A DNA stretch of 44,658 nt, taken from NCBI GenBank assembly GCA_030681615.1, contig JAUXSA010000137.1, forward strand, positions 1 through 44,658. The letters are read 5' to 3'. This document shows, in pieces, positions 1 to 44,658 of the stretch; positions within the stretch are counted from its first letter, which is position 1; every line of letters begins with the position of its first letter. This DNA comes from Bacteroidota bacterium (GTDB lineage: Bacteria; Bacteroidota; Bacteroidia; B-17B0; Aurantibacillaceae). The position numbers and the translations under genes were made by a program. The notes beneath the pieces were generated by a model. It searched no databases and was not told where the DNA came from. It saw only the letters and a list, made by a program, of their open reading frames with translations.

Positions 1-1154
1 TGTCCAGAATTAAAAGGGCCAGGGCCCGTCCACGAATAAGAGGTTGGCGCAGGATTAGCGTTAGCTACAAGGTTTAAGCCTGTTCCCTGACACAAGGTAA
101 AATTAGGTGTAGCGGTAACTGTGCCTGACGGCACAACGCCAACCGTTGTTGACCCCATTGCCTGACACTGCAAGCCATCGGTAAATGTATTAGTAACAGT
201 TAAAGAATAGGTTCCCGAGTTTATAGCTTGCGCATTAGGTAAAGAAGGGTTCTGTGCATTCGAGTTAAAGCCGTTAGGGCCGGTCCATGAATAAGATGCA
301 ACACCAGCAGTAGTAGCATTAGTGTTAAAGTTAACTACAGCACCCTGACATACAGGACCTGTATTTGAAACCGTATTAATAGTAGGTGTGGCGCTAACAT
401 TTATTGCCACTGTTTTGCTGCTTGAGCAACCGCCTGTTTCGCCGGTTAATGTATAAGTAGTACTTACAGTAGGTGTTACACTAATCGAAGCTGTATTCAC
501 ATTACCAGGCATCCATGTATAGGTTGTTGCACCTCCACCTATAATAGCAACGCTTGTTCCAGATGCACTACAAATATTTGTTGCAGATGGAGCGGTTGTA
601 ATTGTTGGTGTTGGACAACAGTTGTAATACATAAAAATTCTTCCAATACTAAAATTCACCTCAGACCAAATATTTGCCATTGGTGCTCCGGCTGCAATAC
701 AAGCTTGCATACCACTTCTTCGTAAAACAGTTGGATTACCCATAATGGTAGTTGCAAAATTTGCACCATCATAGCTGTTAATACAATTGCCGGCTCGTGA
801 TCCGTAAATACCAATAATATCTCCTGCGTTTACAGCAATGTTACAAGCTACAGTTGCATTAGATGCTACACCTGTAATTGTAAATAGTTGCACAAATGCA
901 TTTGTAGTTCCCGGAAAAGCAGGAGGAGCAGCGGCATTAAATCTTACTACTCTTATGCTTTGTAATTGACCAGCCGCACCAGGTGCATCGGGTGGAATAT
1001 GCAGCGCGCAAATATTAAATGCCACAGGAGAAGTAAAGTGGTAACCCCTAACCATACTTGAAAAAGAACCGCTTTGAGGTCCAACAGGCATTTGTGTTTG
1101 AGAATTTCCTACAAAAAAACTTAGTATAAATAAAAATATAATTAATTTTTTCAT
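1..1154 (-). CDS. Secreted Ig-like repeat protein, C-terminus missing at window edge
   Basis: A reading frame on the minus strand begins with ATG at 1152-1154 and stays open to base 1, giving about 384 residues. The start MKKLIIFLFILSFFVGNSQ is a clear signal peptide. Residues about 20-175 form a domain I do not recognise. It is followed by Ig/PKD-like units with the pattern GATTYTW...ASISV...TTYTLTG...GCSS and then ...YSWTGPNGF.... The first unit closely resembles the repeats of the giant adhesin at 30234-36767, so the two share a module. Family knowledge suggests a T9SS-secreted surface protein, but its sorting domain lies outside the window. It is separated by only 7 bases from the next upstream minus-strand gene (1162-1503). 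The open frame, signal peptide and repeat pattern are seen; the secretion route is inferred. Confidence 0.8.
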   Translation of the reverse strand, partial: MKKLIIFLFILSFFVGNSQTQMPVGPQSGSFSSMVRGYHFTSPVAFNICALHIPPDAPGAAGQLQSIRVVRFNAAAPPAFPGTTNAFVQLFTITGVASNATVACNIAVNAGDIIGIYGSRAGNCINSYDGANFATTIMGNPTVLRRSGMQACIAAGAPMANIWSEVNFSIGRIFMYYNCCPTPTITTAPSATNICSASGTSVAIIGGGATTYTWMPGNVNTASISVTPTVSTTYTLTGETGGCSSSKTVAINVSATPTINTVSNTGPVCQGAVVNFNTNATTAGVASYSWTGPNGFNSNAQNPSLPNAQAINSGTYSLTVTNTFTDGLQCQAMGSTTVGVVPSGTVTATPNFTLCQGTGLNLVANANPAPTSYSWTGPGPFNSG

Positions 1155-1161
1155 TTTAATA

Positions 1162-1503
1162 TTAATAAGTGTGAACAATATCTTTTCTGTTTTTTAATGT
1201 TGAAATGATAATAGCCGGATTTTTTTCGATCCACTCTGCTACTTTCTTTTTATAATCATCATTTATTTTTTCTCCCTTATTTAATTTAGGAAAGGTTTTT
1301 TCTTCAACAATAACGATTACATCTTGATTAGAATTATTTGGATTTGATAATCTGTCAATGATCAATGCGTTTGTTTTATCAAAGTCGTAAGTGTAACCGG
1401 TAGTGGCATCGCTAGGCAAATTTGCTTTTTTATTTGTTTGTGCAAAAAAAGATATCTGAAGCGTACAGATCAAAAGCAATGTTAAAAAAATGGATCTTTT
1501 CAT
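1162..1503 (-). CDS. Small exported protein of unknown function
   Basis: This encodes 113 residues. MKRSIFLTLLLICTLQISFFAQ is a typical signal peptide, with cleavage likely after the FAQ. The mature part is about 90 residues, charged, Lys/Asp/Asn-rich and free of Cys. It contains a predicted beta strand (DVIVIVEEKTF) and a helical stretch (DDYKKKVAEWIEKNPAII). I recognise no family. It sits just upstream of the secreted Ig-like gene, which starts 7 bases after its stop, so the two are probably co-transcribed and it may be a periplasmic or surface partner. That partnership is inference. The ATG start at 1501-1503 fits the signal peptide. Confidence 0.6.
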   Translation of the reverse strand: MKRSIFLTLLLICTLQISFFAQTNKKANLPSDATTGYTYDFDKTNALIIDRLSNPNNSNQDVIVIVEEKTFPKLNKGEKINDDYKKKVAEWIEKNPAIIISTLKNRKDIVHTY

Positions 1504-1603
1504 TTTAAAAAGTTTTTACTCTATAAAGTTACGAAAAAATAAGGCTAAATTTTAATTTTTAACTCAGCCAAAGCATTGATTTACTAGGTATTTCCAATAT
1601 TTA

Positions 1604-1637
1604 ACGCAAAAAAATCCCCAACTTACGATTGGGGATC
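1604..1637 (-). terminator. Intrinsic terminator of the 1716-aa secreted protein gene
   Basis: An 8-bp perfect stem (1614-1621 with 1629-1636, CCCC core) is followed on the minus strand by a run of seven T (1607-1613). It lies 21 bases beyond the stop codon at 1658, as expected for a Rho-independent terminator ending that transcript. It also separates it from the small exported gene starting at 1503. Confidence 0.85.
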
Positions 1638-1657
1638 TTTTAGTTTTATAACTTTTA

Positions 1658-4600
1658 TTATTTCATTAAAGTAACATGTCCGGTTTTGTTATGGATCTTA
1701 CCATCAATGTCTTTAAATTTGATCTTGTAAACATAAACATCGCCCTTTAATGGCTCATCCCCTCTGTTCTTAACAGTTCCATTCCAACCCACAGTTGCAT
1801 CTTTGGTAGAGAACAATAATTCACCCCAACGGTCAAACACCTCTAAGTTGTAAGTTTTAAGATCTAAGCCATATGGCGAGAATACGGGGATAAAGTAATC
1901 ATTTAATCCATCATAATTTGGCGTGAATGAATTTGGTATATATACTCCAAAGTCATTTTTAACCTGAATTACTTTATTAACTATACTCTTACAACCATGG
2001 ATGGTAGTAGCAGTTAATGTTATCTCATAATCACCGGCACTTGGGAAAATTACTTTTGGATCTACATCATTTAACTGGTAAAGATTTCCGATTTGCCATT
2101 GATAAGTGCTGTGTCCTAAGATAGTAGTTAAGTTAGAGAATTGTACCTCAGGAGTAGCAATAGTAACCTCATCAGGATTATAACTAAAATCTGCATTAGG
2201 CACTTCGTATACTTCTATAGGATGATCTAAAACTGCTTGTGTAGAACAACCGATCTCATCCTGGTAATTAAATGTTACAGTGTATGAACCTGGAGTTGCA
2301 TAAACGTGAGTAAGACTTAATCCTGATTGTGGTTCAGATCCATCACCTAAATTCCAAAGCCCGGTTCCGCTATTTGTACTTGGTGTATTAAGGATTACCT
2401 CAACCGGCGCACAACCTTTTTCAAGATTACTTAGGATCGAAACTACGGGGAGGTCGTTAACCTGGATGCGTATTGCACTTGTATCAGGACATAAACTTGC
2501 TGTTGGCATAGAGTGCGTTAAATAAGTAATAACATTGTTGTTACCGATGTTAGCATTTGCAGGAGTGAAAATACTTCCAATAACACCTGGGCCGTTCCAA
2601 AGTCCACCCGGATTTTGAACAATACTATTTAAGTTAATAGGCGCGTCATTTTTACAATATGGTCCTGCATACTTTGCAAAATCTGCCGAAACAAATTGTT
2701 CAATTGTTACTGTAGTAGTTGCAAAAGCAATACAAGGCCCTGAAGTAACAGTGTAATTAATTAAGTTATCTCCAATAATACCGAAGGAAGGACTGAAGCC
2801 ACCAGTTGGAGTTGTAGCACCATTATTAACACCGCTAAACACACCACCTAAAGGCGATACCTGTAATTGCACCGGAGGGCCAACATTACAGAAAGGCCCA
2901 ATTTTAGTAATGGCAGGGGCTGCCAAAGAGTATACATTAACTGCCAAAGTTGCTTGTGCAGGGCATAAACCACTTGGAGAAGACGAAGTGTTATACGCTA
3001 TAACAATACTTCCAACACCTGAAGTTGCAGGATTAAATAAAGTACCTGTAATACCTGAACCACTCCATATACCTAAGTTATTAGTAGTAAGTGGTATTAA
3101 ATTTATTGGGGCATTTGTATTACACTGGTCAGCTATACTACCAGTAATTACAGCAGGCACATAAGCTTCAATAGAAATTGTTTTTGTATCCTGAACGTTA
3201 CAAGTATTTGTTCCTATAACATACTGAACAGTATTAACCCCTATGGCAGCAAGTGCCGGACTAAATGTACCGGCAATATTATTATAAGCAGTTGCAGTCC
3301 ATGTTCCGGTATTAGGTGCAACAGCTAATGCAAAATCTGGTGCGTTATTACAATATGGTCCCACCTGAGTAATTGTTGGTTGTGGTGGATTTAATACCGA
3401 CACTAATAACTGTCTTGTATCAGGACACAATGTTGCATTAGGAGCTGATGTTGTATTGTATTGTAAAGTATAGATATTAGTTGCTAAACCAATTGGATTA
3501 AATGAATAAGTTCCAACCACACCGGTTCCAGACCAAATACCATTTACAGTACTTTGAACAATAGCATTTAAATTAGCGGCCGGACTTGTAACGCATAAGT
3601 TACCAACCGAACCTGTTAATGCAGCCGTATTAAACTGAGTAACAAGGAATGACCCTGTATTCGTTGCAACACAGGTACCAATACCAACAGCATACATAAA
3701 TGTGTTTGTTCCAATAGCTGCTAACGAAGGTGTAATAATACCGGTATTAAGGTTAATTGGAAGTGAAGGTACACTTGTTGTAAATGTTCCACCTGTAGGA
3801 TTAACTGTAATTGTTATTGGCGATGCATTTGTACAAAACTCATTAATTGGAGTAATTGTAGGCGTTACAGGGTTAACAACAGTTACAGCAAACGTATTGG
3901 TGATAGGACAGTTTACAAATGTTGGTGTAACAACAACTGAGTAATTAATTGTAGAAACAGTACCCGGCAATGTGGTAGGCGTTATAACACTTGTTGTTTG
4001 TGTAGTGTTAGACAAGAATGTTGAGGGTGACCAAGCATATGTAAACATATTAGCAGAGGTTGTAGGACAATTACCAAACCTACTGTTTGGTCTGTTTGGT
4101 GAAAACCCACTAACTAAGTTTGTATTACAACTCGAAGTAAGATTAAATGAATAACGAAAAGCACAAGAGTTATATGTTGTTGGTGTATAACGACAAGTAG
4201 AGCCCTGAAATGTCCATGTTGCTGCGTTCTGACATAGATCTACCAAAATATTTGAAACTCCGTCCCAAAAATATGGAGTTGCAAAATTATGTTGGTTCCA
4301 TCCGGTAACAGGGGTATAATTTGGTGTGTTATAAACCTGAGTAAAGCCGGCATTATCCATTACTGTTACAACAGAAGCAGTAGTACATTTAATTTTAATA
4401 GTATAATTAGGTATATTAACAATGCCATTTGGTGCACTGCAATCAAATGCTAAACTTGTAATATAGCCTGGCAGAACTCCCATTGCAGTTAATTCTGCCG
4501 CCCTGTATAATATTTGTGTATGGTTATCATAATAGTACTTTGAATACGGTTGTGGAAACTGCCATACTTGCCCTACTGTATTTCCTGTTCCAAGTATTTT

Positions 4601-6808
4601 TTGGCTTGGATTTCCGCAAGCAGGACCAACCCCTGTATTAGAACAAGGCGTACCAACTATTTGGTTAACAAGATTTACTGAAGCTGTAATGTTATTACCC
4701 TGACAAATAGTTGATGTTAATGGGGCTAAATTATACGTAAATGTATATGGTGAAACAGTAAATGTTGCACTGTATTTACAAGATCCGTCAAAAGCAATAA
4801 CACTATAGGTACCCCCAGCTAAACCAGTTGGAATAAAAGTATTTGAAGATGTTGGTTGCAACGAAGCACTATATGCCGGCCCAGATGTTGAGAAAACAGA
4901 ATATGAATTTAACCCTGGAGGTGTATTTGCTGCTGGAGTAATAACTATAGCAGCTGTACCATTTGTAGCTGCAGGACATATAACACCAATGCTGGGCACA
5001 GCAACAGCACCCGGAGGTGTTGACTGAAGTGTGTATCTTACCGAATCTTTACAGCCTTGAGGTGTTGTATAAGATAGCCAATAAACAGCATTGTTAACAG
5101 GGCCATTCACCGTATAATTTGCAGCTGTACCTAACGGCGCGGGTATAGGAGTTAAATTATTATACCACTGGAAGTTCGTTCCCCCGACCGTTGTTAAATA
5201 AGCCTGAGTACCACAAAATGGTTTAGTAAATAGAAATATATTTGGTGGCGATGTGCCAATTACAAATGTTGATGTAGCAGTACCACAGTTACCACCGCCA
5301 CCCTGAACGGCAATTGAATATGAGCCGGGTGGTAAATTATTTATAACAGAGCCCGTTGAGGCTGTTAAATTTAATGTCGGATTTGAAATACTTGTGTACG
5401 TATATGTTATTTGCGCACTACTACCAGAAGCATAAACCGTGGCTGAACCGCTGGCCCCTCCCGGACAAGTTGAACTAGTGCCAATACCATTAATATAAAC
5501 ACTGGATACTTTTATAGTATCTTTTGCAGTAAATGTACAACCTGAAGCTGAAACCATGGTTACTGTAAATACCTGGCCTGCGCTTACTGGCGAAACTGTA
5601 ACGTTAGGTGTGTTTGCTAAAGCTGGTGTATATGAAACCCCGGCAGGACCAGTCCATTGATATGTTGCGTAACCTAAAGGTGCTACTATACTTGCTACGT
5701 TTGAACCAAAGCAGAAACTAACCGGACCGCCAATTGGGCCGCCATTACCACCCAAACCACTACCAACTAAATTACCACCACATTTTGCGTCAAAAAAAGC
5801 TGAGCCATGGTGCGCACCGCCATTACAATCTCCGCTGGTAACTTTGATAGTAACACAGCTACCCAAATAAGGTGTCAAATCTATATATTTTACTACCCAA
5901 TTAGTCCATGAAATACCGCTTGTAACAGAATATCCGCCAACACCAGATTGACAACCTGTACCAGATGGGGTTAAACTGATCGAAGAACAAGGAAGCGGGG
6001 CGCCCGCACAATTATATAAGTCTACTTTAAAAAAAGGTTGATCGCAACAGGCATGACCTGAACCATCCCATGACCCCGCATAAGCAAATTGGAATAATGT
6101 ATTTGCCGCAGTAACAGGAAATGTTTGTTTGATCTGGTTAATTAAAACTCCCGGAGAAGTATTGCCCATGCGAGCTACCCTTGTTCCGCCTAAAGGTGAA
6201 TGAGGAACGGTTCCAATATATTGTACTCCTAACACGGGTGTTGCAACAATTGAAAATTCAGGGCTTCCATTTGCGCCATAATTTGGGGTTACGCAGGCGC
6301 CACCATTAGGAAATCCATTATTTCCACTTCCAATTGTCCAACCGGCAACTGCTAAACCTGTATTATAAACTCCAACGGGTGTTGCTTCGAAATCTTCATT
6401 AACGCAGGGAGCGGCTAAAACAGAGTTAGTGCTGCTGCCCGGAGGTTTGTTGCCATATGATGAAGGATCTGGAGCAGTATAGCTGCCTATTTTGTATTTT
6501 TCATTTATGAATTCGCGTTTTTGTGTATTCATAACATACATGAATTCTGCACCATAAAAGCCTCTTCCTAAAAGCTGAGCTTTTAAAGTATTTTCATCAA
6601 AACCTTTTAATGAATCAGCATAAAAATGAACATAATTTTTAAACGACGATGCAGAGTTTAAATAGGCTTGATTCTCAATAAAACCTTTTTTTACGTCTGC
6701 TACAACTTCTCCTGAGGATTGTGTGTTTTCCGCGCTTTTATTTGTTTGAGCATTAAGTGATATACTTAAAGTTACTAAAACAAAAAATGCCAATTTAAAA
6801 TTCTTCAT
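1658..6808 (-). CDS. Giant multidomain T9SS (type B) secreted protein
   Basis: This encodes 1716 residues when started at MKNFKLAFFVLVTLSISLNAQ, the Met at 6806-6808 that gives a clean signal peptide; a start four codons upstream is possible. Order: a linker to about residue 135; a jelly-roll-like domain beginning at NEDFEATPVGVYN; SprB-like and PKD-like Ig units with conserved Cys; a Cys-containing domain (QILYRAAELTAMGVLPGYITSL) of a type seen in many Bacteroidota cell-surface proteins; then about three alternating pairs of roughly 80-residue repeats (PYCNNAP..., ...IWSGTGV... motifs); then PKD domains near residues 1430-1610. The last 98 residues (PNSFTPNYDGLND...FDRWGE...GWNG...TGHVTLMK) are the gliding-motility-associated type B sorting domain. 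It is therefore expected to be exported by Sec, then carried across the outer membrane by the T9SS and held at or released from the surface. Adhesion is the probable role (inferred). It ends in its own terminator. Confidence 0.9.
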   Translation of the reverse strand: MKNFKLAFFVLVTLSISLNAQTNKSAENTQSSGEVVADVKKGFIENQAYLNSASSFKNYVHFYADSLKGFDENTLKAQLLGRGFYGAEFMYVMNTQKREFINEKYKIGSYTAPDPSSYGNKPPGSSTNSVLAAPCVNEDFEATPVGVYNTGLAVAGWTIGSGNNGFPNGGACVTPNYGANGSPEFSIVATPVLGVQYIGTVPHSPLGGTRVARMGNTSPGVLINQIKQTFPVTAANTLFQFAYAGSWDGSGHACCDQPFFKVDLYNCAGAPLPCSSISLTPSGTGCQSGVGGYSVTSGISWTNWVVKYIDLTPYLGSCVTIKVTSGDCNGGAHHGSAFFDAKCGGNLVGSGLGGNGGPIGGPVSFCFGSNVASIVAPLGYATYQWTGPAGVSYTPALANTPNVTVSPVSAGQVFTVTMVSASGCTFTAKDTIKVSSVYINGIGTSSTCPGGASGSATVYASGSSAQITYTYTSISNPTLNLTASTGSVINNLPPGSYSIAVQGGGGNCGTATSTFVIGTSPPNIFLFTKPFCGTQAYLTTVGGTNFQWYNNLTPIPAPLGTAANYTVNGPVNNAVYWLSYTTPQGCKDSVRYTLQSTPPGAVAVPSIGVICPAATNGTAAIVITPAANTPPGLNSYSVFSTSGPAYSASLQPTSSNTFIPTGLAGGTYSVIAFDGSCKYSATFTVSPYTFTYNLAPLTSTICQGNNITASVNLVNQIVGTPCSNTGVGPACGNPSQKILGTGNTVGQVWQFPQPYSKYYYDNHTQILYRAAELTAMGVLPGYITSLAFDCSAPNGIVNIPNYTIKIKCTTASVVTVMDNAGFTQVYNTPNYTPVTGWNQHNFATPYFWDGVSNILVDLCQNAATWTFQGSTCRYTPTTYNSCAFRYSFNLTSSCNTNLVSGFSPNRPNSRFGNCPTTSANMFTYAWSPSTFLSNTTQTTSVITPTTLPGTVSTINYSVVVTPTFVNCPITNTFAVTVVNPVTPTITPINEFCTNASPITITVNPTGGTFTTSVPSLPINLNTGIITPSLAAIGTNTFMYAVGIGTCVATNTGSFLVTQFNTAALTGSVGNLCVTSPAANLNAIVQSTVNGIWSGTGVVGTYSFNPIGLATNIYTLQYNTTSAPNATLCPDTRQLLVSVLNPPQPTITQVGPYCNNAPDFALAVAPNTGTWTATAYNNIAGTFSPALAAIGVNTVQYVIGTNTCNVQDTKTISIEAYVPAVITGSIADQCNTNAPINLIPLTTNNLGIWSGSGITGTLFNPATSGVGSIVIAYNTSSSPSGLCPAQATLAVNVYSLAAPAITKIGPFCNVGPPVQLQVSPLGGVFSGVNNGATTPTGGFSPSFGIIGDNLINYTVTSGPCIAFATTTVTIEQFVSADFAKYAGPYCKNDAPINLNSIVQNPGGLWNGPGVIGSIFTPANANIGNNNVITYLTHSMPTASLCPDTSAIRIQVNDLPVVSILSNLEKGCAPVEVILNTPSTNSGTGLWNLGDGSEPQSGLSLTHVYATPGSYTVTFNYQDEIGCSTQAVLDHPIEVYEVPNADFSYNPDEVTIATPEVQFSNLTTILGHSTYQWQIGNLYQLNDVDPKVIFPSAGDYEITLTATTIHGCKSIVNKVIQVKNDFGVYIPNSFTPNYDGLNDYFIPVFSPYGLDLKTYNLEVFDRWGELLFSTKDATVGWNGTVKNRGDEPLKGDVYVYKIKFKDIDGKIHNKTGHVTLMK

Positions 6809-6947
6809 AATGTATTCCAATTTTTAGTAAATTTAGTTTATGGTCTAAAAAACACGGCATTACTTACTCATTTATATGGTTAGTTCGCTAATTTTAACGC
6901 CCTATTGACCGATTTTAACATTTCAACATGCTTTATCTGATCTAAAC

Positions 6948-6980
6948 GAAAAAGGGTCGACAAAATGCCGACCCTTTAAT
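6948..6980 (-). terminator. Intrinsic terminator after the Bax inhibitor-1 family gene
   Basis: A 9-bp stem (6951-6959 with 6969-6977, GGGTCG core) is followed by a T tract when read on the minus strand (complement of the A run at 6948-6953). It begins 23 bases past the stop of the gene at 7003-7737 and closes the minus-strand envelope gene group. Confidence 0.85.
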
Positions 6981-7002
6981 TCTACTGAAATTTGGTTCTT
7001 TA

Positions 7003-7737
7003 TTATTTTCTGCCTCCAAATAAACGTAACAGAAATAAAAATAAATTAATAAAATCAAGGTACAAAGTTAAGGCGCCCATAACAGCATATTTACGACTCT
7101 CTGTTGAATCACCGGCTTGTTCTCCAATATTCTTAATTTTTTGAACATCATACGCTGTTAAACCTGTAAATATAATTACACCAATTATGCTAATGATATA
7201 ATCCATACCAGGACTGCGCATAAAAAGATTGATCAACGAAGCAATTACAATTCCAATTAACCCGATCATTAATAAGCTTCCCATTTTTGTGAGGTCTGTT
7301 TTGGTAGTATAGCCTGCAATAGCCATTAAAGCAAATAAACCGGCAGTACTTAAAAATACTTTATAAATAGAACCGATATTATAAACGAAAAATATAAAAC
7401 TAAAACTGATCCCATTAATAATTGAGTACGCAACAAAGGTTCCAATTAAAACCGGTAACGACATTTTATTGATGCCAAAACTCATGGCCAAAACAAAAAG
7501 TAAAGGTGCAAACATTACTACATAAGCTAAAGTGCTTGGAGCAAAACCGCCAAATTCGTTTGGCTCTAAAAGTAAAGAGGTTAATTGCGGAACGTAGGCA
7601 AATACTATTGCAGAAAGAGTTGTAAGTACCATTGCTAAACTCATCCAGGCAAAAGCCGAACGTAATACGGTATTTTGGCTCGTAATTGTTGTGCTTTCCA
7701 TTTTTTCAATGGGTGTATTTCTAAAATTTGTGTTCAT
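7003..7737 (-). CDS. Bax inhibitor-1 / YccA family membrane protein
   Basis: This encodes 244 residues, the usual length for bacterial BI-1 (UPF0005) proteins. A short polar N-terminus (to about residue 28) is followed by about seven hydrophobic segments. The family-typical end is present: an acidic/polar loop (GLTAYDVQKIKNIGE) before the last membrane part with ALTLYLDFINLFLFLLRLFG. Such proteins are inner-membrane, often linked to calcium leak or membrane protein quality control. No substrate can be assigned here. It has a plausible -7 element 18 bases upstream and a terminator downstream, so it can be transcribed on its own as well as from the ftsX side. Confidence 0.9.
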   Translation of the reverse strand: MNTNFRNTPIEKMESTTITSQNTVLRSAFAWMSLAMVLTTLSAIVFAYVPQLTSLLLEPNEFGGFAPSTLAYVVMFAPLLFVLAMSFGINKMSLPVLIGTFVAYSIINGISFSFIFFVYNIGSIYKVFLSTAGLFALMAIAGYTTKTDLTKMGSLLMIGLIGIVIASLINLFMRSPGMDYIISIIGVIIFTGLTAYDVQKIKNIGEQAGDSTESRKYAVMGALTLYLDFINLFLFLLRLFGGRK

Positions 7738-7755
7738 AGTTAAAATTTTGAATTA

Positions 7756-7763
7756 CAAATTTA
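7756..7763 (-). promoter_or_regulatory. Candidate -7 promoter element for the BI-1 gene
   Basis: On the minus strand this reads TAAATTTG, an exact match to the Bacteroidota -7 consensus TAnnTTTG, 18 bases before the ATG. I see no good TTTG at the -33 position, so the call rests on one box only. Confidence 0.35.
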
Positions 7764-7796
7764 ATAAATAAAGTAACACCGTATAGTTAAGAATAA

Positions 7797-8666
7797 CTAA
7801 AAATAAAGGTCGCTTGTTTTTAAACGAAGGAAGCGCAAAACCGCAAGCATGGCGCTAAAGGCCGAAATAATAACGCCCACCAGCACAATGGCCGAAAATA
7901 AAATAAGCAGTAAATTTTCGTCCTGCAATTGCAAAAGATCAGGAATAAACCGTGTGCTTATTGCCAAAAGACCTACAAGCAAAATGCTGGCAATTATACC
8001 TGCAATTATGCCCTGACGCACACCTTTAAAAATAAAAGGTTTGCTTATAAAAGAACGCGTGGCTCCCACAAGATACATTGTTCGGATTAAAAAGCGCTGC
8101 GAATAAATTGACAGGCGAATGGTGTTATTTATAAGCGCAATAGCCACTACCAAAAGCGCCCCACTAAAAATTAATATAAAAAAAGCAATTGCTTTTGTAT
8201 TCTTATTTAAATTGTTGATCATGTCTTTTTGATAAACAACTTCTTTAATGTAATTTTTTTGCAACAAACTTTTTTCAATGATCTGTAACGTATCTGTATT
8301 GGCGTAATTTGCATTTAGCTTAACCTCCAACGAATTCAATAAAGGATTGCTTCCTAAAAAAGAAACAAAATCCTCACCAAGATCGGCCTTTAGCTTTTCA
8401 GCGGCTTGTTCTTTATTGATCAGATTAACACTTTTAGCATATTTAGAATTACTTATCTCTTGCAGCAAACCATCCGTTTGTGCTGAGCTGGCAGTGTCTT
8501 TTAAATAAATTTGAAAGCCTACATTCTCTTTAAAGTGTTTTGATAATTTATTGGCGTTAATTACTATCAGGCCCAAAGCCCCTAACATGAAGAGCACCAA
8601 CGATAAGCTAATGATCACTGTTATTCCGGAAGTACGTAATCGTTTTTTTGTCAGGTTATCGCTCAC
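7797..8666 (-). CDS. ftsX: Cell division protein FtsX
   Basis: This encodes 289 residues with the FtsX layout. A basic cytoplasmic start (MSDNLTKKRLRTSG) and a first membrane helix at about residues 16-36 are followed by a periplasmic domain to about residue 155 (VGFQIYLKDTASSAQTDGLLQEI resembles other FtsX extracellular domains). Three further helices follow, in the order of the FtsX/MacB permease fold. FtsX pairs with the ATPase FtsE at the septum and activates peptidoglycan hydrolases across the membrane. ftsE is not in this window. The neighbouring uppP and DUF3098 genes are common companions of ftsX in Bacteroidota, though here their order is altered. Confidence 0.9.
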   Translation of the reverse strand: MSDNLTKKRLRTSGITVIISLSLVLFMLGALGLIVINANKLSKHFKENVGFQIYLKDTASSAQTDGLLQEISNSKYAKSVNLINKEQAAEKLKADLGEDFVSFLGSNPLLNSLEVKLNANYANTDTLQIIEKSLLQKNYIKEVVYQKDMINNLNKNTKAIAFFILIFSGALLVVAIALINNTIRLSIYSQRFLIRTMYLVGATRSFISKPFIFKGVRQGIIAGIIASILLVGLLAISTRFIPDLLQLQDENLLLILFSAIVLVGVIISAFSAMLAVLRFLRLKTSDLYF

Positions 8667-8756
8667 TGTAAATAATTTATAAGCGAATTTATTTTTTTAT
8701 TCGATGCTTAAATTCAAATACAAAAAGATTAATTAACAAGCCGGTGTTTGTTAAGA

Positions 8757-9548
8757 TCAGGCAGTAAGCTGGAGACCGGTATACAAAGCGTAAACCAAAA
8801 ATAAAACACCAAGAATTATCCTGTAAATACCGAAGTGTTTAAAGCCATACTTATTTAAAAAGGCAACAAAACCTTTAACAGCAAAAATAGCTACAATAAA
8901 AGCTATTATAGCTCCAAACAATAATAGTTTAATGTCTTCCGAATGGATATTATCCTTTTCTTTTAAAAGATCGTAACCAGATGCCGCAAACATGGTTGGT
9001 ATGGCTAAAAGAAAAGAAAATTCTGCCGCTTGTTTTCTGTCAAAGCCCGAAAAAACACCGCCAAAAATTGTTGCGGCCGCTCGTGAAACACCAGGCACCA
9101 TTGATAAGCACTGTATCAATCCAATTTTTAATGCGTTACCATAACTAATATCTTCTACATTCTTATATTCACTCTTTTTCTGTTCACTCCATTTATCCAA
9201 TAATATTAAAACCACACCGCCAATTATGAGAGAGATGCTTACAGTAAAAGGATTGAATAAATAATGCTTAATAGTTTTGTAGGCTAAAAGACCAATAATT
9301 CCGGTTGGCAAAAAAGCAACCAAGAGCTTTAAATATATATTTATTCCAACAAAAAAACGTTTAATGTAAATTGCCAATACCGCCAATATAGCCCCAAGCT
9401 GAATAACGATCTCAAATGTTTTGGCAAAATTCGCATCCTCAATTTTCATTAACGAGTCGGCAAGGATCATATGGCCGGTTGAAGAAACTGGTAAGAACTC
9501 GGTTAATCCTTCAATAATTGCAATAATAAAAGCTTGTAAATACGACAT
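8757..9548 (-). CDS. uppP: Undecaprenyl-diphosphatase UppP (BacA family)
   Basis: This encodes 263 residues, all-membrane. Both signatures are present: EGLTEFLPVSSTGH at residues 13-26 and PGVSRAAATI at 152-161 with the key Arg156. The enzyme removes a phosphate from undecaprenyl diphosphate to regenerate the lipid carrier for peptidoglycan and surface polysaccharide. That ties in with the WecA/MraY-like transferase encoded at 13978, which consumes the carrier. The gene starts 4 bases after the stop of the upstream small membrane protein (9553-9963), so it is probably in one transcript with DUF3098, that protein and ftsX. Confidence 0.96.
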   Translation of the reverse strand: MSYLQAFIIAIIEGLTEFLPVSSTGHMILADSLMKIEDANFAKTFEIVIQLGAILAVLAIYIKRFFVGINIYLKLLVAFLPTGIIGLLAYKTIKHYLFNPFTVSISLIIGGVVLILLDKWSEQKKSEYKNVEDISYGNALKIGLIQCLSMVPGVSRAAATIFGGVFSGFDRKQAAEFSFLLAIPTMFAASGYDLLKEKDNIHSEDIKLLLFGAIIAFIVAIFAVKGFVAFLNKYGFKHFGIYRIILGVLFLVYALYTGLQLTA

Positions 9549-9552
9549 AAAT

Positions 9553-9963
9553 TTACTTCACTAAAGAAACGTGGTCAACAAAATAATCAGTATCTCCCTG
9601 CCAAAAAAAGTTTTTAATTACCTGCCTGTATTTAAGCACTACTTTGCGTCCCTGATATATTTCCAACGAATCGTAGATTTGTTTTTTTGTTGTAGAGAAT
9701 TTAAAAATAGTGAGTGGCATAATAGTTCCTTCGCCCTGGTTAACACCGCCAATATTTAACTCGCCTTCGTAGGTCTTAAAAATAAATCCCTTCCGCGAAA
9801 CTTTTGTCAATATGCCAGACCGTGTTCCATCGCTATACGACATACCACAAATAAAATAATAAATGATCGCTATAAGAATTAGAAATAATAATGTGATGAG
9901 TGCAAATTTTTTAAACTTGCTTTTCTTTTTTGGAGGTAATGATGTGGCTTGCTCTTCGCTCAT
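9553..9963 (-). CDS. Small single-pass membrane protein of unknown function
   Basis: This encodes 136 residues. A basic cytoplasmic start (PPKKKSKFKKF, residues 10-20) leads into one membrane helix at about 21-40. A soluble domain follows with the pattern SYSDGTRSGILTKVSRKG and then FIFKTYEGELNIGG. Proteins with this G-x-L-x-K-x-S-x-K-G-x-x-F-K-T-Y-E-G pattern are common in Bacteroidota, and I recall them sometimes carrying a misleading '6-phosphogluconate dehydrogenase' label. Nothing here resembles that enzyme. The start overlaps the DUF3098 stop by one base (TAATG), which implies translational coupling. Confidence 0.75.
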   Translation of the reverse strand: MSEEQATSLPPKKKSKFKKFALITLLFLILIAIIYYFICGMSYSDGTRSGILTKVSRKGFIFKTYEGELNIGGVNQGEGTIMPLTIFKFSTTKKQIYDSLEIYQGRKVVLKYRQVIKNFFWQGDTDYFVDHVSLVK

Positions 9964-10199
9964 TAGTTGGCGGCTTCAGCTTCTTGTTTTGGTCTCCACA
10001 TAATGGCAACAACAATAGTAACAAAACCTATTAAACAACAAATGGGCGCTAAAGTAATACGCTGAAAATCGAAAATAGCCGGGTTAAAAATATTAGGATC
10101 TTCGCTTCCTCCACCAATCATTAGTAAATAACCAAGTGCAATAAATACTATTCCTACCAATAAAATATAGTAGTTCTTTTTTGTGAAAGTGGTTTTCAT
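9963..10199 (-). CDS. DUF3098 family small membrane protein
   Basis: This encodes 78 residues when started at MKTTFTKKNYY (ATG at 10197-10199). An upstream in-frame extension of 22 codons lacks similarity and overlaps the promoter-like region. Two membrane helices (YYILLVGIVFIALGYLLMIGGG and a second near residues 50-70) frame a loop with EDPNIFNPAIFDFQRITLAP, the family hallmark. Function is unknown. In many Bacteroidota it sits between ftsX and uppP, suggesting an envelope or division role. Here it is the first gene of the minus-strand group, followed by a one-base overlap with the next gene. Confidence 0.85.
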   Translation of the reverse strand: MKTTFTKKNYYILLVGIVFIALGYLLMIGGGSEDPNIFNPAIFDFQRITLAPICCLIGFVTIVVAIMWRPKQEAEAAN

Positions 10200-10237
10200 G
10201 TATTTCTTATTTACGTGTTTCTTAATTGAATAAAGGT

Positions 10238-10245
10238 CAAATATA
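10238..10245 (-). promoter_or_regulatory. Candidate -7 element for the DUF3098-uppP-ftsX group
   Basis: On the minus strand this reads TATATTTG, an exact TAnnTTTG match, 38 bases before the DUF3098 ATG in the divergent gap shared with gmd. No convincing -33 TTTG was seen. Confidence 0.4.
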
Positions 10246-10325
10246 CTTAAAAAAAGCCTTATCATTTGCCGTTTTTGGGTGATTTTTATACGTTAATTTT
10301 TTGTAATATTGTTACTTTAAACATT

Positions 10326-11414
10326 ATGGCAAAAGTAGCACTTATTACAGGAGTAACCGGGCAAGATGGCGCGTATCTTTCAGAATTGCTTTTAAGCAAG
10401 GGATATGAAGTGCATGGCGTTAAGCGCCGCAGCTCTCTATTTAATACCGATAGGATCGATCATTTATACCAGGATCAACACGAAAAACACGTTAATTTTA
10501 AATTGCATTATGGCGATCTTACCGATAGTACAAATCTTATAAGAATTGTTCAGGAAGTAAAGCCGGATGAGATATACAATTTAGCGGCCATGTCGCACGT
10601 AAAAGTGAGTTTTGATACGCCCGAATATACTGCAAATGCTGATGGTATTGGCACGCTGCGTATTTTAGAAGCTATCCGCATTTTAGGTTTAGAAAAGAAA
10701 ACCCGTTTTTACCAGGCCTCTACTTCTGAGCTATATGGTTTAGTTCAGGAGATCCCTCAAAAAGAAACAACACCTTTTTACCCACGCAGCCCCTATGGCG
10801 TTGCAAAATTATACGCCTTCTGGATCACAAAAAATTACCGCGAAGCTTATGGCATGTATGCCTGCAATGGTATTTTATTTAATCACGAAAGCCCGTTACG
10901 CGGGGAAACATTTGTTACCCGTAAAATTACCCGCGGTGTTGCCAAGATAAGTTTAGGCCTACAGGAAAAATTATTTATGGGAAATATTGATTCTGAGAGG
11001 GATTGGGGCCATGCTAAAGATTATGTAGAAGGTATGTGGCGCATGTTACAACAGAACGAACCAGAAGATTTTGTTTTGGCAACCGGTATTAAAATTACAG
11101 TTAGAGAGTTTATAAATATGGCTTTTGCAGAAGTGGGAATTAAATTAAAGTGGGAAGGCAAAGCTGAAAATGAAAAAGGAATTAATATCGCAACTGGAAA
11201 AACTGTTGTAGAGATCGATCCAAAATATTACCGCCCGGCATAAGTTGATCTTTTGGTTGGCGATGCAACAAAAGCAAAAACCAAAATGGGCTGGACACCA
11301 ACTTATACTGTTGCCGAACTTTGCAAAGAAATGGTTTTAGCCGATGTAGAATTATTTAAGCGCGACAAATATTTAATTGAAGGTGGGCACAAAGTGCTTA
11401 ACTATAAAGAGTAA
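10326..11414 (+). pseudogene. gmd: GDP-mannose 4,6-dehydratase with an in-frame stop
   Basis: The frame starts at [18 protein letters not shown] (ATG 10326) and reads a normal Gmd: the NAD(P)-binding GVTGQDG at residues 9-15, the STSELYG segment and the [10 protein letters not shown] active-site region. After KYYRPA a TAA occurs at 11241-11243. The same frame then continues for 56 sense codons of typical Gmd C-terminus (VDLLVGDATKAK... MGWTP...) to a TAA at 11412-11414. The family has Glu at the interrupted position, so one GAA to TAA change explains it. Intact length would be 362, normal for Gmd; the truncated product is 305. Gmd makes GDP-4-keto-6-deoxymannose, the substrate of the Fcl enzyme encoded 17 bases downstream. 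Whether this is a true lesion or a sequencing error cannot be told here. Confidence 0.9.
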
Positions 11415-11431
11415 AAGCGGCTCGTAAAAAC

Positions 11432-12373
11432 ATGGACTTAAATTCAAAAATATATATTGCCGGCCACCGTGGAATGGTGGGTTCGGCCATTCTGAGAAAT
11501 TTACAAAAAAAAGGTTTTACAAATTTTATTTTAAAAACTTCTTCAGAACTCGATCTTCGCGACCAGATAAAAGTAGCAGAGTTCTTTGAAAAAGAAAAAC
11601 CCGAATATGTTTTTTTAGCAGCCGCAAAAGTAGGTGGTATAAATGCAAATAATATTTATCGCGCCGATTTTTTGTACGATAATTTAATGATCCAAAACAA
11701 TATCATTCATTCTTCTTTTATAAATAAAGTAACCAAGCTTTTATTTTTAGGTTCATCCTGTATCTATCCTAAATTAGCACCTCAGCCTTTAAAAGAAGAA
11801 TATTTATTAAGCGGTCTTTTAGAGGATACAAACGAGCCATATGCCATTGCAAAAATTACCGGCATTAAATTATGTGAAAATTATCGCCGCCAATACAATT
11901 GTAATTTTATTTCGGTAATGCCAACTAATTTGTACGGCCCTAACGATAATTATAATTTAAATAATTCGCATGTTCTGCCGGCATTGATCCGTAAGTTTCA
12001 TGAATCCAAACAAAGCAATGTGCCTTTTGTAGAAATGTGGGGAACCGGTATGCCGATGCGTGAATTTTTGCACGCCGATGATATGGCCGATGCCTGTGTG
12101 TATTTAATGAAAAATTATAACGGCTTGCAACATGTTAATATTGGGAGTGGCGTTGATCTTTCAATAAAAGACCTTGCGCTGATGATCCAAAAAATTGTTG
12201 GCTACACCGGCGAAATAAAGCATGATCTTAATAAACCCGATGGCACGCCGCGAAAATTAATGGATGTTAGTTTTCTGCATAGCCTTGGCTGGAAACATAA
12301 AATAGAATTAGAAGAAGGCATTAAACAGGTTTACGAAGACTTTAAGAAAAAAGAAAATGTAAAGGTTTGGTGA
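11432..12373 (+). CDS. fcl: GDP-L-fucose synthase
   Basis: This encodes 313 residues, full length for the Fcl/WcaG family. It has the nucleotide-binding [10 protein letters not shown] (11-20), the short-chain dehydrogenase triad with Ser108/109 in LGSSCIYPK and Tyr137-x3-Lys141 in PYAIAK, and the family segments VGGINANN and [12 protein letters not shown]. It epimerises and reduces GDP-4-keto-6-deoxymannose to GDP-L-fucose for surface glycans. It follows gmd closely and is certainly meant to work with it. If the gmd stop is real, its substrate would have to come from another gmd copy. Confidence 0.96.
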
Positions 12374-12385
12374 TTCTTAGAAGAG

Positions 12386-12476
12386 CCAAGACACAAGACC
12401 AAAGAGACGCAAGACAAATGCCAAAACTCTCATACAGATCATATCATGTCTTGATTCTTGTTATCTTGATTCTTGG
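12386..12476 (+). repeat. AAGAC/TCTTG-type repeats overlapping the start of the Wzi-like gene
   Basis: The bases around the translation start are built from short related words. TCTTGATTCTTG occurs at 12449-12460 and again at 12464-12475. On the other side, 12386-12398 (CCAAGACACAAGA) is an 11-of-13 inverted match to 12464-12476. The right-hand repeats encode the hydrophobic core of the signal peptide (VLILVILILG). Confidence 0.6.
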
Positions 12477-13977
12477 ATCCTTTAACTGCAGATCTCAGTT
12501 CTACAACATGCCAAATGAATATCACTTTTCTTTGCTTACCGAAAGATCTCTTGCGGCAAAAGATTCGGCCACCCACTCAGGTATAAAACCATACATTCAT
12601 TTTTTTAATTCAAAGTATGTTCACGTTGCAGATACACATCGCATTTTTAAATATATTACTGACGATCCTGCTTTAGATGCCATGTTCTTTAAACACGTTG
12701 TGCGAGTTGAACCAGCAAAAGAGAATTTTAAATTACGCCTCGACCCCATTTTAAATTTTGAAGAAGGGCGCGATTTTAGCGATACGCTTAATAGTCGTTT
12801 AAACACAAACACACGGGGCGTTATTGGCAGCGGATACATTGGCGACAAATTTTATTTTGAAACTATGTTTGCTGAGAACCAATCTTTTTTTCCCGGGTAT
12901 CTTACAAACTACGTAAAGTCAACTCAAATTGTGCCAGGGCAAGGTCGCTGGAAAACATTTAAAACAACAGGTTACGATTATGCTTTTTCTTCAGGTTTTA
13001 TTTCTGTACAACCACTAAAAAATTTAAATATACAAGTGGGGCATGGTAAACAAAAAATTGGCAATGGGTACCGCTCTTTGTTGTTAAGCGATAATGGATT
13101 CAATTATCCATACGCACGTATTACGCAACAGTGGTTTAAAGGCCGTGTAAATTACACTAACATTTATTCTGTTTTAATGAACCTTGATCAAGCGGCAGCA
13201 ATAATTACTCCTAACGCCGAAAGATTGTATCAGAAAAAAGCTGCGTCTTTTCAATACCTGAGTGTAAACCTCAGCAAATCAATTAACATTGGCTTTTTCC
13301 AGGGAATGATCTGGCACGCTGGAGATGACCGCAATAAGCAGGATATTAGCTGGCAATACATTAACCCGGTAATTTATTCTAACTTACCACAGTACTGGTT
13401 AAATAATAAAAACAATATTTTAATTGGCAGCGATATTAAAATTAAGATCACCAATAAAATAAATTTATATGGCCAGGTAATGGCCGATGATCTTAGCAAT
13501 ACTAAACAATATGGCAACGGCTTGGGTTACCAGGTTGGCGTAAATTATTTTGATGCTTTTGGTGTAAAAAATTTATTTTTTCAGGCAGAATATAATGATG
13601 TGAATGAAAATAGTTATATGAGTCCGTTAGGTACAATAACAAATCAATCTTACTCACATTACAACCAAAACATTGCTTTTACACCAGGTTCGGGCAAAGA
13701 AATTATAGTTATAGGCGATTATAAATGGAAACGCTTTTTTGTGAATTTAAAATACAATTACCAGAATTTGCTGAAAAGTGGGGAATACTACTACAGCAAT
13801 CAACTTATAAATGCCCGAATAGGCTATTTAGTTAATCCCGCTTATAATTTTAATGTAAATTTAGGGATGACCTATAGAGGCCAAAATTTTAATAACTTTA
13901 CAAATCTAAACAACCAAACTAATTATATATATTTAGGCATTAGAACCAGTATATATAATTTATATTACGATTTTTAA
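12418..13977 (+). CDS. Outer-membrane beta-barrel protein, Wzi/RemB-like
   Basis: This encodes 519 residues from the ATG at 12418, chosen because MPKLSYRSYHVLILVILILGS then forms a signal peptide; the frame is open further upstream into fcl but that part is repeat-derived. The mature protein has the alternating aromatic/polar strands of a large barrel and segments typical of Bacteroidota capsule-assembly Wzi/RemB-like proteins: HIFNSKYVH-like (HFFNSKYVHVADTH), ENQSFFPGYL, VQVGHGKQKIGNGYRSLLLSDNGFNYPYARI. It ends in an aromatic strand (YLGIRTSIYNLYYDF). Wzi anchors capsule at the cell surface; RemB is linked to gliding. The position between fcl and a lipid-carrier transferase supports a polysaccharide role. 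Its stop touches the ATG of the next gene. Confidence 0.7.
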   Translation: MPKLSYRSYHVLILVILILGSFNCRSQFYNMPNEYHFSLLTERSLAAKDSATHSGIKPYIHFFNSKYVHVADTHRIFKYITDDPALDAMFFKHVVRVEPAKENFKLRLDPILNFEEGRDFSDTLNSRLNTNTRGVIGSGYIGDKFYFETMFAENQSFFPGYLTNYVKSTQIVPGQGRWKTFKTTGYDYAFSSGFISVQPLKNLNIQVGHGKQKIGNGYRSLLLSDNGFNYPYARITQQWFKGRVNYTNIYSVLMNLDQAAAIITPNAERLYQKKAASFQYLSVNLSKSINIGFFQGMIWHAGDDRNKQDISWQYINPVIYSNLPQYWLNNKNNILIGSDIKIKITNKINLYGQVMADDLSNTKQYGNGLGYQVGVNYFDAFGVKNLFFQAEYNDVNENSYMSPLGTITNQSYSHYNQNIAFTPGSGKEIIVIGDYKWKRFFVNLKYNYQNLLKSGEYYYSNQLINARIGYLVNPAYNFNVNLGMTYRGQNFNNFTNLNNQTNYIYLGIRTSIYNLYYDF

Positions 13978-15069
13978 ATGGCAGTACTGATACTCGTTTT
14001 TTTAACAGCATTTATTGTTGTGCTTTATTCAACCCCGGCGCTTATTAAAGTGGCGGTGTTAAAGCGCTTAATTGATGTGCCATCTGAAGACCGTAAGATC
14101 CATAAAGGTTCGGTGCCAACAATTGGCGGTATTATCATTTATGCTGGAACTCTATTTGCTTATTCACTGTGGTATAATATTGATGAAATGGAACATTATG
14201 AGGCCATTTTTGAATCGGTAAAAGAATTTAAATTAATTGTTGCTACAAGTCTAATATTATTTTTTGTTGGTGTAAAGGATGACATTATTGGTACCGCGCC
14301 GGTTAAAAAATTATTTGCGCATATTGTTGTAGCATTAATTTTAGTTTTAATGGGTGATATCCGCATTACAGGCCTGCATGGTATTTTTGGAGTTTATGAT
14401 ATTCCGTATTGGGGCAGTGTATTTGTTTCTATTTTTACTTATGTAGTGGTGGTTAACTCTATCAATTTAATTGATGGTGTGGATGGATTAGCTGCAGGTA
14501 TTGGTCTTATTACAAGCACCAGTTTTGGCATCTGGTTCATTTATGCTAACGATTTTCCTTATGCAGCTTTATCATTTGCTTTAGCAGGTTCTTTAATGGG
14601 CTTTTTGATCTTTAATTTTTCTCCGGCTAAAATTTTTATGGGCGATTCGGGTTCATTAGTAATTGGTGTATTTGTTTGTATCCTCGCTATTAAAATGATC
14701 GAGTTTCCAATTCAAAAACTAGATCATTTTTGGGTTAATGTAAGTAAACCTGTTTTTGCTATTGCTGCTTTAATTTATCCTTTATTAGATACTTTGCGTG
14801 TGTTCATTACAAGAGCGCTAAAAGGTCAATCGCCATTTAATGCGGATAGAAATCACTTACATCATAAACTTATTGATTGTGGTTATAGTCATGTAAAAAC
14901 AGTGGTCATCATTTATTCTTTTAGTGTTATTACTATTGGTGCCTCATTACTAACTTACTTTTTTAACCAGCCTACTTTTGGTTTAATAACCGTTGTGAGT
15001 ACAAGTTTGGTGTTTTTAATTTTTGTTATTACACTAAACACAAAGGCGGTTAAAAAAAACGCCGAATAA
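13978..15069 (+). CDS. WecA/TagO-type polyprenyl-phosphate sugar-1-phosphate transferase
   Basis: This encodes 363 residues with about ten to eleven membrane helices. Catalytic motifs of the MraY/WecA superfamily are in order: Asp101-Asp102 (VGVKDDIIG), NSINLIDGVDGLAAG (160-174), MGDSGS (221-226) and the sugar-specificity loop DRNHLHH (290-296). The HxHH loop fits the WecA/TagO branch rather than MraY. It transfers a (probably N-acetylhexosamine) sugar phosphate from UDP-sugar to undecaprenyl phosphate, starting surface glycan synthesis at the inner membrane. The start is directly after the stop of the Wzi-like gene, so the two are coupled. No glycosyltransferase genes follow. Confidence 0.92.
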   Translation: MAVLILVFLTAFIVVLYSTPALIKVAVLKRLIDVPSEDRKIHKGSVPTIGGIIIYAGTLFAYSLWYNIDEMEHYEAIFESVKEFKLIVATSLILFFVGVKDDIIGTAPVKKLFAHIVVALILVLMGDIRITGLHGIFGVYDIPYWGSVFVSIFTYVVVVNSINLIDGVDGLAAGIGLITSTSFGIWFIYANDFPYAALSFALAGSLMGFLIFNFSPAKIFMGDSGSLVIGVFVCILAIKMIEFPIQKLDHFWVNVSKPVFAIAALIYPLLDTLRVFITRALKGQSPFNADRNHLHHKLIDCGYSHVKTVVIIYSFSVITIGASLLTYFFNQPTFGLITVVSTSLVFLIFVITLNTKAVKKNAE

Positions 15070-15179
15070 AGCTCCCTTATTTTCCACACAAAACCCTAAA
15101 ATTTGCCGTTAGTGTAAGTTTTGGTCTTTTAGGTCTTTTACCGCAATAATTTATTTAATTTTATGTTTTAATCCCACAC

Positions 15180-16589
15180 ATGAAAACCTTACTGACAGTT
15201 TTTTCGCTTTTAATTACATTAGCTTTTAGATCTCAAACAGGTTGGGACCTTCAGCAATGTATTGCCTATGCCGAAAAGCACAACATAACTTTAAAACAAG
15301 CCGCTTTAAGTTCAGAGATAAATAAGAACAATACTACCCAAAGTAAAGCATCCGTTTTACCATCACTAAACGCCGGCGCACAACATAATTATAACTTCGG
15401 CCAAACAATAGACAGATTTACGAATACCTTTGCAAACACACAGGTATTATCGCAAAATTTTTATATAGCCAGCAGCGTTGTTTTATGGAGTGGTTTAAGC
15501 CAGTATAATAACATTAAAGCCAACGAGTATAACTATTTAAGCAGTGTAGAGAATTACAAGCAATTGCAAAACGATCTTTCTTTAAACGTTGCCAATGCTT
15601 ACATCTCAGTTATTTTTGCCGAAGAACTTTTAAAGATCTCAGAGAACCAAACTAATATAACCAAAGAACAATTAGAGCGTACTCAAAAATTAGTTACCGC
15701 CGGTGCTATAGCAAAAAGTATTGAATACGATATTAAAGCACAGTTAGCTAACGAGCAAGTAAATGTTATAAATGCCGAAAATAATTTAGCTATCTCTATG
15801 TTAAGCTTAAGGCAGTTAATGAATTTAGATTCAGTTACAAATTTTTCAATTGTGAGACCAGTGTTGGATGTAACAGAGGGTCCTCTTTTAGCCGACAACA
15901 TACAATTCATTTACGAAGCGGGTTTAAAAAATCAACCTAGTATTAAACGTGGCGAATATTCTATTTTAAGCGCAGAAAGAAATTTGGCTTCAAGTAAAGG
16001 GAGATTAAGCCCTACACTTACTTTTAATGCCAGTATGGGAACAGGTACTTCTGGTTTGGCAAAAGATATTTTAGGTGTTAACTACACAGGTTACCAGGTA
16101 AGTGGTATCACGAGTGGGGGCGATAGTGTTTACACACCTGTAACGGAATTGGTAACCCGTAAAACTTCTTTCTCCGATCAATTTAATAATAACATCAATA
16201 AGAGTTTGGGCTTTACTTTAAATATTCCTTTATTTAATGGTTTGCAAACACACACTGCTATTAAGAATGCCAAATTAAATGCGCTTAATGCTCAGTACAC
16301 GCTTGATCTTGCAAAACAAAATCTTTATAAAACTATTTCGCAGGCTTATGTAAGTGCAAAAGCTGCTTTAAATAAATATATGGCATCAAAATTAAGTGTT
16401 GAAGCCGCGAACGAATCTTTTAAATATGCGCAGCAAAAATTTGATGCAGGAGTAATAAGCGCTTTTGATTTCAGTACTTCGAAGAACAGGTTGTTTGCCG
16501 CAGAAAGTAATTTGCTACAAGCCAAATACGATTACGTTTTTAAATTAAAGGTGTTAGATTATTACCAGGGCAAACCTTTAGGTTTTTAA
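15180..16589 (+). CDS. TolC-family outer-membrane efflux protein
   Basis: This encodes 469 residues. The signal peptide (MKTLLTVFSLLITLAFRSQT) leads into GWDLQQCIAYAEKHNITLKQA, the standard start of Bacteroidota TolC proteins. Two outer membrane efflux repeats with long helices follow (residues about 20-215 and 255-460). The second ends with FDAGVISAFDFSTSKNRLFAAESNLLQAKYDY, a typical conserved signature. It would form the trimeric channel of a tripartite exporter. Partner inner-membrane and adaptor genes are not adjacent; a DedA gene lies convergent, with stop codons sharing bases at 16586-16589. Confidence 0.93.
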   Translation: MKTLLTVFSLLITLAFRSQTGWDLQQCIAYAEKHNITLKQAALSSEINKNNTTQSKASVLPSLNAGAQHNYNFGQTIDRFTNTFANTQVLSQNFYIASSVVLWSGLSQYNNIKANEYNYLSSVENYKQLQNDLSLNVANAYISVIFAEELLKISENQTNITKEQLERTQKLVTAGAIAKSIEYDIKAQLANEQVNVINAENNLAISMLSLRQLMNLDSVTNFSIVRPVLDVTEGPLLADNIQFIYEAGLKNQPSIKRGEYSILSAERNLASSKGRLSPTLTFNASMGTGTSGLAKDILGVNYTGYQVSGITSGGDSVYTPVTELVTRKTSFSDQFNNNINKSLGFTLNIPLFNGLQTHTAIKNAKLNALNAQYTLDLAKQNLYKTISQAYVSAKAALNKYMASKLSVEAANESFKYAQQKFDAGVISAFDFSTSKNRLFAAESNLLQAKYDYVFKLKVLDYYQGKPLGF

Positions 16590-17212
16590 ACCGTCGGCTT
16601 TTTTTTAAATATTATCCTTAAAATAGGAATAGCTGTAATAATTATAAGTGCAATAAAAATATAGCCCATATAATTTGTTATCTGAGGAAACACCTGCACT
16701 AAAAAATATCCTATCGAACTAAGACTCACAGTCCACAAAATTGCACCAACAATATTAAAGGCCATAAACTTTAAAAAATCTATTTTGATTGCTCCTGCAA
16801 TTATGGGAGCAAAGGTGCGTACAACCGGTAAAAAGCGGGCAATGATCAAGGTTACATTTCCACCATATTTATCGTAATAGGTCTTTGTTACTTCAAGATG
16901 TCTTTTTTTGAAGAACCAGCTGTCTTTTTTTGCGTATAGTTTTTCACCGGCTGTTCTGCCAAACCAATAACCAAAAATGTTTCCTAAAACGGCAGCTGTG
17001 GCCATTAAAAAAACCAACATAAAATAATTTACATGAATTAGATCGGGACGTGCTTTACACAAGATTCCTGCCAATAAAATTAAATTATCACCTGGTAAAA
17101 AAAAGCCAACAAACAAACCTGTTTCGGCAAAGATCACAAACAACAATAACCATAAACCCCCGTATTCTATAATACTGTTGGGGTCGGTTAATTGTTTTAA
17201 GAAGTCCCACAT
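16586..17212 (-). CDS. DedA-family membrane protein
   Basis: This encodes 208 residues. The family motifs are visible: GFFLPGDNLILLAGILC near residues 35-52 and RFLPVVRTFAPIIAGAIKIDFLKFMAFNIVGAILW in the C-terminal half, containing the conserved Arg and Pro of DedA/VTT domains. Some DedA proteins flip undecaprenyl phosphate or phospholipids across the inner membrane. That would fit the envelope-rich neighbourhood, but the substrate of this member is unknown. The gene starts 1 base after the stop of the downstream-coordinate ABC gene at 17214, so they probably share a transcript. Its stop overlaps the TolC stop from the opposite strand. Confidence 0.92.
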   Translation of the reverse strand: MWDFLKQLTDPNSIIEYGGLWLLLFVIFAETGLFVGFFLPGDNLILLAGILCKARPDLIHVNYFMLVFLMATAAVLGNIFGYWFGRTAGEKLYAKKDSWFFKKRHLEVTKTYYDKYGGNVTLIIARFLPVVRTFAPIIAGAIKIDFLKFMAFNIVGAILWTVSLSSIGYFLVQVFPQITNYMGYIFIALIIITAIPILRIIFKKKPTV

Positions 17213-17213
17213 G

Positions 17214-19052
17214 TTATTCTTTTGTTGAGATATTACTCATCCAGTCAGAAAAAGGAAGGCTATTTTCTTTACTGGCAATAGCTGCTTTAATATTCTCAAT
17301 ATTTCCTTTAGGGATAGAATCTATCAGCTTGCGCGTGTATTCGCTTTTCGGGTTAATGTATATCTCGTCTGGATCGCCCATCTCTTCTACCCTACCCTGT
17401 TGCATTACAACCATACGGTCGCTCATAAATTTAACCACGCTAAGATCGTGACTAATAAAAATATAAGTGAATTTAAATTCTTCTTTTAATTCGTTCAATA
17501 AATTTAAAACCTGTGCCTGCACACTAACGTCAAGCGCACTTACGCTTTCGTCGCAAATAATAAATTTTGGGTTTAATCCTAAAGCACGCGCAATGCAAAT
17601 ACGTTGGCGTTGCCCGCCACTAAATTCATGTGGATAACGGTAATAATACTTCTCGTCTAAACCAACTTTTCTTAAGAGTTCATAAACCCTTTCGCGACGT
17701 TGTTTACTTGTAGGTAAAATATTATGGAATTTCATTGGTTCCATTATTGCATCACCAACCGTAATTCTTGGATTTAAAGATGAATAAGGATCCTGAAAAA
17801 TAATTTGCATGTCCTTTCTGTGATGCCTAAAATCAGATTCTTTCATGCGCAACAATTCCTGTCGTTTATAATAGATCTGACCATCCATAGCATCAGTCAA
17901 TTTTAAAATGGTACGGCCCAATGTTGTTTTGCCGCAACCGCTTTCTCCTACAAGCCCTAATGTTTCCCCTTCGTATACATCAAAGGTCACGTCATCAACT
18001 GCTTTTGTATAACTTAATACTTTTCCAAATAATGTTTTTTGTGAAGGAAACCAGGTTTTTACATTCTTTAATTCAAGGATCTTATCGCGTTGGTATAGTT
18101 CTATGTGATTTTTCTTTCTTTCTTCTGCACTAATTGTAACGCTGGCAATAGCGTCTGTTACTTTTTTATCCAACTCAATAATTTCACCATTATCGCCACG
18201 CACCATAAAATCGCTTACAACGGGCAAACGCTTTAATCTCTTGTCTAACGGCGGGCGACAGGCCAACAAACTTTTTGTATACGGATGTTTTGGATTAGAA
18301 AAAATTTCAAGAACAGGGCCTTGCTCTACTACTTTACCTTTATACATAACTACAACGGTATCTGCAAGCTCAGCAATAACACCAAGGTCATGAGTAATAA
18401 ATAATATACCCATGTTATGTTCCATTTGAAGTTTTTTCATTAACTCCAGAATAGTTTTTTGAACTGTTACATCCAGCGCGGTTGTGGGTTCATCGGCAAT
18501 TAAAATATTAGGATTGCAGCTCATTGCCATGGCAATCATCACCCTTTGTTTTTGCCCACCCGATAATTGATGCGGGTATCTATCCAGCATTAAAACAGGG
18601 TTTGGCAACTGTACTTCTTCAAATAATTTTATTGTTTTTTCACGCGCTTCATTCTTACTTATTTTTTGATGCAGCAATAACACTTCCATTACCTGGTTAC
18701 CGCATGTAATTACGGGGTTTAACGAGGTCATGGGTTCCTGAAAGATCATTGCTATCTCATTACCACGGTAATGGCGCATTTCGTCGTTCCTGGTTTTAAC
18801 CAGATCAACTATTTTGTTATCTTTTGTATGATAGATTATTTCTCCTTGCGTGATCTTTCCGGGAGGATTTGGAATAAGCTGCATGATGGAAAGCGAAGTT
18901 ACAGATTTACCCGATCCACTCTCCCCAACAATACCAATTGTTTCGCCTTTATGTAGCGTAAAAGAAATATCGTTAACGGCTTTAACAAATTCGTCGTCGG
19001 TCTTAAATTGTGTAACCAGGTTCTTAACTTCCAATAAGGGCTGCTTTTCCAT
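17214..19052 (-). CDS. Fused DppD-DppF-type peptide ABC transporter ATPase
   Basis: This encodes 612 residues with two complete ATPase domains. Domain 1: Walker A GESGSGKS (43-50), signature LSGGQKQR (163-170), Walker B IADEP (185-189), then the oligopeptide-transporter C-terminal element (NPKHPYTKSLLACRPPL). Domain 2: GESGCGKT (369-376), FSGGQRQR (477-484), CDESVSALD (500-508), and NPKSEYTRKLIDSIP at the end. This is the two-ATPase subunit arrangement of Dpp/Opp/nickel importers in one chain, a form common in Bacteroidota. No permease or binding protein is adjacent, so the partners are encoded elsewhere. It probably shares a transcript with the DedA gene. Confidence 0.93.
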   Translation of the reverse strand: MEKQPLLEVKNLVTQFKTDDEFVKAVNDISFTLHKGETIGIVGESGSGKSVTSLSIMQLIPNPPGKITQGEIIYHTKDNKIVDLVKTRNDEMRHYRGNEIAMIFQEPMTSLNPVITCGNQVMEVLLLHQKISKNEAREKTIKLFEEVQLPNPVLMLDRYPHQLSGGQKQRVMIAMAMSCNPNILIADEPTTALDVTVQKTILELMKKLQMEHNMGILFITHDLGVIAELADTVVVMYKGKVVEQGPVLEIFSNPKHPYTKSLLACRPPLDKRLKRLPVVSDFMVRGDNGEIIELDKKVTDAIASVTISAEERKKNHIELYQRDKILELKNVKTWFPSQKTLFGKVLSYTKAVDDVTFDVYEGETLGLVGESGCGKTTLGRTILKLTDAMDGQIYYKRQELLRMKESDFRHHRKDMQIIFQDPYSSLNPRITVGDAIMEPMKFHNILPTSKQRRERVYELLRKVGLDEKYYYRYPHEFSGGQRQRICIARALGLNPKFIICDESVSALDVSVQAQVLNLLNELKEEFKFTYIFISHDLSVVKFMSDRMVVMQQGRVEEMGDPDEIYINPKSEYTRKLIDSIPKGNIENIKAAIASKENSLPFSDWMSNISTKE

Positions 19053-19171
19053 ATATTGCTTTACGAAGCGTTTAAATTACGCTTTATTTTTAGAACTAAA
19101 AAGTAAAATTAGATGAGCTTATTTATACGGCCCATAAACGTCGAATTACTTATGTACAGCTTCAAAAAAGC

Positions 19172-19840
19172 TTAATCCAACTTAAAACAAATGTATTTGA
19201 TATCCTCACCTTTTGAAGTGAATAAAGCTTCATAATAGGTTTTAATGTTAACGAGTTCCTGTCTATCTGCCGGGCAATTCTTATAAAGATCATTGGTATG
19301 CCAGATCATAGGTAATTTATTTTCGGCAATAACTTCTAAAGTAAATTCATAAAGGCTGGTACTATCTGTTTTTAAATGTACGAGGCCACCTTTTTTCAGA
19401 AATTTTTTGTAGCGGTCTAAAAATAATTTATGTGTTAACCGTTGCTTGGCGCGCGGACTTTGCGGTTGCGGATCGGGGAAGGTGATCCAGATCTCATCTA
19501 CTTCATTCGTATCAAAACAATAATCTATGAAATCTATTTTAGTACGTACAAAAGCTACATTCTCCATCTTGTTTTCGATGGCTTGTTTAGCGCCTGTCCA
19601 AATACGATTACCTTTTATATCTACGCCAATAAAATTCTTTTCAGGATGTTTTTGTGCGAGGCCAATAGTGTACTCGCCTTTACCACAGCCCAACTCCAAC
19701 ACAATTGGTTTTTGGTTCTTAAAATGTTCTTTGTGCCATTTTCCTTTTAAAGCAAAACCTTTACTAAGGTTCTCCCAAAAAAGAGTAACACAATTATCAA
19801 ACGATTCGAACTCTGCAAATTTTTCTAGTTTGGTAGGCAT
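19172..19840 (-). CDS. trmB: tRNA (guanine-N7-)-methyltransferase
   Basis: This encodes 222 residues, normal for TrmB. The S-adenosylmethionine site VLELGCGKGEY lies at residues 47-57, followed by the acidic residue of the next strand (GVDIKG, Asp74). The tRNA-binding/catalytic loop ITFPDPQPQSPRAKQRLTH is at 119-137. The enzyme methylates G46 of tRNA. The gene starts 1 base after the ABC exporter stop at 19842, with truA just upstream, so truA, ABC exporter and trmB look like one operon joining two tRNA-modification genes. Confidence 0.96.
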   Translation of the reverse strand: MPTKLEKFAEFESFDNCVTLFWENLSKGFALKGKWHKEHFKNQKPIVLELGCGKGEYTIGLAQKHPEKNFIGVDIKGNRIWTGAKQAIENKMENVAFVRTKIDFIDYCFDTNEVDEIWITFPDPQPQSPRAKQRLTHKLFLDRYKKFLKKGGLVHLKTDSTSLYEFTLEVIAENKLPMIWHTNDLYKNCPADRQELVNIKTYYEALFTSKGEDIKYICFKLD

Positions 19841-19841
19841 A

Positions 19842-21599
19842 TTAAATTTCTACTGTATTATTTAATTCGTACAATTTTTTAAACTTCGAATCGCTGCTTA
19901 GCAATTCCTGTATACTTCCTTCTTCAATAATTTTTCCATGATCGAACACAAAGATCTTATCTACATGTTTTATGGTTGATAAACGGTGCGCAATAATAAT
20001 GGAGGTTCTGCCTTCCGAAATTTTTTCAGCCGCTTTTTGAATGAGTTGTTCTGTTTGTGTATCAATGGTTGCTGTTGCTTCATCTAAAATAAAAATACTT
20101 GGCTGATAAACAAAAGCACGAATAAATGCCACCAGCTGGCGCTGCCCGGCCGATAAGCCTTGCCCACGTTCGGTTACTTTGTAATCAAAACCCTCAGGTA
20201 ACGACATTACATATTCGTATAAACCAATTTGTTTTGTGGCAGATACAACATCCTCAAATTTTATTTCGGGATTATTTAGTGTAATATTGTTCAATAACGT
20301 ATCGTTAAACATATAAACATCCTGCAAAACAACACCGGTGTTTTTTCGTAAAGTAGCAAGATCTATTTTGCGAATATCTGTTCCGTCAATCAAAATTTCG
20401 CCTTTATTTAATTCATAAAAGCGGCTTAATAAATTAATGATAGTTGATTTTCCAGCGCCAGTAGAGCCCACCAGGGCAACGGTTTGTCCGGCTATTATAG
20501 AAAAGGAAATATCTTTTAAAACAAAATGTTCGTCTTTATACGCAAACCAAACATTTTTAAATTCAATACTCTGTTTTACACTTTCAAATTTTATGGTACC
20601 GCTGTTATTAATCTTTTCATTCGTATCTAAAACTTTAAAAACCCGTTCGGCGGATACTACGCCCATTTGAAGCGTATTTAAACGATCTGCAAGCATACGT
20701 ATGGGGCGAAACAGCATATTTATCATCATGATGAAAAATGTTATATCGCCCAGGCCAAAATTATAAGCATGACCTTTTACACCCACAAACCAAATAATTA
20801 AAGCAATAGCAACCGAAGAAAGAATCTCGACAATTGGAAAGAAAACAGAATAGTAAAAAATAGATTTTATGTTTGCTACACGGTGTTGTTTATTTATTTC
20901 TTTAAATTTATCAAACTCCTCCTCTTCCCTGTTAAATAATTGTACCAGGCGCATACCGGTAATATGTTCTTGCGTAAAAGTATTTAAAGCTGCAACCGCA
21001 TTACGCACCATTGTAAATGTTTTTTTAACGCCACGTTTAAATAAAGCGGTTGCTACAAACAATAATGGAATTGTGCTTAAGGCAAGTAAAGCTAAGATCC
21101 AGTTCTTTGCAAACATCACACACACAAATATGATAAGCATAACAATGTCGCCTGCAATAACTATAAAGCCCTGTGCAAAAACATCACTCAAACTTTCAAT
21201 ATCTGAAATGGCGCGTGTAACCAAAGTGCCAACAGGCGTAGTGTCAAAATAAGAATTCTTTAAATGAATAATATGTTTGTAAACCTGGTTGCGAAGATCC
21301 TTCACAATATTTTGCCCCAGCAAATTAGTGATACGTAAATTTATTATTTGTAAAAGCGCTTCAACAAATAATAAAGTAAGAATGAGCAAACAAATAAAAT
21401 TTAATCCATCAATATCTTTTCCTTTTGTTACATACTCGTTCAACGCTTCGCTAATTAAAAGCGGGCGCACAATAGCCAGGCCTGCAAGCATCAGTGTAAA
21501 GCAAACCGCACCATAAAAAAGTTTGTTATAGGGTTTTGTATAACTTAAAATACGTTTAAGAAGCCCAATGTTTAATCCTTTATTTTCTTTATTACTCAA
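19842..21599 (-). CDS. ABC exporter, fused membrane and ATPase domains
   Basis: This encodes about 585 residues if translation begins at the TTG at 21597-21599, which overlaps the truA stop by 8 bases. An alternative TTG at 21629 adds 10 codons that are simply truA sequence in another frame; no ATG is available before residue 45. A six-helix type I exporter domain (about residues 15-310) is followed by an ATPase with Walker A GSTGAGKS, signature LSAGQRQL, Walker B IFILDEATATID and the H-loop IIAHRLST. These proteins work as dimers exporting lipids, drugs or peptides. The substrate is not predictable. Many Bacteroidota copies sit beside tRNA-modification genes as here. Confidence 0.9.
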   Translation of the reverse strand: MSNKENKGLNIGLLKRILSYTKPYNKLFYGAVCFTLMLAGLAIVRPLLISEALNEYVTKGKDIDGLNFICLLILTLLFVEALLQIINLRITNLLGQNIVKDLRNQVYKHIIHLKNSYFDTTPVGTLVTRAISDIESLSDVFAQGFIVIAGDIVMLIIFVCVMFAKNWILALLALSTIPLLFVATALFKRGVKKTFTMVRNAVAALNTFTQEHITGMRLVQLFNREEEEFDKFKEINKQHRVANIKSIFYYSVFFPIVEILSSVAIALIIWFVGVKGHAYNFGLGDITFFIMMINMLFRPIRMLADRLNTLQMGVVSAERVFKVLDTNEKINNSGTIKFESVKQSIEFKNVWFAYKDEHFVLKDISFSIIAGQTVALVGSTGAGKSTIINLLSRFYELNKGEILIDGTDIRKIDLATLRKNTGVVLQDVYMFNDTLLNNITLNNPEIKFEDVVSATKQIGLYEYVMSLPEGFDYKVTERGQGLSAGQRQLVAFIRAFVYQPSIFILDEATATIDTQTEQLIQKAAEKISEGRTSIIIAHRLSTIKHVDKIFVFDHGKIIEEGSIQELLSSDSKFKKLYELNNTVEI

Positions 21600-22356
21600 T
21601 AAAAATTTCTTTTGGATAATATATGCCAACTAAGAACAAAGCGTTTGGAGCCACATTAGGTCCGGCGGCGTTACGGTCTTTAGCTTCAATTATTTTTTTA
21701 AAATCGTTTAGTGATATTTTATTTTTTCCAACTAATAATAAGGTGCCAACAATTGCTCTTACCATACCGCGCAAAAAACGATCGGCGCTAATTGTAAAAC
21801 GCCATTGGCAGTCGCCGGTTTTTTGCCAAATGGCTTTGGTTATAACACAGTTATTGGTTTTATTTTGCGTGTGTAATTTACTAAAGCTGGTAAAGTCAGT
21901 ATGCTCTAAAAGCATTGCTGCTGCTTTGTTCATTAATTCAAGATCAAGATCGCCGTACACATACAAACTAAAATTATCAATAAATGGGTTTTTCTTTTGA
22001 TGTATAAAATAATAGTAGGTCCTTGATCTGGCACTGTAACGCGCATGTGCTTCAGGTAAAACAGCTCTTATATCCTGCACCGCAATTTCTATTGGCAAAA
22101 CGGTATTAAATTTATAGATCCAGTGTTCTTTATTTCCGATAAGATCTTTGCAATTACTCTCAAAATGTGCTATGTAATTTTTTGCGTTAACGCCTGTGTC
22201 GGTTCTTCCGCAACCCGAAAATTCAATCTTTTCTTTAAGTATCATCGATACTTTTTCTTCTAACACTTGTTGCACGGTATTAGCTGTATTGTCCTGCATT
22301 TGCCAACCGTTAAAGTTGGTGCCATTATAAGAAAGCGTTAAAAAATAACGGGCCAT
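21592..22356 (-). CDS. truA: tRNA pseudouridine synthase A
   Basis: This encodes 254 residues. Start MARYFLTLSYNGTNFNGWQMQ is the classic TruA N-terminus. The catalytic Asp53 sits in SGCGRTDTGVNA (47-58), and the second half has the conserved FLRGMVRAIVGTLLLVG. It makes pseudouridine at positions 38-40 in the anticodon arm. The stop overlaps the proposed start of the ABC exporter, showing tight operon packing with that gene and trmB. Confidence 0.96.
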   Translation of the reverse strand: MARYFLTLSYNGTNFNGWQMQDNTANTVQQVLEEKVSMILKEKIEFSGCGRTDTGVNAKNYIAHFESNCKDLIGNKEHWIYKFNTVLPIEIAVQDIRAVLPEAHARYSARSRTYYYFIHQKKNPFIDNFSLYVYGDLDLELMNKAAAMLLEHTDFTSFSKLHTQNKTNNCVITKAIWQKTGDCQWRFTISADRFLRGMVRAIVGTLLLVGKNKISLNDFKKIIEAKDRNAAGPNVAPNALFLVGIYYPKEIFIE

Positions 22357-22482
22357 TTTGCAAAATTACGCTATAATTTACAATTAACTAGAAGTATCGA
22401 TAATCCTGCCAGAATTAATTAAAATAATTACGCCTTAACCCTGGCAGGTTCTTCTGTAAAATTGCTACTTTTACAGCCCGCT

Positions 22483-23892
22483 ATGAGCAAGATCAAAAAG
22501 AATTTTATATTAGAGAACCTTGAAGTAATTGATATTAGTACCGAAGGTAAAGCCATTGCAAAGCACGATGGTTTGGTTGTTTTTATTGATGGTGCCGTGC
22601 CCGGCGATGTGGTAGACGTAATGGTGCACCGCAAAAAAAATAATCTTGCCGAAGGTAAAGTAGATAAGGTTATAAAATTTTCTGATCTGAGAGTAAAACC
22701 CAAGTGCGAACATTTTGGAACCTGCGGCGGATGCAAATGGCAAAATTTAGGTTACAAAAGCCAGTTAGAATTTAAACAAAAATATGTTTACGATGCTTTT
22801 ACACGCATTGGCAAATTAACTTTTCCCGAAATTACACCAATACTTGGTAATGCTGATGAATACTATTATCGCAATAAATTAGAATTTGGTTTCTCTAACA
22901 AAAAATGGTTAACCAACGAGCAAATTGCTTCTAAAGAAGAAGTTGAAAATAAAAATGGTTTGGGTTATCACATTGCAGGCTTGTTTGATAAAATATTAGA
23001 TATTAATAATTGTTATTTACAACCTGAGCCAAGTAACTCTATACGAAATGCAGTAAAAGAATACGCTCTAAAGAACGATCTTTCTTTTTTTGGGATAAGG
23101 GATAAAGTTGGTTTATTAAGAACCTTATTGATTAGAACAACCAGCATAGGCGAAATTATGGTGGTTGTTTCGGTGTTTGAGTGGCAGGAAAAAGAAGTAT
23201 TTGCATTGCTTGATTTTTTGAAAACACAGTTTCCGCAAATAACTTCGTTACAATACACGCATAATAATAAAGGGAACGATACTTTTTTTGGTTTGGATAT
23301 TAAAACCTATTATGGCCGCGATTATATTTTAGAAGAAATGGAAGGTCTTAAATTTAAGATCAGTGCAAAGTCGTTTTACCAAACCAATTCACCTCAAGCT
23401 TATAATTTGTATAAAATAACCCGCGATTTTGCAGGATTGACCGGAAACGAAGTCGTTTACGACCTTTATACCGGAACAGGAACAATTGCCAATTTTATTG
23501 CAAAAAACGCAAAGCATGTTGTTGGTATAGAATATGTTGAAGATGCTATAAAAGATGCCATAGAAAACTCTAAAGCCAATAATATTACTAATACCAGCTT
23601 TTTTGCCGGTGATATGAAGGACGTTTTGAACGATAATTTCATATTAAATAATGGTAAACCAGACGTTATTATTACCGATCCGCCCAGAGCGGGCATGTTT
23701 GAAGGTGTGATTAACGTGATCTTAAAAATTTTACCAAAAAAAGTGGTGTATGTTAGCTGTAATCCAAGCACACAGGCCAGGGACCTTGCATTAATGGAAG
23801 GGCACTATGTAATTAAAAGAGTGGTTCCGGTAGATATGTTTCCTCAAACAGCGCATGTTGAAAATGTGGTTTTACTCGAATTAAAACAATAA
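22483..23892 (+). CDS. rlmD: 23S rRNA (uracil-C5)-methyltransferase, RlmD/RumA family
   Basis: This encodes 469 residues from the ATG at 22483 (MSKIKKNFILENLEVIDI); an upstream in-frame start adds seven unrelated residues. An N-terminal TRAM-like domain (residues 1-66) is followed by the iron-sulfur ligands Cys75, Cys81 and Cys84 (CEHFGTCGGC) with a fourth Cys in INNCYLQPE. Then come the SAM-binding VYDLYTGTGTIANF, the DPPRAGM motif and the catalytic nucleophile Cys in VYVSCNPSTQARDL. It methylates a uridine of 23S rRNA (or tRNA in some relatives). It stands alone, with the small-lipoprotein array starting 145 bases later. Confidence 0.94.
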   Translation: MSKIKKNFILENLEVIDISTEGKAIAKHDGLVVFIDGAVPGDVVDVMVHRKKNNLAEGKVDKVIKFSDLRVKPKCEHFGTCGGCKWQNLGYKSQLEFKQKYVYDAFTRIGKLTFPEITPILGNADEYYYRNKLEFGFSNKKWLTNEQIASKEEVENKNGLGYHIAGLFDKILDINNCYLQPEPSNSIRNAVKEYALKNDLSFFGIRDKVGLLRTLLIRTTSIGEIMVVVSVFEWQEKEVFALLDFLKTQFPQITSLQYTHNNKGNDTFFGLDIKTYYGRDYILEEMEGLKFKISAKSFYQTNSPQAYNLYKITRDFAGLTGNEVVYDLYTGTGTIANFIAKNAKHVVGIEYVEDAIKDAIENSKANNITNTSFFAGDMKDVLNDNFILNNGKPDVIITDPPRAGMFEGVINVILKILPKKVVYVSCNPSTQARDLALMEGHYVIKRVVPVDMFPQTAHVENVVLLELKQ

Positions 23893-24037
23893 TTCACTGA
23901 TTATCAAATACTTAAATATAAAAAAGAGTTGTTGATAATTTTACAAATACCCAATAACCGGTATGCCCAAAGTGTAAAAAAATTTGCCCATGTGCTTAAT
24001 AATGTGTTATTTCGCTTAAACTTTAAAAAACTCGAAA

Positions 24038-24277
24038 ATGAAAAAAATTACTTTACTAGCGGTTGCTGCTTTAGCAATTAGCTTTGCGTCTTGTAAAAAA
24101 GACAGAACTTGTACTTGTACAAACACTAGCGGTAGCCCTGCTGTTACTACTACAACTACTACTACTTTATTAAAAGTGAAAAAGAAGGATGCTAAAGATG
24201 CTTGTCAAAAAACTTCTGGTAGCTCTACATCTGGTAGCAACACAAGTACTTGGACTAACGATTGCAAATTAAGCTAA
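24038..24277 (+). CDS. Small Cys-rich lipoprotein, array copy 1 (type A)
   Basis: This encodes 79 residues. The signal peptide MKKITLLAVAALAISFAS ends at lipid-modified Cys19, followed by KKDRTCTC (Cys25, Cys27), a Thr/Ser-rich linker of 28 residues with a basic helix, then Cys56 in AKDACQK and Cys76 in the final NDCKLS. The four non-lipid Cys probably form two disulfides in the periplasm or on the surface (inference). First of six related genes; its first 30 codons are almost identical to copy 3 at 24731. The residues after the lipid Cys (KKD) resemble, weakly, the lysine-plus-acid surface export signal described for Bacteroidota lipoproteins. I recognise no named family. Confidence 0.85.
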   Translation: MKKITLLAVAALAISFASCKKDRTCTCTNTSGSPAVTTTTTTTLLKVKKKDAKDACQKTSGSSTSGSNTSTWTNDCKLS

Positions 24278-24301
24278 TATTAACCTTAAAAAATTTAAAA
24301 A

Positions 24302-24562
24302 ATGAAAAAGATATTTATCCCTTTATTCGTAATCGCTGCATCATTAAGCATTACTTCTTGTCACAAATCAAGAACTTGTACTTGTACTAGCACTACTGTA
24401 ACAACTTTTGGTAGCTCGTCTACAACTTCTACATCTTCAAGTGTTAACACTTGGGAGAATGCTTCAAAACACGAAGCTGGTTCAAGCTGTATCTCAAGCA
24501 AATCTACTACTTCTTTCACTGGTGGTAGCAGCGAAACAACTGATGATTGCAAATTAAGCTAA
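24302..24562 (+). CDS. Small Cys-rich lipoprotein, array copy 2 (type B)
   Basis: This encodes 86 residues. Signal peptide MKKIFIPLFVIAASLSITS, lipid Cys20, then HKSRTCTC, a Ser/Thr-rich linker of 34 residues, one Cys in GSSCISS and one in the final DDCKLS. It has the same five-Cys plan as copy 1 but lacks the AK-[DS]-x-C motif, which defines what I call type B. It begins 24 bases after copy 1 and is followed by a strong terminator, so copies 1 and 2 form a two-gene unit. Confidence 0.83.
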   Translation: MKKIFIPLFVIAASLSITSCHKSRTCTCTSTTVTTFGSSSTTSTSSSVNTWENASKHEAGSSCISSKSTTSFTGGSSETTDDCKLS

Positions 24563-24579
24563 TTTGTAATTAGATAATT

Positions 24580-24610
24580 TAAAAAAGCCGCATTAGTGCG
24601 GCTTTTTTTT
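24580..24610 (+). terminator. Intrinsic terminator ending lipoprotein unit 1
   Basis: An 11-bp stem (24582-24592 with 24597-24607, GCCGCA core, TTAG loop) runs into eight T. It lies about 20 bases after the stop of copy 2. Confidence 0.92.
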
Positions 24611-24730
24611 TGCCAATACCTGGGGAGATTTTTCTACGGTTTTGGGGTTTTTACTGTTTTCTTATTATTCTTTCTTTGGTATGTAATTTCTTTTAGCGAC
24701 TTTTGCCGGATAAAACCAAAACTTAAACTC

Positions 24731-24967
24731 ATGAAAAAAATTACTTTATTAGCGGTTGCTGCTTTAGCAATGAGCTTTGCATCATGCAAAAAAGACAGGA
24801 CCTGTACTTGTACTAACATTAGCTCTAGTGGTAATACAACAACAGAAACTATTACAATTAAAGAAGAAAGCAAAAAAACAGCGAAAGATTTTTGTTACAA
24901 AAGCACTAACGTTAGCACATCTGGTAGCAATACTTCTAATTCATCAAGCGACTGTAAATTAAGTTAA
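24731..24967 (+). CDS. Small Cys-rich lipoprotein, array copy 3 (type A)
   Basis: This encodes 78 residues from the ATG at 24731; the frame is open 45 codons further up, but that part crosses the terminator-promoter region and would bury the signal peptide. MKKITLLAVAALAMSFAS and lipid Cys19 are followed by KKDRTCTC, a 27-residue linker, Cys in AKDFCYK and the final SDCKLS. The spacing of 19 residues between the last two Cys is the same as in copy 1. The signal peptide and first Cys block match copy 1 nearly base for base, showing recent duplication, while the linker has diverged. Confidence 0.85.
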   Translation: MKKITLLAVAALAMSFASCKKDRTCTCTNISSSGNTTTETITIKEESKKTAKDFCYKSTNVSTSGSNTSNSSSDCKLS

Positions 24968-24988
24968 ACCATTTAGAAAACATTTATC

Positions 24989-25240
24989 ATGAAAAAAATT
25001 ATACTTTCAACTTTAGTACTTGCTGCATTGGCAACTACATCATGTCGTAAAGACAGAACCTGTACGTGTGATTACACTACTACAAGCGGTAGCGTTTCTG
25101 TTACTTCAAAAGATGTAACAACAGTAAGTAAACAAACCAAACGTGTTGCAAGAGTGCAAACAGGTTGTGTAAATGCTTTACAAACACAAACTAACAATAA
25201 CGTTACTACAACTTTTGAGAGCAAGTGTGAATTAAAATAA
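24989..25240 (+). CDS. Small Cys-rich lipoprotein, array copy 4 (type B)
   Basis: This encodes 83 residues. Signal peptide MKKIILSTLVLAALATTS, lipid Cys19, RKDRTCTC, a 32-residue linker with basic residues (KQTKRVARVQ), Cys in QTGCVNA and the end SKCELK. It follows copy 3 by 21 bases and precedes a perfect-palindrome terminator, repeating the layout of copies 1 and 2. Confidence 0.83.
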   Translation: MKKIILSTLVLAALATTSCRKDRTCTCDYTTTSGSVSVTSKDVTTVSKQTKRVARVQTGCVNALQTQTNNNVTTTFESKCELK

Positions 25241-25255
25241 TTCGATTTTATTGAA

Positions 25256-25291
25256 AATAAAAAAGCCGTTCAAATTTGAACGGCTTTTTTT
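25256..25291 (+). terminator. Intrinsic terminator ending lipoprotein unit 2
   Basis: A perfect 28-base palindrome (25261-25288, GCCGTTC core) has an A run before it and a T run after it, so it could also act on the opposite strand. It starts about 20 bases after the stop of copy 4. Confidence 0.9.
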
Positions 25292-25319
25292 ATGTTCTTT
25301 GTTTGAGTCGGCAACTAAT

Positions 25320-25352
25320 TTTGCTTTCAATAATTTAATTTTCTTACCTTTC
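25320..25352 (+). promoter_or_regulatory. Candidate promoter for lipoprotein unit 3
   Basis: TTTG at 25320-25323 and TACCTTTC at 25345-25352 (7 of 8 to TAnnTTTG) are 21 bases apart, within the range of Bacteroidota promoters. The ATG of copy 5 follows 17 bases later. The location, between a terminator and a gene start, fits. Confidence 0.4.
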
Positions 25353-25368
25353 TGCTTTAAAATGGTAA

Positions 25369-25623
25369 ATGAAAAAAATTAAGTTAGTTATAAGTATAGC
25401 CATTCTTGCTTTTTTGTTTTCCTGCAAAAAAGACAGGCAATGCGAGTGCACAGCAACTACCTTAAGTCCTTCAGGCAATACCTCAACCGGCCCTACCAAA
25501 ACCGAAACCTATTCCAAGATGAAGTTGAGCGAAGCTAAATCAATTTGTCAAAGATCAACTGTTGTAACGGCTAACGCCCAGGGCAGCGTTACAACTGTAA
25601 CAAACGATTGCAAACTTAAATAG
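25369..25623 (+). CDS. Small Cys-rich lipoprotein, array copy 5 (type A)
   Basis: This encodes 84 residues. MKKIKLVISIAILAFLFS, lipid Cys19, KKDRQCEC, a 32-residue linker, Cys in AKSICQR and the end NDCKLK. The AK-[DS]-x-C-x-[KR] motif groups it with copies 1 and 3. It is more diverged from copy 1 than copy 3 is. The next gene begins 8 bases after its stop. Confidence 0.83.
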   Translation: MKKIKLVISIAILAFLFSCKKDRQCECTATTLSPSGNTSTGPTKTETYSKMKLSEAKSICQRSTVVTANAQGSVTTVTNDCKLK

Positions 25624-25630
25624 GTGCCAA

Positions 25631-25918
25631 ATGAGAAATAAGTTTTTAATATTCCTGTTGTTTTGTTTTGCTCTAAGTATCTCTTGCAGAAAAACGCACA
25701 CCTGCGATTGCAATTTAACAACTTCTAAGATCACAACGATTGGAACAACTACAAATACAGAAACAACAACCACTTACACAATAACCACCAAAAACAAACA
25801 AAAAAAAGCAGAATTTAAACATTCAGAATCCTGCTATAACTCAAGCTTAACATATACCACAGAAATAGTTGGAGGGAATACAGTTACAAGTGAAACCAAA
25901 AGATGCACTTTAAAATAA
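25631..25918 (+). CDS. Small Cys-rich lipoprotein, array copy 6 (type B)
   Basis: This encodes 95 residues, the longest and most diverged copy. MRNKFLIFLLFCFALSIS, lipid Cys19, RKTHTCDC, a 40-residue Thr-rich linker, Cys in SESCYNS and the end KRCTLK. The five-Cys plan and C-terminal C-x-L-[SK] are kept. It ends 3 bases before the stop of the convergent MORN/VWA-like gene, and no clear terminator separates them. Confidence 0.8.
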   Translation: MRNKFLIFLLFCFALSISCRKTHTCDCNLTTSKITTIGTTTNTETTTTYTITTKNKQKKAEFKHSESCYNSSLTYTTEIVGGNTVTSETKRCTLK

Positions 25919-25921
25919 ATT

Positions 25922-27061
25922 TTAGTTCGCTCGGATACTTCCATTCTTAATAATATAATCGAAACCGTTTATATTAAATTTTTTACCTGAAGTTTGATTT
26001 ATCAATTCGGTGATATCCTGCTCAATGGTATGTATAGATCCTTTTGTTTTATATGCAATGTTTAAATAATCCGTATTTATTTCCATTCCTTCATACACAC
26101 CGCACAAAATTACCCTCACAGGCACTTTAATTCGCGAAAGCAACATAATGTCGCGCACTTTAGCCCAGTTATCTGCAATTAAAATAACGTTATCGGGTTT
26201 ACGTACTTTTTTTAAGCCAGTTAAAATAGCTTCTATCACATTCTCCGGCGAGTCGCCGCCCGATCCTTTTTTAATGGTCAGTTTCATTGTATTAACAAGG
26301 TCCTCGCAGGTTTTAGCGCGGCATACATAAATACCACCAGTAACACCTAATTTTTTATCCGCATCATGTTTATTATCACCGTCATTAAAAAACACAAAAT
26401 ATTGTTGCGCGGTATCTTTTAAGAAAAATAATTTTAACCAGGTATTAATTTGTTTGGCATAAGGATACATACTTGAAGTAAGATCTGTTACAATAATATT
26501 TTTTTTCCATTTTGGATTCCTGTTCAGTATCTTATAAACGCTGTTATTAACTGTATCCTCTATATCAGCGTCAAACTCTATTGGTCCGGTAGTAGTACGG
26601 CTCTCAAAATCAAATTTTCCGGTCTTGGTGTAAACTTTATACACCCCGTCTAAATTCCCCTTTTTATAATACCCCTCAGCTTTTAATCGTCCGTTTGTGT
26701 GGTAAGTAAGTTCAAGCCCCTCCTTTACACCATTTTTATAAGTCTCAATAAATTCTTTAGAGCAATTTTTCGAATAAAAAGTTACCGGGCCATCTAATTG
26801 CCCGTTATTATAGTATGTTTCCTGCTTAACACAGGTGCTATGATACCAACTTATCTCTAAACCATGTTTTCTATTGTTTCGATAAATAACCTCATTCTTT
26901 AATTTGCCATTGGGCCAGTAGCTTCGCCAAACGCCTTGTTTAAGGCTGTCTTTATCAATAGCGTTAATGGTATCACCATCGTGTATAGAATAACTTATCA
27001 ATTGTGCCTTTATTTGCGGCGCATTTATCAGTAAAAATCCTATCAGCAAAAGAAACCTCAT
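25922..27061 (-). CDS. Exported MORN-repeat protein with a von Willebrand A-like domain
   Basis: This encodes 379 residues from the ATG at 27059-27061, which gives the signal peptide MRFLLLIGFLLINAPQIKAQ; an upstream start adds 14 residues that spoil it. Residues about 40-160 hold four to five MORN-variant (YwqK-like) repeats of the form G...Y..NG.L. A VWA-like domain follows: DLTSS at 193-197 matches the metal-site motif DxTxS, GGDSPENVIEAI at 268-279 is a familiar VWA segment, and Asp297 (ILIADNWA) could be a further metal ligand. No lipobox or sorting domain is seen. It should act in the periplasm or at the surface, perhaps binding a protein partner. It converges on the lipoprotein array and is divergent from pheS. 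Confidence 0.75.
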   Translation of the reverse strand: MRFLLLIGFLLINAPQIKAQLISYSIHDGDTINAIDKDSLKQGVWRSYWPNGKLKNEVIYRNNRKHGLEISWYHSTCVKQETYYNNGQLDGPVTFYSKNCSKEFIETYKNGVKEGLELTYHTNGRLKAEGYYKKGNLDGVYKVYTKTGKFDFESRTTTGPIEFDADIEDTVNNSVYKILNRNPKWKKNIIVTDLTSSMYPYAKQINTWLKLFFLKDTAQQYFVFFNDGDNKHDADKKLGVTGGIYVCRAKTCEDLVNTMKLTIKKGSGGDSPENVIEAILTGLKKVRKPDNVILIADNWAKVRDIMLLSRIKVPVRVILCGVYEGMEINTDYLNIAYKTKGSIHTIEQDITELINQTSGKKFNINGFDYIIKNGSIRAN

Positions 27062-27082
27062 CTTATAATCTTTAAAATTGTT

Positions 27083-27090
27083 TATTTTTG
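27083..27090 (+). promoter_or_regulatory. Candidate -7 promoter element for pheS
   Basis: TATTTTTG is an exact TAnnTTTG match, 27 bases before the pheS ATG, in the 56-base divergent gap. The -33 region lacks a good TTTG. Confidence 0.4.
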
Positions 27091-27117
27091 CACAGATTAT
27101 CAAGTAATTAAGTAAAT

Positions 27118-28143
27118 ATGCTCGAAAAAATACATAAGTTGTTGGAAGAAGTTGAATCTTTTGGCGCGCAAAGCAAAGAACAGGTTGAAGAGTACCGCAT
27201 TAAGTGGCTTAGCAAAAAAGGAGAAGTTACTGCTTTATTTGACGATTTTAAAAATGTACCCTCAGATCTTAAAAAAGAAGTTGGCCAAAAATTAAATCTT
27301 TTAAAAACAAAAGCACAGGAAAAAATAAATGAGCTTAAAGAAAAATTTGAGTCAGAATCAGATACTAACGATAAAAAAGGAATAGATCTTACTTTACCCG
27401 CACTTCCTACTTTACAGGCAGGTAGCCGCCACCCCCTCTCACTTGTAAAAAATCAGATCATTGATATTTTTTCGCGTATTGGTTTTACTGTAAGTGATGG
27501 AAAAGAAATTGAAGATGACTGGCATAATTTTTCGGCTTTAAACACACCTGAAAATCATCCGGCGCGCGATATGCAGGATACTTTTTATGTGAACATAAAT
27601 CCTGAAATGGTTTTACGAACACAAACATCAAGTGTGCAGGTACATATTATGGAATATCAAAAACCACCGATTCGCACCATTTCTCCGGGTCGTGTTTACC
27701 GTAACGAAGCCATCAGCGCCCGCGCTCATTGCCAGTTTCATCAGGTAGAAGGTTTGTATATTGATGAGAATGTTTCTTTTGCCGACCTTAAACAAACGCT
27801 TTTATATTTTTCGAAAGAGATGTTTGGTGCCGAAACAAAAATAAGATTAAGGCCAAGTTATTTTCCTTTTACCGAACCAAGTGCTGAAATGGATATTAGT
27901 TGCACCATTTGTAAAGGCAAGGGTTGTAATGTTTGTAAACACACGGGTTGGGTTGAAATTTTAGGTTGTGGCATGGTAGACCCACAGGTGCTTACCAATT
28001 GTGGTATTGATGCTAACAAATACAAAGGCTTTGCTTTTGGAATGGGTATAGAAAGAATTACCATGCTAAAATACCAGGTAAAAGACCTGCGTTTATTTTT
28101 TGAGAACGATGTGCGTTTCTTAAAACAATTTACCTCTGCTTAA
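27118..28143 (+). CDS. pheS: Phenylalanine-tRNA ligase alpha subunit
   Basis: This encodes 341 residues, normal for bacterial PheS. An N-terminal coiled coil (about 1-85) binds tRNA. The class II catalytic core has motif 2 in RTISPGRVYRNEAISARAHC (186-205), the substrate-binding FTEPSAEMD (251-259) and motif 3 GFAFGMGIERITML (304-317). Cys262, Cys265, Cys270 and Cys273 (CTICKGKGCNVC) form a probable zinc knuckle found in many PheS proteins. It needs PheT, which is not adjacent here. A TPR gene follows 12 bases later. Confidence 0.97.
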   Translation: MLEKIHKLLEEVESFGAQSKEQVEEYRIKWLSKKGEVTALFDDFKNVPSDLKKEVGQKLNLLKTKAQEKINELKEKFESESDTNDKKGIDLTLPALPTLQAGSRHPLSLVKNQIIDIFSRIGFTVSDGKEIEDDWHNFSALNTPENHPARDMQDTFYVNINPEMVLRTQTSSVQVHIMEYQKPPIRTISPGRVYRNEAISARAHCQFHQVEGLYIDENVSFADLKQTLLYFSKEMFGAETKIRLRPSYFPFTEPSAEMDISCTICKGKGCNVCKHTGWVEILGCGMVDPQVLTNCGIDANKYKGFAFGMGIERITMLKYQVKDLRLFFENDVRFLKQFTSA

Positions 28144-28155
28144 CGTTAAGCTTTT

Positions 28156-28479
28156 ATGGATCGTCTAAATCGAATAGACATGTTATTGGCCATGCTCGAA
28201 AAAGAGCCTGACGATATTTTTTTGAACTACGCGTTAGGTACCGAATATGTTGGCGAGCTGGATGTTACACAAGCCGAATTTCAATTTAAAAAAGTATTGG
28301 AAATGGAACCAAATTACATTGCGGCCTATTACCAATTAGGAAAATTGTTTGAATCGCAATTAAAAAATACAGAGGCTTTACACTTTTTTAAATTGGGTTT
28401 AGAAAAAGCCAAGACAATAAAAAACAATAAAGCTATTAACGAATTTGGTGAGGCTATTTTTATGCTTGAAGATTCGTGA
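28156..28479 (+). CDS. Small TPR-repeat protein
   Basis: This encodes 107 residues with no signal peptide. Two tetratricopeptide repeats are clear, around residues 20-53 (LNYALGTEYVGELDVTQAEFQF) and 54-88 (AAYYQLGKLFESQLKNTEALHFF), with part of a capping helix. It is likely a cytosolic protein-protein adaptor. It sits 12 bases after pheS and is probably translated from the same message, but no functional link is evident. Confidence 0.85.
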   Translation: MDRLNRIDMLLAMLEKEPDDIFLNYALGTEYVGELDVTQAEFQFKKVLEMEPNYIAAYYQLGKLFESQLKNTEALHFFKLGLEKAKTIKNNKAINEFGEAIFMLEDS

Positions 28480-28494
28480 TCTGCTTAGCAGATC
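28478..28494. other. Hairpin overlapping the TPR gene stop
   Basis: GATCTGC and GCAGATC flank a TTA loop. The stem starts within the TGA stop codon. No T run follows on either strand, so I do not call it a terminator; it may be a weak 3' end stabiliser in the convergent gap with the SWIM gene. Confidence 0.4.
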
Positions 28495-28513
28495 GGGAAT
28501 GAGGTTCATAAAT

Positions 28514-30073
28514 TTAAATTTCAGTATATATTTTTGAAATATACGCCAACATGTGCCGGTCATACATTAATTTTTCTTTCATTTTTTCCAGCATTTTTTC
28601 CCTCACTTCAGTATGCAAACGATTTAAATATTGTTTTGCCATATTAAAAATTTGCTCCTGAAAATAAGGAAATTTTGCATCAGTAATTGCCTGCACCAAA
28701 TGGTTAACATAAAGGTCGGTAAGTTTAGTGTCGTAGTCAGGAAATTTTTGAACCGCAACTTTATGCAACAATCTAAATTTGTTTTTCTCTTTTTTTATTT
28801 CTTCAATTAATTCATCCAGCCTGTTTTGATGCAATAGAACAACCGCTATTTTTTCGAAGGTATAAAAAACAGAATGTGCTTTTAATTGGATAATAAGCTG
28901 CTCCACTTTTTCCTTCGGGTCTTTTTCTATTTCTAAAAATCGTTCCAGCTCATTTTCATCGATAACAAATCCATAAATAAATTTTTCTATCAAAAACTCT
29001 GCTTCAATTTTTTGATTGTTCTTTTCTTGTGCGAAAATTAAGATCTCGTTAATAAGGTCGTGATATTTATTGAATTGATTTCGTTTTATTTTTTCGCTGT
29101 ATTGTTTTAACACCGCAAATCCTTTATCATTTCTATTCATACAAAATTCCAGTCCCGCCAAAGCAATTGGTAACTCAATGGTAGACTCATAGTTTTTAAG
29201 TGAATAGGTTTTATTATTTAATTTGGCCAACATAATAGAAAGTTGTATTTCTGCAATGCTCTTTCTGTCAATAGGATCAAGCCGATTACGATTTTGTTTG
29301 CGTTTTTTTAATTTTGCCTTTAGATCTTCAAGATCGTTTTTATCTTTTATCAAAACAGAAGCACGCGAAATTAAAAAGGAAAAAAAGCCTGTGCTAAAAT
29401 TTGATTGTGATCTTACCGAATACCTGGCCGCATCTATAAATGCAATTCTTTCAACAGCATCAAGCCCCTTTACAAAATAAGATTCTATCTCTTTTAGTGA
29501 ATTCTTAGTTAGATCGCTTAACACATTTTCTTTATCCACATAATTAAAATTCGAAAGTTTTGGAAGCTCTAATATAATTGCGAGATGAAAATAAAATTGC
29601 TGCCTAAAAGCTGATGCGCCACTTTGCTCAAAATTTATTCTTTTATAAATTTCGGAGATCTGTGTGTTTTTTAATTTAGAGATAGCTAAAAAAGGTTTGA
29701 TAATTGTTTTGATGTTGTTTTGATGTTTTTGAAGCGAATGTTTTTTAAGAGCATCTTTTTTTGTTGGCTCAGGTTTATTAAACTTTTTTGAAGGCTTTTC
29801 GAATTTTAAAATTTCCTGTTGCAAATAAAAATTTGCAGCCGCTAAGTGTTCGCAATAATTTTTATTGTTGCAGTAACAAGTATAGCTAAGTATTTTTCCC
29901 GTTTTTATCCTGATCGAAATTTCACCTGAAGTTTTCCCATGAATTAAAAAAGTAAATGAGTTACTTTCTGCTCTGTTTATTAATTCTAATTTATTATTAA
30001 TGAATAATTTCAGGCCATTTTCAAGCTTACTTTCTTCTATTTTATGTTCAAATTCCTTCTCGTCAAAAAGCAT
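28514..30073 (-). CDS. SWIM zinc-finger protein of unknown function
   Basis: This encodes 519 residues, apparently cytosolic. Near the N-terminus Cys66, Cys68, Cys74 and His76 (CYCNNKNYCEHLAAA) make a SWIM-type C-x-C-x5-C-x-H finger, preceded by the usual beta strands (ISIRIKTGKILSYTC). Residues 85-125 are a Lys-rich linker. The remaining 400 residues are helical and Lys/Glu/Leu-rich without a helicase, ATPase or nuclease motif I can recognise. SWIM fingers occur in SNF2 helicase partners and other nucleic-acid proteins, so DNA or protein binding is likely. The gene is convergent with the pheS-TPR pair and divergent from the adhesin. Confidence 0.75.
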   Translation of the reverse strand: MLFDEKEFEHKIEESKLENGLKLFINNKLELINRAESNSFTFLIHGKTSGEISIRIKTGKILSYTCYCNNKNYCEHLAAANFYLQQEILKFEKPSKKFNKPEPTKKDALKKHSLQKHQNNIKTIIKPFLAISKLKNTQISEIYKRINFEQSGASAFRQQFYFHLAIILELPKLSNFNYVDKENVLSDLTKNSLKEIESYFVKGLDAVERIAFIDAARYSVRSQSNFSTGFFSFLISRASVLIKDKNDLEDLKAKLKKRKQNRNRLDPIDRKSIAEIQLSIMLAKLNNKTYSLKNYESTIELPIALAGLEFCMNRNDKGFAVLKQYSEKIKRNQFNKYHDLINEILIFAQEKNNQKIEAEFLIEKFIYGFVIDENELERFLEIEKDPKEKVEQLIIQLKAHSVFYTFEKIAVVLLHQNRLDELIEEIKKEKNKFRLLHKVAVQKFPDYDTKLTDLYVNHLVQAITDAKFPYFQEQIFNMAKQYLNRLHTEVREKMLEKMKEKLMYDRHMLAYISKIYTEI

Positions 30074-30233
30074 AATATCTCAAATTTAACCTCATTAAAT
30101 CAATTTAATGCTTTCTATTTTTTAAATAACCATTAAAACTGGCAAATTACTGAGTTAAACGGTATTTTCACTAAGTAAAAAGCTTAAAAACTAAAATCTA
30201 AATCCTTATATTAGTTTCGATTATGGACAACAA

Positions 30234-33200
30234 ATGAAAAAGTATCTTTTATTACTTTTTTTCTTTTTTTCTTTTGTAACTGCTTTCTCACAAAAAGGGA
30301 AAAACGGTGCGGGAAATATCGTGGCCAGTACGATTGTTAATGCTTATACCTCTTTAACAGCAGATGCCTTTATTGGCAACACTACCATTAACGTTGCAAG
30401 CGGCGCAGGTTATGGAGTTGGTGACTTAATTTACGTCATCCAGATGCAGGGCGCGAGTGTTAATTGTTTTATTAATCCATGGGGAAATGCAAATAGCGCA
30501 GAACCTTTATCTCCTGTTTTTGGAAAGATCACAAATTACAATAATGCCGGTAACAATGAGTACGCGCAGGTTTCATCAGTTGCAGGTAATGTTATTACTA
30601 TTGATTGTCCTTTAAAAAATAATTACACAGCTGCCGGCAAAGTACAGGTTGTAAAAGTTCCACGTTATACTTCTTTAACCATTGGCGCAACGGGTACAAT
30701 TACTTGTCCTGCATGGAATGGAACAACCGGCGGTGTTATTGCACTTGAGGTAGATGGAAATACAACTATTAATGCCGGTGGAATGATAGATGCGAGTGGA
30801 CTTGGATTTAGGGGGGGTACGCTTAGCACTGGGGCTCTTTTTGGGGCAGGAGCCTGGTGTCATAATAATCCACAAGAAGGTGCGCGTAAAGGAGAAAGTA
30901 TTGCTGGTGATGTAACAACTTATATGGCTAATTTTAACGGGCAATATTGCAGAGGTGCTGTGGCCAATGGCGGCGGCGGCGCTAATAGTAATAATGCCGG
31001 CGGCGGCGGCGGTGCTAACGCAGGTGACACAAGTCTTTATACCGGTTTTGGTAATCCTGATATTTCTGTAGCGGGTTATGTAACGGCCTGGAACTTAGAG
31101 TCTGCGGGTTTTGCAGCCTCAAGCTCTTCTGGCGGAGGAAAAGGTGGTTATACGTTTTCGAATGCTAATATAAGTCCTTTAACTAATGCGCCAGGAGCTG
31201 CTGGATGGACCGGTGACGTTAGACGTGCAGTTGGTGGCATGGGCGGGAGACCGTTAAATTATAATACCGGCCGTTTGTTTAGTGGTGGTGGTGGTGGTGC
31301 AGGCGATCAAAATGATAATTATGGTGGTGCAGGCGGTGATGGTGGTGGAATAATAAATATTATTAGTTATGGAACAGTCTCTGGTGGAGGTCAAATAGTT
31401 TCAAATGGTGAAAATGGTTTTAATACAAACACAACTGGCGCGGCTCCTTTCAATAATTGCAATGGTCGCGATGGTGCTGGCGGTGCTGGTGGAGGTGGTG
31501 CTATTGTTATTAATTCAATAGGCGCAATAAACACAATTACTGTTTCTGCAAGAGGTGGTAATGGAGGGAATCAACAGATGAAATCAGGATTTCTTGCAAC
31601 CACTGCAATGGCCTATGGGCCTGGTGGCGGTGGTGGCGGCGGTTACATTGGAACTACCGTAGCGGCTATAACAACTTTTGTAAATGGAGGCATCAACGGA
31701 ATTGTTCAATATTTATCAGGAAATGAAAATTGTCAGATCGATAATTTATTTCCTGCAAACGGTGCAACATCCGGTGGTGCAGGTACAATAACTTCAACTT
31801 TGTTAGTTGTACCAACTATTACTGCGAGCCCAGATGTTACCATTTGTGTGAATAACGCTGCAACTTTAACCGCAACACTCACCGGTGCGCCAGGGCCAAT
31901 TAACTGGTATTCTGCTTTGGCAGGCCCAACATTATTAGGAACAGGAAGCGCTTTCACTACTTCTGTTTTTACAGCACCAGGCACCTATACAGTTTTTGCG
32001 GGATTTTGTCCAAGCGGTATTTACCGAGACCCTGTTGTAATTACAGTTATTAACGGGCCTACACTTACCCCTATCTCTGCCACGATCTGCGCCGGACAAA
32101 CAGGAACCATTTCTGTTTCGGGCGCAAGTACTTATACCTGGAGCACAGGATCTAACAGTGCAACTATTACTGCTACACCTGCCGCTACAACGGTTTACAC
32201 TGTTACGGGATCTGTAGGCACTTGCACTGCTTCAATAACAGCAACTATTACGGTAAACGCGAGCGCTTCCATAAGCGTTAACCCATCAACTATTTGTACG
32301 GGACAATCAAGCACATTAACAGCGGGCGCTGCAACATCTTACACCTGGAGCACGGGTGCCAATACGCAAAGCATTAGTGTTAATCCTTTAACAACAACAA
32401 TTTATACCATCAATGCAACAACTACAGGAGGCTGTCAGGTTACAAATACTTCAACAGTTACAGTAAATACCACACCAACATTGATTACCCTGAGTTCCAC
32501 AGTGTGTGCGGGGCAAAACGGAACAGTTTCTGCCGCAGGCGCAACAACTTATACCTGGAATACAGGATCTAATAGCGCAACTATTACAGCACCACCTGCC
32601 GCCACAACGGTTTACACTGTTACGGGTGCTAACGGCACCTGCACTTCTTCTGCTACCGGAACAATTACAATAAACGCAAATCCGATCATTAATGTGAATA
32701 GCGCAACTGTTTGTGCAGGGCAAACCGGAACCATTTCCGCTTCCGGAGCAACAACCTATACATGGAACACCGGATCGAACAGTGCAACAATTACAGCCGC
32801 CCCCCCAATAACAACCAACTATACCGTAAATGGCACAACAGGAACCTGTACTTCTTCTGCAACAGGAACAATTACTGTTAATGCAGTAGGGTCAATAGCT
32901 GTTAACTCTCCTACTATTTGTTCGGGTCAATCAGCAACTCTCACCGCAGGCGCTGCAGCATCTTACACCTGGAGCACAGGCGCCAATACACAAAGTGTTA
33001 GTGTTAATCCTTTATCTACAACAGTTTATACCCTTAACGCTACATTAGCAGGCGGCTGCGTTGCGTCAAATACTTCAACAGTTACAGTAAATACCACACC
33101 AACATTAAATACTATTAGTTCAACCATCTGTGCAGGACAAACCGGAACTATTTCTGCTGCAGGTGCAACAACTTATACCTGGAATACAGGATCGAATAGC

Positions 33201-36200
33201 GCAACTATTACAGCCTCACCCGCTGCTACAACGGTTTACACTGTTACGGGCGCTAACGGCACTTGTACCTCTTCTACTACCGGAACAATTACAGTAAATC
33301 CTAATCCAATAATTAATGTGGTTAGCGCTACGGTTTGTGCCGGACAAACAGGAACTGTTTCCGCTTCCGGAGCAACAACCTATACGTGGAACACCGGATC
33401 GAACAGTGCAACAATCACTGCCAATCCGCCAATAACAACCAACTATACCGTAAACGGAACAACAGGGACCTGTACTTCTTCTGCCACCGGAACAATTACA
33501 GTAAACCCGGTTGCACCCCTTACAGTAAACTCAACAACAATTTGTAGTGGACAATCGGCAACATTAACTGCGGGTGCTGCAACATCTTATACCTGGAGCA
33601 CAGGTGCCAATACGCAAAGCGTTAGTGTTAATCCGGTAACAACAACAGTTTATACAGTCAATGCTACGGTTGGAGGTTGTGTTTCTTCAAACACATCAAC
33701 CGTTACTGTAAATGCTACGCCAACATTAGCAATTATTAATACAACTGTTTGTCCCGGACAAACAGGCACTATTTCTGCTGCAGGGGCAACAACTTTTACC
33801 TGGAGTACCGGAGCGAACACGGCAAGTATTTCTGCCACGCCGCCAGTATCTACCACTTATACAGTTACAGGAGCAAATGGCACTTGTACGTCTTCGTCAA
33901 CCGCAAGCATTACAGTTGGAGCCATTGGTTCTATCGCTATTAACTCACCAACAATTTGTGTCGGACAATCGGCAACATTAACTGCAGGTGCTGCAGTTAC
34001 ATATACCTGGAGTACAGGCGCCAATACGCAAAGCGTTAGTGTTAATCCGATAACTACAACGGTTTATACCGTTAACGCTTTTACCGCCGGGGGATGTAAT
34101 GTTGTTGGAACTTCAACGGTTACCGTAAATTCTGCTCCCGTATTAGCAGTAACAGATGCAACAATTTGTGTTGGACAAACAGGAACAATTTCTGCAGCAG
34201 GAGCTGCAACGTATACCTGGAGCACCGGAGCAAATAGCCCTACAATAACCGCTTCGCCAATTGTAAATACAACTTATACTGTAACCGGTGCAAACGGAAC
34301 CTGCACCACAGCGGCAACCGTTAGTATAACCATTAATAACAGCGGAACAATAAGTGTTAACTCATCAACAATTTGCAGTGGACAAAATGCAACACTTACT
34401 GCAGGTGCCGCAACCTCCTACACCTGGAGTACAGGTGCTAATACGCAAAGTGTTTCTGTTAATCCATTGATCACAACCGTTTATACTGTTAGTGCTACTT
34501 TAGCGGGCGGTTGCGTCGTGTCTAATACTTCTACGGTAACCGTTAGTCCTAATCCAACCGTCACCGCAAATACCGCTAGTGTTTGTGTTGGTCAATCAGC
34601 TACATTAACAGCTAACGGCGCAATAACTTATTTATGGAATGACGGAACAGCTACTTCTACAAATATTCTTTCACCAATTGTTACAACGGCTTACACTATT
34701 ACGGGAACATCCGGAGGCTGTTCATCAATTGCAACTACTACTATTTATGTAACAGCAACGCCAACGGTAAGCGCTGCAAGCATGACTGTTTGTTCCGGAC
34801 AGGCTGCTACATTAACGGCTAACGGCGCAACAACTTATACCTGGGATCCAACTGGATTAAACGTGGTTAGCTCTTCATTTACAGATGCACCAGTTGCAAC
34901 TACTGTTTATACAGTTATAGGAGCAACCAATGGTTGCACTGCAATTACAACTGCTTCAATTGTTATTGGCTCAAATCTTTCTATCACAGTAAATACACCA
35001 ACCATCTGTTCAGGACAAACAGCCACATTATCCGCTCTTAGTACTGCAACAAATTATGTTTGGAGCAATGGAGGAAATACGCCTACCATTTTTGTGAATC
35101 CAATTGTAAATACATCTTATACCGTTACAGGAAGTAAAGGTGCTTGTACCGGAAGTGTAGTTGCCAGCGTCGTTGTAAATGCTTTACCAGTTGTAAATCT
35201 AAATGCCAATCAGATTTGCGCCGGTGGAACTTCAACTATCACTGCCGCAGGTGCAACAACTTATTCGTGGTCTAACGGTGCAAATAATACAGCTTCAATT
35301 ATTGTAACGCCTGCGACTAATACAAGTTACACGGTAATTGGCGAAGTTAATAGCTGTACTGTGGCAACAGTTTATAATTTAACTATAACTCCAAGTCCAA
35401 CAGTTGCTGCTATTAACGCTACTATATGTAATGGGGCTACTGCAACTCTTACAGCCAACGGTGCTACAAATTATACCTGGTTGCCATCCGGCACACAAAG
35501 TAATTCTATAACGGTTAACCCATCAATAAATACTACTTATACTGTAATTGGTGATAACGGATCGTGCAGTGCTCAAACAAATGTTTCTGTTACTGTGCTT
35601 AACGGTTTAACAGCGCCGGTAAGCAACGCCAGTATCTGCCAGGGACAAACAGCAAACATTGGAACAACCTTAAACGGAACATCTTATTTATGGAGTAACG
35701 GTGCAACCACACAAAGTATTAATGTTAGCCCTGCCACAACAACAAGTTATAGTTTATTGGTAGTTGTAGGAAATTGTAGCTACACCGCAAATTCAAACGT
35801 TACTGTTGTACCAACCCCAACCATTCAGTTGAACAACGCTTCTATTTGTTTAGGCCAAACAGCTACATTAACTGCAACAGGCGCAACAAACGGTTACACC
35901 TGGAACCCGGGAAATATTACCGGCAATGCTATAACCGTTACCCCAACAGTTACCACCAATTATGTAGTTATGAGTGCCAACGGGGTTTGTCCTGCAACAG
36001 CAACTACACAGGTAATTGTAAATACCAAACCGGTTTTAGTTATTTCTCAATCTGCTGAGTTGGTTTGTCCTAATACGCCTGTAACATTTAGTGCAACAGG
36101 CGCAAATATTTACGAATGGTATGTTAACGGTAATTATTATTTTGGTAATCCATTAAATATTGTAGCTACTCAGAACTCAACTATTACTTTAATTGGCTCA

Positions 36201-36767
36201 AATGGTAGTTGTTCTACAACTTCAGGGGCTATTTTAAATGTGAGTGATGTAGTTGCCTCATTCGATCCTGAAAGTAATTATGTGGATTATCCAGGGACCT
36301 TAACATTTACAAATACATCTAGCGGTGCTACAAATATTGCATGGGATTTTGGTAATGGACAAACATCCACAAATTCTGTTACTACGGCATCTTATGAATT
36401 TCCTGGAAAATACCTGGTTGCCCTTGTTGCACAAAACGACATGGGTTGCATGGACACAACTTATTATTTGATAGAGGCAGGTTGCGGCAAAGGCGATTTT
36501 TATATGCCAAATACTTTTACACCAAATGGCGATGGCTTGAATGACGACTATCGCGTTTTAGGCGGCAGCTGTGTTACACAATTTAAGGGCTCTGTTTTTG
36601 ACCGTTGGGGAACTGAAATTTTTAAATGGAAAAATATTTCTGATACCTGGGATGGTGTTTACGGTGGCAAAGAAGTTGAAGTAGGCGTTTATAATTATTT
36701 AATTTCGTATACGCTATACAATGGTAAGGTGTTTAGTAAAACCGGCCACATCGCTATCATCCGCTAA
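30234..36767 (+). CDS. Giant T9SS adhesin with 19 Ig-like repeats
   Basis: This encodes 2177 residues. The signal peptide MKKYLLLLFFFFSFVTAFSQ is followed by an N-terminal beta-rich domain containing Gly-rich stretches (about residues 243-473, for example GGGGANAG) that may fold as a beta-helix. After one divergent Ig unit, residues 609-1932 are 19 tandem units of about 70 residues with the pattern (I/V)C.GQ...T....GA.(T/S)YTW..G......I...P...T.YTV.....G.C. A further Ig unit and a PKD domain (about 2004-2082) precede the sorting domain at 2084-2177 (PNTFTPNGDGLNDDY...FDRWG...WDG...TGHIAIIR), type B. It is expected to be exported through Sec and the T9SS and to extend from the cell surface, probably as an adhesin (inference). 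It ends 2 bases before the YfiT-like gene. Confidence 0.92.
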   Translation: MKKYLLLLFFFFSFVTAFSQKGKNGAGNIVASTIVNAYTSLTADAFIGNTTINVASGAGYGVGDLIYVIQMQGASVNCFINPWGNANSAEPLSPVFGKITNYNNAGNNEYAQVSSVAGNVITIDCPLKNNYTAAGKVQVVKVPRYTSLTIGATGTITCPAWNGTTGGVIALEVDGNTTINAGGMIDASGLGFRGGTLSTGALFGAGAWCHNNPQEGARKGESIAGDVTTYMANFNGQYCRGAVANGGGGANSNNAGGGGGANAGDTSLYTGFGNPDISVAGYVTAWNLESAGFAASSSSGGGKGGYTFSNANISPLTNAPGAAGWTGDVRRAVGGMGGRPLNYNTGRLFSGGGGGAGDQNDNYGGAGGDGGGIINIISYGTVSGGGQIVSNGENGFNTNTTGAAPFNNCNGRDGAGGAGGGGAIVINSIGAINTITVSARGGNGGNQQMKSGFLATTAMAYGPGGGGGGGYIGTTVAAITTFVNGGINGIVQYLSGNENCQIDNLFPANGATSGGAGTITSTLLVVPTITASPDVTICVNNAATLTATLTGAPGPINWYSALAGPTLLGTGSAFTTSVFTAPGTYTVFAGFCPSGIYRDPVVITVINGPTLTPISATICAGQTGTISVSGASTYTWSTGSNSATITATPAATTVYTVTGSVGTCTASITATITVNASASISVNPSTICTGQSSTLTAGAATSYTWSTGANTQSISVNPLTTTIYTINATTTGGCQVTNTSTVTVNTTPTLITLSSTVCAGQNGTVSAAGATTYTWNTGSNSATITAPPAATTVYTVTGANGTCTSSATGTITINANPIINVNSATVCAGQTGTISASGATTYTWNTGSNSATITAAPPITTNYTVNGTTGTCTSSATGTITVNAVGSIAVNSPTICSGQSATLTAGAAASYTWSTGANTQSVSVNPLSTTVYTLNATLAGGCVASNTSTVTVNTTPTLNTISSTICAGQTGTISAAGATTYTWNTGSNSATITASPAATTVYTVTGANGTCTSSTTGTITVNPNPIINVVSATVCAGQTGTVSASGATTYTWNTGSNSATITANPPITTNYTVNGTTGTCTSSATGTITVNPVAPLTVNSTTICSGQSATLTAGAATSYTWSTGANTQSVSVNPVTTTVYTVNATVGGCVSSNTSTVTVNATPTLAIINTTVCPGQTGTISAAGATTFTWSTGANTASISATPPVSTTYTVTGANGTCTSSSTASITVGAIGSIAINSPTICVGQSATLTAGAAVTYTWSTGANTQSVSVNPITTTVYTVNAFTAGGCNVVGTSTVTVNSAPVLAVTDATICVGQTGTISAAGAATYTWSTGANSPTITASPIVNTTYTVTGANGTCTTAATVSITINNSGTISVNSSTICSGQNATLTAGAATSYTWSTGANTQSVSVNPLITTVYTVSATLAGGCVVSNTSTVTVSPNPTVTANTASVCVGQSATLTANGAITYLWNDGTATSTNILSPIVTTAYTITGTSGGCSSIATTTIYVTATPTVSAASMTVCSGQAATLTANGATTYTWDPTGLNVVSSSFTDAPVATTVYTVIGATNGCTAITTASIVIGSNLSITVNTPTICSGQTATLSALSTATNYVWSNGGNTPTIFVNPIVNTSYTVTGSKGACTGSVVASVVVNALPVVNLNANQICAGGTSTITAAGATTYSWSNGANNTASIIVTPATNTSYTVIGEVNSCTVATVYNLTITPSPTVAAINATICNGATATLTANGATNYTWLPSGTQSNSITVNPSINTTYTVIGDNGSCSAQTNVSVTVLNGLTAPVSNASICQGQTANIGTTLNGTSYLWSNGATTQSINVSPATTTSYSLLVVVGNCSYTANSNVTVVPTPTIQLNNASICLGQTATLTATGATNGYTWNPGNITGNAITVTPTVTTNYVVMSANGVCPATATTQVIVNTKPVLVISQSAELVCPNTPVTFSATGANIYEWYVNGNYYFGNPLNIVATQNSTITLIGSNGSCSTTSGAILNVSDVVASFDPESNYVDYPGTLTFTNTSSGATNIAWDFGNGQTSTNSVTTASYEFPGKYLVALVAQNDMGCMDTTYYLIEAGCGKGDFYMPNTFTPNGDGLNDDYRVLGGSCVTQFKGSVFDRWGTEIFKWKNISDTWDGVYGGKEVEVGVYNYLISYTLYNGKVFSKTGHIAIIR
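32058..36029 (+). repeat. Tandem array of 19 Ig-like coding repeats (about 210 bp each)
   Basis: The array codes 1324 residues in 19 units averaging 69.7 residues. Early units are highly alike; units from about 34550 on are well diverged. Each unit carries two Cys, spaced for an intradomain disulfide. Confidence 0.9.
32475..33719 (+). repeat. Higher-order repeat: two copies of a three-unit block
   Basis: Block 1 (32475-33098, 624 bp) and block 2 (33099-33719, 621 bp) each contain units starting PTL, PIIN and then GSIAVN or APLTVN, in the same order. The middle units share long identical DNA runs, which indicates recent duplication of the block rather than of single units. Confidence 0.8.
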
Positions 36768-36769
36768 TT

Positions 36770-37300
36770 ATGGAAGAATTAAAATATCCGGTTGGGCAAT
36801 ATAAAAAACCAAATACCTTTACTAAGGAAATTTTAAGCGCCGCTATTTCTGTTATCGAAGATTTTCCAAAAAAAATAAAACAGGAAACTGAAAATTTATC
36901 TGACGAACAATTAGATACGCCTTATCGCCCGGAAGGTTGGACTGTGAGACAAGTTGTTCATCATTGCGCTGATAGTCACATGAACGCATTTATACGTCTT
37001 AAACTTGCTTTATCAGAAGATACGCCAACGATCAAACCATATACAGAAGGACTATGGGCCGAAATGGATGACACAAAACATTTTCCTATCTACTCTTCTT
37101 TTCAAATAATTGAAGGCGTGCACGCGCGTTGGGCCACTCTTCTTAAAAACATGTCTGACATTGATTATAACCGGAGTTTTATTCATCCAGAAAAAGGAAG
37201 AGAATTATCCCTCAACGAAAGCACGGATATGTATGCCTGGCATTGCAACCATCATTTGGCGCATATTACAGCGTTAAAAAATCGAAAAGGCTGGAAATAA
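36770..37300 (+). CDS. YfiT/DinB-family putative metal-dependent hydrolase
   Basis: This encodes 176 residues. YPVGQYKKP at the start, RPEGWTVRQVVHHCADSH at 53-70 and CNHHLAHI at 159-166 are the marks of the YfiT branch of DinB-like proteins. Probable metal ligands are His64 or His65, His161 or His162, and His165. Relatives in Bacillus are bacillithiol transferases; others are unassigned hydrolases or thiol transferases. It starts 2 bases after the adhesin stop, but its housekeeping nature makes a functional link unlikely. Confidence 0.9.
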   Translation: MEELKYPVGQYKKPNTFTKEILSAAISVIEDFPKKIKQETENLSDEQLDTPYRPEGWTVRQVVHHCADSHMNAFIRLKLALSEDTPTIKPYTEGLWAEMDDTKHFPIYSSFQIIEGVHARWATLLKNMSDIDYNRSFIHPEKGRELSLNESTDMYAWHCNHHLAHITALKNRKGWK

Positions 37301-37342
37301 ATCCCCTCAAATTTCAAAGATTCTGAGTAAATTTGCATCCGG

Positions 37343-38236
37343 ATGGACGAGTTTAGAGAATCCCTTTTAGTTTTAATTTCTGTGCCAATTTATGCCATTG
37401 TTATTGGTTTCGAATTCTTCTATTCGTATTTTAAAAATAAAGGTCTATACACCACCAAAGGTTTGCTTTCCAATGTTTATTTAACTTCTTTAAACATGGG
37501 CTTGGATATCCTGGTGAGGGGGTTATGCTTATTGATCCTGAACTATTTTTTTCAGTTTCGTTTTTACGACTGGGGCACAAATGTTGTTTTGTATTGGATA
37601 GTTTTAGTGATCGCTGAAGATTTTATGTACTACTGGTTACACCGGGTTGATCATTTCTGTCGCTTTTTCTGGGCAGTGCATGTAACACATCATAACAGCG
37701 AGGAATTTAATTTTACCGTTGGTTTTCGCTCTTCTGTTTTTCAACCGCTTTACCGTTTTGTTTATTTTATTCCGTTAACCTTAGTTGGCTTTAGAGCCAT
37801 TGATATTATGTTTGTTTACAGCGCCACACAAATTTTTGGAATTTTAGCACATACACAAACAATAAATAAACTGGGATTTTTAGAATACATTATTATTACG
37901 CCCTCGCATCACCGTGTTCACCATGGTAGTAACGTGCGTTACCTTGATAAGAACATGGGTATGTTATTAGTTTTTTGGGATAAATTATTTGGCACTTTTC
38001 AGGCAGAAGAAGAAAGTGATCCGGTTAAATATGGTTTAACAGAAAACATTGGCACCTATCATCCAATTAAAATGATCTTTCATGAATGGAAAAATATTTT
38101 TGCTGATCTTAAAAAAGAGTCTTCTTTTAAAGCTAAACTAATGTATGTATTTGGACCACCGGGCTGGAGCCACGATGGTTCTAAAAAAACCAGCAACCAG
38201 TTACGCGCCGAACTAAAAAATAAAAATAATCTCTAA
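37343..38236 (+). CDS. Sterol desaturase-family membrane hydroxylase
   Basis: This encodes 297 residues with about four to five membrane helices. Three histidine clusters of the fatty acid hydroxylase superfamily are present: HRVDH (100-104), HVTHH (113-117) and HHRVHH (189-194), with a further His170 in LAHTQ. These bind a di-iron centre. The reaction is likely hydroxylation or desaturation of a lipid chain, substrate unknown. Its stop overlaps the start of the helicase gene (TAATG), showing translational coupling. Confidence 0.92.
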   Translation: MDEFRESLLVLISVPIYAIVIGFEFFYSYFKNKGLYTTKGLLSNVYLTSLNMGLDILVRGLCLLILNYFFQFRFYDWGTNVVLYWIVLVIAEDFMYYWLHRVDHFCRFFWAVHVTHHNSEEFNFTVGFRSSVFQPLYRFVYFIPLTLVGFRAIDIMFVYSATQIFGILAHTQTINKLGFLEYIIITPSHHRVHHGSNVRYLDKNMGMLLVFWDKLFGTFQAEEESDPVKYGLTENIGTYHPIKMIFHEWKNIFADLKKESSFKAKLMYVFGPPGWSHDGSKKTSNQLRAELKNKNNL

Positions 38237-40164
38237 TGGCTACCACCTCAGCCATTGAACGTTTAAAGGGCTTAAAACAATTATTAAAAATTGAGCGCGA
38301 CGAAGATTACCGTTTGTACAAAGAACAATTCTTACGCGTTACGCTTGATCAACGAAAAAAGAACGGCGTTACCTGGTATCCCATCAAAATAAATAATGAA
38401 GAGTTAGGCTCTGGCGATCTTTTGCATTTGGAAATAGAACGCACCACACAAATTGATAAGGCACATCAATTCAGTTCTGGAAAAAATGTAAGTTTATTCT
38501 CTAATCAAAATGAAGAGACCTATGAAATTACAGGAACCATAAAATCTGTTTCTAAAAACTCTTTAAAATTAATTATTCATTCTGATGAATTGCCCGATTG
38601 GTGTTACGATGGAAAACTGGGAATAAACATACAGTTTGATGACAACAGTTATAACGAAATGCAAAATGCATTGGATGTTGTAATAAACGCAAGAAATAAC
38701 CGTATAGAGGAATTACGCGAAATGATCGAAGGTGCTCTTCCGCTCTCTTTCGAAAAAATAAATAATGATGTTTTAATTCCGCAATTAAATCTCTCGCAAA
38801 ATAAAGCGGTGCGCCATATTTTGAGCGTGAATGATATTGGCGTTATTCATGGTCCGCCGGGCACAGGAAAAACAACTAGCATTGTACAGGCCATTCGTTT
38901 AACTTTACAAACAGAAAGCCAGGTTTTAGTTTGTGCGCCAACCAATTCGGCGGTTGACCTTATTACCGAAAAACTAATAGAGCTTGGTGTAGATGTTTTA
39001 CGTATGGGACATCCGGCAAGGATCTCAGACGAATTACAGAATAGCAGCATTGATGGAAAGATCTCTTCTTCACCTTATTATAAAGACATAAAAAATTTAA
39101 GGCGCAACGCAGAAGAATATTTTCGCATGGCCGGAAAATACAAGCGTGTGTTTGGAAAAGAAGAAGCGCAGCAGCGCACAGCTTATTATACCGAAGCAAA
39201 AAATTGTATTAAAGAAGCGCGTCTATTAGAAGATTTTATTGTGGACGAACTATTTAAGACCACTAAAGTAATTTGTTGCACACCAGTAACAAGTACACAC
39301 AGGGGACTTGCAAAAAAAAGATTTGGCACATTGTTTTTTGATGAAGCATCACAGGCATTAGAACCTATGGTATGGATCCCTTTATTAAAATGTAAACGTT
39401 TAATTTTAAGCGGCGATCATTTTCAATTACCTCCCGTTGTAAAAAGTTTAGAGGCAAAAAAAGGTGGCCTCGATGAAACGTTATTAGATCGTTGTATAAA
39501 ATTTAAAGAGGCGGTTTCTTTATTAACGCGGCAGTACCGTATGAACACCGCTATTATGGGTTTTAGTAATAATTATTTTTACGAGAACGAATTAATTGCC
39601 GATGAATCTGTTTCTGCACAGGTGTTATTGAATGATGAGAACTCGATGTTAAGTAAGTCGATAGAATTTATTGATACCGCCGGTTGTGGCTTTGATGAAA
39701 TTCAAAATACAGAAACATTAAGTCATTTTAACCCAAAAGAAGGCGATGTACTATTTAAACATTTACAGCAACTTTTAACAGAGTATGCACAACACGAACA
39801 TTTACCGGCAATAAGTGTTGGTATTATTTCTCCTTACAAAGAACAACGCGAATGGTTAAAAGATAATATTAGTGAGTTTGAATTTGACAAAACAAAATTA
39901 ACTTCATTAAGCATAAAAACAATTGATGGTTTCCAGGGGGAAGAACGTGATATTATTTATATTTCTTTAGTAAGAAGTAACGAACGACAGGAAATAGGTT
40001 TTTTAAACGATCTACGAAGAATGAATGTTGCCATAACCCGCGCGAAGAAAAAATTGGTGGTTATTGGTGATAGTTCAACAATTGGTGCCAGTAAATTTTA
40101 TAACTCCTTTTTAGAATATTGCGAGAGGCATGGTGCGTATCGAACTGCGTGGGAATGGGCGTAA
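38236..40164 (+). CDS. SF1 helicase, IGHMBP2/DNA2-NAM7 type
   Basis: This encodes 642 residues. An N-terminal beta-rich domain (about 30-140) as in IGHMBP2/Upf1-like proteins precedes the helicase core: Walker A GPPGTGKT (206-213), DEASQ (369-373), GDHFQLPP (393-400), RQYRMN, IDGFQGEERDIIYISLVRSN and MNVAITRAKKKLVVIGD (motifs III to VI). It should be a 5'-3' RNA or DNA helicase. Bacteroidota chromosomes often encode one such protein whose role is poorly defined. It is the last gene before the hairpin-rich element. Confidence 0.93.
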   Translation: MATTSAIERLKGLKQLLKIERDEDYRLYKEQFLRVTLDQRKKNGVTWYPIKINNEELGSGDLLHLEIERTTQIDKAHQFSSGKNVSLFSNQNEETYEITGTIKSVSKNSLKLIIHSDELPDWCYDGKLGINIQFDDNSYNEMQNALDVVINARNNRIEELREMIEGALPLSFEKINNDVLIPQLNLSQNKAVRHILSVNDIGVIHGPPGTGKTTSIVQAIRLTLQTESQVLVCAPTNSAVDLITEKLIELGVDVLRMGHPARISDELQNSSIDGKISSSPYYKDIKNLRRNAEEYFRMAGKYKRVFGKEEAQQRTAYYTEAKNCIKEARLLEDFIVDELFKTTKVICCTPVTSTHRGLAKKRFGTLFFDEASQALEPMVWIPLLKCKRLILSGDHFQLPPVVKSLEAKKGGLDETLLDRCIKFKEAVSLLTRQYRMNTAIMGFSNNYFYENELIADESVSAQVLLNDENSMLSKSIEFIDTAGCGFDEIQNTETLSHFNPKEGDVLFKHLQQLLTEYAQHEHLPAISVGIISPYKEQREWLKDNISEFEFDKTKLTSLSIKTIDGFQGEERDIIYISLVRSNERQEIGFLNDLRRMNVAITRAKKKLVVIGDSSTIGASKFYNSFLEYCERHGAYRTAWEWA

Positions 40165-40222
40165 TTTTTTCACTTTTTTAAATTGGAAAATAAAACAAAA
40201 TATTTCTTAAATAATTTTTGGC

Positions 40223-40683
40223 GTCACTTTTTGCTTGATCAAAAAGTAACCAAAAAATCAAGGCTTTCATAATATTTTGCTAAAATTCATCACAAATTAA
40301 GCCTGCTGATTTAAGCGCTTCGCGAACAGCCAAAATCATCTTTCACACATGCCAATGCTTTTAATTTATAATGAATTTTTACGCAAAATCTTATGAGGCC
40401 AACTCGCATTGTGTGCTTACGTGTACAGATTTTGCGGATGGTAATTCTGCGGTTAGGTGTTTGGGTTTTCGATCTTGATCTTTTGCAGAGATAGCTAGCG
40501 AGCTAAGCTAGGCGGTTAGTTGATTAGGCACACAGAAAATGAGCTTAGCGAGGCGGCGGTTTTTCTTTCGCTGTTCTGCGTCGCGAAAGAAGGGCAATGC
40601 AAAGCATTGAGCCGGCATGTGTGTTGGCTTCACACAAGCTGGCCTAAATATGCACTGCATATTTATCCTGCGCCAAAAGTGAC
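40223..40683. repeat. Hairpin-rich intergenic element with terminal inverted repeats
   Basis: The 562-base gap 40165-40726 has no credible gene. Within it, GTCACTTTTTG at 40223-40233 and its 10-of-11 inverted match at 40673-40683 bound a 461-bp segment. Inside are several near-perfect stems: 40227-40233/40240-40246 (CTTTTTG/CAAAAAG), 40563-40571/40583-40591 (TTCTTTCGC/GCGAAAGAA), 40595-40600/40604-40609 (CAATGC/GCATTG) and 40645-40654/40656-40665 (TAAATATGCA around one C). From memory, similar non-coding words recur in intergenic regions of other Bacteroidota genomes. It may be a small non-autonomous mobile element or a structured RNA. The flanks 40165-40222 and 40684-40726 show nothing further. 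Confidence 0.6.
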
Positions 40684-40726
40684 ATAAAAAACATAAAAGT
40701 ATTTCGACTAAGGAAAAGTAAAGAAA

Positions 40727-42367
40727 TCAATTCTCTTTTCCTTCATGAAAAACTTTATTCAGGCGTTTCAATAAAAGCATCATAATTAAAAAGGCAAACA
40801 TGAGCAAAGCAAAATTCAACCAAAAGTAATTGGCTTTGTTATCAAACTTATCCCAGTTCTTTGCAAGAACGCCACTTAATTTATTACCTATAGAGGTTGC
40901 TAATTGCCAGCCGCCCATCATTAAAGCGGCTAATCTTAACGGTGCTAATTTCGACACCATCGATAGGCCCATAGGGCTAAGAAGTAATTCTCCAATTGTA
41001 ACCACACCGTAACAGCCAATTAACCACCAGGCACTTGCTTTATGGGCGCCGTTGTCGGTATAATACACTGCGCCAACCATTATTAAGGTAGACAATGCGC
41101 TGATCAAAAGACCATACGCGATCTTTGTTGCTGTAGTAGGTTCTTTTTTCCTTTTTCGAAGAAATGCGAAAAAAGCAATAATAAGTGGTGTTAAGAATAC
41201 TACAAAAAAGGGATTAATAGATTGAAAGATCTCTGTATTTAAAACATGTATTTTACCACCAGGTGGCGGATATTTGCTTGCGTCCAGGTTTTTATAATAA
41301 GACGGGTAATCAATACATTTTATTGGATCGCCATTTGCATCTTTTATCTTTCTGAATTGCTCATCCAATTGGTTAACCTCTATATTCCTTGCAGGTATGG
41401 TGTCTGAATTGCCCATAAATTTTGTAACCGGTAATACAGCCGCGGGTACTTCCCTATTGGTGTAAGATTCTGCATAAGTTGTAAGGGCGGTGCCGTTTTG
41501 TTTAAAGATAGCCCAAAATAAAATTACGATAATAAAAATGGTGAACATAGTACCTAACGGTTTGCGTTCTTCCGCATTGGCTTGTTTATAAATGGATGCA
41601 TAAAAATAAATTACCGGGATGCAGAACATAAAAAAGGCATCTGTACTATCGCTTCCAAAAATGGTTCCCGGAATGAACCAACCAATAATTGAAAAAACAA
41701 TTCCAACAAGTAAAACGGCAACAAACTTCATTAAAAAAGGCTTGTCTTCCGGCTTAGGCTCTTTGCGTACATCAACATGTTTGTAATGTTTCATGCCCAT
41801 CCAAAATGTAATAACACCAATGAACATACCAACACCTGCACTTATGAAGGCTGCGTTCCAACCAATTTTATTTCGCATTAATGCCGCAATAAAAGTGCAA
41901 ATAAAAGCGCCCACATTAATACCCATGTAGAAAATATTATAGCCCGTATCTTTATTGTGGCGGTAGCGGGGATCGTTATAAAGATTTCCTAAAAGTGTTG
42001 CGATGTTGGGTTTAAAAAATCCGTTACCTACAACCATAATAGCTAACGATGTAAAAAAGGCCCACTTTTCGGGGATGGCGAGCATACAATAACCAATGCC
42101 CATTAAAATACCACCCAGTGTAACTGAAAAACGGTAGCCCAATTTAAGATCGGCTAAAAGCCCACCCATAAAAGGTGTTAAGTAAGCCAACGCAATAAAT
42201 GTTCCGTATATATCTGAAGCTGTACCATTTTCCCAACCCATACCTCCATCTTTTCCTTCTGCGGTCATGTAAAGGAAAAAGATCCCTATCATTAAGTAAT
42301 AACCAAAGCGCTCCCAAAATTCGGTAAACACTAAAAAGAAAAGTCCTTTAGGATATTTTGATTCCAT
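40727..42367 (-). CDS. POT-family proton-coupled peptide transporter
   Basis: This encodes 546 residues with about twelve membrane helices. The E-x-x-E-R motif is at Glu17, Glu20 and Arg21 (TEFWERFGYY), and the family signature follows in FYMGINVGAFICTFIA. Between the halves lies an unusually long loop (about residues 295-375, with YTNREVPAAVLPVTKFMG and NPIKCIDYPSYYKN-like sequence) seen in many Bacteroidota POT proteins. It imports di- and tripeptides with protons across the inner membrane. The downstream small membrane proteins are on the same strand but not obviously linked. Confidence 0.94.
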   Translation of the reverse strand: MESKYPKGLFFLVFTEFWERFGYYLMIGIFFLYMTAEGKDGGMGWENGTASDIYGTFIALAYLTPFMGGLLADLKLGYRFSVTLGGILMGIGYCMLAIPEKWAFFTSLAIMVVGNGFFKPNIATLLGNLYNDPRYRHNKDTGYNIFYMGINVGAFICTFIAALMRNKIGWNAAFISAGVGMFIGVITFWMGMKHYKHVDVRKEPKPEDKPFLMKFVAVLLVGIVFSIIGWFIPGTIFGSDSTDAFFMFCIPVIYFYASIYKQANAEERKPLGTMFTIFIIVILFWAIFKQNGTALTTYAESYTNREVPAAVLPVTKFMGNSDTIPARNIEVNQLDEQFRKIKDANGDPIKCIDYPSYYKNLDASKYPPPGGKIHVLNTEIFQSINPFFVVFLTPLIIAFFAFLRKRKKEPTTATKIAYGLLISALSTLIMVGAVYYTDNGAHKASAWWLIGCYGVVTIGELLLSPMGLSMVSKLAPLRLAALMMGGWQLATSIGNKLSGVLAKNWDKFDNKANYFWLNFALLMFAFLIMMLLLKRLNKVFHEGKEN

Positions 42368-42394
42368 ACAGATTTAATATTTATGAAATTAGAT

Positions 42395-42904
42395 TTAAGA
42401 AATAGAAGCCTGAGTTCCTTTCATGTGCTTTAAATTAACAGCGTACATGATAATAAAAACCGAATCAATTAAAATTGAAAAGATCAATGAGCCATAAGAC
42501 TTTCCACCATCTGCTGAAACGCCAAGGTCTAATCCCAAAAAATTTGTAACCAGCTCGGCTGCTACATAAATAAAAAAACCAATTTTATTTAAACGCCACA
42601 TCATGATTACACCAACTAAAGAAAATATGTTGGCAAAGAAATTATACAAACACAATTTACCTATCTCGTTAAAAAAAACGATAGGATCCATTTCTTCCAA
42701 CTGTGGTTGTTGTGCAATTATTTTATCCCAAACACTGATAATCGTCTCTTCACCTATAGCCAGGCAAAATGAACCGAGACCATAAATCAATAACATTAAA
42801 CCGCATGCTACAAAAGAGGTAATACATAATACTTTTAAAAATTGGGGCTTCTCCGGCAAGGGCGCAATATCATTTTGAAACCCGTTATTCATAGTGTTTT
42901 CCAT
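42395..42904 (-). CDS. Four-helix membrane protein, paralogue 1
   Basis: This encodes 169 residues. A polar N-terminus with PLPEKPQFLKVLCITSF leads into four predicted membrane helices. A loop of about 35 polar residues follows helix 1. Conserved MWRLNKIGFFIY sits between helices 2 and 3, and IMYAVNLKHMKG ends helix 4. The same pattern is in the genes at 42984-43517 and 44454-44658. I recognise no named family. A start three codons later is equally possible (METNTMNN versus MNN region). Confidence 0.75.
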   Translation of the reverse strand: MENTMNNGFQNDIAPLPEKPQFLKVLCITSFVACGLMLLIYGLGSFCLAIGEETIISVWDKIIAQQPQLEEMDPIVFFNEIGKLCLYNFFANIFSLVGVIMMWRLNKIGFFIYVAAELVTNFLGLDLGVSADGGKSYGSLIFSILIDSVFIIMYAVNLKHMKGTQASIS

Positions 42905-42983
42905 TAGCTTAAACTTTTAATAATAAAGGTAAAAGTGCTAATAAAAATACTGAAATACTAATAAAAATGATCTCTAAAATTAA

Positions 42984-43517
42984 TTAATCAAACTGGCTGG
43001 GAGGCACCATGTATTTTAAATTTACAGCATACAGTACAATGAATACCACATCAAAAACTATCAATAGTGTTATTACAACGCCAATTACTGCAGAACCCAG
43101 GCTTCCTGCCAAAGCGCTTGCTGCGGCCATTGCTTCGGTACCTGCAATTAAAAGACCAATGTAAGGCAGCACTTCGCCAATGAGATAAAAATAAAATCCC
43201 GTTTGTTTTAAATTCCACATTTGCACTGCACCAAAAGCACATAGTGCAATTGCAAGAATATTGAGTAAAGTGGTAAGGATTTTTTTTGCGCCATTATCGT
43301 TAGCTAATGCGGCTTCCATTTTTTCGGCAGCTTCCGGACTGATCTTTCGCATTTGATCGATCTGTTGCTGTTGTTTCTCGGGCGATTGGGTCATTAGCCC
43401 GGATAAAGAAGAGATCAATAATAGTGCGCAAGCTATCCAGGTTAAGATGCATGTAACTGATAATAATTTAGGGCGGCCATGCTTAATGTCGTTTGTTGAA
43501 TCGATGTTACTTTCCAT
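42984..43517 (-). CDS. Four-helix membrane protein, paralogue 2
   Basis: This encodes 177 residues. The start HGRPKLLSVTCILTWIACALLLISS parallels PEKPQFLKVLCITSFVACGLMLLIYG of paralogue 1. A polar loop (QSPEKQQQQIDQMRKISPEAAEKMEAA in outline, residues about 48-75) precedes MWNLKQTGFYFY and the final VLYAVNLKYM. Four membrane helices. It begins 5 bases after the stop of the DUF2752 gene, so they share a transcript. Function unknown. Confidence 0.75.
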   Translation of the reverse strand: MESNIDSTNDIKHGRPKLLSVTCILTWIACALLLISSLSGLMTQSPEKQQQQIDQMRKISPEAAEKMEAALANDNGAKKILTTLLNILAIALCAFGAVQMWNLKQTGFYFYLIGEVLPYIGLLIAGTEAMAAASALAGSLGSAVIGVVITLLIVFDVVFIVLYAVNLKYMVPPSQFD

Positions 43518-43521
43518 TTGT

Positions 43522-43917
43522 TTAAATTTTAATGGTTAATACTAAAGGAAGAACTACAGATAAAAAAAGCAGAACACTTATAACTAGTTCTATTTTAACG
43601 AAACCGGGAGAAATAAGTTTAGGTTTTAACAAATAAATTAAAACAACTCCTCCTCTTAACACAAACTGAAACGAAAAAAATAAAAAGAAGGGCCAGGATA
43701 AACTGTTAAAATCCCTCCCTTCTTTAAATTGAAAATGGGTATAATTGCCAAAAGCCCTCGAAAATCCGCATGAAGGACAGTCTTTACCGGTGGCAGCTTT
43801 TATAGCACAATCTATTGGATGATCGTTAGGATAAAAAAAATAGGAGTAAGCAAAGCCTACCCCTATCAATATAAAAAACACCAAACTTATTATTACATAG
43901 CTGGGCGCTTTACGCAT
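43522..43917 (-). CDS. DUF2752 family membrane protein
   Basis: This encodes 131 residues. It has the family hallmark CAIKAATGKDCPSCGFSRAF at residues 37-56 (Cys37, Cys47, Cys50), between an N-terminal helix and two later ones. The Cys-x2-Cys-Gly could bind metal or form a disulfide. Function is unknown. It lies directly between the DUF4190-like gene and paralogue 2 with no gaps over 5 bases, so the three genes are co-transcribed. Confidence 0.85.
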   Translation of the reverse strand: MRKAPSYVIISLVFFILIGVGFAYSYFFYPNDHPIDCAIKAATGKDCPSCGFSRAFGNYTHFQFKEGRDFNSLSWPFFLFFSFQFVLRGGVVLIYLLKPKLISPGFVKIELVISVLLFLSVVLPLVLTIKI

Positions 43918-44319
43918 TTATTGTTGCGGAACGTTTAAAGTATCGGTTAATTGTTTTAACTGATCCATTGCTTTTGTTAAAGAATCCATTGCGCCAGATT
44001 TTTCCATTGCATCTTTAAACATTGCACCACCTTCGGTTACTGCCTTTGCAATTACAAAGATCCAGATAGAACCAATAATAATGGCAAGTATAGAGCAGAT
44101 CAAACCGGCAATTGCCATTCCTTTTGGGGCATTTGCTTTTTTTGCCTGTGACATGCTAATTGCCGATAAAATTACACCTACTACCGCTAAAACTATTGCC
44201 CACCAGCCAAAGCAGGGAACAAATGATACGATAATCGCTAAAATTCCTAAGATCATACCTGCAATGCCTAAACCTTTTCCGTTATTTGCTGCAGGTGTTG
44301 TTGTATTGTTTTGTTCCAT
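43918..44319 (-). CDS. DUF4190-like small membrane protein
   Basis: This encodes 133 residues. After a Thr/Asn-rich start, two Gly-rich hairpins (GLGIAGMILGILAIIVSF and GMAIAGLICSILAIIIGSI) with a third hydrophobic segment match the DUF4190 pattern. A helical tail (residues about 100-133) is rich in Met, Asp and Leu. Cellular role is unknown. Its stop is immediately before the DUF2752 start. Confidence 0.8.
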   Translation of the reverse strand: MEQNNTTTPAANNGKGLGIAGMILGILAIIVSFVPCFGWWAIVLAVVGVILSAISMSQAKKANAPKGMAIAGLICSILAIIIGSIWIFVIAKAVTEGGAMFKDAMEKSGAMDSLTKAMDQLKQLTDTLNVPQQ

Positions 44320-44400
44320 TTTTAGTTTTTTAAATTTATAATGAGTGAAAGTAGCCTCTTTTTATTGAAAATGAGGTTAGGAAACTGTAAAGTTTTTAAC

Positions 44401-44440
44401 AAAAAAAGTCCCTGCTTATAAATAAGCAGGGACTTTTTTA
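44401..44440 (-). terminator. Intrinsic terminator after paralogue 3
   Basis: A 14-bp stem (44406-44419 with 44422-44435, GTCCCTGC core) has A and T runs on both sides. It lies about 14 bases after the stop of the partial gene at 44454, and could also terminate transcription from the plus strand. Confidence 0.92.
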
Positions 44441-44453
44441 AAATTGAAAAAGA

Positions 44454-44658
44454 TTATTTTAAATGCTTTAGGTTTAAACCGTAAAGAACAATGAATAAAG
44501 CACCAAAAACAATTGACATCATACCAGAACTGAATCCGCTATAAACAATTGTCATAATGATAGATACTACAGTAGCTCCAACATAAAGGAAAAAGCCAAT
44601 TTTTTGTAGTTTCCACATTTTAATAACGCCAAATAAAGATACTAATACAGTAACAAAA
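44454..44658 (-). CDS. Four-helix membrane protein, paralogue 3, N-terminus missing
   Basis: The frame is open from the right edge to the TAA at 44454-44456, giving 67 C-terminal residues: ...VIKMWKLQKIGFFLYVG... and ...FIVLYGLNLKHLK. Both the MW-x-L-x3-GF-x2-Y block and the final LYxxNLKH block match paralogues 1 and 2. The start lies outside the window. It is followed by a strong terminator. Confidence 0.75.
   Translation of the reverse strand, partial: FVTVLVSLFGVIKMWKLQKIGFFLYVGATVVSIIMTIVYSGFSSGMMSIVFGALFIVLYGLNLKHLK

Follow-up and report, generated by a model that had tools for sequence, protein, structure and literature searches.

Paired genes for small five-cysteine lipoproteins in a Bacteroidota bacterium and the linkage of their family to a MauE-thioredoxin-like protein

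In a 44,658-nucleotide stretch of DNA from a Bacteroidota bacterium (assembly GCA_030681615.1, contig JAUXSA010000137.1; this whole stretch is called the window), six small lipoprotein genes follow each other on the + strand from position 24038 to 25918. This raises the question of what their products are, why the genes stand together and with which partner protein they might act.

The array and its gene pairs

The array consists of six intact, consecutive open reading frames of 78-95 aa. Each has a signal peptide with a lipobox-type cysteine at its end, as judged by eye and by pattern; the LPAM_1 model scored 14.2 bits against a cut-off of 20. The tandem array of six lipoprotein genes that had been recognized earlier from the letters alone (the sequence-only reading) is therefore present as described. 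All six mature proteins further contain Cys at positions 7 and 9, another near mid-protein and one three residues before the C-terminus, which reads C-x-L-[SK] throughout, so that the five-Cys layout of the earlier reading was likewise found in every copy. The N-terminal block across the six is C-[KRH]-K-[DST]-[RH]-[TQ]-C-[TED]-C. A basic block had been proposed here and exists, but the [KS] alternative in it was misplaced, since all 122 rows of the alignment A2 (see below) have Lys at block position +3.

The genes are separated by 24, 168, 21, 128 and 7 bases and, because of this gap pattern, the array was read as three two-gene units (genes 1-2, 3-4 and 5-6). Unit 1 comprises gene 1 (24038-24277, +; 79 aa, Cys at mature positions 1, 7, 9, 38 and 58) and gene 2 (24302-24562, +; 86 aa, Cys at 1, 7, 9, 44 and 64). 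A terminator-like hairpin lies 3' of it at 24587-24611 (+), which was recognized by eye (6-bp stem, 4-base loop, nine T) and is absent from the list of the terminator scan. Unit 2 comprises gene 3 (24731-24967, +; 78 aa, the ATG at 24731 being taken as start) and gene 4 (24989-25240, +; 83 aa), and 3' of this unit the scan placed a hairpin with a 14-pair stem (25259-25290, +); the scan's two matches in the region mark a single site on its two strands and, with 1.2 expected, are no more numerous than in shuffled sequence. Unit 3 comprises gene 5 (25369-25623, +; 84 aa) and gene 6 (25631-25918, +; 95 aa), the mature parts of which were modelled. A promoter scan of the array region gave three sites against 6.4 expected, none of which was taken up.

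At the loci examined in this and other genomes, 130 distinct units were found when genes with a gap of at most 60 bases were joined, 75 of them single, 43 double and 12 triple. From 43 first and 40 second genes of the double units a tree was made (83 rows, 66 columns); its support was moderate and many forks were unresolved. On this tree 9 changes between the first and the second label were counted, against a mean of 27.8-28.2 with shuffled labels, and none of 500 label shuffles came as low as 9. The three first genes of the window (1, 3 and 5) share one group of 27 rows, all first genes, and its three second genes are split over two groups made up entirely of second genes, of 9 rows (containing gene 2) and 18 rows (containing gene 4). 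The separation of first and second genes indicates that the unit is an old pair of a first-position type (A; genes 1, 3 and 5) and a second-position type (B; genes 2, 4 and 6), which was duplicated as a pair. From this tree 21 matches without a recognized Met-lipobox start were dropped, so that some pairs were counted as singles.

The array is flanked by rlmD on one side and on the other side by a VWA-type gene that adjoins pheS; these neighbours at the array site are housekeeping genes. The same flanks were present in seven further genomes (L044, L055, L057, L058, L064, L067 and L071), and the order rlmD-lipoproteins-pheS, lacking the VWA gene, in three (L083, L088 and L091). At this site L055 and L057 carry units 1 and 2, L058 carries units 1 and 3, and L064 has a different first pair followed by unit 3. 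The related genomes thus hold whole pairs or none. The pair being the unit of duplication and of loss, A and B appear to work together; their kept order also suggests that they act jointly, perhaps as a heterodimer.

Spread of the family, selection and cell location

With a model built from the six proteins, relatives at other sites of the same genome reached an E value of 6.8e-21 and relatives in another genome of the window's genus 1.1e-30. The model A2 contained 122 rows, i.e. 116 of 119 mature rows plus the six of the window; proteins longer than 72 aa and five matches without the start pattern were left out. The family was present in 39 of the 40 genomes of the genus, in 80 of the 87 genomes of the order (in 10 of its 10 genera) and, with A2, in 3 of 296 genomes of a phylum sample. 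A narrower model, A1, had matched 8 of these 296 genomes, of which A2 keeps the 3; several of the A1-only matches cover mainly the signal peptide (e.g. residues 1-32), and those of L134 and L136 are by eye a different lipoprotein. The genome of the window has 14 matches at E <= 0.01, and several genomes of the genus have 10-15 copies each.

The sequence-only reading had been unable to assign the proteins to a named family and had proposed a profile search for homologues. These proved plentiful outside this genome, and a named family was again not obtained at cut-off from Pfam or NCBIfam. None of the six window proteins reached a Pfam gathering score (best DUF4995, 18.7 versus 28.4 bits), and for the 122 mature members no Pfam family matched more than four members at E <= 1, with a best E of 0.0058 among the best 25 of 39 families. 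No NCBIfam model reached its cut-off for the six or covered more than four of the 122. A described lipoprotein family with a similar signal peptide and a similar start of the mature part is PG1828 (NF050142; best score 27.8 bits); unlike PG1828 proteins, the four of the six window proteins that matched were below the cut-off of 50, and 0 of the 122 mature members were among the matches listed. With PHROGs the best E was 0.0036 and no family occurred in more than two of the 122 members, and with PADLOC 0 of 122 matched at E <= 0.1.

Orthologs with at least 79% identity gave dN/dS values of 0.05-0.40 (13 of 42 comparisons), and are under purifying selection; the other 29 comparisons, between more distant or paralogous genes, gave values up to 0.93, three of them lacking a dS. 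The relatives in the same genome and genus, the occurrence of the family through most of the order (80 of 87 genomes) and these ortholog values place the array beyond chance.

Excerpts of PMC5080379 and PMC12578637 describe an acidic export signal that follows the lipid Cys in the surface lipoproteins of Bacteroidota, and the excerpt of PMC12578637 gives as a rule two acidic residues within the first six residues after this Cys. The signal pattern X-K-(D/E)2 occurred in 0 of 259 full members, which had been picked by a pattern requiring five Cys; the signal of this lineage may differ from the one in these excerpts. Two acidic residues in the +2 to +7 stretch were found in 8 of the 259 and in none of the window's six, and the net charge of the +2 to +6 stretch was positive in 254. 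Because the surface-export signal, as far as the excerpts describe it, is absent, the periplasmic face is more likely than the surface. Judged from these residues the lipoproteins most likely stay periplasm-facing, with the reservation that an export signal particular to this lineage may look different. A surface or periplasmic place had been suggested earlier; measured against the excerpts, the surface loses ground and the periplasmic face becomes the likelier of the two.

Cysteines and predicted fold of the mature domain

Cys residues beyond the first were counted in 273 unique matches without demanding the full Cys pattern: 250 had four, 11 had five, two had six and 10 had another number. 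By eye, the extra Cys of the 11 five-Cys cases precedes the lipid Cys and lies within the signal peptide, and the 10 matches with another number are other proteins, matches to the signal peptide only, one broken gene and one read-through. Extra Cys in the mature part therefore arrive in pairs (two cases), which matches the expectation for disulfides. The invariance of the Cys is partly a matter of selection, because the members were mostly gathered with patterns that demand them. We infer that the four non-lipid Cys form two disulfides; the earlier suggestion that they are probably in disulfides is judged likely, as the counts fit it.

Large hydrophobic residues (V, I, L, M, F and W) are scarce in the mature domains, with a median of 12.9% in the 259 members, and the fold would therefore need other bracing. 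AlphaFold2 modelled mature gene 5 (122 rows) with a mean pLDDT of 95.3 and a pTM of 0.71, and mature gene 6 (50 rows) with a mean pLDDT of 94.5. The gene 5 model contains strands at 3-14 and 20-33, a helix at 35-41 and strands at 45-50 and 56-65; that of gene 6 has the same order with longer strands (3-19, 22-39, 53-61 and 64-76; helix at 41-47). The A and the B type are thus each predicted to be one compact beta-beta-alpha-beta-beta domain without a linker. The Thr/Ser-rich linker of the sequence-only reading is not borne out, as beta strands of the folded domain are predicted at its place. O-glycosylation is unsupported, because D-[ST]-[AILVMT] motifs occur less often in the 259 members than in shuffled sequences (26 versus 104.6).

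No chain in the PDB was found at E <= 0.001 with the gene 5 model, an absence that rules out no family. The highest VIA Z was 5.1 for the gene 5 model (trigger factor) and 5.3 for the gene 6 model (a ribosomal protein), both below the trustworthy level, and a profile search against solved structures yielded only angiogenin at E 1, which was taken as chance. The LU domains (three-finger fold) of uPAR and C4.4A, which are lipid-anchored, are small disulfide-braced beta domains, as is predicted here for the family. The gene 6 model compared to uPAR with a Z of 5.0 (rmsd 2.3-2.9 over 55-56 residues), where a Z below 8 may reflect a common arrangement, and the gene 5 model to LU domains with a Z of 3.9. 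The family departs from the LU domains in the pattern of its Cys and in one additional helix.

A MauE-thioredoxin-like neighbour and its relation to the lipoproteins

The protein encoded directly downstream of family genes in related genomes has about 310 residues. The MauE domain (PF07291) was detected in all six neighbours tested, at 71.2-85.8 bits versus a gathering score of 27. In the second half a C-x-H-C motif is present in 74 of 74 aligned rows, as CPHC in 50, and one of 24 neighbours from the linked-locus set has CKYC instead. Pfam models of the thioredoxin clan stayed below cut-off in the second half (Thioredoxin_4, 18.6 versus 23.2 bits in one of six), as did TrbB (18.5-19.4 versus 132 bits in two of six), and the thioredoxin-like class of this half, for which the protein is called MauE-Trx, rests therefore on motif and position. 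CGCFG was found in the MauE part of 74 of 74 rows, a count that is partly circular as the rows were chosen with C-x-C-[FW]-G. The MauE-Trx gene of the window's genome (L181:2843-3796) stands alone, downstream of a primary-sigma-factor-like gene; five hydrophobic segments were distinguished in its product and their charge pattern was examined. Membrane segments are oriented by the positive-inside rule, and by this pattern the CGC loop and the thioredoxin part would be on the periplasmic side. MauE-Trx is a putative enzyme that probably makes or shuffles disulfides.

MauD/MauE are a thioredoxin-like protein and a MauE membrane protein that are found beside the disulfide-rich small subunit of methylamine dehydrogenase. 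Here too MauE-type membrane and thioredoxin-like parts occur beside a Cys-rich, probably periplasmic protein, but the parts are fused and the neighbour is a tiny lipoprotein pair instead of an enzyme subunit; a methylamine function is not implied. CPHC is the motif of DsbA. DsbA/DsbB and the VKOR-thioredoxin fusions share with MauE-Trx the combination of a Cys-pair membrane domain and a thioredoxin-like part, here mostly with CPHC and likely periplasmic, whereas the membrane domain of MauE-Trx is MauE. The BT_3928 family protein (NF045576) resembles the neighbours in its MauE-like first half (55-67 bits in six of six), but they remain far under its 250-bit cut-off and have 304-314 aa versus 358 model positions.

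A same-strand family gene lies directly upstream of MauE-Trx in 26 of the 26 loci with MauE-Trx in the family list. MauE-Trx was found in 76 of the 87 genomes of the order, and 75 of these loci were examined (a fragment, G350, was left out; six have fewer than 600 bases upstream). Linkage was scored where a same-strand family gene lay no more than 600 bases upstream of MauE-Trx. By this measure, 29 of the 33 assessable genomes that belong to the window's taxonomic family but not to its genus were linked, a set that partly overlaps with the 26 loci. The exceptions were L179, L180, L202 and L224, and five more genomes end too early. Inside the genus linkage was found in one of 36 assessable genomes (one more ends too early), and this sole case, G024, is broken. 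Beyond the window's taxonomic family linkage occurs in f16 (L043) and f24 (G085) of the same class. The upstream neighbours vary while the downstream MauE-Trx stays. This linkage outside the window's genus is a new observation. A count of copies and of neighbours had been proposed for the array; 14 copies were counted in the window's genome, as mentioned above, and MauE-Trx was found as the adjoining gene in relatives.

The two also occur together. In the phylum sample the lipoproteins occur in G000, G057 and G085, and the same three genomes, and no other, gave MauE-Trx matches below 1e-40; the best match elsewhere was at 4.5e-33 (Fisher 2.3e-7, a value that is too small given genome kinship and a post hoc threshold). 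In the order 75 genomes have both, six the lipoproteins only, one a MauE-Trx fragment only and five neither (n = 87; Fisher 7e-5, too small as well because the genomes are related); G373 was counted as having both, since lipoproteins were seen at its MauE-Trx locus. Some absences in this census are due to incomplete genomes; G388 has a completeness of 99% and yields the lipoproteins without a match to MauE-Trx. DsbB was found in 0 of the 87 genomes of the order (positive control, 6 of 14 known genomes) and VKOR in one, G006 (positive control, 3 of 14).

These results led us to a reading that we consider about as likely to be right as wrong: the family forms disulfide-stabilised, periplasm-facing A-B lipoprotein pairs that are dedicated clients or redox partners of MauE-Trx. 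Each lipoprotein would be exported and, to judge from its signal peptide, lipidated at Cys +1, after which the mature protein would fold as a single beta-beta-alpha-beta-beta domain braced by two disulfides. These disulfides would be made or shuffled by the MauE-Trx fusion, in which an inner-membrane MauE domain with a CGC loop facing the periplasm would be joined to the C-x-H-C thioredoxin-like part. Ancestrally the lipoprotein genes would have been positioned just upstream of the MauE-Trx gene; in the window's genus the pairs would then have been copied to other sites, one MauE-Trx gene remaining elsewhere. The pairs are expected to serve a role in the envelope that needs A and B together. 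Being clients or redox partners is the best supported reading because of the polar four-Cys domains, the thiol-type neighbour, the absence of DsbB and the near absence of VKOR. Against clients speak the loss of linkage in the window's genus and the six genomes of the order that have lipoproteins but no MauE-Trx.

It is also conceivable, although we think it unlikely, that the lipoproteins are lipid-anchored carriers rather than end clients, whose C-x-C takes oxidising equivalents from MauE-Trx and hands them on to proteins of the periplasm or the outer membrane. A C-x-C pair can have redox activity, the C-x-C here is invariant, the order is without DsbB and almost without VKOR, and one enzyme is constantly linked with one small lipoprotein family; however, the four Cys look structural in a domain poor in large hydrophobics, and the 10-15 copies versus one enzyme in several genomes of the genus fit many clients better. 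A further and equally tentative proposal holds that MauE-Trx replaces DsbB/VKOR and DsbA in this order, with the lipoprotein pairs, tandemly expanded here, as main substrates or as lipid-anchored relays by which oxidising equivalents would leave the inner membrane. That the four Cys bind a thiophilic metal such as Cu(I) or Zn in the periplasm is improbable: C-x-C plus two Cys would be compatible with a four-thiolate site, the disulfides themselves being inferred, but the genes are linked to a protein of the thiol-disulfide type, and a look by eye over the listed neighbours showed no metal transporter that recurs. No less improbable is that the lipoprotein and MauE-Trx genes became adjacent by an old chance, with unrelated functions. 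Part of the linkage is synteny that a single taxonomic family inherited, and the window's genus lost the linkage and kept both genes; the constancy of the downstream gene despite differing upstream neighbours and the recurrence of linkage in f16 and f24 argue against such an origin. Very improbable, finally, is the proposal of the sequence-only reading, by which the lipoproteins would serve as decoys, in adhesion or in immunity at the surface and would have diversified through competition: multi-copy paralogs, variable loop length and the gain and loss of whole pairs at the array site agree with it, but purifying selection on the orthologs (dN/dS 0.05-0.40), the failure of all 122 members to match PADLOC, the housekeeping neighbours, the lack of a predicted linker and the absence of the surface-export signal known from the excerpts, which may differ in this lineage, speak against it.

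To our knowledge, no route of periplasmic disulfide formation has been established for Bacteroidota that have neither DsbB nor VKOR, and among open-licence papers nothing was found on it. A multi-copy lipoprotein family for which Pfam and NCBIfam have no model now gains a predicted fold and an arrangement in pairs. The linkage to MauE-Trx points to an overlooked disulfide-making system and supplies a candidate enzyme together with its putative natural substrate family, by which the disulfide question becomes directly testable.

Genes flanking the lipoprotein genes

The gene that adjoins the six-gene array in the window (25922-27103, minus strand) encodes repeats that by eye resemble MORN and a second half that, likewise by eye, is VWA-like. 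Comparison of the flanking genes of related loci revealed that its position beside the array is retained in several relatives. A protein of about 132-139 residues, the start of which resembles MK-TDIYTKTILTVIA, recurs at six loci (L062, L070, L072, L087, L118 and L119), where it is encoded immediately upstream of the units of lipoprotein genes. At L107, L113 and L130 a groEL-like gene was followed, 110-174 bases downstream and on the same strand, by a longer member of the lipoprotein family.

MauE-Trx in the window's genus and its matches in family f32

Locus L225 (genome G024) is the only case within the window's genus of a lipoprotein gene adjoining MauE-Trx (a MauE membrane domain fused to a thioredoxin-like part); this lipoprotein gene is broken into two open frames. 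In another family of bacteria, f32, proteins of about 295-300 residues matched MauE-Trx over almost their entire length (L237, L238, L240, L241, L243 and L244), with 28-31% identity, and 27% in one. The lipoprotein-family search gave no match in the f32 genomes encoding these proteins.

The rlmD site

In family f21, which belongs to the same class, rlmD is adjoined at L134 and L136 by a different lipoprotein, starting with CEKDDIC. The rlmD site is thus a recurrent home of lipoprotein genes.
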